Shown here in pieces: positions 1 through 40,260 of a DNA stretch of 40,260 nt; within the stretch, counting starts at the first letter, position 1, and every line of letters starts with the position of its first letter. Both the position numbers and the translations under genes were made by a program. A model generated the notes under the pieces. It saw only the letters and a list, made by a program, of their open reading frames with translations, did no database searches and was not told the DNA's origin. The DNA is from a virus, in IMG/VR virus record IMGVR_UViG_3300046011_003368, positions 1 to 40,260 of that record; one strand, given 5' to 3'.

Positions 1-37
1 AAGAGAGGAGACTGCGGAATCCGCACATTTAAAACCT

Positions 38-65
38 AAGCCCGTCTAAACAACGGGCTTTTTTT
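38..65 (+). terminator. Rho-independent terminator between convergent genes
   Basis: AAGCCCG (38-44) pairs with CGGGCTT (54-60) across a 9-nt loop, and a T run follows on the plus strand. On the minus strand the hairpin is followed by a weaker TTTT, so it may also end the portal transcript. It implies a plus-strand gene ending just left of the window or in its first bases. The first 49 bases are open in more than one frame, so the reading frame of that gene cannot be chosen. Confidence 0.8.
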
Positions 66-1449
66 ACACTGTCGGCATTCCTACTGGATTCATTGCAATC
101 AACTCTTGTTCATCTTCAAACGTCTTATCAGCCGCAATAATGTCATTCTGTTTCAGTTGTTCAAAAAGGGCGTTGTGCGATATTGCCCCACTTTGCCACG
201 CCGTCACCAATGCCGTTAAATCTTGCGCGGTCATGGTAGGCGGTACAAAATCACGATTCAATTCAACGCTAACATCACCTGCAATATTTGACCAGTCACG
301 CAACCACTCAAGAATGTGAGTAAGACTAATGCTAATTGACTGGCTAATTGAAGCTAAAACACTATTTTCACCAGCACGATGGATTGACGCGGTTTGAGCT
401 GATTCAATGCCCTTGCTTTCAGGTGCAAGCATTCTAGCGCCTAATGTTGCCATCATGCTTTCTTTTTCGCGCATTGCTTCGCGCAATTCGCCTAAACCCT
501 GACCAGTAAATTCAAGGAATGTTGCGCTTGCTTGCGGGTCAGGAAATACCCACGCTCTAGCACTGCCAATGCTTAACGATTGACCAGATTCTAATTGCAC
601 ACCACAAACAACAGGTGTAGGCAATCCAGTAAAGTGTCTACCATGTTCTAAATCAGCACTGGTGCGATAATGCGATAAATTAACATCGACTAAATCAAGC
701 AATGGTGGCTTATCTACACATGGCGAATTATCACGCACACCGATAAATTCAAACGGAATAAATGACATCGTATTGCCATTTTGAAGCGGGTAAATATCCT
801 CACCAATTTGCGTAATCTTACCTAATTTATCTTCTTCAAAAACTCTTTGACGATAGACTTCAACCAAATCCAATACGCGATAACGTGTCACCGTTTCTGA
901 TTCAAATTCATCTTTGGCAACTTCAGCCGATTCTTTTAAAACAACCATTGATAACATTTGCACGTTATTTACGCACTTAGTTTTCCAATTGATAATGCTT
1001 TCAGCATCGTACTTTGTCGCATAAGGTCGTGCGCCTAACTGTGCCATTTCTGCCATAGTCGAAGCGTTTGTGATAGGCGGATAATCAACCAAAACACCAC
1101 AACGACCAAAAACAACAATGTCATCGGCTACCATTTCAGATAATTGGTGCAGTGATAAACCTGTCATCGTCACATCATCAATAATACTTTGCATTGACGT
1201 TGGATATTCAACTTTAGGCGGCTTTAAAAATAACATTCCTGTTAAGCCATCAACTGTGCGAGCAGTGGCGTTGTAATATAATGCGCGTTTAACGTAAGCC
1301 TTGTACTCGTCATCGCTTTGACCACTAAGGCGCGGCAGATATTTAACACCATATTCATGGACTTCACGCTGCCCTTCGACAGCGTGTTCACAATCTTCCC
1401 ATGATTGATATGATTCTGTGTATTCGGGGTGTTTTGTATTGACTGGCAT
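64..1449 (-). CDS. Portal protein (DUF4055 family)
   Basis: A 461-residue protein resembling the DUF4055 family that serves as portal in several siphoviruses. The portal forms the dodecameric ring at one capsid vertex through which terminase pumps DNA and to which the connector attaches. Family-like features are the N-terminal stretch with DDEYKAYVKRALYYNATART near residues 46-65 and a GLTGMLFLKPP segment near 69-79. The ATG lies 3 nt after the stop of the fibre-assembly gene, so the two are cotranscribed. Position is odd: the portal follows the fibre genes instead of directly following terminase. The family assignment is by recalled sequence resemblance. Confidence 0.85.
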   Translation of the reverse strand: MPVNTKHPEYTESYQSWEDCEHAVEGQREVHEYGVKYLPRLSGQSDDEYKAYVKRALYYNATARTVDGLTGMLFLKPPKVEYPTSMQSIIDDVTMTGLSLHQLSEMVADDIVVFGRCGVLVDYPPITNASTMAEMAQLGARPYATKYDAESIINWKTKCVNNVQMLSMVVLKESAEVAKDEFESETVTRYRVLDLVEVYRQRVFEEDKLGKITQIGEDIYPLQNGNTMSFIPFEFIGVRDNSPCVDKPPLLDLVDVNLSHYRTSADLEHGRHFTGLPTPVVCGVQLESGQSLSIGSARAWVFPDPQASATFLEFTGQGLGELREAMREKESMMATLGARMLAPESKGIESAQTASIHRAGENSVLASISQSISISLTHILEWLRDWSNIAGDVSVELNRDFVPPTMTAQDLTALVTAWQSGAISHNALFEQLKQNDIIAADKTFEDEQELIAMNPVGMPTV

Positions 1450-1452
1450 TTA

Positions 1453-1959
1453 TTACTCCCAACTCAAAACAGGCAATGGCTCGTTATTATAAAATGCTTT
1501 CCATGTTAAATCCCACAATTCAATTGCGTGTACTGCTTCATTTTGCCAAGTTACATTTGTTGAATTTAACAACGCGCTTGCCTCACCAATTGAATCAATA
1601 TCTTTTTCTTTTAAAAATAAATTAAAATCGGACTCTATTTTAGCTATTTGAGCATTGCGCTCGTTAATAACCGATTGTTGTTCATCAACTATTTTACGAT
1701 CTTGTGCGTCTGTTAGTGATTCACCTGTTAATGGCGTGACAGTCCACTGTTGTTCATAATGACCTTTATCTGTGAGTACAGGCGTAGTTTGTGTAACCGT
1801 TTCGCTGTACTGGTCATAAGTAGGTTGTGGCGCATCAAACACCAGTGCATAGCCATCAGGCACAGGGAATGGATGCGGATAGCTAGTGTTAGGATTATCA
1901 GCTTTAATCTGACTTTCGGTAGTTAAGGTTAGAGTTTCTAAATTTAAATATTGTGTCAT
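1453..1959 (-). CDS. Probable tail fibre assembly or accessory protein
   Basis: A 168-residue protein. The N-terminal half contains an ADNPNTSYP-type motif, a YALVFDAPQPTYD segment and a GHYEQQWTV segment. This layout recurs in phage proteins encoded just after a fibre gene and annotated as tail fibre assembly or accessory proteins. The C-terminal half (about 85-150) is helical and charged and may form a coiled coil. It starts 9 nt after the fibre stop with AAGGAA as ribosome binding site and ends 3 nt before the portal. A chaperone role for the fibre is inferred from position and resemblance only. Confidence 0.55.
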   Translation of the reverse strand: MTQYLNLETLTLTTESQIKADNPNTSYPHPFPVPDGYALVFDAPQPTYDQYSETVTQTTPVLTDKGHYEQQWTVTPLTGESLTDAQDRKIVDEQQSVINERNAQIAKIESDFNLFLKEKDIDSIGEASALLNSTNVTWQNEAVHAIELWDLTWKAFYNNEPLPVLSWE

Positions 1960-1968
1960 GATTGTTCC

Positions 1969-3885
1969 TTATGCAAACGCCAAGTAGATATATACCGCGC
2001 CACTGACATTTACGTTGGTTGCTGCCACTTGGTTAATTGTAAATCCTGCGTTAAGTGGGTCGATGCTATCGTCCGTTGTTACTTCGGCTGCTGTTGTGTT
2101 TAGACTCAGATGCGGGTCATTGCCAGAAACTATACCGCGTGTTGAATCCCATATAAATACGTCTTGTGCCGTTGATGCGGTACACCTAATAACCATAACA
2201 AATCTCGCTCCAGTGGTAAATCCGCAGTCTACGTTTTGTGATGAACCATTACCTGTGTAAGTGAACACCTTGGATATTCCAGCGAGTGATGACCATAAGT
2301 ACGCGACAAATGTAGCTGCACTGGCATTAGTTGTTGATGATGTACCTAAAGATAGTGTTGTCGATGTTGGGTATGTCGAGTTCCACATTGTTGCGTCAGT
2401 TACTCTACCATTAGGTGATGGGCAAGCTATATATTCGGTATTGGCTAATAATGATGAACCAAAAACCCAACCTGTTGTGCCACTGCGCGATTTAACCAAC
2501 CACAGTTCTGGAACTGCGCCTAGATTATGGGATTCCGTTCTATTTGAACCTGTACCTGTATAACAAACCACGTCAAAAACGCCCACTGCTCTTTTGAAAT
2601 TCCAGTCTATATATGAAGCACCAGAGCTATTGATGGATATATTCCAGTTTGCTCCATAAGTAACTCCGTTCATATCAAAAGAAACTAAATCGTTAGTTGC
2701 ATTAACTGATGTTACCTCAGCAGCGGTAGACGATGTTACTATTGACTGTGACCTTCCGCGTAATCTGTCTAGCGCGTATTTAATACCTAACCTATTCGCA
2801 GCGATTAACAAATCAGGATCAAACCCAACCCCAGTAACCGTAGCTGCTGCACCTGTACCAGTTCTAGCAATAGCATTATAAACCTGTGTACCCGTTGTGG
2901 GTGGTTTGTTTGAACGTCTGATTGCTAGATAGATGTATGTACCTGTATTTTCTCTTGCTATAAACCCAGTTGATGTTGGCTGTGCGCCAATGTTTTCGTA
3001 TTCTGCATTTGCTAGGTTTGGCGATAAGCACTGCCTTCCTGGGGAATTACCTGGAGTTGATACGTCTACAGGCATCCCTCTCATAATATCAACTGACCTC
3101 CAGTTACTTGTAGCATTAACCTGCTTCACCATCACATACTGCGGTTCCCATCCTAAACTAACAGTCGCAGTATAGCTACCATCAGTTGTAAAACTCCCAC
3201 ACTGAATAATCCCATCCGTACTTGTATCATGGGCGAAAAGATAAGCAACGTATGTTGCGCCGTTGGCATTTACATGAGAAATATCACCACTATACGCAGA
3301 TAATATAAAACTCGATGCGTTGACCGATACATTACCGCCAGCCCACGCAGATGCGTCATCAGCCGTTGTTTCATTTAACCTAAGCCACGCACCTGTGCGC
3401 GTTCCAACCTTCCAGCTTGTTCCCGATGCGCTTGTTTTCTTAACAATCGCCATCCCGCACGTTCCACCGAGGCTATGTGGGATTTCTCTATTATCCACGC
3501 CATTCCCCGTATAAGTCACAACATCGAAGAATTTTGGGGCGCGTCTGAATGTCCAAGAGACGTAGGTTCCTGCACTAAAGTTACTTGCACTACTTGCTCC
3601 TAGTGAAAATCCAGATGAGGTAAATGCTGTAAGACTGTCGGCTATAACGCTATTAGCGTTTGTTGAGTCAGAAATTAAATTACTTGTTGCTCCGCGTTCA
3701 GTATCATATAGACGATTATTCCCTGCGTTATCCCTGCGTTTTGTCCAAACCAAGCCACCCTTACCAGCTAAGTCAATCCCATTAGTGATAGTCTGTGTAG
3801 AACCGTTACCTGTGTAGGTATATGAGGCGAAAACCGAATCCGAGTATAACTTCTCCTCGCTACCGCAAGCCTTTAACATACTCAT
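1969..3885 (-). CDS. Tail fibre with six tandem adhesion repeats (DUF7483-like)
   Basis: A 638-residue protein, probably the receptor-binding fibre. After a short N-terminal anchor (MSMLKACGSEEK) it contains about six repeats of roughly 100 residues. Each begins with a YTYTGNG / VVTYTGNG / VVCYTGTG-type strand, continues through a VWTKRR or MVKQ-type strand and ends in AYLF, IYLA or AYLW before the next unit. Repeat 1 carries RLYDTERG and repeat 6 carries WDSTRG, a signature I associate with DUF7483 fibre domains. Start choice: the ATG at 3885 overlaps the upstream stop as ATGA; an in-frame ATG 30 nt upstream lies within the preceding gene and is less likely. Threonine- and serine-rich composition fits a beta-rich trimeric fibre. 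Confidence 0.75.
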   Translation of the reverse strand: MSMLKACGSEEKLYSDSVFASYTYTGNGSTQTITNGIDLAGKGGLVWTKRRDNAGNNRLYDTERGATSNLISDSTNANSVIADSLTAFTSSGFSLGASSASNFSAGTYVSWTFRRAPKFFDVVTYTGNGVDNREIPHSLGGTCGMAIVKKTSASGTSWKVGTRTGAWLRLNETTADDASAWAGGNVSVNASSFILSAYSGDISHVNANGATYVAYLFAHDTSTDGIIQCGSFTTDGSYTATVSLGWEPQYVMVKQVNATSNWRSVDIMRGMPVDVSTPGNSPGRQCLSPNLANAEYENIGAQPTSTGFIARENTGTYIYLAIRRSNKPPTTGTQVYNAIARTGTGAAATVTGVGFDPDLLIAANRLGIKYALDRLRGRSQSIVTSSTAAEVTSVNATNDLVSFDMNGVTYGANWNISINSSGASYIDWNFKRAVGVFDVVCYTGTGSNRTESHNLGAVPELWLVKSRSGTTGWVFGSSLLANTEYIACPSPNGRVTDATMWNSTYPTSTTLSLGTSSTTNASAATFVAYLWSSLAGISKVFTYTGNGSSQNVDCGFTTGARFVMVIRCTASTAQDVFIWDSTRGIVSGNDPHLSLNTTAAEVTTDDSIDPLNAGFTINQVAATNVNVSGAVYIYLAFA

Positions 3886-4733
3886 AAATTCTGCCCTGCT
3901 TTGAATGCCATCCAAGACGTGCCGCCATCATGCGTATAAAAAACAAACGTGTCTTTTTTTCCATTCGTACTGGTTAGCGTTGGCGCAGTACCACTAGCCC
4001 ACTTAGCCGCTACACCTTGAAATGTCCAAGTCACAGTTCTAGCCGTCCCATCAGCCGTAAGTTCAATAGCAAATTCAGCATAAGTACCACTGGCAGGAAT
4101 GTTAGTTACAGTAAATGAAGTAATGTTAGCATTCAGTGATACAGCAAAAACATTAGCGGTATTTAAATCTAACGTCACAACACCTGTTGAAATGGTTGGT
4201 GCTGTTTTGGTTAGTTTCAAGCCAGTGATAGTTTTAGTGCTTAATGCAGTTGGCAGCCTTTCATCATTCAGTGTTCCAGTTGATATTTGTGAAGCGTCTG
4301 TCGTTATAACGCCTGTAACACTAATTGACCATGCGGCAATGGTTCCACTTCCACCAGTTGACGTAACATTAACGGTTAATGACGTACCACCAAATGCAGT
4401 TACTTGTCCGACCATGTAATTTGACGGATTTGCAGTTGATGCAACCATGACATATTGCCCGACCGTATAAGCCTTACCGCTTTCAATGAGTGTAATCGAT
4501 TTACTGCCAGTGCCAACGGTTAATGATGTTGTACTTGTTGAATTGGTCGTTGCACCACCTAATGATGATGTTGCCGCAGTTACAACTGTTTCTGCAACGG
4601 TTACAACCTGAGCAAATGCTGGGACAAGTCGCAATAGCGAGCCGCCATTGCCTAAACCTGTACTTGGGTCATCATCGTCTGTGACAGTTGAACCATCGCC
4701 GCCAACTGTTGCGCTAAATGTTACACTTGCCAT
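3882..4733 (-). CDS. Tail protein with an SKxxT/GQYV/GSG adhesion domain
   Basis: A 283-residue beta-rich structural protein. Residues 66-140 form a domain with the pattern STTSLTVGTGSKS, VGQYVMV, GQVTAF and GSGTIAAWSI, which I recognise as a module common in phage tail spikes and fibres. A second copy sits in the neighbouring tail protein. The C-terminal region (about 190-283) reads like a beta-sandwich ending in GTSWMAFKAGQ, probably fibre-linking. It overlaps the upstream gene as TAATG and the fibre gene as ATGA, so translation is coupled. Likely a fibre-base or connector protein of the tail tip; the exact role is not known. Confidence 0.6.
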   Translation of the reverse strand: MASVTFSATVGGDGSTVTDDDDPSTGLGNGGSLLRLVPAFAQVVTVAETVVTAATSSLGGATTNSTSTTSLTVGTGSKSITLIESGKAYTVGQYVMVASTANPSNYMVGQVTAFGGTSLTVNVTSTGGSGTIAAWSISVTGVITTDASQISTGTLNDERLPTALSTKTITGLKLTKTAPTISTGVVTLDLNTANVFAVSLNANITSFTVTNIPASGTYAEFAIELTADGTARTVTWTFQGVAAKWASGTAPTLTSTNGKKDTFVFYTHDGGTSWMAFKAGQNL

Positions 4734-5893
4734 TAAACAATTTCCTCTAATTTTAATGCTGTTTGAAACCGACCAACAAACGGATTATCAATCGGACTTA
4801 ATTCTGAAAAGTTGCACAGGAATGTCCGCGCATAAAAATTCTTATCGACCGTCATGTTAATGTTGCCAATATACTCAGGCTTTGAATAAGTATAAAGCAA
4901 TTCTCCAGATAAACCCACCTCGCGCTGTGCATCATAAAAACCACTAAATGCTTCAGATTGCGATAATGACTTAAACACACATGACAAAGTACGCATTTTA
5001 GGCTTAACGTAAAAATACTTTGTGTTATCAATCGAGCGTTGAATTTCAGTCAAATCAACATAGCCCTGAGAAATATCGCCATATTCAGGATTGATGCGTG
5101 GCTCAACTGTGCGACCTAAAAAGATACGCCCTATTTCGAGGTAGTTATCGCCGTTAATCAGTGACCACGCATTATGCGAACCTGTACCTCCATACATTGT
5201 AGTATTTAAAACTAATGCGCCTGTTGTGCTATTGTATGACTTAATTTTACCAGAAACAAACGTACCAATATCACTAGTTTTATAGATCGTGACTTCTTGC
5301 CCCGCAATTAAAGTTAATCCAGTACCAACCGTAAATGATTTATCACCTAAACCGACCGTGACGGATGTTGTGCTTGTTGTTGCAGCAGTAGTTGTGTCAT
5401 CAATAACAATTTTAACACTACGAATCATTTGGTTGTCTGTTGGATAATAGGTACACATTGAAGTGTAGCCTTTGCGTTGTTCTTCTTCGATTGTACCTGA
5501 CCACCAATTGCGTGATTCCCACGGTATCACTTCACCTGCTTGTCCATTTGCATAAATCGGATGTAAAACAGTCCAAGATCTAAAGTTTGCACCGCTATCA
5601 AATCGAACATCACCGCCAAAATCTAATTCACTGTAACCAATGAAACGAACTTTTGCCGATGTTGTAAAATTGTGATTGATAACCGATACAACGCCGATAG
5701 AACGCGCCTCGTAAGGTAAATTGACTTTTAAAACAGTCGCACGAATGCCTGTAACTGTGCGAGCTACACGTTTCAATACTTTGTTTTGAATGTTTGAAAG
5801 TGGCAGAGTTGTTGACCAATCAGCAGGGTTATCGTCACTGATTTCGCATTCATCAATTCTATTTGGATAAGACAAGCTGACGTTACTTGTCAT
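4733..5893 (-). CDS. Tail-tip structural protein with inserted adhesion domain
   Basis: A 386-residue protein of the tail-tip block. The flanking parts (about 1-168 and 247-386) read as one protein with an IGRIFLG motif after the insertion. Residues about 173-246 are an extra domain (TSTTSVTVG, KSFTVG, AGQEVTIYK, GTGSHNAWSLI) homologous to one in the downstream protein. Start choice: ATG at 5893 overlaps the preceding stop as ATGA; the start 9 nt upstream would need a GTG. The family is often found between the tail-hub protein and fibres, so it is probably a distal tail or receptor-platform protein. Function is inferred from context. Confidence 0.6.
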   Translation of the reverse strand: MTSNVSLSYPNRIDECEISDDNPADWSTTLPLSNIQNKVLKRVARTVTGIRATVLKVNLPYEARSIGVVSVINHNFTTSAKVRFIGYSELDFGGDVRFDSGANFRSWTVLHPIYANGQAGEVIPWESRNWWSGTIEEEQRKGYTSMCTYYPTDNQMIRSVKIVIDDTTTAATTSTTSVTVGLGDKSFTVGTGLTLIAGQEVTIYKTSDIGTFVSGKIKSYNSTTGALVLNTTMYGGTGSHNAWSLINGDNYLEIGRIFLGRTVEPRINPEYGDISQGYVDLTEIQRSIDNTKYFYVKPKMRTLSCVFKSLSQSEAFSGFYDAQREVGLSGELLYTYSKPEYIGNINMTVDKNFYARTFLCNFSELSPIDNPFVGRFQTALKLEEIV

Positions 5894-7359
5894 CCGATAC
5901 ACTCCAGCATAATCGACTTTTTCTTAGCATCAATCGTAAATCCGATAATTGTTAAAATTTTTCCCGCATCATACCCTATTTTGTCGGTTGTCACTAGCAC
6001 GCCATCGCCCAAATCAATCGATGGAATTTCATTAACCACCGCAGTGATATTCACAACGTCAACACGAGCTTTTGATAAATCGAGTAATGCAGTCGCAACC
6101 GTTATTGCATTTGATTCAACGCGCAAACAGCTTTCAATGTTAATCGAACCAGATAAAGGATGTCGTGTAATTACAGCAGTATCGGTAATAAATGCACTTC
6201 TAAACTGATTCGACAATACCGCTTTTCTAGCAGCAGTTACACTACCTGCCAATTCAGTTTCTTGTTGCACAGTTTCTATTTTATCAAACTTGAACGTAAT
6301 CGCAGAAACAGGTAAACCGTTAGCACCTAATCCAGTACCAATACGCTCAAAAGCAATGTTTTCGCTGTTTGTTAAATCAAATACTGAGCTTGTTGCAAGT
6401 GCAATCTTTTTAGCGTAAACCACGTTATTGAGAAAATACCAATAAGCCCCGCATGATTGCGCTATTTGGTTAAGTAACGCGGTTGTGCTGGTTTCGCCCG
6501 TTACAAACAATCCCACCGTGCCAATTGTGTTTAGCGTGGTTTTACTTGTTGCATTAAGTGTTAGTGATTCTTCAACAAGTATCGTTTCAAATACGTCCCC
6601 TGCATTGGTTGTGCTATCGGCGCAATCGCCTGTTATAGTTCCAACTGGTGTGCTACCTAATTTCACATAACCAGCACAACGGTTGAATTGCCCTGCTGTA
6701 ACTGCTGCCGTTTGAAAAGTTGCAAAGTTAGCCCATGTGTAAGTTGTGCCAAGTGTAATACTTGCGCCTTTATCATAAACTGCACTAACGGTTGCAGTAT
6801 CACGGTCACTAAACTGATAAATCAAACGTGATGTATTAACCAAAACAGGTGTGGCGTTCAATACACTGCCAAAAACACGCGGCTTGACGTTGCCTTTAAT
6901 ATCACCTGCTACACCTTCAACACCTGCGGGCAGTGAGTTGTTCCCTAAGAATTTGTTGTTGACGTGGTTACGGCTTAACACTTCGGACATCGAACGAACT
7001 GTTAAATAAACTTTGTCACCGCGAAACGCCATGTTTTCGACTTTACCGCTAAGATAATCGGTTTTTTGACCATCGTCACCAACTAAAGAAAGGTTAATAA
7101 CACCATTATCCAGCGCGTAATCAGCTAAATAGTTCAGCCCACCATCAATGTTAATTAGCTCAATTTCACCGATACTAGGCGAACTAAATACACCAAAAGT
7201 CCCACCATCATCAGGGCTAACCTTAATCAATGCGGGTTGCGTCATTCTGTTTTCGTAATAGTAGCCGCTGTTGTCGATATAAGCACCGTCACTAAATCGA
7301 AGTGTTACAGCATTATTGCTACCATCTAACGCGCCGATTGTTGCAATCCATGTTGACAT
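5890..7359 (-). CDS. Tail-tip/baseplate structural protein
   Basis: A 489-residue beta-rich protein that begins MSTWIATIGALDGSN and has an NIDGGLNYLADYALDNG segment near 72-88. It has no transmembrane segment or enzyme motif that I can identify. It is the first gene after large terminase, with its ATG just after the terminase stop. It is followed by three further tail-tip proteins, so a hub or distal tail role is the best inference. It may be the long-tailed-phage equivalent of a central tail-tip protein, but no lysozyme or peptidase domain is visible. Confidence 0.55.
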   Translation of the reverse strand: MSTWIATIGALDGSNNAVTLRFSDGAYIDNSGYYYENRMTQPALIKVSPDDGGTFGVFSSPSIGEIELINIDGGLNYLADYALDNGVINLSLVGDDGQKTDYLSGKVENMAFRGDKVYLTVRSMSEVLSRNHVNNKFLGNNSLPAGVEGVAGDIKGNVKPRVFGSVLNATPVLVNTSRLIYQFSDRDTATVSAVYDKGASITLGTTYTWANFATFQTAAVTAGQFNRCAGYVKLGSTPVGTITGDCADSTTNAGDVFETILVEESLTLNATSKTTLNTIGTVGLFVTGETSTTALLNQIAQSCGAYWYFLNNVVYAKKIALATSSVFDLTNSENIAFERIGTGLGANGLPVSAITFKFDKIETVQQETELAGSVTAARKAVLSNQFRSAFITDTAVITRHPLSGSINIESCLRVESNAITVATALLDLSKARVDVVNITAVVNEIPSIDLGDGVLVTTDKIGYDAGKILTIIGFTIDAKKKSIMLECIG

Positions 7360-7360
7360 A

Positions 7361-8596
7361 TTAAATACCTATAACCGTTGCAAATGTTGGTGTGTTGCGA
7401 ATAATTGGGAACTTGTACGCGATAAAGTAGCCGCTTGAATCTGTCCAGTCATCAATTGACGGATGCGCGTTAAATTTTTCGGGTTCGTTTTTATCATCAT
7501 AACCGTGCGTTTCAAGTGCATTTGTTAGATTAGGGCATTTGTCAGTGTTTATCAAAAACCTGTCATGTGATAATAAACCATTAAACGCATTTATTCTATC
7601 TCTTACGGCTGGATTGCTAGGATTATGCAAAACTTGAAATCCTGCTTGCCTAATCAAGGCAATATCCGAAAGTGAGGCGTTTGTTTTTTGAGCCGCGCCA
7701 CTTGCATCGGGATAGATAATTACTTTTTTTGATTTAAAGCGCGTAAGGTTGTTGATAAAGTCTTGTGTATCGTGTGATACAAACTCATCAACAGCAATTG
7801 GATTGTTTGAATCAATAACAAACACAACAGCACAACATCCACCGATATTAAAATCAATGCTGATATGAATGACTGTATCGGATTCATTTAATGTCCTATT
7901 TGAATGGTGTTTTTGTCTATCGAAAAAATGATAAATCTTTGATTGATTGAGTGATACGAATTCACCGTTTAAGTACAATTCAGCAAGTATCGGGTCGTAG
8001 TTTGCTAAGATTTGCGCGGCGTAATCTGGTGGCAGCCATTTATTTGAGTATGTTGATGCTTTGAATAAAACATATCCGTCTTGTTGTTTTTTTACCCACT
8101 TCTCATAAACAAAACCGTTTATGCCTTGGTCAGGTGTTGTAACAACCGCAATTGAATTAGCCGAGTTGCACTTTTGACGATTCCTTTCTGTTATTTTTCG
8201 CCAAACTAAAGCCGCCTTTTCTTTTTTGAGCGTATCAAGCTCATCGACAACAGAATGCGCGGTTTCGTAAGCAACAATCCTTTCGGGTCTATCATAGCTA
8301 CGAAAAATAATAGAACCATATCCGATAATATCAATCGTGTAAGTTGATTTATTAACGCGGTAATCATGTCCCAATGCTTGCAAATCTTCTTCAACTCCTG
8401 GCATTGCGCGTAATGTTAGCAAGTCGTAACTGGGCATATAATAGCCACCGTTAGAATCAGGGCTTTCAAGTAATAGCTTGATTAAACGCAATGTACCAGC
8501 GCGTGATTTTCCACTACCTAAACCACCAACAATTGCAGGGTGTTTATCTTTTGATTGAATAAAATCACATTGCGGTCGTGTTAGTTGTAAATTCAT
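7361..8596 (-). CDS. terL: Terminase large subunit
   Basis: A 411-residue packaging motor and nuclease. The N-terminal ATPase has Walker A GGLGSGKS (24-31) and Walker B VVDEL (116-120). The C-terminal RNase H-like nuclease shows acidic residues in SIDFNIGG (D248), YPDASG (D297) and the C-terminal SIDDW motif. It cuts concatemeric DNA and pumps it through the portal. It overlaps small terminase by ATGA, so the pair is coupled. The length is at the short end for the family, but all expected motifs are present. Confidence 0.95.
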   Translation of the reverse strand: MNLQLTRPQCDFIQSKDKHPAIVGGLGSGKSRAGTLRLIKLLLESPDSNGGYYMPSYDLLTLRAMPGVEEDLQALGHDYRVNKSTYTIDIIGYGSIIFRSYDRPERIVAYETAHSVVDELDTLKKEKAALVWRKITERNRQKCNSANSIAVVTTPDQGINGFVYEKWVKKQQDGYVLFKASTYSNKWLPPDYAAQILANYDPILAELYLNGEFVSLNQSKIYHFFDRQKHHSNRTLNESDTVIHISIDFNIGGCCAVVFVIDSNNPIAVDEFVSHDTQDFINNLTRFKSKKVIIYPDASGAAQKTNASLSDIALIRQAGFQVLHNPSNPAVRDRINAFNGLLSHDRFLINTDKCPNLTNALETHGYDDKNEPEKFNAHPSIDDWTDSSGYFIAYKFPIIRNTPTFATVIGI

Positions 8597-8847
8597 TCCA
8601 CAACCTCAAATCTAACTACTTTTGCAATGTTATTTGATTGTTCGATTGGTTTTGATGTTTCTTGAGGTGTAATGTGTTTAACCAAAGACGCAAACGCAGC
8701 AGGATTATCCTTTGCAAGTGTTACAAAGTACTTCTGTCCGTTTAATTCTTCAATCGCGCCTAAAATCATTTCTTTTACTGATTTAGATACTTTATTGACC
8801 GCGCCTTTTGGTCTACCTTGACCGCGATTGCCAGCTCTCTTTTCCAT
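8593..8847 (-). CDS. terS: Terminase small subunit (probable)
   Basis: An 84-residue basic protein starting MEKRAGNRGQGRPKGAVNK, a GRPKG-type N terminus common in small terminase proteins of this kind. It precedes and overlaps terL by 4 nt. It would recognise the packaging site and regulate TerL. It is short, with a helical central region and no classical full-length HTH domain that I can recognise. Assignment rests on position, the start motif and coupling to terL. Confidence 0.75.
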   Translation of the reverse strand: MEKRAGNRGQGRPKGAVNKVSKSVKEMILGAIEELNGQKYFVTLAKDNPAAFASLVKHITPQETSKPIEQSNNIAKVVRFEVVE

Positions 8848-8853
8848 AAAACC

Positions 8854-8866
8854 CCGTAAATTACGG
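8854..8866. repeat. Inverted repeat CCGTAA-A-TTACGG beside terS
   Basis: A perfect 6-bp inverted repeat with a 1-nt centre between the holin-like gene and terS. Without a T run it is not a terminator. Its place just upstream of terS makes a protein binding site (for example for small terminase) conceivable; this is a guess. Confidence 0.4.
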
Positions 8867-9016
8867 CTAACCTTTACTCACAAAAATAGCACCCGCAAGC
8901 ATCGCTACAGCGGCTTGCTGGTCAGGTGTTAAATCTAAGCCAAAGAACGCACTACCGACAGTAAATAAAGCCGCCCATGTGCTAGGCTCTTTTAATCGTG
9001 CAAATAACCAATTCAT
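8867..9016 (-). CDS. Small holin-like membrane protein
   Basis: A 49-residue protein: MNWLFARLKEPSTW, then a hydrophobic stretch (AALFTVGSAFFGL, 15-27), a short polar turn (DLTPDQQ) and a second hydrophobic stretch (AAVAMLAGAIFV, 35-46). Small two-segment proteins with this N terminus are typical of the phage lysis cassette and are usually annotated as holins or membrane proteins. Its ATG overlaps the upstream stop as TAATG. With the endolysin two genes upstream, holin is the best call, though pore formation is inferred and not shown. Confidence 0.65.
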   Translation of the reverse strand: MNWLFARLKEPSTWAALFTVGSAFFGLDLTPDQQAAVAMLAGAIFVSKG

Positions 9017-9381
9017 TAACTAATCCCCAATTGCTTACCTATAATAATCGCAACAACAGTGCCAGCTGCCCAGCCAATACGCTCAATCATGCTAATGCTT
9101 TGTTTTTGATTTTCAAAATTTGACCGTAGTTCTAGCAATCTATTTGAAAGCTCTTGGTTTTGTTTGCGTAAATCCTCAATCATTGTATTTAAACGCTCAA
9201 TATCCTTTGATTGCGTCAAAAGCTGCTGCTCCATCTTAATCATCACCCGCATTTCTTCACTCAAATCATCAACTTTTGATTCGATTCTATCAAGCGTTGA
9301 TGCGATATTTGCAAACGTATCTATTTTAAGACATTGGTCTTTAGCGCGTCTTTCAATTACGGTATCTTTTGTAACTTCCAT
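9016..9381 (-). CDS. Coiled-coil membrane-anchored lysis-region protein
   Basis: A 121-residue protein: a long heptad-rich helix (about 20-95, with repeated LxxxxxxL spacing and many Q, E and R residues) followed by one C-terminal membrane segment (WAAGTVVAIIIGKQLGI). This design fits a haemolysin XhlA-like or spanin-like accessory in a lysis cassette. Start choice: the ATG at 9381 overlaps the endolysin stop as TAATG; a start 15 nt upstream is possible, but its GGAG looks like the ribosome binding site for the inner start. It is coupled to the holin-like gene by another TAATG overlap. Confidence 0.6.
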   Translation of the reverse strand: MEVTKDTVIERRAKDQCLKIDTFANIASTLDRIESKVDDLSEEMRVMIKMEQQLLTQSKDIERLNTMIEDLRKQNQELSNRLLELRSNFENQKQSISMIERIGWAAGTVVAIIIGKQLGIS

Positions 9382-9752
9382 TATTTGCCGCTCCATCGTG
9401 CGTTTGCGCCTTCTCTAACATCAACGTGAGTGAATGTATTATAGCAACCAATGCCTTTACATTCTTTGTTGAAATTTAAAACTAACCAATGTTGAACATC
9501 ATCTGCATCCACGCCATGAATGCGAATATCAGCAGCATTACCTAAAACGTGTTGACTATGTTTTGCACCACCACAAACTTGATTGTGTGATTCACAGCGA
9601 TAACCAGACATGATTGTTATTGATTTTCCTATTTTATCGCGTATTGATTGAAGTAATTCAATTAGCTGTGGGTTCATGCCATGTTCTGGTAACTTGCCGC
9701 AGCAATGGCATTTAAATTCGCTAGAATCAAAGTTTTCTGAAAGTTTAGACAT
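9381..9752 (-). CDS. Endolysin, peptidase M15A family
   Basis: A 123-residue zinc peptidase that cleaves peptidoglycan peptide bonds (D-Ala-D-Ala carboxypeptidase-like fold). Expected motifs are present: SGYRCESHN (49-57), SQHVLGNAAD with zinc ligands H68 and D75, and HVD with H109. An N-terminal CHCCGK (15-20) cluster is a usual family feature. There is no signal peptide, so it depends on a holin, consistent with the membrane protein two genes downstream. It is first in the compact lysin, coiled-coil protein, holin-like protein, terS, terL series. Confidence 0.92.
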   Translation of the reverse strand: MSKLSENFDSSEFKCHCCGKLPEHGMNPQLIELLQSIRDKIGKSITIMSGYRCESHNQVCGGAKHSQHVLGNAADIRIHGVDADDVQHWLVLNFNKECKGIGCYNTFTHVDVREGANARWSGK

Positions 9753-9818
9753 TTGGTTAAACCAAGTTATAAATTTTAAGTTAGCGCGATTATAACCACA
9801 ACCGCGCTAATTTGTCAT

Positions 9819-9959
9819 CTATTTACGCTTTTTCATTTCCTTGCGTTCTAACTTTGTCATGTGCAATTCTTCGCTAACTGAAATGGTCACAGGATTTTCT
9901 TCAAGCCATTTTAGTTTTTTCATGTACTCAGCAATGTACGCTGGTGTTAGATGTTTCAT
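9819..9959 (-). CDS. Small basic protein of unknown function
   Basis: A 46-residue lysine-rich protein (MKHLTPAYIAEYMKK... ending EMKKRK). It has a good ribosome binding site (AAGGAG, 6 nt from ATG) and its ATG overlaps the upstream stop as ATGA, which supports it as a real gene. No domain recognised. It looks helical and could be a nucleic-acid- or protein-binding adaptor, but nothing specific supports this. Confidence 0.6.
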   Translation of the reverse strand: MKHLTPAYIAEYMKKLKWLEENPVTISVSEELHMTKLERKEMKKRK

Positions 9960-10123
9960 TTTGACTCCTTGATGCAATCCACAACATGATGTTTATCGAT
10001 TGACTGCTTAATGACCAAGCAATCCGCCATTTTCATTCTTTCAACACTTGCTACATAGTTAATGTGTGGCTGCCCTAACGCGCTAAATGTTGTCACCATC
10101 GAAATAATAACTGCAAGTGCCAT
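9956..10123 (-). CDS. Small protein with hydrophobic N terminus
   Basis: A 55-residue protein. Residues 1-17 (MALAVIISMVTTFSALG) are hydrophobic and could be a signal peptide or anchor, followed by a polar region with two cysteines (C35, C50). The ribosome binding site GGAGA lies in the end of the preceding gene. It is not an obvious Rz1-type outer-membrane spanin, since no lipobox cysteine follows the hydrophobic part. Part of the lysis-region transcript; function unknown. Confidence 0.6.
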   Translation of the reverse strand: MALAVIISMVTTFSALGQPHINYVASVERMKMADCLVIKQSIDKHHVVDCIKESK

Positions 10124-10124
10124 T

Positions 10125-10481
10125 TTATTCTCCGAAATTTATAGATTCACACTTTGCAAGTGCTTGCTTTTCAAGAATATGTAAAGGAACACAGCAATAA
10201 ATATCAATTCCAGTTTCTTCAACTGCCCAGCATAAACCAACACCTTTAACGGTTGGCATTATGTAACCGCCACCCATAAACAAAAAACCATCTTTTAAAA
10301 GTATCCCAATAGAAATATCAATTTCATCTTGAGAATACCAGCAACCTTCTTCTCCTTCTACTGTTTCAACAAATTTACAATTTGCAGCCAAAACAAAATC
10401 AGAAACAGAAATGTGTTTTGTTTTTCCTTCGTTACAAACCGCTTTTAAAACGTAAAACAATAATGAATTATCAATCGGCAT
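10125..10481 (-). CDS. Unknown cysteine-containing protein, first gene after structured leader
   Basis: A 118-residue protein from the ATG at 10481 (MPIDNSLLFYVLKAV). That ATG has AGAGG upstream; an upstream in-frame start at 10520 would lie inside the leader hairpin and is unlikely. Several cysteines occur (in AANC, GCWY, GLCW, YCCV, AKCES) and the middle looks like an alpha/beta fold with a GGGYIMPTVKGVGLCW segment. I do not recognise the family. It is the first gene of the transcript that runs into the small-protein, lysis and terminase genes. Confidence 0.65.
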   Translation of the reverse strand: MPIDNSLLFYVLKAVCNEGKTKHISVSDFVLAANCKFVETVEGEEGCWYSQDEIDISIGILLKDGFLFMGGGYIMPTVKGVGLCWAVEETGIDIYCCVPLHILEKQALAKCESINFGE

Positions 10482-10501
10482 AAAAACCTCTAAAAATAAA
10501 A

Positions 10502-10595
10502 AGCCCCTTAATCGTTCCAACTTGTCAAAGTTTCATAGCAATTTTTTAATTACCATGCTGGAACGATTAAAGGGCTATTGATATAAAACTTTGAC
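10502..10595 (-). promoter_or_regulatory. Structured 5' leader with two interleaved inverted repeats
   Basis: In minus-strand RNA order: B (GTCAAAGTTT, 10595-10586), A (AGCCCTTTAATCGTTCCA, 10576-10559), B' (AAACTTTGAC, 10533-10524), A' (10519-10502). A/A' forms an 18-bp stem with one G-U pair, directly followed by a U-rich tract, so it resembles a terminator. B/B' is a perfect 10-bp complement that crosses it. Such crossing pairs make a pseudoknot or two competing folds. The predicted transcript start falls at B, and the first gene's ribosome binding site follows the U tract, so leader-level control by attenuation or start-site masking is plausible. Confidence 0.6.
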
Positions 10596-10601
10596 GTGCA
10601 A

Positions 10602-10611
10602 ATTATAGCAC
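10602..10611 (-). promoter_or_regulatory. Extended -10 promoter for lysis/late transcript
   Basis: On the minus strand the sequence reads TGCTATAAT, a perfect TATAAT with the TG of an extended -10 element. No good -35 is seen 17 bp upstream, which is normal for extended -10 promoters. The expected start is about 10595, the first base of the leader structure. Control by a phage activator is possible but not visible. Confidence 0.65.
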
Positions 10612-10645
10612 AATCAACACAAAATAGTACCTAAAAATTCTATTC

Positions 10646-10757
10646 GGGGTCTTAGGGGTGGGTGGGGGCGTTTCCTAAAGGAAAACGCCCCCGCCCCCCC
10701 CACCTTATGACCTAGCGGGGGGCGTTTAAAAAAACATAAAAACGCCCCCGCCCCCCC
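10646..10757. repeat. G/C-tract island with G-quadruplex motif and two hairpins
   Basis: Plus-strand G tracts at 10646-10649, 10655-10658, 10660-10662 and 10664-10668, separated by 5, 1 and 1 nt, form a canonical G-quadruplex motif. Two hairpins follow: GGGGGCGTTTCC (10664-10675) with GGAAAACGCCCCC (10680-10692), and GGGGGCGTTT (10718-10727) with AAACGCCCCC (10740-10749). CGCCCCCGCCCCCCC occurs twice (10686, 10743). No T run follows either hairpin, so they are not ordinary terminators. The island lies between the primase gene and the lysis promoter. Confidence 0.7.
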
Positions 10758-10760
10758 ATA

Positions 10761-12665
10761 TCAAACAAGCCAATAATACAAGCCATCATTTTGTACAACC
10801 CTATGATTTATAAGCTCTTTTAATCCGTCACGCAATGGTCTGTCTTTTTTTGCAGCGGTAATGAAATCGTAAGCGTGGGGGCGTAATTGCTCTAAAGTCA
10901 AAACGCACTTGTCCGCCCCGTCGATGGTTAGCCCCGCCCCCAAATTTTGATGCGTTTCTAGTGCTTGATGAAATCCATCTAACACCTGTTTTGCTACTTT
11001 GTTTAATTCTTGTTTAACAACGCCATCACCAATAGAAAGTAAATTAACACTGGTTAATTGCGAGTCTTCGTCTTCGTCATAAAAAACATCACCAATCAAT
11101 TCAACTTCGTTAATACCAAATTGATGCGGTTTTATTTTCTTGCCGTCTTTTAATTTGGTGCATGAAATAGTAGAAACAAAATCACTGTCTTTTGTTACGC
11201 AAAATTCGCCATCGTGAGCCGCTTTTAACGCGCTGCTACCTCTTACCCTGTCTTTATCGCCATGACCGCTATGGTGTACCGTAACAACAGCGCAATTATA
11301 CTTTTTACAAAGATATTCGATTCCTTTGACGTAGATAGCCACGTCAGATGCCTTGCTTTCATCGCCTGTAAAGTTACGCGCCAACGTGTCGATAAATATC
11401 GCAACAGGTTTAACGCCTTTTTCACAAATTAAATCTATTTGCCTTATCACGTCCTCGACCTCGTTTTCTTTGAAAAAATCAAATGATTTTTTGCTAAAAT
11501 GTATGTCGTTGTTAGGTTTTGAGCTGTATTTTTGCATAATGGCTTGCATTCGCATTGCAAGCCCCATTTGCCCCTCACCAGCAATGTAAATAACACTCCC
11601 TTGTTGCTTACACCTTGAAAACTCCCAATCTTTCCCGCGTGAAATACTGTAAGCCCAATCAAGCGCAAATAAAGATTTGCCCGCGCCACTTTCACCAAAA
11701 AGAATGTTGATTGATTGACGCGCCAAAATGCTTTTTAAAATCCATTCAGGCTTGACTAGGTTTTTCATCATGTCAGAAAAACACAAAAAATCCGTTTCTG
11801 GTCTAACATTAAAAATAGATTTAACAGCATCAATGCCGTTTTGTTGGTGTAAATCGTTAAAGTCGGTGCTTTTGTCATTTAAAATAGATGGCACAAAAAT
11901 GTTTTCTTTTTTAATTCCTTCGCACTTTTGCGCCCCTTTGATACCTGCCCCGCTTTTGTCATTATCAGCCGCTATCTTGATGTTGCAATGCGGTTTAAAT
12001 GATTCATAAACCGAAGCCAAATTTGACGCGCTAAAAGCAACAATAACAGGTAAATCAGTTGCCATGTGAACCGAATAACCAGTGGCTAATCCTTCGCACA
12101 ATAAAGCGTCTTTGCCTATTTCGATTTGACCGATAACAAAACAACCGCCTTTTATTTTCCCACCAGTTAAAAACTGTTTATTACCATCGTGAGTTATGAA
12201 CTGCAACGATTGAATGTTTTGGTCTTTGTCGTACACTGGAATGATTAGCCGATTATCAGCATCAATTCTAAAGTCACCGACTGGTGCAATGCCTTTTTTA
12301 TCAAAATAGGCGTGTTTATCACACGGCAAAGCGTTTTCCCATATCGTTTGTGCTTCAATAGCAGCGCGTTTATATTCGGCGTTGCGTTCGTTTTCTGCTT
12401 TAGTTCGTGCAATCCAACGCTGTTCATCACGTTGCATCTTTTGTTCATCGGTTAGCTTTTCAGTTTCACCACCCAAAAACCACTCGTGTTTTTCACCCGT
12501 TAGCCAATCGCCAAATGACGCGCCTTTGCCATCATCAAACGGATAAACCCAACCAGTTTTCTCTTTTGGTTTTGACGTTGCGAATCTTGTCACCACGCCA
12601 TAAACAGGGAATGATTCAATAATAAAACCATACTCGCGCATTGCATCAAATAAATTATCGTGCAT
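10761..12665 (-). CDS. Primase-helicase (Toprim plus RepA-like ATPase)
   Basis: A 634-residue replication protein. The middle holds a Toprim primase domain (LLCEGLATGYSVH, IAADNDKSG, DFNDL). The C-terminal half holds a RecA-fold helicase of the AAA_25/RepA type with Walker A GESGAGKS, a Walker B-like IFIDTLARN and a VVTVHHSGHGDKDRVRGSS motif. It would prime and unwind at the origin. Start choice: ATG at 12665 (MHDNLFDAM) has GGAGG 7 nt upstream and overlaps the small HTH gene; a start at 12707 would lie deep in that gene. No DNA polymerase is seen, so host polymerase III is probably recruited. Confidence 0.88.
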   Translation of the reverse strand: MHDNLFDAMREYGFIIESFPVYGVVTRFATSKPKEKTGWVYPFDDGKGASFGDWLTGEKHEWFLGGETEKLTDEQKMQRDEQRWIARTKAENERNAEYKRAAIEAQTIWENALPCDKHAYFDKKGIAPVGDFRIDADNRLIIPVYDKDQNIQSLQFITHDGNKQFLTGGKIKGGCFVIGQIEIGKDALLCEGLATGYSVHMATDLPVIVAFSASNLASVYESFKPHCNIKIAADNDKSGAGIKGAQKCEGIKKENIFVPSILNDKSTDFNDLHQQNGIDAVKSIFNVRPETDFLCFSDMMKNLVKPEWILKSILARQSINILFGESGAGKSLFALDWAYSISRGKDWEFSRCKQQGSVIYIAGEGQMGLAMRMQAIMQKYSSKPNNDIHFSKKSFDFFKENEVEDVIRQIDLICEKGVKPVAIFIDTLARNFTGDESKASDVAIYVKGIEYLCKKYNCAVVTVHHSGHGDKDRVRGSSALKAAHDGEFCVTKDSDFVSTISCTKLKDGKKIKPHQFGINEVELIGDVFYDEDEDSQLTSVNLLSIGDGVVKQELNKVAKQVLDGFHQALETHQNLGAGLTIDGADKCVLTLEQLRPHAYDFITAAKKDRPLRDGLKELINHRVVQNDGLYYWLV

Positions 12666-12831
12666 TTTGCGCCTCCAAATAATCAGATAAACGCTTAACC
12701 ACCTCATAATTAACGCGCATTTTTTGATTTACTGTTTTCCACAACAATCCGTATTTAATACCTGATTCATTGCTTACAACTCGCAAATTCATTGGTTTTA
12801 ATCGTTCCTGCACCTGCTCTAATGTCATCAT
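12655..12831 (-). CDS. Small Cro-like HTH DNA-binding protein
   Basis: A 58-residue protein (MMTLEQVQERLKPMNLRVVS... ending EAQNAR). LRVVSNESGIKYGLLWKTVN (about 16-35) fits the helix-turn-helix of small phage Cro/repressor-like proteins. Strong ribosome binding site AAGGAG. It overlaps the primase start, so the two are coupled. It is the first gene of the minus arm of the divergent early promoter region, where an autorepressor or early/late switch protein is expected. Family by HTH pattern only. Confidence 0.7.
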   Translation of the reverse strand: MMTLEQVQERLKPMNLRVVSNESGIKYGLLWKTVNQKMRVNYEVVKRLSDYLEAQNAR

Positions 12832-12996
12832 TTTTAAGTCTCCTTAGTGTGTTTGGTAGGCGCATAATATAGTATTTTTACTAAAATAAAAATTTATTTT
12901 TCCAAAGCAAAAAATAATTGTGTACTTTTCGAAAAATATCGCTATAATTTTCAACTGTAGCCAGTGAGCTGCACAACTTAACCAATCGGAGTATTT
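12832..12996. promoter_or_regulatory. Divergent early control region with operator-like repeats
   Basis: This 165-nt gap separates the minus-strand HTH/primase operon from the plus-strand early operon. Plus promoter: TGTGTAC (12919-12925), 17 nt, TATAAT (12943-12948). Minus promoter: an AT-rich TATATTATG-type -10 (12863-12871). Overlapping the latter is a perfect inverted repeat TAGTA-TTTT-TACTA (12870-12883), a good operator candidate for the small HTH protein. An AAAATAAA/TTTATTTT repeat adjoins it. No gene is visible in the gap. Confidence 0.65.
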
Positions 12997-13770
12997 ATGT
13001 TAAACACAATCACAAAACCAGCTGACAAGTTCAAGCTGTTCACAATTTATGGCGGCGCAGGTATTGGTAAAACAAACCTTGCAGCCACATTTCCTAAGCC
13101 AATCTTTATTCGTTTTGAGGACGGGATGCAATCCATTCCAAATGCAAACCGCCCTGACGCTTTTCCTGTGGCGCATTCATTCGCTGACGCAACGTCACAA
13201 CTAATGGCGTTAATTAGTGAAGAACACGACTATAAAACGCTTGTAATCGACAGTATCACAAAAGCAGAGCGCATTTTTATTGAAGAAATAGTACAAGGCG
13301 CAAGCAAATCAGGCACAAACCAATTCGATAATAAAGCATTGGCAAAAGCTGGTGGAGGTTATGGAGCTGGTTATCAAATCCTTTCAAACTACCACCAGCG
13401 CATTCGTAATGCTTGCGGCATTTTGGCTGAACGTAAAAACATGAATATCGTTTTTATTGGGCACGCAGAAATTGAAACAATCGACCTTCCAGATGCTCCA
13501 GCACATAACCGCTTTGGCTTAAAAATGAATAAGCAATCAGTCGCACATTACGTTGATGACGTTGACTTTGTTGGGTTCTTGCGCCTTGAAACATTTGTCA
13601 TGACAGACGATAACAAGAAATCAAAAGCGCGTAGTAGTGGTGAACGCATTTTGCAATGCACCAGTGCAGCATCAAGCATCAGTAAAAACCGCATGGGCAT
13701 AGCGGACGATATTGCCGTGCAATTCGGCATCAATCCTTTATCACAATTTTTAAACAACATCGGAGAGTAA
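12997..13770 (+). CDS. Sak4-like RecA-fold ATPase (AAA_24)
   Basis: A 257-residue P-loop ATPase with Walker A GGAGIGKT (19-26) and Walker B TLVIDS (81-86). The remaining sequence resembles phage AAA_24 proteins, some of which (Sak4) act as single-strand annealing or recombination factors. It is the first gene of the early operon, with CGGAG upstream and an SSB-like protein 1 nt downstream. That pairing and the nearby YqaJ exonuclease support a recombination role. DNA annealing itself is inferred. Confidence 0.82.
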   Translation: MLNTITKPADKFKLFTIYGGAGIGKTNLAATFPKPIFIRFEDGMQSIPNANRPDAFPVAHSFADATSQLMALISEEHDYKTLVIDSITKAERIFIEEIVQGASKSGTNQFDNKALAKAGGGYGAGYQILSNYHQRIRNACGILAERKNMNIVFIGHAEIETIDLPDAPAHNRFGLKMNKQSVAHYVDDVDFVGFLRLETFVMTDDNKKSKARSSGERILQCTSAASSISKNRMGIADDIAVQFGINPLSQFLNNIGE

Positions 13771-13771
13771 A

Positions 13772-14281
13772 ATGAGTTTCTTTAAATTAAGCACAGGCGA
13801 AGCGGTAAAAAGTACAGGTGAAGTAGAATTAGGCGGTAACACGGTCATTCCTGACAACACTACCTGTGAAGCAATGATTGTTGAATGTGGCTGGACTAGC
13901 TACGAAGGAAAAAGTTACATAAACGCTAAATGGCAAGTAACAAAACCATCGCAATATGCTAATCGTGTCGTATTCCAAAAGATTCAATTGATGGAAACCG
14001 ACAGCAAAAAACTCGACAACGCAATTAAGATGTTTGCGGCAATTGACCAAAACGCAACAGGTGGCAAACTGGTTGCAAGTGGTGAACGACCAACAGACGG
14101 CGCGTTGTTTGCATTGTTAAACAAGCCAATGCTGATTAAGGTCATGGTGTGGGAGTTTAACGACAAAAGCGGAAACTGGATTAGCAAAGTTTCACCACGT
14201 TCACAGCAACAAGCACAATCACCAGTGGCACAACCTGCACCAGTAGTTGAACAAGCAGGAGTTGACGATATACCATTTTGA
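13772..14281 (+). CDS. Single-stranded DNA-binding-like protein
   Basis: A 169-residue protein with a beta-rich N-terminal domain (residues 1-135), a Q/P/A-rich linker (SQQQAQSPVAQPAP) and the acidic tail DDIPF. That tail is the hallmark of bacterial SSB C termini that recruit partner proteins. It directly follows the Sak4-like ATPase, with GGAGAG as ribosome binding site. The core resembles phage DUF669-type SSB-like proteins. It would coat single-stranded DNA during replication and recombination. Confidence 0.75.
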   Translation: MSFFKLSTGEAVKSTGEVELGGNTVIPDNTTCEAMIVECGWTSYEGKSYINAKWQVTKPSQYANRVVFQKIQLMETDSKKLDNAIKMFAAIDQNATGGKLVASGERPTDGALFALLNKPMLIKVMVWEFNDKSGNWISKVSPRSQQQAQSPVAQPAPVVEQAGVDDIPF

Positions 14282-14340
14282 TGTGATTTAACGGACTTTC
14301 ACGCACAAGGATTGTGCATTTACTTAACTTTTTAGGAATT

Positions 14341-14733
14341 ATGGCAATGACAGATTTAGAATTTAAAAAAATAATCGCAGAATTATCGCGCATCAAACAA
14401 GCTAAAAAACTCAATCAAAAACAACTTGCTGCAATAGCTGGAACTTCTCAAAGCACTATTTCTGATTGGCTTATGGGTTCAAAACCAAGATTTAAAGACG
14501 CAAAAAAAGCATTTTCTGAATTAGTATCTTTTTTTAAGTTAGATTATTTGATTTGTACGCAATATGGCTTGATTGATTTACCACAACCAACAAAAACGCC
14601 TATTTTCAAAGCAAAACCAAAAACAACAATCACTGACTTTGTGAAGTGCGATAACGGTTCAATCGTTGAAATTCAAAGCGGTAAAGTTTTCACGGAATCA
14701 CAATTTAACGAATTATTTGAGGTGGTAGCATGA
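14341..14733 (+). CDS. XRE-family HTH regulator
   Basis: A 130-residue protein. Residues about 25-45 (QKQLAAIAGTSQSTISDWL) are a clear Cro/CI-type helix-turn-helix. The C-terminal half has no recognisable domain. Start at ATG 14341 uses AGGA; an ATG 6 nt later is an alternative. It overlaps the exonuclease gene by ATGA. A second HTH regulator beside the one at 12.8 kb suggests two-level control of early transcription. Confidence 0.78.
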   Translation: MAMTDLEFKKIIAELSRIKQAKKLNQKQLAAIAGTSQSTISDWLMGSKPRFKDAKKAFSELVSFFKLDYLICTQYGLIDLPQPTKTPIFKAKPKTTITDFVKCDNGSIVEIQSGKVFTESQFNELFEVVA

Positions 14734-15599
14734 ACAACACAACAGAACTACAACAAGGTAGCGACGATTGGTTTAATGCTCGCATTGGACGTGTAACCGC
14801 TTCAAATGTTGGGGCAATTTTAGGATTATCACCATTTCGCAAACCTGCTGACGTTATGCGATCAATGGTTCGTGAATATCACGGCGCGTTAAGTGAATTT
14901 GTCGGAAATGTTGCAACCGAGTACGGTTCAATGAATGAGCATTTGGCGCGTACTGATTACCAGCTTAAAACGGGCAATATCGTTGAAACAACAGGATTTC
15001 ATTCGCATGAATTATGGCTAGGTGCAAGCCCTGACGGTTTTATTCACGAACAAAAAGGCATCATCGAAATCAAATGCCCTTACAGTTTGCGTAACGGTGG
15101 TGAATTTAAATCAATCAATGAACAACCGCATTATTACGCGCAAGTGCAGATTCAAATGTTTGTAACTAAAACGCAGTTTTGTGACTTTGTGCAATGGCAT
15201 AAAGATGATTTAATGATTGAACAAGTTGCTTATGACGCAGATTACGCGATTGATGTTAGCGTTAAACTACGCGCGTTTTACGATGAATTTTTAGAAGAAT
15301 TGCACAACCCAGCACATTTAAAATCACGCCATGACACGGTAGAAAATGATATGACGGCGTATCGCGTTGAGCAGTATTTAAAACTGAAATCTGAAATCAA
15401 AGCATCGCAGGATTTAGCTGATTTAATACTAAAGCAAATCATTGAAGATTGCGGCGAAAATGAAAGCACAATCGGCGACCACAAACTAACACGCGTTAAT
15501 CGCAAGGCAATCGGCTATGCAAAAGCCGTGAAGGATTTATTGCCTGATGCGGATTTAAGCGCGTATGAATCGATTACAAGTTACTGGACGTTAAAATAA
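14730..15599 (+). CDS. YqaJ-type viral recombinase/exonuclease
   Basis: A 289-residue lambda Exo-like nuclease of the PD-(D/E)XK fold. Visible motifs are the N-terminal GSDDWFNARIGRVTASN, an acidic residue in MNEHLAR (E70), the catalytic D102 in SPDG, and E113-x-K115 in IEIKCP. It would resect double-stranded DNA ends 5' to 3' for annealing by the Sak4-like protein. It overlaps its neighbours by ATGA and TAATG, so production is coupled. Confidence 0.92.
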   Translation: MNNTTELQQGSDDWFNARIGRVTASNVGAILGLSPFRKPADVMRSMVREYHGALSEFVGNVATEYGSMNEHLARTDYQLKTGNIVETTGFHSHELWLGASPDGFIHEQKGIIEIKCPYSLRNGGEFKSINEQPHYYAQVQIQMFVTKTQFCDFVQWHKDDLMIEQVAYDADYAIDVSVKLRAFYDEFLEELHNPAHLKSRHDTVENDMTAYRVEQYLKLKSEIKASQDLADLILKQIIEDCGENESTIGDHKLTRVNRKAIGYAKAVKDLLPDADLSAYESITSYWTLK

Positions 15600-15832
15600 T
15601 GTTTGTCGAAATCGAAACCAAATCAGAAGAATTGCTTTTGATAAACTCGGAGCAAGTGTCGTTTATTCGTGTTGGTTTAGATTCAAAAGGTTTGCCACGC
15701 GCTATTGTGTTTTTTGGCGCGGGTGAGCCATTGGAATTATCAATGCAAGACGGACATCCAAATCAAATGCGTAGTGGCGTTGAATTTGATAACGCGCTCG
15801 AAAAAATAACCAATATGCAGGGGAGGTTTTAA
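15599..15832 (+). CDS. Small protein of unknown function (beta-rich)
   Basis: A 77-residue protein overlapping the exonuclease stop as TAATG. It has a LLLINSEQVSFIRV strand followed by AIVFFGAGEPLELSM and a C-terminal helix (FDNALEKI). The next gene shows a similar plan (SINMKNVAEVKF, strands, then FNEAYSIQKM), so the two may be distant paralogues. Function unknown. Confidence 0.7.
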   Translation: MFVEIETKSEELLLINSEQVSFIRVGLDSKGLPRAIVFFGAGEPLELSMQDGHPNQMRSGVEFDNALEKITNMQGRF

Positions 15833-15834
15833 TT

Positions 15835-16119
15835 ATGGCAACAATGAATGAAAACGGATTTTTAACTTTCAAAACATTAAGCGGAAAGTTTCAATCAATT
15901 AACATGAAAAACGTAGCAGAAGTAAAGTTTGATGATATTTATTTAGAGTTTCATCCATATGAAAACATCCTTATTGCTTTTTTTAACGAAAAACAAGAAG
16001 TTTTTAAAATGCTTTGCTTTGGCTTTCCTTGCGGTGACGACACTATAGAAATTGGTTTTAATGAGGCTTACTCAATCCAAAAAATGTTTGGCGTTAATAT
16101 ATTAAAGGGGTATGACTAA
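15835..16119 (+). CDS. Small protein of unknown function, possible paralogue of previous gene
   Basis: A 94-residue protein with strong ribosome binding site GGGGAGG. The pattern QSINMKNVAEVKF, a beta stretch (YLEFHPYENILIAFF) and a terminal helix resembles the upstream gene in layout but with low identity. Two cysteines (FGFPCGDD, MLCFG). It overlaps the helicase start. Function unknown; it probably belongs to the recombination/replication module. Confidence 0.7.
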   Translation: MATMNENGFLTFKTLSGKFQSINMKNVAEVKFDDIYLEFHPYENILIAFFNEKQEVFKMLCFGFPCGDDTIEIGFNEAYSIQKMFGVNILKGYD

Positions 16120-17891
16120 TGATTAACCCACGCTACTATCAACAAGAAAGCCATGACAGCGTTATTTCGTGGGTAAAATCAACTGCTGAAAGCTGCGTAA
16201 TTGAATTACCGACAGGTGCAGGTAAAAGCGTGGTTGTTGCTATGATTGCAAACACGCTAAACCAAATCAGCAAAGGCAAGCACGTTTTATGTATTGTTCC
16301 GAAAAAAGAATTAGTTGAACAAAATGCAGAAAAACTGCGTTTAGTCGGCGGGCAGTGTTCAATGTTTAGTGCAAGTGTTGGCGAAACGTGCTTAAAGCAC
16401 GCGCTCGTAGTTGGCACGCCTGTAAGTATAAAAAACCAGTTGCACCGTTTTGGTTCAAAGTTTTGCGCTGTGATTATTGATGAATGCCATCAAATAACAC
16501 CGACTGTTAAAACCATCATCGAAGCATTGCGTGAACATAATCCGAATTTGCGTGTCATTGGTTTAAGTGCTACCCCTTACAGGCTAGGACAAGGTTTTGT
16601 GTATGGTATCGACCAAAACGGAAAGATGCTAGACGAGTCGCAAGCGAAAGAACCTTATTTTAAACGGCTTGTTTATCGCTTAGAGGCGCGTGAATTGATT
16701 GAGCAAGGCTTTTTAAGTAATCCAGTAATCGGCGCAACTAACACGCATTATGACACTAGCGGATTAACACAAAACCGCATGGGAAACTTCGATAGCTCAA
16801 CAGTTGATAAAGCGTTTATCGGAAAAGGTCGTTTAACATCAAGCATTGTGGCGGATATTGTTGAAAAGTCTCAGGGTAGAAAAGGCGTGATGATATTCGC
16901 GGCAACGATTCAACACGCGCATGAAATTTTAGAATCACTACCAAAAGAAATTAGCGCGATTGTTACTGGTGAACCAGACAAAAAGCATGAACGAAAACTA
17001 AACATTGAGTTATTTCAATCGCAAAAAATTAAATATATTGTAAATGTTGATGTTTTAACGACTGGATTTGATGCGGTTCATGTTGATGTTGTTGCAATGA
17101 TGCGTGCCACTGAAAGCGTTGCATTGTTACAGCAAATAATAGGGCGTGGCTTGCGTATATGCGATGGTAAAACCGATTGCCTAGTTTTGGATTATGCTGA
17201 AAACATCGAACGCCATTGCCCTGATGGTGACGTGTTTAATCCAGAAATAAAAGCAAGTGGTGGCGGTGAGGTTGGTGTACCAGTCAAGGCAAAATGCCCT
17301 AGCTGCAATGGTGTGAATGAGTTTTCAAAAAGACGTGACGTTGACAAAGAACAACCGATTGATGCTAACGGCTACCTTTTAGATTTAGAAGGCAATCGAA
17401 TCGAAGTTGAAGGCTTAGGCGCAATGCCAGCACACTACGGGCGGCGTTGTACTTTCACTGTTGTTAATCGCGGTGTGATTGATAGATGCTCGTACCGTTG
17501 GACGTTTAAAGAGTGTGAAGAATGTGGATTTGAGAACGACATCGCCAGCCGATATTGCCAGTCGTGTAAATGCGAAATTATAGATCCGAATGCCAAGCTA
17601 AAACTTGAACACGCGCAAATCAAAGACGCTTCAATCTTACAGACCGAAGAATGTTTAGATGTGAACGTCACACCGACGCTTTCAAAAGCTGGTAATGATT
17701 GTTTGCGGGTTAAATTCACAACACCGACACGGGTTTTCATGGTGTGGTTTAATAAGTCCACGCCGAAACAAACCATAATTTATGCCGAGTTTGATTCGTG
17801 GTTTAATTTTGGTATTAAAACCGTGACATACCAAAAAGATAAAACTGGATTTTTCAAGGTTTATGGTTACAACAAAGAGGTGGGATTATGA
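16119..17891 (+). CDS. RadD/YejH-like superfamily 2 helicase with zinc clusters
   Basis: A 590-residue helicase: Walker A PTGAGKS (31-37), DECH (121-124), SATPYR (150-155), and QQIIGRGLR as motif VI in the second RecA-like domain. The C-terminal part has cysteine pairs (CPSC, then CEEC and CQSC) suggesting two zinc-binding ribbons, as in RadD-type helicases. It acts on branched or single-stranded DNA in repair or replication restart. It overlaps the downstream gene by ATGA. Length matches the RadD family. Confidence 0.88.
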   Translation: MINPRYYQQESHDSVISWVKSTAESCVIELPTGAGKSVVVAMIANTLNQISKGKHVLCIVPKKELVEQNAEKLRLVGGQCSMFSASVGETCLKHALVVGTPVSIKNQLHRFGSKFCAVIIDECHQITPTVKTIIEALREHNPNLRVIGLSATPYRLGQGFVYGIDQNGKMLDESQAKEPYFKRLVYRLEARELIEQGFLSNPVIGATNTHYDTSGLTQNRMGNFDSSTVDKAFIGKGRLTSSIVADIVEKSQGRKGVMIFAATIQHAHEILESLPKEISAIVTGEPDKKHERKLNIELFQSQKIKYIVNVDVLTTGFDAVHVDVVAMMRATESVALLQQIIGRGLRICDGKTDCLVLDYAENIERHCPDGDVFNPEIKASGGGEVGVPVKAKCPSCNGVNEFSKRRDVDKEQPIDANGYLLDLEGNRIEVEGLGAMPAHYGRRCTFTVVNRGVIDRCSYRWTFKECEECGFENDIASRYCQSCKCEIIDPNAKLKLEHAQIKDASILQTEECLDVNVTPTLSKAGNDCLRVKFTTPTRVFMVWFNKSTPKQTIIYAEFDSWFNFGIKTVTYQKDKTGFFKVYGYNKEVGL

Positions 17892-18271
17892 AAAAGCCGA
17901 TTGACCGAAAGTATTTAAAAACTAAATTGTTTTTTGACTTTAAAAATAAAAAAGGAGAATTGCAGCGTGAATTTATTGAGCTTGAAAACTTCTACATTGA
18001 TGCACTTGATTCAATCGGTGTAAAAAATTGGTCGCTGTTTATTACTGAAATTGTTAGTGATGAATGGATTTCAAAAACTGGAAACTTATCGCTTTTAAAC
18101 GTTGTTAAATCGGCAATAGTAAAGGTAATCCAAGAAAGAATGCAAGAAATAAAACCCACCAGAACTTACACCGACAGATTCAACGCAAAAAACACCGCCT
18201 TTGACGTGCTAACTGATTATGCTTTCGGTGGTGATAAACAAGCAGCACTAGATTATTTAAAAACTTTGTAG
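17888..18271 (+). CDS. Unknown protein after RadD-like helicase
   Basis: A 127-residue mostly helical protein, coupled by ATGA to the helicase and preceded by GAGGTGG. It has no recognised domain. The C terminus (AFDVLTDYAFGGDKQAALDYLKTL) resembles short helical regions of phage DNA-metabolism accessory proteins, but this is not diagnostic. It is the last gene before the structured gap at 18.3 kb and therefore ends one transcriptional segment of the early operon. Confidence 0.65.
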   Translation: MKKPIDRKYLKTKLFFDFKNKKGELQREFIELENFYIDALDSIGVKNWSLFITEIVSDEWISKTGNLSLLNVVKSAIVKVIQERMQEIKPTRTYTDRFNAKNTAFDVLTDYAFGGDKQAALDYLKTL

Positions 18272-18286
18272 TATTATGTTTTTGAG

Positions 18287-18385
18287 TTTTTAGATTTGAG
18301 CGTACGAGGCTTATAAAATCTAAAAATTCATTTTTAACCCGTTGACTATCCGAAGCTCGTACCTTTGGATTCAACGGGTTTTTTT
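18287..18385 (+). promoter_or_regulatory. Two-hairpin attenuator-like element with complementary loops
   Basis: Hairpin 1: TTTTTAGATTT (18287-18297) pairs with AAATCTAAAAA (18316-18326). Hairpin 2: AACCCGTTGA (18336-18345) pairs with TCAACGGGTT (18371-18380), extended by ATCCGAA/TTTGGAT, then a T run, so it is a strong terminator. Loop 1 contains GTACGAG (18302-18308) and loop 2 contains CTCGTAC (18356-18362), which are perfect 7-nt complements. The loops could kiss, or pair as an antiterminator. The ribosome binding site of the methyltransferase fusion follows the T run at once. Confidence 0.7.
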
Positions 18386-18399
18386 ATGGAGTTTAAAAA

Positions 18400-20583
18400 A
18401 TGAACAAAGAATATAACGAATTTCTCGCATCAAAACAAAAAGCACATATCCACAGCGGATTTGATGTTGATGCAAACGAACTAAACAATAACCTTTTTGA
18501 CTTTCAACGGTTCATTGTGGCGCGTGCTTTAAAAGCTGGTAAATACGCCATTTTCGCAGATTGCGGATTGGGTAAAACGCTAATGCAATTAAGCTGGGCG
18601 CATGAAGTTAGCAAGCGTGAAAAACAACCCGTTTTGATTCTTGCGCCATTAGCTGTAAGCGGTCAAACAATTAGCGAGGGTTCAAAATTTGGAATTGGCA
18701 TTGCAAAATATGGCAGTGATTCAATGATTCAAATAACCAATTATGAACAACTCGATAAGATTGATGTATCGCAGTTTTGTGGCGTTGTTTTAGATGAATC
18801 ATCAATCCTTAAAAACTTTGATGGTAAAACTAAACAGTTGATTGTGGACTTGTTCAAAAACACGCCATATAAATTGGCTTGCACTGCTACACCGTCACCA
18901 AATGACCCAATGGAATTAGGCAATCATTCCGACTTTTTGGATGTGATGGGCAGAAATGAAATGTTATCAATGTATTTCATTCACGATGGCGGAGAAACTG
19001 CTAAATGGCGTTTGAAAGGTCACGCGCAAGAATTGTTCTACCAGTTTGTTGGAACGTGGGGCATTATGCTTTCAAAACCGCATGATATTGGATTTAATGC
19101 CGATGGTTATTGTTTGCCAGATTTAACCATGATTGAACACGAAATAGAAACAGGAAAGCGCGATAATGGTAGAATCTTTAATGATTCATTAACCAGTGCA
19201 ACAAACTTTAATGCTGAATTGCGATTAACTATGAATGAACGATTGCAAAAAGCGGCTGATTTAGTCAACGCAAGCAGTGAATCATTTATTGTATGGATTA
19301 AGCAAAATGAAGAAGGCGAATTACTCAAAAAAATGATTGATGGCGCGATTGAAGTAAAAGGCAGTGATTCACCAGATTACAAAGAAAAGCACCTGCTAGG
19401 GTTTGCTAATGGGGATTTTCGAGTATTAATTACTAAAACCAAAATTGCACAATTCGGATTGAATTATCAAAACTGCAATAATCAAATTTTCGCATCATTA
19501 GATTTTAGCTTCGAGGGTTTATATCAGGCAATTCGCAGATCGTATCGTTTTGGACAGAAAAACGAGGTTAAAATCCATTTGATTACGACCGAAGGAATGA
19601 GAAACGTCAAAGAATCAATCAATCACAAACAACGCCAGTTTGAACTAATGCAGGATAAAATGAGAATCGCCATGAATGTAAATTTAAACAATGAAACAAC
19701 CGAAGAATCAACACTTGACACTTTGGCTGATAAAAATTCATTCTACGATATTAAACGCGGTGATTGCGTTCAGTTAATCCGTGATGTACCAGATGAATCG
19801 GTAGGTTTAACGGTTTTCAGTCCGCCGTTTGCTGAATTGTACACATACTCAAACCATATTGAAGACATGGGTAATTCAAAAGACTATAACGAATTTTTGA
19901 CGCAATTCGGTTTTTTGGTTAAAGAATTATTTCGAGTAACAAAATCAGGGCGAAATGTCGCGGTTCATTGTATGGATTTACCAATTCAAAAAGGAAAAGA
20001 GGGTTTTATTGGACTGCGTGATTTTAGCGGTATGATTTTACGAGCATTTGAAGATGCTGGATTTATTTACCATTCACGGATTACGATTTGGAAAGACCCT
20101 GTAGTTGAAATGCAACGTACAAAAGCACTCGGACTATTGCATAAACAAGTTAAAAAAGATTCTACGATGTCGCGCGTTGGCATTCCTGATTATGTAATGG
20201 TGTTTAGAAAAGACGGAGAACGATTTGAACCAGTTGCAAATACTGACATTTCTGTCGATTTGTGGCAAAAAATAGCATCTCCAGTGTGGATGGATATTAA
20301 CTACGGTAACACGCTGCAAGGTTATCGTAATGGGCGTGATGATAATGATGAGAAGCATATTTGTCCTTTACAACTTGATACCATTGAAAGGCTTATTCTG
20401 CTTTACTCGAATAAAGGCGATACGGTTCTAACGCCATTCATGGGCATCGGTAGCGAAGTTTATCAGGCTGTTAAGATGGATAGATTCGGAATTGGTTTTG
20501 AATTAAAAGAATCGTATTTTGATTTGGCTAAAAAGAATCTAAAATCAGCAATTCGTGAAAAGTCACAAATGAGCTTATTTTAA
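18400..20583 (+). CDS. SF2/SNF2-like helicase fused to a DNA methyltransferase
   Basis: A 727-residue fusion. Residues 1-430 are a SNF2-type helicase: Walker A DCGLGKT (54-60), DESS in place of DEAH (132-135), TATPSPND (162-169), and motif VI QAIRRSYRFGQ (376-386). Residues about 445-727 are a beta-class amino-methyltransferase: motif IV SPPF (474-477), then, after a likely target-recognition region, the AdoMet motif TPFMGIGS (678-685) and GIGFELKESY. SPPF suits N4-cytosine or N6-adenine methylation. It may translocate and methylate phage DNA to evade restriction. Related fusions occur in other phages. Start ATG has GGAG 8 nt upstream. Confidence 0.88.
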   Translation: MNKEYNEFLASKQKAHIHSGFDVDANELNNNLFDFQRFIVARALKAGKYAIFADCGLGKTLMQLSWAHEVSKREKQPVLILAPLAVSGQTISEGSKFGIGIAKYGSDSMIQITNYEQLDKIDVSQFCGVVLDESSILKNFDGKTKQLIVDLFKNTPYKLACTATPSPNDPMELGNHSDFLDVMGRNEMLSMYFIHDGGETAKWRLKGHAQELFYQFVGTWGIMLSKPHDIGFNADGYCLPDLTMIEHEIETGKRDNGRIFNDSLTSATNFNAELRLTMNERLQKAADLVNASSESFIVWIKQNEEGELLKKMIDGAIEVKGSDSPDYKEKHLLGFANGDFRVLITKTKIAQFGLNYQNCNNQIFASLDFSFEGLYQAIRRSYRFGQKNEVKIHLITTEGMRNVKESINHKQRQFELMQDKMRIAMNVNLNNETTEESTLDTLADKNSFYDIKRGDCVQLIRDVPDESVGLTVFSPPFAELYTYSNHIEDMGNSKDYNEFLTQFGFLVKELFRVTKSGRNVAVHCMDLPIQKGKEGFIGLRDFSGMILRAFEDAGFIYHSRITIWKDPVVEMQRTKALGLLHKQVKKDSTMSRVGIPDYVMVFRKDGERFEPVANTDISVDLWQKIASPVWMDINYGNTLQGYRNGRDDNDEKHICPLQLDTIERLILLYSNKGDTVLTPFMGIGSEVYQAVKMDRFGIGFELKESYFDLAKKNLKSAIREKSQMSLF

Positions 20584-20625
20584 GCAATAACCAACGCGCA
20601 AGGACGCGCAAAACTGGAATTATTT

Positions 20626-20883
20626 ATGATGACACAACAAGAAACACGGTTAAAAAAGGCAATCGACAAACTGGACGGCAAGCAATCAAACTATGTTATT
20701 CTAGCTTTAAAAGATGCTGATATAGCGCGATTAGTCAAAGGTTGCACAATCAATGCAGCTATCAAGCAACTAGCTAAAAAACAATCTGATAAGCGCGTTA
20801 AAAGATGCCTTATTGAATTAGCACGCCATGAAAACACCATTGAAGGCGTGGACTTTATGTTTAATACTGGATTTGGATTATGA
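20626..20883 (+). CDS. Small helical protein of unknown function
   Basis: An 85-residue basic, helix-rich protein (RLKKAIDKLDGKQSN..., KQLAKKQSDKRVKR). An ATG 3 nt downstream is also possible. It overlaps the VRR-NUC gene start by ATGA, so coupled production is likely. The 42 nt upstream contain two ACGCGCAA repeats. Function unknown; a DNA-binding helper for the nuclease is conceivable but not shown. Confidence 0.65.
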   Translation: MMTQQETRLKKAIDKLDGKQSNYVILALKDADIARLVKGCTINAAIKQLAKKQSDKRVKRCLIELARHENTIEGVDFMFNTGFGL

Positions 20884-21290
20884 AACTACCACCAGAAATA
20901 CAACTATTTGGCACGCCAGATAAAACAGACACGGCAAGCGAAAGCCAACACGCAATGACTTTCTTTGCAAAGCTACGCCGTGAATATCCGCAATATGGTG
21001 CGATTGCAACGCATATCAGAAACGAAGGTAAGCGTTCAGCTATGCAGATTCAAAAACAGAAAGCGGAAGGATTAACAACTGGAACGGCTGATATTATTAT
21101 CCCTGCCAATCCGCCTTTTGTGTGCGAATTAAAGTCACGTTCGCCACGCGCTACCATTTCAAATGAGCAAATTGAATATCTTTTAAACGCTCAAAAGCTA
21201 GGTGCATTCGCGTGTGTAGCGATTGGATATGAAGGAGCGATTGAAGCATTTAAAAAATGTTATTTACTTGAGCAAAAATTTATAATATAA
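20880..21290 (+). CDS. VRR-NUC domain nuclease
   Basis: A 136-residue single-domain nuclease of the PD-(D/E)XK class. The family signature is visible: SESQHA near the N terminus (E21), GTADIIIP with D71, CELKS giving E83-x-K85, and SNEQIEYL with the conserved glutamine. Stand-alone phage VRR-NUC proteins are proposed to cleave branched DNA such as Holliday junctions. It sits in a replication/recombination operon and is translationally coupled to the preceding small protein. Confidence 0.88.
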   Translation: MKLPPEIQLFGTPDKTDTASESQHAMTFFAKLRREYPQYGAIATHIRNEGKRSAMQIQKQKAEGLTTGTADIIIPANPPFVCELKSRSPRATISNEQIEYLLNAQKLGAFACVAIGYEGAIEAFKKCYLLEQKFII

Positions 21291-21298
21291 TTTTAATC

Positions 21299-21360
21299 AC
21301 TGGAAAGCATTTAACTATTTAGAATTTATGCGGATATGTTTGAAACGGTTGCTTTCCAGT
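21299..21360 (+). repeat. Long perfect inverted repeat in intergenic gap
   Basis: ACTGGAAAGCA (21299-21309) pairs perfectly with TGCTTTCCAGT (21350-21360) across a 40-nt loop. No T run follows, so it is not a standard terminator. It lies between the VRR-NUC gene and the next gene and could be a processing site (RNase III-like) or leader element. The gap 21291-21389 contains no gene that I can see. Confidence 0.55.
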
Positions 21361-21389
21361 AACTCAATTAACTTTTTAGGAATAAAAAA

Positions 21390-21668
21390 ATGGCAACTTT
21401 CAATAAAGAATTACACACCGCGTTAATGGAACGCAAACAGTTTGCACTTGCTGCACTTGTTGTTGATGGACACATTACAGATGGCAAATCATTGATGATT
21501 GAGCAACAAGCAAATCCAGCTTACTTTGCACAAAAAAAACAAGCAATTAAACAATTCGTTAATAAATTACAAGAAAAATACATTAACGGTATTCACAATA
21601 AAAAAAACTGTGACTGTGTTGACTGCGTAGACGCACGCGAAAAATCAAATTTCATTTGGGCTAACTAA
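21390..21668 (+). CDS. Small helical protein with C-terminal cysteine cluster
   Basis: A 92-residue protein: helical N-terminal part (ELHTALMERKQFALAALVV) and a C-terminal NCDCVDCVDA cluster of three closely spaced cysteines, which could bind a metal. AGGA 7 nt or more upstream, within a 16-nt segment repeated upstream of the HTH gene at 14.3 kb. No family recognised. Confidence 0.65.
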   Translation: MATFNKELHTALMERKQFALAALVVDGHITDGKSLMIEQQANPAYFAQKKQAIKQFVNKLQEKYINGIHNKKNCDCVDCVDAREKSNFIWAN

Positions 21669-21723
21669 TTAAAAGCACCTCCTCACTCTTGCCGCAGACG
21701 CGGTTCTTTTTAAGGAATTACTT

Positions 21724-21822
21724 ATGAATTTTCAAGACTGGTACGCATTTATTGAAGCAATCGAAGGATTAACAGTTGTTTTGTTGATTTCTTTTATCCA
21801 TTACTTGCACACTGCAAAATGA
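21724..21822 (+). CDS. 32-residue single-pass membrane protein
   Basis: MNFQDWYAFIEAIEG followed by a hydrophobic helix (LTVVLLISFIHYLH). AAGGA ribosome binding site and ATGA overlap with the hydrolase gene support it as real. It may anchor or help export the SleB-like hydrolase, or act as a small holin-like helper; that is inference from the overlap. Confidence 0.6.
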   Translation: MNFQDWYAFIEAIEGLTVVLLISFIHYLHTAK

Positions 21823-22196
21823 GCGCAACAACAGCCGCTTTGTGCTTTGCATTGGTTTCATATCGTGAGGCGCGATCTGAGCCGATAGCAGCACAAATTG
21901 CTACGATGCAAGTGTTACGCAATCGCGCAACGCTAAACCGTGAAAAACCATGCAAAGAATTAGCACGTCATAGACAGTTTGCGTGGACTTCTAAGTACAA
22001 AATCACACATCCTAAAACGATAGGCGAAAAGGATAAAAACGCATGGTTGTTATCAATGCAACTATCACAATCACTAAACAAAGTAAGCGTAAAAGGTATA
22101 AAATCAAATTACGTTTATTTCAACACGCTAAAACTCGGAAAACGATACAAAACAAAAACCACGCCGATAAAGCTCGGCGAGTTACTATTTTATTGA
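21819..22196 (+). CDS. SleB-like cell wall hydrolase
   Basis: A 125-residue protein with the SleB/Hydrolase_2 pattern: ALVSYREARSEP (catalytic-type glutamate E17) followed by AAQIATMQVLRNRA, then CKELARHRQFAW. Family members are peptidoglycan hydrolases, often lytic transglycosylase-like. The N terminus is mildly hydrophobic but not a convincing cleavable signal. It is encoded in the early operon rather than beside the M15 endolysin at 9.4 kb. A second lytic activity, or a role in wall remodelling during infection, is possible. Confidence 0.8.
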   Translation: MSATTAALCFALVSYREARSEPIAAQIATMQVLRNRATLNREKPCKELARHRQFAWTSKYKITHPKTIGEKDKNAWLLSMQLSQSLNKVSVKGIKSNYVYFNTLKLGKRYKTKTTPIKLGELLFY

Positions 22197-22202
22197 CGCT
22201 TT

Positions 22203-22332
22203 TGTGAGTGGCGGGCTAGATGACAGCCATGACTCACACGGTTCAAGGTGGCAAGTGAGCCGCATTGAAAAAACACTACCAGCAAGGGCGCGGGTTATGT
22301 ACGCATATCATATTCCGCCCGCGTGACCTTGC
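22203..22332 (+). ncRNA. Candidate structured RNA in a gene-free stretch
   Basis: Gap 22197-22350 holds no gene. TGTGAGT (22203-22209) pairs with ACTCACA (22232-22238), with inner GGCT/AGCC. GCAAGG and CGCGGG (22282-22294) pair with CCCGCG and CCTTGC (22318-22332), capped by an inner TATG-TACG-CATA helix. The stretch is visibly richer in G and C than its neighbours. It looks like a folded RNA or processing element; no T run ends it, so it would be part of, or cut from, the operon transcript. It does not match a tRNA fold. Confidence 0.5.
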
Positions 22333-22350
22333 ATATTAACTATTTCAATT

Positions 22351-22524
22351 ATGTATAAATGCCCAATTTGCAAACACAGTAGAACGCATAAACTCCACAC
22401 GGATAAATGCTCAAAGATAGCGCGTGAAACGCTTGAGCCAACAACACCAGAACCAAAAACAGACTGGAACGCATTGCCAACAGATGACAATGTGAAATTT
22501 AGAAAAACATTAAACAGGTTTTAA
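22351..22524 (+). CDS. Small putative zinc-finger protein
   Basis: A 57-residue protein beginning MYKCPICKHSRTHKLHTDKC: CPIC plus nearby histidines and a third cysteine could coordinate zinc. The rest is polar with a proline/threonine segment (EPTTPEPKTDW). The frame is open to 3 nt before thyX. The ribosome binding site is weak, so expression may rely on upstream translation. Function unknown. Confidence 0.6.
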   Translation: MYKCPICKHSRTHKLHTDKCSKIARETLEPTTPEPKTDWNALPTDDNVKFRKTLNRF

Positions 22525-22527
22525 ACA

Positions 22528-23400
22528 ATGACAAAAGCAAAAATAATCGCTGATTCAATCAGCGAAAGCGGTATCAGAATTACAACCTTAGAGCTTGAAT
22601 TTCCCCGCTTTCTTTTGGCGCAATTTAACACACACAGGCAGTTCTCACGCTCTGCACAATCGAGCCGCGCTGTTCCAGTTCAAAAGATGATTGATGCACT
22701 AAACAGCAATGCAACGCCTAAATTCATGAAAAATGAAAGCGGAATGCAATCAACAGAAGAATTTAAAGACTGGGAGCTTGATTACGCCAAAAAATACTGG
22801 TCGCACGCTAAAGAGTTGGCAATTATGCAAGCAAAACAAATGATTGATTTAGGAGTGCATAAGCAGTTCGTTAATCGACTTTTAGAACCATTTGCAACTG
22901 TTAAAGTAGTTGTAACCGCTACAGAATGGGATAACTTTTTTGCATTGCGTTTGCACCATGCAGCACAACCAGAAATGCAAGAATTAGCGCAATCAATGAA
23001 AACTGCAATGGATGAATCAACTCCTAATGAGTTGGCTGTGCATGATTGGCATTTGCCCTATGTTACAGACGGTGATTTTGGTAGATGTAGGGATTTGCAA
23101 TTATTAAGCGCGGCACGTTGCGCCCGCGTTAGTTATTTGAATCACGACAACTCAACGCCTGACATCAAAAAAGATTTAGATCTTGCACAACGGTTGCTTG
23201 AAGTAGATGAAACAAACGGAATAAAAATTAGACACCTTTCGCCATTTGAACATCAAGCAAAACCAGTTGGCGTAAAATTTGTTGAAACTGGTTTAGATTG
23301 CATGGAGATTGAAGGTGTTACTCACATTGATAAGTACGCCAATCTTTGGAGCGGAAATTTTCGCGGATTTATACAGCACCGCCAATTGGTGGATTTATGA
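22528..23400 (+). CDS. thyX: Flavin-dependent thymidylate synthase
   Basis: A 290-residue ThyX, which uses FAD, NADPH and methylene-tetrahydrofolate to make dTMP from dUMP. The signature RHRxxSxNxxSxR is present in altered form as THRQFSRSAQSSR (35-47), with T for the first R and A for N. Downstream, SPFEHQA and a C-terminal FRGFIQHRQ fit the family. With the dUTPase 550 nt downstream it makes a complete dUTP-to-dTMP route. Its stop overlaps the next gene by ATGA. The altered motif makes activity likely but not certain. Confidence 0.85.
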   Translation: MTKAKIIADSISESGIRITTLELEFPRFLLAQFNTHRQFSRSAQSSRAVPVQKMIDALNSNATPKFMKNESGMQSTEEFKDWELDYAKKYWSHAKELAIMQAKQMIDLGVHKQFVNRLLEPFATVKVVVTATEWDNFFALRLHHAAQPEMQELAQSMKTAMDESTPNELAVHDWHLPYVTDGDFGRCRDLQLLSAARCARVSYLNHDNSTPDIKKDLDLAQRLLEVDETNGIKIRHLSPFEHQAKPVGVKFVETGLDCMEIEGVTHIDKYANLWSGNFRGFIQHRQLVDL

Positions 23401-23564
23401 TTTTCCTATATTTAGCGTTATTAAGCGGATTCATTTTGTTTTTTACGCTTTACAACATGAAAGCAGAATGCAAGCACACGCATTTTGCAGAGTTTAGAAG
23501 TCTCAAACTTAAACGCTGTATTGATTGTGGTTTAGAGGTAGATATAAATGCAACAGACTGGTGA
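23397..23564 (+). CDS. Small membrane protein with cysteine-rich tail
   Basis: A 55-residue protein: N-terminal membrane helix (IFLYLALLSGFILFFTLY) and a cytoplasmic tail with CKHTH and CIDCG that could bind zinc. Starts from the ATGA overlap with thyX. Longer upstream starts in the same frame would lie inside thyX and are not used. Function unknown. Confidence 0.65.
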   Translation: MIFLYLALLSGFILFFTLYNMKAECKHTHFAEFRSLKLKRCIDCGLEVDINATDW

Positions 23565-23976
23565 TATTGCTTATTATGTTTCTCGATTATCTGTAAGACG
23601 CGACATTGATAAGATTAAGTTTTTAGATGAAGTTGAAGATTCAAATGATATTTTTAAAGTGATTGCAACCGAAAACATCAAGAATCCTTATATTGTTTAC
23701 AACGTAAAAAGAAATAAAAGTACACAAGAACACCTTCAAAGAATGCGCGATTACAGAAAAAACAATCCCGAAAAAATGAAGGTGTTGCGTGATAAAAATG
23801 CCGATTATTTAAGCCAATGGAAAAAGGATAATGCTGAAAAATGCAGAAATTACACTCAAAAGTACAAAGAAAAATTCATTGAATTACACGGCATTAAAGC
23901 GTGGCGCGACCGTAAAAACAACAATGCAAAAAAACTAAGGGAGAAAAATCGTGATAAAAATAGCAAAAGTGCGTGA
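23548..23976 (+). CDS. Highly charged lysine-rich protein of unknown function
   Basis: A 142-residue protein. The first 60 residues look globular (YYVSRLSVRRDIDK...); the rest is very basic and helical, with repeated K, R, N and E residues (for example EHLQRMRDYRKNNPEKMK). AGAGG ribosome binding site. It overlaps both neighbours, so it is probably coupled to dut. Basic helical proteins of this type often bind nucleic acid; no specific role is supported. Confidence 0.65.
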   Translation: MQQTGDIAYYVSRLSVRRDIDKIKFLDEVEDSNDIFKVIATENIKNPYIVYNVKRNKSTQEHLQRMRDYRKNNPEKMKVLRDKNADYLSQWKKDNAEKCRNYTQKYKEKFIELHGIKAWRDRKNNNAKKLREKNRDKNSKSA

Positions 23977-24388
23977 AAACGCAACAATTCCAGGATTTCA
24001 AACAAGTGGCGCGGCAGGCGTTGATTTACACGCTTGCATCAGCCACTCAACAATCATTGCACCGAATGAAACAGTGTTAATTCCAACTGGTTTGGCAATG
24101 AAAATTCCATTCGGCTGGACTGGTTTAATTATGCCGCGCAGTGGATTAGGACATAAACACGGCATTGTTTTGGGTAATTTAATCGGCGTTATTGATTCAG
24201 ATTATCGTGGCGAAATTCAAGTATCTATTTGGAATCGCAGTAATGAAACATACAAAGTTAATCCGAATGATAGAATCGCTCAAATGTGTTTTTTGCCTTT
24301 AGCTCGTGTCGATGGATTTATAGAAGTAGATAGTTTAAGCAATGACACAACACGCAACAGCGCAGGTTTTGGCACAACTGGAATATGA
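23951..24388 (+). CDS. dut: dUTPase
   Basis: A 145-residue trimeric-type dUTP pyrophosphatase with all five motifs: GAAGVDLHA (20-28), PRSGLG (62-67), GVIDSDYRGEIQV (79-91), NDRIAQM (106-112), and RNSAGFGTTG (135-144). It hydrolyses dUTP to dUMP, preventing uracil incorporation and feeding ThyX. The start is GTG with GGGAG upstream. Overlaps the following gene by ATGA. Confidence 0.95.
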   Translation: MIKIAKVRENATIPGFQTSGAAGVDLHACISHSTIIAPNETVLIPTGLAMKIPFGWTGLIMPRSGLGHKHGIVLGNLIGVIDSDYRGEIQVSIWNRSNETYKVNPNDRIAQMCFLPLARVDGFIEVDSLSNDTTRNSAGFGTTGI

Positions 24389-24615
24389 AAACAATAACAG
24401 TCAAGGACTTTGCAAAAGAAAACAATATGCTGCTGATTACTGTTTATAAGAAAATAGAAAACAGTGGAATTGAACCTATTGGATTTATGCAAGGCAAAAC
24501 AAAACCTCATGCGATTTACAGTAAAGATACGCTTGAAAGGCTAATTTTAAAGCGTAGTGCTGGTAGGCCTAAAACACCAAAACAAATAAACATTAACGTA
24601 GCAAAACTATGGTAG
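24385..24615 (+). CDS. Small putative HTH DNA-binding protein
   Basis: A 76-residue protein (MKTITVKDFAKENNMLLITVYKKIEN). The N-terminal VKDFAKENNMLLITVYKKI fits a winged-helix/HTH of the MerR/excisionase-like class. The C terminus is basic (RSAGRPKTPKQ). Coupled by ATGA to dut. Possible regulator or DNA-binding accessory. Confidence 0.6.
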   Translation: MKTITVKDFAKENNMLLITVYKKIENSGIEPIGFMQGKTKPHAIYSKDTLERLILKRSAGRPKTPKQININVAKLW

Positions 24616-25187
24616 ACATGAAACAACAAATAGCAGCGGCTTTATGCTCAAATCAATTAACTGCAAAAGAAATTGCTGAAAACTTAGGTGAGAATTACAA
24701 GACTGTTTTTGGTCATTTAACTCAAATGAAGGAATGTAAGTTAATCGAACTGCTTGATGATAAAACTTATGTTCTAACTGATTTTGGAATATCTGAATTT
24801 CAAGTAGATACGCCAACTGTTCAAAAAATCAAAGTACCAGTTGAACGATTGCCGCCAAAGCTAAATCCGAAACCAGTAGATGAAATTATGAAGCAACCAA
24901 CGCAAGTAGAATCGTTTGAAACTCGAATCACGCCAATTAACGAAAAAACAGTTGATGAAATCAATAGAACTGTTAATTACAATGACAACGTGAATAGCCC
25001 ACCCCATTACAATAACGGTGATATTGAATGTATCGATGCTATCAAGGCATCAATGACACAATCGGCATTTTTAGGTTATTGCAAAGGAAATGTGCAGAAG
25101 TATATGTGGCGATATGAGCATAAAGGCGGAGTTGAGTCACTCAAAAAAGCGCAATGGTATTTGAACAAAATGATTGATTCATTCTAA
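24609..25187 (+). CDS. Winged-helix domain fused to DUF3310
   Basis: A 192-residue protein. Residues about 1-70 resemble a winged helix (AKEIAENLGENYKTVFGHLTQM). Residues about 128-190 match DUF3310 (SPPHYNNGDIECIDAI, LGYCKGNVQKYMWRYEHKGG, KAQWYLNKMI). DUF3310 proteins are common in phages, sometimes annotated as nucleotide kinase-related, function unsettled. The join to an N-terminal HTH is noteworthy. The start may be the ATG at 24609 or 24618. Confidence 0.78.
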   Translation: MVDMKQQIAAALCSNQLTAKEIAENLGENYKTVFGHLTQMKECKLIELLDDKTYVLTDFGISEFQVDTPTVQKIKVPVERLPPKLNPKPVDEIMKQPTQVESFETRITPINEKTVDEINRTVNYNDNVNSPPHYNNGDIECIDAIKASMTQSAFLGYCKGNVQKYMWRYEHKGGVESLKKAQWYLNKMIDSF

Positions 25188-25191
25188 AAAG

Positions 25192-25217
25192 AAAAGCCCC
25201 TTTTCTGGGGCTTTTTT
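25192..25217. terminator. Bidirectional terminator between early block and tail genes
   Basis: AAAAGCCCC (25192-25200) pairs with GGGGCTTTT (25207-25215) across TTTTCT, with U-rich tails in both directions. It ends the plus-strand early operon and the minus-strand tape measure transcript. Confidence 0.9.
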
Positions 25218-25218
25218 G

Positions 25219-28200
25219 TTATGCAGCGCGTCTTAATCGTGTATCAGTTCGCAACCCTTCAATTTCAGTTACTAACGCGGCGTTTTGCTTTCTATTTTCT
25301 TGAGCTGCTGCAATCAACGTGTTAATCATAACTTCTTGCTTTCGGCTAATTTCTTTCAATTCTGCAACGGTTTCGCCGTTATCGTTAGCACTATCACGGC
25401 TTAACGTAACAGGAATAGTGCGACCATCTGGCAAAGGAACTGCCGCCTCAGCACCAGCTTCGCCGAATATCGCAGGGACGTTTGATATTCCACCCATTGC
25501 GTATTTTTGGTAATTTTCAGGATTGTCTTTTGGATTTGCAGAATACCAGTCATTCATTGCGCTCTGACTGGTGAATGTATTTTGCAATGCTGCAATTCTT
25601 GATGAGTTTGCCATCCATTCTGATTTTGAAAACTTAACAGACGGATTTAAAAACGATTCCATTGCTGCTATATCGGTGTAATCACCACTATATCCAGCGT
25701 TGACAGCTTGCGCTTCAAGATTACCGCCATAAGTATTATCTATTTGCGGTTGTGTAGCTGATGATTGTGCAAAAGCTAAATCATTCATTGCTAATTTTGC
25801 AGCTAGCGCGCTATCAGTAATTTGCTTAAATCCAGCAACAGTATTTGCAACTGATTCGGCATCTAAACCGAATTTGGTTTTATTTGCAATGTTGCTAAAA
25901 TCTACAATCTTTTCACCTGCAACACCCGTTTTTACAATAACAACATCATACTGACCGTTTAAATCTTTTAAGCCGCCTGACAAGCCTGTAACGCTTGTTT
26001 TAGCGTTGTCTGTTTTTTCTACAGGTAATTCAACTTTTAACCACGCATTATTAACACGTTCAATTTCAGATTCAAAAGACTTCGCAACGTCAAAGTTAAT
26101 TTGTCTATTGAAATCCGCCATTACTCCGTTAATGATTGATTCTTTTTGTGACGCGCTAAATTCAGCACTATCAACAATCAAACCAACATTAACAGCTAAT
26201 CCTTTTTCACCTGATGCACTTGCAATCAATTTATCAATGAATTGTGAATCCGCTCCGCTTTTGGCTGATTTGTCGATTGCTAAAACAATCGATGCAAAAG
26301 CATCATACTTTAGTTGGTTTTCAACCGTTGGATTTGATTTTGTGATAAATCCCGCTTGTTTTGCTATTTCAATGATTGATTTATAAGCTGACTCATTTAT
26401 TCCTTTTGGGATTTCGATTGTGCTTGCATCAATAGCATCTTTGATTGCTTGCAATTCATTTAGCTGCAATTCTTGAATTGACAATCCTTTTTCAAGTCCG
26501 CTAACTTCTTTTATGACTTGCTCAATGGCATTTACACCTTCTTCACTTGACGCATAATAATTACGCAATGCGTTAATGTATGTATCAGCATAACCAGTAA
26601 TTCCGCTTAACGCTTGACGTTTAATTTCAGCGGTTGAACCAAATCGTGCTAGTTTCATTTGTTCGCCAAAATTAGCCTGTGATGCATTTAGTTGGCTTTC
26701 AGGCGTTCCTAGTGATGTGGCGCGTAAGTTTCTAATCCACGCATCAATCGAGCGGCTAAAATCAATCAAGTATTTGCCGCCTTCACTTAGCTTTTTGAGT
26801 GATTTGTCGGTTTCTTCTGCTGCCCATGCAACCTCTTGAAGCGTGCTTGTTAAGTAACCAATTGCGTCATTTGCTTCAACTGTTGTATTAGTGAATTTAG
26901 CGTAAGCCTTGCGAGCTTGCTCACTGATTTCTGTTGATGAAATTCTTACGTCATCTACTTTTTTAAGTTCGGTTAATTCTTTATCACGCGCACGTTTTAT
27001 TGTTTCTTGTTCTGCTGTCGCGCTTTTTAAAATCGTTTCATCGATTGCCTTGTATTTAGCCTGAAACTCATTAACAATCGAGCTAAATGCACCAGCCATA
27101 TCAGTGACTTTTTTCAAGTCTTTTGCTGCTAAATCTACACTTTGCGTGGCTGCCGATGCCGCTTGCTCTTGTTGCGCCAATGAACCAACTCCAGCAGCTT
27201 GAACGATTGGCAATGCTTGTGCCGATTTAGCGGCATTTGTTTCGGCAACTCGCACCATTTCTTGATATAGATTCTGGTTTTCCTGCCCTGCCGTTGCAGC
27301 TCGTTTAGTGACAATATCCCACCAACCAGCAGCAAATGATTCTGGTGTAATGTTTTTATAATCACCTGAAATCTTATCGCTCCACGCACTTGACGTTAAA
27401 AGTGTTTTTAATTCATTGCTTGTTTCTGGTGCATAAGCGTTTTTAACATCTTGACCAATTGCCAAAATAGCGTCAGCAGCTTTTGCGGCTGATTCACTCG
27501 ATTCTTTTGCTTTTGTAAATGCGCCCATCATTTCAGCACCGCTAACCTTTGATGGGTCAGCAGAAAGCCCTAGCTGTGGATTTTGAGAAACAAAAGACTT
27601 GTAATCAGAAATGGTTAATGCTGTTTTTTCGCCTGTTGTCAAAACTGCATTGTAGAAGTCGTTAATAGCACCTGTAAATTGCTTCATTCCGTCTTTGGCA
27701 TTGATTGACGATTCATAAATCGTAGAAATCGAATCAGCAAACGCAATAGCACCCATTCCAGTTAAACTAGTCTCCAACCCCAATTTATGAAACGCGCCTT
27801 TAACAACAGCAACCTGTGTTGTTAATCTGTAAAGTGTTTCAAGTGTTGCTTCACCTGCTTTTTGAAATGGCGCGACCATCCCGCCGACAATTTCAGTTGC
27901 TAATTTATCAGTCATGGTATTAACCAATTTACTAATAATGTCGCTAACTTCTGAGTCAGATTTTCCCGAAAGTGTAGTTTTCATCATTGGCACAACAGCG
28001 TTTTCTAAGCTTTGTTGTACTCCTGTTGATTTAATACCAAGACCAATAACAGTATCATCAAGTGTTTTAAATAATCCACCGAAAATAGTACCGAAAGCGT
28101 CAGACATTTGGTCGTTATATCCATTGATAACGTCAAAAATCTTTGTTGTGTTGCTAATCCATCCTTTTGTTGTAGCTTTAACCGTGCTGAAATTATAGGC

Positions 28201-31200
28201 TTCAAACGCTTTTCCAGCCGCTAAATCAATCATTTTCGCTGGCTGTGTTACAAGTCCCGCGCCGATTGCTTCATATTTTGTTTTGCCAATTCCTAGTAAT
28301 TTTCCCAATCCATACTGCAACGCTGCAAAAATAACACCACCAGCAAGCCCCAAAACAGCACCGCCGACAGCAATGGCAGATGTGGATGATGCACCCATCG
28401 CTAGACCTGTTGAAATTGCTGCACCTGACATTGAAGTTGACAATCCGCCTAATCCAGCCATCGCAGCAGCAGACGCTCCAATACCAGCAGCACCAGCAGC
28501 AGTTGAAGCTGCAATGCCTCCAGCAATCATGGCAGGGCTGCCAGCTGGGTTTTTATTTGCAACTGTTTGATTGCTTTTCATCCCAGCAGTTGACGGTGTA
28601 AAACTACCATTCCATGCAATAGCACGCGCGATAGTATTATCAATGCCTTTTGAAAGCATAGTGAAATTATCGTTAATTCCTTGCAGCTCTTTATATTCTT
28701 TCGCGTGAATATCATTTAACGCGCGGATTACATTTTGAATTGAATTTGAATCTGATAACGATGTATCAGCCAGTCTAATATCTGTTGTTTTATCTTTTGG
28801 CAATAATCTACTTAATAAGCCAACGGCAACTCCACCAATTGCAGCAAAGATATTGCCGCTGGATAAACCCATTTTAATTAAGCCGTCACTAATACTGCCA
28901 ATCATTCCTTGAAATGTATTACGCAATGTTTCAGTAAATGATTTACCTTGCACGGCTATTTGTTGGAACATTGAGCTAAACGTACCGACTAATTTACGGC
29001 TTGATAATCCCATATCATCAAGCAATTTAACACTTCCAACCTCATCATAAAGGCGCATTAAATCGTTTATTTTTTGGTCGGTGAATCCTTTATGACGTTG
29101 CGTAGATTCGTATTGCTCACGGTCTTTTAATTGAATCTCGCGGCGTATTTTTTCTAATGCTTCAACTTCGTTTTCATACGCCTTTGTTAATTTTTCACTA
29201 TTATCTTTTTTGAAATTTCCAGTGTCTTTTAAATAGGCATCGACCATTTCTTTTTGCTTATTCAAATACTCGCCTTCTGACATTCCGCCGCGACCTGCAC
29301 GTAATTCGGCATCTGTTTTCTCGAATTTACCGCGTGCCGTTGATTCAAATGCGCGTTCTGTTGCGCGTGTTTGTTCGTCAAGTGCTTTTGTATGTTCTTT
29401 GACGTAATCGGTTGAAGTCAATAATTTGTCACTTGATTCACTCAAAAGTGTTGAATATGTTGATTGATTGATGCCACCGTTTTTAAGTGCGTTGGTTAGC
29501 TTATCAACTTGCGCGTTATATTCACCATAGGGCGTGCTTTGAATTAAGCGGTTGTATTCATTTTGTTGCTTATTCAATTCTTTTTGAGCAGCAGACGCGC
29601 CTTTTTTCTTTTCTGGTCCTGCTTCATATCCGCTTTGTTCTTTTAATCTGCCTGCCTCAACATCTTGCAATTTCTTATCAAGTGATTTTTGTGCATCGGT
29701 TTCTTTATTTGTTGCGTCAGCTTGTTTTTTACTTAGCTCTAGCTGTTCTTCTTTGTATTGCTTTAATGCAGTTAATTTTGTGCGTTCTTTTTCAGTGTCA
29801 AAACCAATTGCCTCGCCAATCATATTTTGAATGCCAAATTTACCCATTGCTGCAATGCGTTTTTCACTTGTTTCGATTTGCTTATCAATTGTACTTTGGT
29901 TATCTGCCATCTTTTCATGGACATAGCCAACCGCAGCACCAGCAGCAAGTCCCATTCTAACCATTGGATTCATTGCCAAAACAAAGTTTAATGCCGCAAC
30001 TGCTTTTTCTGCTCCCCAAATTGCCGCCGTAACAGTTGCAATGCCACCAACAGCACCAGCCATTCCTCGCAATTCACCAGCTACATTTTTTAAGTTGTCA
30101 TATTGTTCTTTGGTTAATTTATTCGATTTTGCGAACTCATCGCCCATATCTTCATAAATTGAAATAACACCTGTTGCAGCTTGAATAACGTCTGTCAATG
30201 CGCCTTTAACGCCACTATCGCCTAATTGTAACGCAGCCTCTGACAATGAGCCTTTTAAAGCATCCCAAGCCTTAGACAATCCTTGATTCAGGATTTCACT
30301 TTGTTTTTCAGCCGCACCAGTAACGCCATGCAATGCTAATTCATTTTCTTTTAATTTAGCCGCGTTGTTTGCCATGATTAAGCCCATAGCAGCGGCATCA
30401 CTACCAAATACTTTTAATGCCTCAGCACCCGACAAATTAGCCTTATTAAGCGATAACATCACAGCATCTAATCCGCGCGTTTTTACGTCTAAATCAGCAT
30501 AAGTTAAACCGTGCTTTTTAACTATTTCAATATGCTCTTTTGTGTCATTTCCTAATGCTACAAGCATTGCCTTGTAATTATTGCCAGCCTCGCTACCTTT
30601 AATTTGATTGTCAGCCGCAATTCCAATAGCTGCCGCTGTCATTTCTAAACTAACACCAAATGCACGCGATAATGGCGCGGCATTTTTCATTGCTTCACCA
30701 ACTTCTAAAACGCTCGTTGCTGAATTTGCTGCAACAGTAGAAAAAACATCGTTAATTCTACCTAAATCAGAAATCCCAAGCCCCAACGCTTTCATTGTTC
30801 CTGTTGCAATTTCAGCAGCTTTTGCCAAATCTAATGAACCCGCAGCAGCCAATTGTAAAACTTTAGGCGTTGCCCCAATGATTTCATTGACTTTTAAACC
30901 TGCGGACGCTAATACGCCTTGCGCGCTTGCGGCTTGTTGCGCTGAAAATGCAGTAGTTGTACCTAAAACACGAGCTTGTTTTTCCATTGCGCTCATTTGC
31001 TCTGTGGTTGCCATCGTCAACGCTTTAAGCTGTAGCATTTTGGTTTCAAAACTTGCCATTTCTTGCACTGCTTGACGAAAAGAAACAGCTGCTATTGCGC
31101 CACCAGCCGCAATAGCCATTTTAGTTAAACCAGATAAAGATGCAGCCGCCGACCTTGCCGCGCTTGACGTATTATTTAATTCGCGCTCAGTTTGTGTAAC

Positions 31201-31290
31201 TGTGCTATTTAAATTTTGTAGATTGCGTTGCGCCTGTGTTGCGCTTGAACTGTCTACGTTAATGCGAATGCTATAATCTTCGGCTGCCAT
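25219..31290 (-). CDS. Tail tape measure protein
   Basis: A 2023-residue tape measure that sets tail length. The N-terminal region (about 60-400) has the TP901-type pattern (MEKQARVLGTTTAF, FSTVAANSATSVLEVGEAMK, GIAADNQIKG). The middle is alpha-helical and coiled-coil with hydrophobic stretches (near residues 900-1010, alanine/glycine-rich). The C terminus has the usual GEAGAEAAVPLPDGR motif. By the common rule of about 1.5 angstrom per residue the tail would be near 300 nm. It starts 1 nt after the frameshifted chaperone extension. No lysozyme domain is seen inside it. Confidence 0.95.
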   Translation of the reverse strand: MAAEDYSIRINVDSSSATQAQRNLQNLNSTVTQTERELNNTSSAARSAAASLSGLTKMAIAAGGAIAAVSFRQAVQEMASFETKMLQLKALTMATTEQMSAMEKQARVLGTTTAFSAQQAASAQGVLASAGLKVNEIIGATPKVLQLAAAGSLDLAKAAEIATGTMKALGLGISDLGRINDVFSTVAANSATSVLEVGEAMKNAAPLSRAFGVSLEMTAAAIGIAADNQIKGSEAGNNYKAMLVALGNDTKEHIEIVKKHGLTYADLDVKTRGLDAVMLSLNKANLSGAEALKVFGSDAAAMGLIMANNAAKLKENELALHGVTGAAEKQSEILNQGLSKAWDALKGSLSEAALQLGDSGVKGALTDVIQAATGVISIYEDMGDEFAKSNKLTKEQYDNLKNVAGELRGMAGAVGGIATVTAAIWGAEKAVAALNFVLAMNPMVRMGLAAGAAVGYVHEKMADNQSTIDKQIETSEKRIAAMGKFGIQNMIGEAIGFDTEKERTKLTALKQYKEEQLELSKKQADATNKETDAQKSLDKKLQDVEAGRLKEQSGYEAGPEKKKGASAAQKELNKQQNEYNRLIQSTPYGEYNAQVDKLTNALKNGGINQSTYSTLLSESSDKLLTSTDYVKEHTKALDEQTRATERAFESTARGKFEKTDAELRAGRGGMSEGEYLNKQKEMVDAYLKDTGNFKKDNSEKLTKAYENEVEALEKIRREIQLKDREQYESTQRHKGFTDQKINDLMRLYDEVGSVKLLDDMGLSSRKLVGTFSSMFQQIAVQGKSFTETLRNTFQGMIGSISDGLIKMGLSSGNIFAAIGGVAVGLLSRLLPKDKTTDIRLADTSLSDSNSIQNVIRALNDIHAKEYKELQGINDNFTMLSKGIDNTIARAIAWNGSFTPSTAGMKSNQTVANKNPAGSPAMIAGGIAASTAAGAAGIGASAAAMAGLGGLSTSMSGAAISTGLAMGASSTSAIAVGGAVLGLAGGVIFAALQYGLGKLLGIGKTKYEAIGAGLVTQPAKMIDLAAGKAFEAYNFSTVKATTKGWISNTTKIFDVINGYNDQMSDAFGTIFGGLFKTLDDTVIGLGIKSTGVQQSLENAVVPMMKTTLSGKSDSEVSDIISKLVNTMTDKLATEIVGGMVAPFQKAGEATLETLYRLTTQVAVVKGAFHKLGLETSLTGMGAIAFADSISTIYESSINAKDGMKQFTGAINDFYNAVLTTGEKTALTISDYKSFVSQNPQLGLSADPSKVSGAEMMGAFTKAKESSESAAKAADAILAIGQDVKNAYAPETSNELKTLLTSSAWSDKISGDYKNITPESFAAGWWDIVTKRAATAGQENQNLYQEMVRVAETNAAKSAQALPIVQAAGVGSLAQQEQAASAATQSVDLAAKDLKKVTDMAGAFSSIVNEFQAKYKAIDETILKSATAEQETIKRARDKELTELKKVDDVRISSTEISEQARKAYAKFTNTTVEANDAIGYLTSTLQEVAWAAEETDKSLKKLSEGGKYLIDFSRSIDAWIRNLRATSLGTPESQLNASQANFGEQMKLARFGSTAEIKRQALSGITGYADTYINALRNYYASSEEGVNAIEQVIKEVSGLEKGLSIQELQLNELQAIKDAIDASTIEIPKGINESAYKSIIEIAKQAGFITKSNPTVENQLKYDAFASIVLAIDKSAKSGADSQFIDKLIASASGEKGLAVNVGLIVDSAEFSASQKESIINGVMADFNRQINFDVAKSFESEIERVNNAWLKVELPVEKTDNAKTSVTGLSGGLKDLNGQYDVVIVKTGVAGEKIVDFSNIANKTKFGLDAESVANTVAGFKQITDSALAAKLAMNDLAFAQSSATQPQIDNTYGGNLEAQAVNAGYSGDYTDIAAMESFLNPSVKFSKSEWMANSSRIAALQNTFTSQSAMNDWYSANPKDNPENYQKYAMGGISNVPAIFGEAGAEAAVPLPDGRTIPVTLSRDSANDNGETVAELKEISRKQEVMINTLIAAAQENRKQNAALVTEIEGLRTDTRLRRAA

Positions 31291-31291
31291 C

Positions 31292-31675
31292 TTATTTACC
31301 CTTTTTCTTTTGTGACTGTTTCGCTTGCACCGTTAAAAATGCCGCGTCAATTTGTGTTAATGCTCTAATTTCAAGAGCTGTAGGCTTGCGCCTTGTTAAT
31401 CTTGACCATGCGTCAATATCAATGTATGTGATTGGATTTACACCGAATCCATTACTTGTGCGACACCGATGCAATTCAATAAACCATTCCCAAATATAGC
31501 TAACCAAATCAGGGAATGGCAAAGATAAATACTCAGTTGGTACGTTTGCGCCTTGACGCTCTAATGATTTAGCATCGTCTCGTAACGTCCCGCCGTGTTC
31601 ATCTACAACATTTAACTCAAATTCGCGCGTTGCATATTCAACGAGTTCACGAATCAGTCTTTGCTGTAGTTTCCC
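31292..31675 (-). CDS. Tail assembly chaperone, C-terminal extension reached by -1 frameshift (GT)
   Basis: This frame is open without an ATG from the slippery heptamer GGGAAAC (31675-31669) to its stop at 31292. A -1 slip on GGA-AAC in the upstream gene joins residues 1-132 of that protein to 125 residues here, giving a 257-residue GT product. The extension has the T-type pattern (SYIWEWFIELHRC, ITYIDIDAWSRLTRR, IDAAFL). As in lambda G/GT, GT would wrap the tape measure while tubes assemble. A hairpin (ATTCG...CGAAT enclosing CGTTG/CAACG) begins about 14 nt after the slip site and may stimulate it. Confidence 0.85.
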   Translation of the reverse strand, partial: GKLQQRLIRELVEYATREFELNVVDEHGGTLRDDAKSLERQGANVPTEYLSLPFPDLVSYIWEWFIELHRCRTSNGFGVNPITYIDIDAWSRLTRRKPTALEIRALTQIDAAFLTVQAKQSQKKKGK

Positions 31676-32064
31676 AATTCATTTGACGCTTGCAACACTT
31701 GCATTCTAATGTGAACATTTCGCCCCATTAAACGAGTTGCATTGTCTTTGCTATATGGTTCAGCTAATCCAGACCAGCCAATAACACGAATTGCCGCGCT
31801 TTCAATGATGTATTCGTCATCTTCTTCGGCTGTACGCACTTTTTCTTTACCTGTGACGCTTTTTTGCGTGGCTTGCGTGCGAATGCGGTTTGCTTGTCTG
31901 TTTGTCCATTCTTGAACTTTCTCGCTTTCACTGCCCAAAACTTGCAAAGTAACGCCTGTTTTAACGCCTTTTGTGTTGAGTAGTTCTAAATCAAATGGCG
32001 TATCACTTGCTGCAGTTAAGTCTAAATCATCAATTGATAATAATTTCGTTGTTTCTTTTGTCAT
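31654..32064 (-). CDS. Tail assembly chaperone (G-type)
   Basis: A 136-residue protein with a beta-rich N terminus (SIDDLDLTAASDTPFDLELL) and a helical remainder. It ends soon after the slippery GGGAAAC. It is the abundant short partner of the frameshift product and sits between tail tube and tape measure, the standard place. Role: holds tape measure soluble and directs tail-tube polymerisation. The start ATG follows a terminator-like hairpin. Confidence 0.82.
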   Translation of the reverse strand: MTKETTKLLSIDDLDLTAASDTPFDLELLNTKGVKTGVTLQVLGSESEKVQEWTNRQANRIRTQATQKSVTGKEKVRTAEEDDEYIIESAAIRVIGWSGLAEPYSKDNATRLMGRNVHIRMQVLQASNELGNYSKD

Positions 32065-32086
32065 GGTATTTACCTGTCGTTAAATT

Positions 32087-32123
32087 AAAAAAGCCGCCAT
32101 AACCAAAACGGCTATGACGGCTT
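32087..32123 (-). terminator. Terminator-like hairpin after tail tube gene
   Basis: On the minus strand, AAGCCGTCATA pairs with TATGGCGGCTT (one U-G), followed by a U run (plus-strand A run at 32087-32092). It probably reduces transcription past the abundant tail-tube gene. Confidence 0.75.
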
Positions 32124-32152
32124 CCATTGTAGCATAATCGACAGGATTTACA

Positions 32153-33367
32153 CTACGCAGCCTGTGAATCTTGAATTTGAATTGTTGTCACTTCAAGACC
32201 TGTACCAGTTACTTCGTTTTTGATTGCAGTAAATGGCAACGTAACTTTTAAGCCTGTTTGAACGTCATCACGGTCAGCACCACTAAATTTAACGCGCGGT
32301 AATGTGAACGCAATGAAATCAGTGTCTTTTGCAGTCGTAGCAGCCAACGCCACAACAACACTAACTTCTGATTCATTAAAGAATGCGTCACGCAATGTTA
32401 CGCTGTCAAAATGCGCGGTAATTGTGCCAGTAACGGCAATCGTGCCACTAAATACGTCAGGTCGCGAAGTAGACCCAACAACGCCATCAGCAGCAGCAAC
32501 ATTGCCATTAACGTCAAAGTCAATTGATGTAATCGTTGCGTAAGTCGTGCCACCCACTGCAAGAACGCCATTTGCACCGCTATCAATGCCTGTTGTGGTT
32601 GTTGCATTAGTCGATGTGATTTGTTGCGTTGTATTGGTTGTTAAATTCAAACCGATTAACGGAAAATCAACGGTTGCCATACCACTTGCAGGAATCTTAA
32701 CCTGTGCATTTGACGGTTTAACGTCTGTAAATAACTCAGATTGAGAAATATCAGAATAAAATCTCTCAAAAGAATAATAGTCGTTAGTGTGACCAATTGA
32801 AGGCACAAATGTTGATTTACCACCACTTGCCAATGTGCATGATGAAATGGGACCTTCTGCAACTAAAGCAGTTGTGCCTAATGGCTTAACAGTTAAAACC
32901 GTTGCAGTGATACCGATAACAACCACGTGGTTATTTAAATTTGCAGCATTCACAGTACCAGCAGTGATTTTTACAACGTGACCAACACGCACACCACCAG
33001 CAATAAAGTCACCAGCAGCGCGTGTGATTGTGAAATTTGAACCACTAGCCGCGATAGTTAATGATAAACCAGTAATATCAGTAAACGCAGCCGCCCATGC
33101 TTTACGCAACACAGACGCAAAAAAATCACTGTACGTTTTGGCAGATAATTCACCGCTTAACGTACCGTTGATTTGCTTTGTACCATGACGCATATCAGCC
33201 ACTTGTTGGTCTGGTCTGATTTCGTTTGATTGATACGTTTCTTTAGCTAAGTTTAAAGCCGCGCTTGTACGTCTTAAATCTTGACCACCTGAACCTGTAG
33301 CAGGTGAGCCTAACCCACTTTGCTTTTTGTAAATTGTTTTGGCAAAAATGCCTTGAGCAATTGGCAT
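32153..33367 (-). CDS. Major tail (tail tube) protein
   Basis: A 404-residue beta-rich protein. The N-terminal part (SGLGSPATGSGGQDLRRT..., KQINGTLSGELSAKTYSDFFASVLRKAW) matches phage tail tube protein 2-type sequences. It builds the hexameric rings of the tail tube. The middle (about 225-330) has Gly-, Thr- and Ala-rich strands consistent with an extra Ig-like or adhesion domain, which would explain the length above the usual tube size. It lies between tail-terminator and chaperone genes, as expected. Confidence 0.82.
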   Translation of the reverse strand: MPIAQGIFAKTIYKKQSGLGSPATGSGGQDLRRTSAALNLAKETYQSNEIRPDQQVADMRHGTKQINGTLSGELSAKTYSDFFASVLRKAWAAAFTDITGLSLTIAASGSNFTITRAAGDFIAGGVRVGHVVKITAGTVNAANLNNHVVVIGITATVLTVKPLGTTALVAEGPISSCTLASGGKSTFVPSIGHTNDYYSFERFYSDISQSELFTDVKPSNAQVKIPASGMATVDFPLIGLNLTTNTTQQITSTNATTTTGIDSGANGVLAVGGTTYATITSIDFDVNGNVAAADGVVGSTSRPDVFSGTIAVTGTITAHFDSVTLRDAFFNESEVSVVVALAATTAKDTDFIAFTLPRVKFSGADRDDVQTGLKVTLPFTAIKNEVTGTGLEVTTIQIQDSQAA

Positions 33368-33388
33368 GAATAAAATCCTCGAGTTAAA

Positions 33389-33793
33389 TTAAAAAATGTC
33401 AGCTTGCCAATATATTGAAATGGCAATGCGTATTCTATCACCATCGGTAATGAATTGTGATTTAGCGGGCGTTTTATGGATTAAAACATTGATGCCGCTA
33501 TTTGTCATGGTTGTGCCGCGCTTGAAATGTGTACACAGCAAATCAGCGCGTTGCGTTGCTGTTTTTGTGCCAACATTAGCAGGGTAGCATAACGTCACTT
33601 GAAAAATGCCTTTTTCACGATAATGCCCATCACCAATAGACGGATTTACAGTATCGGACGGTAAAAGATTAACCGCTTGATATGGCGTACCGCTAACAGG
33701 TGTAAATGGCACACCCTCCCATGCTGTAGCCAGTGCAGGTGTAAGCGCGTTAAGTTTCGATTCCAATGCGGTTTTAATTGCCGTGATACTCAT
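33389..33793 (-). CDS. Tail terminator-like protein (DUF4128)
   Basis: A 134-residue protein: helical start (ITAIKTALESKLNAL), strands with GYREKG-type turns (GHYREKGIFQVTLCYP) and SIYWQADIF at the end, matching the DUF4128 family placed at the tail terminator position of siphoviruses. It would cap the tail tube and join it to the head. ATGA-type overlap with the next gene upstream. Confidence 0.75.
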   Translation of the reverse strand: MSITAIKTALESKLNALTPALATAWEGVPFTPVSGTPYQAVNLLPSDTVNPSIGDGHYREKGIFQVTLCYPANVGTKTATQRADLLCTHFKRGTTMTNSGINVLIHKTPAKSQFITDGDRIRIAISIYWQADIF

Positions 33794-34125
33794 TGTGCGA
33801 ACCTATCAATAGAAATTCTAACCATGCCACTTGGGGCTTGCGTGCTATGACCATATTCGAGTTTCTGAATATATGGCAAATTGTTTGTTAGATACACTTT
33901 TTGCCCTGCTTCATTTGGCACGGTTGCAATCATCGCGCCTTCGCTATCTGCTAATTGGTTTTGACCATTTGCAGGGATTCCGATTGTGCATTGCCAGTTA
34001 CCTTTTGCTCTACCAGTATCAACTGGTGTCATTTTGATAACACTCGAAAATACACCAATTGTTACCGCGCGTACATGCTGATTAACTCTTTGCTGTATTC
34101 GTGACGTGACATCGTTAAAACTCAT
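33790..34125 (-). CDS. HK97 gp10-like neck protein
   Basis: A 111-residue protein with SVIKMTPVDTGRAKGNWQ and NNLPYIQKLEYGHSTQAPSGMV, the classic HK97 gp10-like pattern (MTPVDTGRxxxxW, YxxxLEYGxS). A neck/tail completion protein. Overlaps both neighbours by 4 nt. Confidence 0.88.
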   Translation of the reverse strand: MSFNDVTSRIQQRVNQHVRAVTIGVFSSVIKMTPVDTGRAKGNWQCTIGIPANGQNQLADSEGAMIATVPNEAGQKVYLTNNLPYIQKLEYGHSTQAPSGMVRISIDRFAQ

Positions 34126-34481
34126 TTCCTTACCTGCAATTCATAAATAGCCACTTTTTCACCACTCCAAATGCTTTTTACCGCGAGTACATTATAAACC
34201 AGTGAATCAATCGTCATTTTATCGCCTATTTGTGGCTCAGTTGCTTGCAATGCTGCGATACTAACCTTTCTATCACCTGCTTGAATTGCACCTGTCAAAA
34301 GCTCAATACCATTGAAATCTTTAACCAATGCCGCTACGGTTTGCGTAGTTGTCGAACCACCAGATAACTCACCAGTTTCAGGATTGTAAGTTCCATCAGT
34401 TACGCGCGTTAATGTTACTTGCTTGCCGAATTTACCGATTAACTTGTCGGCGGTTGCGCGTGCTTTCGTGTCGAGTGTCAT
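34122..34481 (-). CDS. Head-tail connector / head closure protein
   Basis: A 119-residue beta-rich protein with a GTYNPETGELSGG turn and a GDRKVSIAAL segment, as in SPP1 gp16-like head closure proteins. It lies between adaptor and neck genes and overlaps both by 4 nt. Confidence 0.72.
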   Translation of the reverse strand: MTLDTKARATADKLIGKFGKQVTLTRVTDGTYNPETGELSGGSTTTQTVAALVKDFNGIELLTGAIQAGDRKVSIAALQATEPQIGDKMTIDSLVYNVLAVKSIWSGEKVAIYELQVRK

Positions 34482-34975
34482 ACTCGTAAAGCCTTAGCTT
34501 CAAAGCTATTTGAGGATGATAAGAAAACAGATAACAGATTGTCGATTTGTGAATATCTTGTTTGACTTGGCGAAAACTCACTGTATTCAACTTCGATAAC
34601 ATCTACTTTCTCACGGATTACTGTTTGCGTTTTATCTTCAAGCAATGTTGCGCTATTTGCTTTTAAAGCCAATTCACAACAAGCGTTTTTAACTTCCAAT
34701 GGAACAATGTTTGATAAAACAGAATAACCATCAACAACCACATCATAACGTGGAAAATCTAACGCTTGCGTGCTTAATGTTCTGCGCCCTTGCCAGCGTT
34801 GACGATATACAGCCACCATATATTGAGTAGCACGGCGTAAGAGTTGCTCGATTGTTGTGTCAGCAATCAAGGTAACGTCATTACCGATATTTGCGTGATA
34901 CGCTTTAAATTCAGCAACGCTCGCATAACTTTCGGCATTTGCAAGCCCTGTGCCATCTTCTACTATTAGTGCCAT
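34478..34975 (-). CDS. Head-tail adaptor (DnaT-like family)
   Basis: A 165-residue protein: NAESYASVAEFKAYHAN, LLRRATQYM and RWQGRRTLSTQALDFPR match the phage proteins often annotated DnaT-like single-strand DNA-binding (DnaT_2) that in this position act as head-tail adaptor. The name is misleading; position and gene order favour a connector ring component. Confidence 0.75.
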   Translation of the reverse strand: MALIVEDGTGLANAESYASVAEFKAYHANIGNDVTLIADTTIEQLLRRATQYMVAVYRQRWQGRRTLSTQALDFPRYDVVVDGYSVLSNIVPLEVKNACCELALKANSATLLEDKTQTVIREKVDVIEVEYSEFSPSQTRYSQIDNLLSVFLSSSNSFEAKALRV

Positions 34976-35023
34976 AAATACCCATAAGTGGTGCGGGGTG
35001 ATGTTGATTATTTTCGCGCTTAG

Positions 35024-35072
35024 AAAAAAGGGGTACGCGATAGCTAGGGCGATAGCGTACCCCTTTTTTTTG
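35024..35072. terminator. Strong bidirectional terminator in 34976-35214 gap
   Basis: GGGGTACGC (35030-35038) pairs with GCGTACCCC (35055-35063), flanked by A and T runs that lengthen the stem and give U tails both ways. The loop and stem base repeat GCGATAGC. It would separate expression of the 425-residue protein from the connector genes, which then need read-through or their own promoter; I see no clear one. Confidence 0.8.
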
Positions 35073-35111
35073 CTAAAATCAAGCCGCCCTTAAAAATAAC
35101 AAAGTTTAATA

Positions 35112-35200
35112 AAATCAATAAGTTATGATTTTAATATGGGGGCTTTTTTAAAAAAGCCCTCTAACGCCCCCAACGCCCCCTATAAAAATCAATAACTTAC
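35112..35200. repeat. G/C-tract and palindrome cluster upstream of terminator
   Basis: A perfect 20-bp palindrome GGGCTTTTTTAAAAAAGCCC (35140-35159), then tandem AACGCCCCC (35163-35171, 35172-35180), flanked by near-identical copies of AAAATCAATAAGTTA and AAAATCAATAACTTA. AACGCCCCC is also the core of the 10.7 kb island. No gene is seen in this part of the gap. Confidence 0.6.
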
Positions 35201-35214
35201 AGTATTTGTTTTTT

Positions 35215-36492
35215 TTAATGCTTTTCAATCCAATCAAAACTAAATTCAGCACTAACACTTGATGCACTTTGAGCGGTTAGCGTTAAAGTTTCATTCGGAT
35301 ATAAGAAAATGTTTTTATCGTCAATCGAGAATTTAAAGCCGACATTTCGCGCGGCAACGTCAAACCATACCTGTGTTCCACCTGTGAAACCTGTCGCAAG
35401 TGTATTAACTTGAACGCAGCTATTTACAGCGTTTTTATCAGCATAAGTGGTTGTACCAGCGTTTAACGTGGCGTTTTTGTACAATCTGAATTTGATTGTA
35501 TTTGTGCCGTTACCTTCGCACACGCCTTGCATCGAATTGATAAGTGCTTTAACAAAGTTTTCTAAACCGCCTGTTGGATAATCCGCCTTATTCTTAACGC
35601 TTAAAATAGGGCGTTCAGTTGTGATTGATGTTGCCAATACCTCTTGGTTAAATCTGCGATTGCTCGATGTTGCATCTAAATCTACACCATGAACCGTGCC
35701 GCAATTCCATGATGCTGTGAGCAATGTTGCCGCGAGTGCATTGGTTGTGTTGGTAACTTTTGCAACCATTTCAAGATATGGATTAACTAAATGCGGTTCG
35801 GTCTGTAAATTCGCATAATAAAACGTATGGAATGGTACAAAACGCGTGCCGTTATGAACCCAAAACGTAACAGGTGCAATGCCTAAATGCCCAAAAGTGA
35901 TTTGAAAGATGTTTGTTTTGCTGAAGTCAATGTTTAATCCGCTTGCACCAGTTCCATCGAGTTTATCATCCCATGCGCTACGACTAACCTCGCGATACGT
36001 TGCGCCATTGGTTCTAATATGTCTAACCTTCATAACACCAGCATCATCAACAATAATAAAGCCGTCTTTTTCATTACTAAAACCAATATCGCGCACACTG
36101 CCTGCTACTGGTGCGCTAATAAACGCAGCCGTAAAATTGGCATACATTTGATAGCCTGCAACGTACCTTACAGCGTCACGACTAACCACCTTACAGCTAC
36201 TTGAACCACTTGCACCAGTTGTGAGTGTTAATGCACCATTATTGGTATCGTGGTTGCCTGTACCTGTTGCGGTTTTAATTGCTTCAAACTCACTTAAACC
36301 ATGCGCGAACTTAGCTAAAATATCCGCGTGCCTTGCCGATACGCATAAATCACCAAATACGCTAACGCTCGGAGTGTGACCTACTTCATCAACGATTTGT
36401 GATAATACATTTCCATTGCTCGATGTTGCGATTGCTTTTTTAACTTCATCACCGTCACTCTCAACATAAACACCTTGAGCTACACTTGTCAT
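35215..36492 (-). CDS. Probable capsid-associated structural protein, unknown family
   Basis: A 425-residue beta-rich protein with no recognised family. It follows the coat gene directly, where decoration or head-fibre proteins are often encoded. A possible lectin-like jelly-roll is suggested by GYQMYANFTAAFISA, FQITFGHLGIAPVTFWVHNG and the C-terminal FKFSIDDKNIFLYPNETLTLTAQS. It begins MTSVAQGVYVESDG. Hairpins on both sides imply separate dosing from its neighbours. Head-fibre or decoration is inferred; an adhesion function is possible. Confidence 0.5.
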   Translation of the reverse strand: MTSVAQGVYVESDGDEVKKAIATSSNGNVLSQIVDEVGHTPSVSVFGDLCVSARHADILAKFAHGLSEFEAIKTATGTGNHDTNNGALTLTTGASGSSSCKVVSRDAVRYVAGYQMYANFTAAFISAPVAGSVRDIGFSNEKDGFIIVDDAGVMKVRHIRTNGATYREVSRSAWDDKLDGTGASGLNIDFSKTNIFQITFGHLGIAPVTFWVHNGTRFVPFHTFYYANLQTEPHLVNPYLEMVAKVTNTTNALAATLLTASWNCGTVHGVDLDATSSNRRFNQEVLATSITTERPILSVKNKADYPTGGLENFVKALINSMQGVCEGNGTNTIKFRLYKNATLNAGTTTYADKNAVNSCVQVNTLATGFTGGTQVWFDVAARNVGFKFSIDDKNIFLYPNETLTLTAQSASSVSAEFSFDWIEKH

Positions 36493-36516
36493 AACAAAAC
36501 CTCAAAATTTAGATAT

Positions 36517-36550
36517 TAAAAAAGCCCTGCAAGTTTGCACCTGCAAGGCT
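36517..36550 (-). terminator. Terminator after coat protein gene
   Basis: On the minus strand AGCCTTGCA pairs with TGCAGGGCT (one U-G), followed by a U run. Placed right after the coat gene, it would favour high coat expression over downstream genes. Confidence 0.8.
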
Positions 36551-36570
36551 CTTGTTTTAACGGATTACGA

Positions 36571-37719
36571 TTAACCCATGATGGTTGCAATAAAGTCTGG
36601 TTTCCAAACTTTAACGCCATATAAACAACGGATTTCAATCATGGTTTTCATATAGCCTTTATACACAGCGACTTCAAACACTAAACCACTGTTAGGGTCT
36701 TGAATTGTCATCATGTCAACAGCAGAATCTCCACCGTTAGGCATTGCAGGTGGTCTAATACCTAATTCAACGGCTTGTTTGTGGAATACCACGTTAGGCG
36801 TGTAGCTATTGCCGATTGTCATCGCATTAGCATCGGCAATTTGTTGACGCAAGCCTGTGTTATTTAACAACAGCGTGCCAGCAGCAGTAATACCAGTACC
36901 AACGATGTATTTGTTGTTAGTATCCCCTGCAAAGGTTACAACGTCACCAGCTAAAACAGTACCGCTACCAGTTTTTACAACAACAGACAAACTGTCTTTA
37001 GCTTGGATGCCGTCAGTGACATAACTTGAACCAGCACCTTTAGTGTGAGAAGTAACACCAGCCGATTCTTTAATCATTACACCTTGTAAATCAAGCAACG
37101 TGCCTTGACGTAATAAGTCAGTGCTGCCACTTGTATTTACTTGTTGCAATGATGCAAGGTTACGTAATTTCGTACCAGCCGCAGTATTTAAAACCGCTGT
37201 GATTTGGTTATCAATTGGTGCGCCGTTATCAACTAAGATTTGACGCGCCTCTGCGATTACGTCAAAGTTTGAACCAAATGGCGTTGTACCAGCAGAACCA
37301 ACGGCGCGAGATGCACCTTTATAAGTTGCTGTAAATAAATCAACTTCGATTTTATTGCACAATGCGCGGATTGCTTGCTTGATTTGGTCACCGTAAATGG
37401 TTTCAAAACCTGATCCATTATTGACGTGTTTGATTTCTTCGCCAGTCCACGGAATTTGAACACTTGCGTAAGTGTCAATCGTCATGGTTTTGTTATCGAC
37501 TGTTTGGTCAGTACCTTCTGGAATTGTCATAGAAGGCGCAAACGATGTATTAACCGTTGGCGTGCGTGTGAAGTGTGAGCGGATTGTATCGCCCTTTGCA
37601 GCGCGAGTCGTTGCGTCACCATTGATGGTTGCAGACGGAATAAAACCAACTAATTCCCGACCTACGATGTCAGCCGCTTTGTAGATGTCAGCAGCTAGAT
37701 TATTAAGCGTGTTTGCCAT
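36571..37719 (-). CDS. Major capsid protein (P22 coat family)
   Basis: A 382-residue coat protein. The N terminus MANTLNNLAADIYKAADIVG followed by RELVGFIPS strongly resembles P22 coat (gene 5) family members, and LGIRPPAMPNGG and VAVYKGYMKTMIEIRCLYG fit its C-terminal region. It forms the icosahedral shell. A mid-sequence stretch (about 215-290) could be the inserted telokin-like domain of that family. It follows the scaffold gene. Confidence 0.88.
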   Translation of the reverse strand: MANTLNNLAADIYKAADIVGRELVGFIPSATINGDATTRAAKGDTIRSHFTRTPTVNTSFAPSMTIPEGTDQTVDNKTMTIDTYASVQIPWTGEEIKHVNNGSGFETIYGDQIKQAIRALCNKIEVDLFTATYKGASRAVGSAGTTPFGSNFDVIAEARQILVDNGAPIDNQITAVLNTAAGTKLRNLASLQQVNTSGSTDLLRQGTLLDLQGVMIKESAGVTSHTKGAGSSYVTDGIQAKDSLSVVVKTGSGTVLAGDVVTFAGDTNNKYIVGTGITAAGTLLLNNTGLRQQIADANAMTIGNSYTPNVVFHKQAVELGIRPPAMPNGGDSAVDMMTIQDPNSGLVFEVAVYKGYMKTMIEIRCLYGVKVWKPDFIATIMG

Positions 37720-37772
37720 GTTGTGTTACCTATTTAAAGATTAAATTTTAAAGCGGTAACACATACAGGGTT

Positions 37773-38390
37773 TTAATCTGTAACTTTACCGCCACTTGTT
37801 GCAAATTGTGACCTTTCAACGTGTGACATTGTATCCCATGTTGAACGATTCACTATTTTATCACCTTGCGGCGTTGATTTACTACCATCAGCACCACCAC
37901 CACCATTTGCAGGGGCAGATACGAAATGTTTTCCTTCGTCACTAGCTGACCATTCAGTTACGAATGCGCTTAGTTCTTTGTCACCAATAACAGCCTTGCG
38001 ACTTTCACCGTCTGCGATTACTTTTGCTTGTTGTGAAAACAAAGCCTTTGCCGCTGGTAGCAATTCTTTTTTAATGCCAGCTTTCACTAATGCGTCAGTC
38101 AATCCGTTGTCTAAAAGCAACTTTGAAGTAAAACCTGATTCACTTTCTAATTGCTTTGCAACGGCTTCTAATTGCTTAGTGGTTTCTTTTGTTTGCTTTA
38201 CTAGCGTGTCGCGCTCTGTTTCGAGTGCTTCAATGCGTTCGTGTAACTTTTCAACGTCACCAACGTTTTCAAGGTTTTTGCGTGCTACTTTTACTTCTTT
38301 AAGTAATTCATCACGCTTTTTAATTAGTGGCTGCGTTGCGTCTTCAATCGCCGAATCTAATTCTTCTTGTGTATATGTTTTATCTGTCAT
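37773..38390 (-). CDS. Capsid scaffolding protein
   Basis: A 205-residue protein: highly charged coiled coil (about 5-95, DELLKEVKVARKNLENV), a DNGLTDALVKAGI segment and a Gly-rich linker (APANGGGGADGSK). This is the usual design of phage scaffolds encoded directly before the coat gene. It would direct procapsid assembly and then leave. AGAGGA ribosome binding site. Confidence 0.82.
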   Translation of the reverse strand: MTDKTYTQEELDSAIEDATQPLIKKRDELLKEVKVARKNLENVGDVEKLHERIEALETERDTLVKQTKETTKQLEAVAKQLESESGFTSKLLLDNGLTDALVKAGIKKELLPAAKALFSQQAKVIADGESRKAVIGDKELSAFVTEWSASDEGKHFVSAPANGGGGADGSKSTPQGDKIVNRSTWDTMSHVERSQFATSGGKVTD

Positions 38391-38580
38391 CTTTTAATCC
38401 TCTGGATTGTTTTAGGCTCTGCCTATAAAGTTTAATGCCGCGTAACTTAATCGCGGCTCGAACTCTGCAATTACTTTTTAATCCGTGTTTGCAATCATAG
38501 GATTTTACCAATTTAGGAATCTAACCAATGGCGTTGTTTAGATGCGCGGATTATCTATTAAAAAATAAATAAAAAAAAGT

Positions 38581-38634
38581 GTGTACAATTAAAATATATT
38601 GTGTATAATTTAATCACGGTTTAAATTTGAACCG
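38581..38634 (+). promoter_or_regulatory. Moron promoter with operator-like palindrome
   Basis: GTGTAC (38581-38586), 17 nt, TATAAT (38604-38609); the TGTGTAC-N17-TATAAT layout is identical to the early promoter at 12.92 kb. An 18-bp near-palindrome CGGTTTAAATTTGAACCG (38617-38634, one mismatch) covers the expected start site, a good repressor site. The rest of the 38391-38580 gap holds GCCGCG/CGCGGC (38437-38457) and no gene that I can see. Confidence 0.7.
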
Positions 38635-38653
38635 CAATTAAGAGGATAAGAAA

Positions 38654-38827
38654 ATGAATTACACAAAAGACTTAGGAAACAATGAATCAGCATCAATCGG
38701 AGTTTTTAAAAATAATGATGGAACATTCACTGCAATGACATACACAAAAAGCAAAGAATTTAAAACAGAAAAAGGCGCGTTAAAATGGATGGATACAAAC
38801 ATGAGTTCATGGCGTAAAAATAAATAA
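38654..38827 (+). CDS. DUF1391 (YdfA-like) protein, moron gene
   Basis: A 57-residue protein: LGNNESASIGVFKNNDGTFT then AMTYTKSKEFKTEKGAL. This closely resembles the DUF1391 family known from E. coli prophages (YdfA). Function of the family is not settled. AGAGG ribosome binding site. It is on the strand opposite to surrounding head genes and has its own promoter, so it is a moron gene, perhaps expressed when the rest is silent. Confidence 0.75.
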   Translation: MNYTKDLGNNESASIGVFKNNDGTFTAMTYTKSKEFKTEKGALKWMDTNMSSWRKNK

Positions 38828-38835
38828 AACAACTC

Positions 38836-38856
38836 GCCCCGCCTAACAAGCGGGGC
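38836..38856 (+). repeat. Intercistronic hairpin
   Basis: GCCCCGC pairs with GCGGGGC (7 bp, loop 7 nt) between the two moron genes; no T run. It may stabilise or partly stop the transcript. Confidence 0.5.
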
Positions 38857-38870
38857 AAACTGGAGTAAAT

Positions 38871-39020
38871 ATGAAAGGACGTAAAAAACTTGGTGATACC
38901 AGCGAGCGCGTGGTTCGCGCTCAAATCTGCTTAAAGCCGTCACAGTTGGAATGGTTGAAACAACAAGGCGGCATAAGTCAAACGATTTCAAAGCTAATTG
39001 ATTCAGCAAAGCCCGCATAA
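38871..39020 (+). CDS. Small ribbon-helix-helix-like protein
   Basis: A 49-residue basic protein. ERVVRAQICLKPSQLEWL then a helix and SQTISKLIDSA fits the beta-helix-helix pattern of RHH (CopG/Arc-like) DNA-binding proteins. TGGAG ribosome binding site. As second gene of the moron it could repress the promoter through the palindrome at 38617. Confidence 0.65.
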   Translation: MKGRKKLGDTSERVVRAQICLKPSQLEWLKQQGGISQTISKLIDSAKPA

Positions 39021-39033
39021 CGCGGGCTTTTTT
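39008..39033 (+). terminator. Terminator of the moron
   Basis: AAAGCCCGC (39008-39016) pairs with GCGGGCTTT (39022-39030), then T residues. It includes the RHH stop codon and lies at the end of the opposing head gene; the minus-strand tail is only TTT, so head transcription may pass. Confidence 0.85.
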
Positions 39034-40069
39034 ATTTCTCAATTTTCTTTAATTGTTCAAGCGTGTATTGCTTGCCACTATCATCAACAAACCTGTCAAG
39101 CGTTGTGCCATTTCGAAACATTTCACCGCGTGCTTTGCCTAATACATCATCTTGAAATTCAGGTGATTTTTTAGCTAACCATGTTTGATATGTTTCTGTT
39201 TCAGCTACTTGACCATCCATTGATGCGCGTGTTCCTGCCGTTGGTTCTTTTAAGCCTAATTCCTTCCATGATTTCAAAACAGCCGTAACAACACTACGGC
39301 ATCTAAAATGCAATGGTGGGCGTGGATAAGCATCAAGCGGATAAACTTGACCATCTTTTGATCTGCATATCGGCGTGGTTCTCATATCCAATGTTGCCAC
39401 AAATTGAACCGATTTAACTAAATCATCATTCGCCTTGTAAAACTCGTCACGCGCGGCATTAGTTGAGTGTGCAACGGCGGTTGATACTAAAGCCTGTGTT
39501 TTGGTTCTGTTTAGGTGCATAACGCCATCGCTATATTGCAGTGCTTTTGTGCCAATAATGCGCCGTGTTATATCGCTATAGCTTTGACCTTCAACTAATC
39601 CCATTCTAACCGCTGATTGAATTGAATTAAACGATTCTTGGTCTAGCTTATCAATCCATTCCTTGAGTAACTTACCCTGAAAAGGCGTGTCTTCGATTGC
39701 CGCAAATAATGTCACAGGTGCAGCCATTGTTAGATTTAATTCAATAGGCACAGCCGATGTAATGGTTTTATGTTGCCATTCCTGTTCGTAAATAGCAGCG
39801 TCTTTCATTTCTTGCAATAAGTCACGCCCCATTAAGTCGTAACCTTCACTAATGATTGTTTTAACAGATTCAAGTTGAGAATCAAGCCGCTTAATTGATG
39901 TGGCTGTACCAGTCCAATTTTCGATGTTTAACTTGATTGTTTTTTCTAAATCCTTTTCAACCTCGCGCAATAACTCCATTACTTTTTTAGTTGTGTTGGA
40001 ATAATAGCGATTAAGTAGGATTTCGTGTGCAATTGTTTTGTCGCGTAATTGTTCGTTGGCTGTTTGCAT
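39032..40069 (-). CDS. Minor head protein (SPP1 gp7 / Mu F-like)
   Basis: A 345-residue protein. The C-terminal domain (about 195-285) has the head-morphogenesis pattern: TKTQALVSTAVAHSTNAARD, ATLDMRTTPICRSKDG, and PPLHFRCRSVVTAV. It enters the procapsid with the portal and takes part in assembly or DNA ejection. Start ATG 40069 (MQTANEQL) is preferred; the frame extends 9 nt upstream only through a TTG. It is next to the portal gene only if the ends join. Confidence 0.85.
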   Translation of the reverse strand: MQTANEQLRDKTIAHEILLNRYYSNTTKKVMELLREVEKDLEKTIKLNIENWTGTATSIKRLDSQLESVKTIISEGYDLMGRDLLQEMKDAAIYEQEWQHKTITSAVPIELNLTMAAPVTLFAAIEDTPFQGKLLKEWIDKLDQESFNSIQSAVRMGLVEGQSYSDITRRIIGTKALQYSDGVMHLNRTKTQALVSTAVAHSTNAARDEFYKANDDLVKSVQFVATLDMRTTPICRSKDGQVYPLDAYPRPPLHFRCRSVVTAVLKSWKELGLKEPTAGTRASMDGQVAETETYQTWLAKKSPEFQDDVLGKARGEMFRNGTTLDRFVDDSGKQYTLEQLKKIEK

Positions 40070-40122
40070 AAATAACAATAATTTTCTTATTAAAAATAAT
40101 AATAGATTTTCATAATAATATA

Positions 40123-40131
40123 TGTCATAAT
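40123..40131 (+). promoter_or_regulatory. Extended -10 promoter for KilA-N gene
   Basis: TGTCATAAT gives an extended -10, 37 nt before the ATG at 40168, in a very AT-rich 98-nt gap. No clear -35. The gap must also serve the opposite head transcript, but I cannot place that promoter. Confidence 0.45.
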
Positions 40132-40167
40132 CTACGCTCTTTTATAACTATCTAAAGGTTGTTAATT

Positions 40168-40260
40168 ATGAAAACAGAAGTAATTATGAAACGTGAGTTT
40201 TTTGGTGATTTTATTCAGCAACGTTCACACAGTGAGTTGTTTTGTGCAACTGATTTGTTG
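40168..40260 (+). CDS. KilA-N domain protein (partial, cut by window end)
   Basis: Only the first 31 residues are present: MKTEVIMKREFFGDFIQQRS then HSELFCATDLL. REFFGD followed by F-C-A-T-D-L-L matches the start of KilA-N DNA-binding domains, found in phage antirepressor-like and regulatory proteins. AAAGG ribosome binding site; an ATG at 40186 is an alternative. It lies on the strand opposite to head genes, like the moron. The remainder is outside the window. Confidence 0.6.
   Translation, partial: MKTEVIMKREFFGDFIQQRSHSELFCATDLL

Follow-up and report, generated by a model that had tools for sequence, protein, structure and literature searches.

Between two genes of a 40,260-base virus record from IMG/VR (the whole stretch analyzed, hereafter the window) lie two hairpins whose loops are complementary to each other, which raises the question of whether this complementarity is an accident beside an ordinary terminator or part of an RNA that acts on the gene behind it. 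The upstream gene (17888..18271, + strand, as are all window features below) was taken from the open reading frame list and encodes a protein of 127 amino acids for which no Pfam or PHROG family match was found; 30 nt separate the end of its stop codon from the first loop. The downstream gene (18400..20583, with its start codon at 18400) encodes, according to Pfam, a 727-amino-acid fusion of an SNF2/helicase and an N6_N4 DNA methyltransferase. This fusion is conserved at 64-79% identity across 80 viral contigs and occurs in more distant form in 355 phage records, and the isolated phages nearest to the window by this protein have Flavobacterium columnare as host.

Folding, together with the covariation described below, places the first hairpin, H1, at 18283..18330 (arms 18283-18301 and 18309-18330), with a 14-bp lower stem, a 3-nt bulge on the 3' strand (18314-18316), and a 5-bp upper stem closed by the loop GTACGAG (loop 1, 18302..18308). 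A TTTTT linker (18331..18335) connects it to the second hairpin, H2, at 18336..18380 (arms 18336-18355 and 18363-18380), in which a 10-bp lower stem, a 2-nt bulge on the 5' strand (18346-18347), and an 8-bp upper stem carry the loop CTCGTAC (loop 2, 18356..18362). The first-pass annotation of this stretch had described two perfect hairpins; both hairpins exist, but the bulges show that neither is perfect. It had correctly recognized the loops as 7-nt complements: they are exact reverse complements, both on the + strand and within 61 nt. H2 is a GC-containing stem followed by a T run (18379..18385), as is characteristic of an intrinsic terminator, and a putative ribosome binding site, GGAG (18388..18391), follows directly 3' of the T run, in agreement with the annotated terminator shortly before the ribosome binding site. 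The element has a minimum free energy (MFE) of -41.9 kcal/mol (z = -6.2), which none of 200 shuffles reached, and its MFE and centroid structures are one and the same. No competing antiterminator fold was seen in either. At the 5' edge of H1, a putative Bacteroidota -7 promoter element, TGTTTTTG (18277..18284), deviates by one mismatch from TAnnTTTG and is weak here; the exact version, TATATTTG, is present in the orthologs L190 and L083.

The complementarity of the loops was examined by scanning 2.9 million viral contigs for a loop word followed by 30-60 nt, its partner word, 6-30 nt, and TTTTTT. For GTACGAG/CTCGTAC, at least 96 sites had both hairpins (96/122 among the matches listed), and the complete scan for GTGCGAG/CTCGCAC gave both hairpins in 67 of its 94 matches, spread over 24 sequence clusters. 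Hairpins were also found for GTTCGAG (4 of 26 matches) and for GTAGAAG (13/120 among the matches listed). The scrambled word GAGTACG yielded 26 matches, 2 of which passed the stem test, seemingly by chance, and the mismatched pair GTACGAG/CTCGCAC yielded 6 matches in the same scan, none with hairpins. BLAST searches with masked loops against the collected loci recovered 111 distinct GTACGAG/CTCGTAC and 29 GTGCGAG/CTCGCAC elements, as well as one GGTTCAG/CTGAACC element, reported with its register off by one base, and two more matches that are register shifts. As these loci had largely been fetched by loop word, the mismatch scan forms the independent part of this evidence. Kissing pairs scoring at least 34 and followed by a T run numbered 116 in the collected loci, which were mostly fetched with the GTACGAG pattern, compared to 2 in shuffles. 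At a score of at least 36, 28 were found compared to 1 in shuffles across the window and 28 phage records, 22 of which also came from the GTACGAG pattern.

The gaps before the same gene were compared in methyltransferase homologs retrieved from IMG/VR. While the majority lacked a two-hairpin element, others carried one with different matched loops: GTCGCAT/ATGCGAC in L061, ATGCGAC/GTCGCAT in L060, ATGCGAGC/GCTCGCAT in L043, and GTGCAG/CTGCAC in L010. The elements of L060 and L061 are related to each other and have identical loop words in swapped places. A further homologous gap, found by protein in L082, has kept a 7-nt complement, GTGACAG/CTGTCAC, and lacks clear hairpins. Complementarity is thus kept in homologous gaps through different words, the point on which the annotated idea of interacting loops could have failed. 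In the ten members of the window's subfamily, the stems covary as well, with 98.4% of cells paired and double changes in 22 of 32 pairs; none of 500 shuffles matched this, and slid controls were paired in about 33-40%. The kissing helix was 100% paired in the same ten members, with all of its double changes coming from one sequence, L218. Across the word scans, L218, and the covariation, complementarity is maintained by compensatory change, and we conclude that it is kept by selection. Among 15 distinct 7-nt loop words, position 2 was T in 13 and position 6 was a purine in all 15, and both loops of distinct elements resemble U-turn or anticodon loops in their N-U-N-N-N-R-N-like pattern.

Across the family, the two genes flanking the element are mostly co-directional, and the element fills the space between them, with a median of 32 nt from the stop codon to loop 1 and of 30.5 nt from loop 2 to the start codon. 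Of 69 AT-rich members, 47 had the motif TAnnTTTG upstream of loop 1, compared to 3.5% of random places, while 14 of the 21 remaining members had a -10 hexamer (at least 5/6 matches; background 4.3%) and 5 of those 21 an exact TTGAC -35 core (9%). Of 8 kissing terminators, 5 lay at most 40 nt before a co-directional start, compared to 8 of 43 other terminators of the same genomes (p = 0.02); the sets behind these promoter and start-codon figures are modest and were seeded largely by one loop word. Promoters of Bacteroidota or sigma-70 type at the 5' edge of H1 are therefore usual in the family, with a terminator directly before the start codon, whereas the promoter motif of the window itself is imperfect. 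Because promoter motifs are enriched upstream of loop 1, transcription probably begins at H1 and terminates at H2. By their type, the promoters point to Bacteroidota and sigma-70 hosts, and an AGGAGG ribosome site noticed by inspection in L469 hints at a Firmicutes host.

The genes behind the element are varied. A PHROGs scan of ten genes directly 3' of the terminator, several of them from the kind of pair described below, assigned nine to replication initiation, O-like, DnaD-like loader, or primosomal families, which the tenth matched only weakly. By inspection, replication genes, for example those for primase or helicase-like proteins, come next in other methyltransferase loci that have the element. 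MazG genes also occur behind the element. Homing-endonuclease-type domains were encoded by the first gene in 19 of 50 cases, hand-picked from lists purged of similar proteins rather than drawn at random, compared to 0 of 20 random genes. Five pairs of near-identical elements show the reason: in L520, L493, L087, L173, and L138, an endonuclease-type gene (NUMOD4/HNH, GIY-YIG, or HNH) is inserted exactly between the terminator and the next gene, and the same next gene directly adjoins the terminator in their counterparts L473, L515, L200, L161, and L104, respectively. Such pairs are natural before-and-after cases of homing behind a terminator. In one record, three kissing leaders precede different genes, of which one is methyltransferase-type. 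As near-identical elements stand before different genes, the leader is not bound to one gene, and a link to methyltransferases alone does not hold.

The element is common to hundreds of uncultivated viruses, in which the gene behind it usually serves DNA replication or DNA methylation or encodes a homing nuclease. Among the GTDB genomes (257 Gb of cellular sequence), 12 pattern matches were found, and only that in L211, a Bacteroidetes MAG, had hairpins; with 1 real element in 12 matches, a prophage element of cellular genomes was ruled out. A BLAST search of three representative elements against phage records, aimed at isolated phages, gave only one weak match, the metagenomic MW202710, which was found through stem similarity rather than loop word and has the matched pair GGTTCAG/CTGAACC. 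The 28 records selected for having the GTACGAG pair contained exactly one such pair each. Some records contained two or three elements with different words (GTAGAAG, GTACGAG, and GGACAAG in one); the words always differed where one genome had several elements, in too few cases for significance, and we regard this as an observation and not as proof of orthogonality. Three paralogous elements with different loop words lie on the minus strand of one phage record, G001 (L277), at approximately 11468, 15216, and 17903. Elements with compensated loops of largely different sequence also follow helicase-like genes in L115 (10994-11090, ATGACGG/CCGTCAT) and L205 (14498-14593, GTGGAAG/CTTCCAC), and both of these genomes have a GTACGAG element too.

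The element matched no Rfam 15 family at the gathering threshold, either in the window or in 26 related loci, the best matches below it being manA-II (21 versus 100 bits) and snoR03 (29 versus 80), so that a known Rfam RNA was ruled out as its identity. A search of the open literature on the loop words and on kissing-loop phage RNAs returned nothing matching; a survey of 224 motifs (10.1093/nar/gkx699) lay outside its scope and may describe the element. Our best reading is that the element represents an undescribed family of phage RNAs: a kissing-loop leader and terminator, proximal to the promoter, that meters the gene behind it.

In this model, transcription would start from the promoter at the 5' edge of H1, and some 50 nt later the emerging loop of H2 would pair with that of H1 in a 7-bp kissing helix. 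H2 and the U run would then end most transcripts just before the next start codon, releasing a compact RNA of about 90-100 nt, and the kissing contact would help the terminator hairpin to form or hold. The next gene, be it for a replication initiator, a DNA methyltransferase, or an inserted homing endonuclease, would be expressed only from read-through transcripts, since the succession of promoter, H1, H2, and start codon leaves little room for another promoter. As a leader, the RNA would thereby meter the expression of that gene and perhaps also set its timing. From the selection on loop pairing, we infer that pairing changes termination, by strengthening or tuning it, and that it may take place within one molecule; in the window, with its 5-nt linker and long stems, this needs sharp bends at the bulges. 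Read-through may be regulated, but as no alternative antiterminator pairing was seen, nothing shows regulation over constant termination. The attenuator proposed in the first-pass annotation is plausible, and the layout of promoter, leader, terminator, and start codon supports it; control by a ligand or protein, or by a two-state switch, gained no support, as no switching signal, alternative fold, or ligand came to light. For the model as a whole, which is built on sequence comparison, we estimate a probability of about 0.5.

If it is right, many environmental tailed phages from at least 2 host groups have in common an undescribed RNA device gating genes that control DNA replication and modification, with homing endonucleases inserted exactly behind it. 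The element would offer a defined, testable model of a loop-loop contact that alters intrinsic termination, and possibly one of how virulent phages control the start of replication.

Several known systems resemble parts of this arrangement. Transcription attenuators and riboswitch leaders share the promoter, the structured leader, and the intrinsic terminator directly before a start codon; the element differs in that no antiterminator was seen, the terminator hairpin itself takes part in the loop-loop pairing, and several unrelated genes lie behind it. In the purine riboswitch, two hairpins of one RNA upstream of a gene kiss through their L2 and L3 loops of about 7 nt. Unlike this riboswitch, the element has no three-way junction or ligand core, and one of its two hairpins is the terminator. 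The phage HK022 put RNA also forms two promoter-proximal hairpins in a phage transcript; put, however, acts to suppress termination and is not itself closed by a terminator, whereas the element is. In lambda, the segment from pR' through 6S RNA to tR' likewise consists of a promoter and then a terminator, which blocks the genes behind until antitermination by Q. A terminator after a promoter that blocks genes until antitermination is also described for Q/AlpA-type systems (PMC6606751, PMC9371919). Unlike these systems, the element does not stand before late genes, and kissing hairpins are not known to be a component of the Q system.

The alternative that survives best is an autonomous small RNA gene, in which promoter, compact kissing-hairpin RNA, and terminator form a unit that acts in trans, on a target in host or phage, with the downstream gene a mere neighbor. 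This idea is favored by the promoter that the element has at its 5' hairpin and the terminator at its 3' hairpin, by its near constancy while the genes on both sides differ, and by its usual presence once per genome. Yet one genome can have as many as three copies, differing in loop words and standing before different genes, and a start codon consistently follows close after the U run. Moreover, the GTACGAG and CTCGTAC heptamers are not enriched in element-bearing genomes, so that the loops have no evident target. We therefore consider this explanation possible but tentative.

A combination of action in cis and in trans appears unlikely to us: a virus-specific RNA family forming a self-contained termination device before replication initiators, whose terminated RNA kisses the nascent leader in trans and so senses dose or genome copy number. 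This would be a phage counterpart of plasmid copy-number control. Plasmid RNAs of the ColE1 (RNA I/RNA II) and pT181/pIP501 types make loop-loop contacts near replication control and include attenuation before a rep gene, and their pairing RNAs come from opposite strands, whereas the element has both loops on one transcript.

Because the element sits in replication modules, and the first gene behind it that is not a homing endonuclease often encodes a replication initiator or DnaD-like loader, it could also belong to an origin, where, much as with these plasmid RNAs, a short transcript beside the initiator gene opens or primes the origin, or where the loops control it. Its occurrence before methyltransferase and MazG genes, and in several copies in some genomes, makes this improbable. 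Still less probable is a boundary at the level of DNA, with the hairpin cluster as a recombination or homing hot spot for gene exchange. Such a site would account for the endonuclease-type genes that some phages have precisely after the terminator and near-identical relatives lack, and for their excess over controls (19/50 versus 0/20). However, the promoter, the U run, and the compensatory changes in stems and loops are properties of an RNA, and recombination would not require loop-loop complementarity.

The loops might instead pair between two RNA molecules, as a dimer or ring, given that every molecule carries both loops and that the window combines a short linker with long stems. The phi29 packaging RNA pairs between molecules; like the element, it has two complementary loops whose word varies between phages while pairing is kept, and it has a junction and is part of the packaging motor. 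The element is a two-hairpin fold without a three-way junction or a link to packaging; no packaging gene lies directly behind it, and the terminase-like gene of the window (7361-8596) is not adjacent. Linkers have a median of about 16 nt across elements, and in the window's subfamily the long H1 stems are interrupted on their inner (3') strand by a bulge or asymmetric internal loop, as would be expected if they fold back. Together, these points render intermolecular pairing very improbable. An ordinary terminator with loops complementary by chance can be dismissed: H2 alone would make a good one, but the mismatch scan, the covariation, and the shuffles refute it.

Apart from the leader itself, two of the element-bearing phage contigs contain tmRNA genes, at 4935-5287 in L116 and at 5887-6244 in L448, and in L116 a match to a group I intron additionally lies at 512-703.
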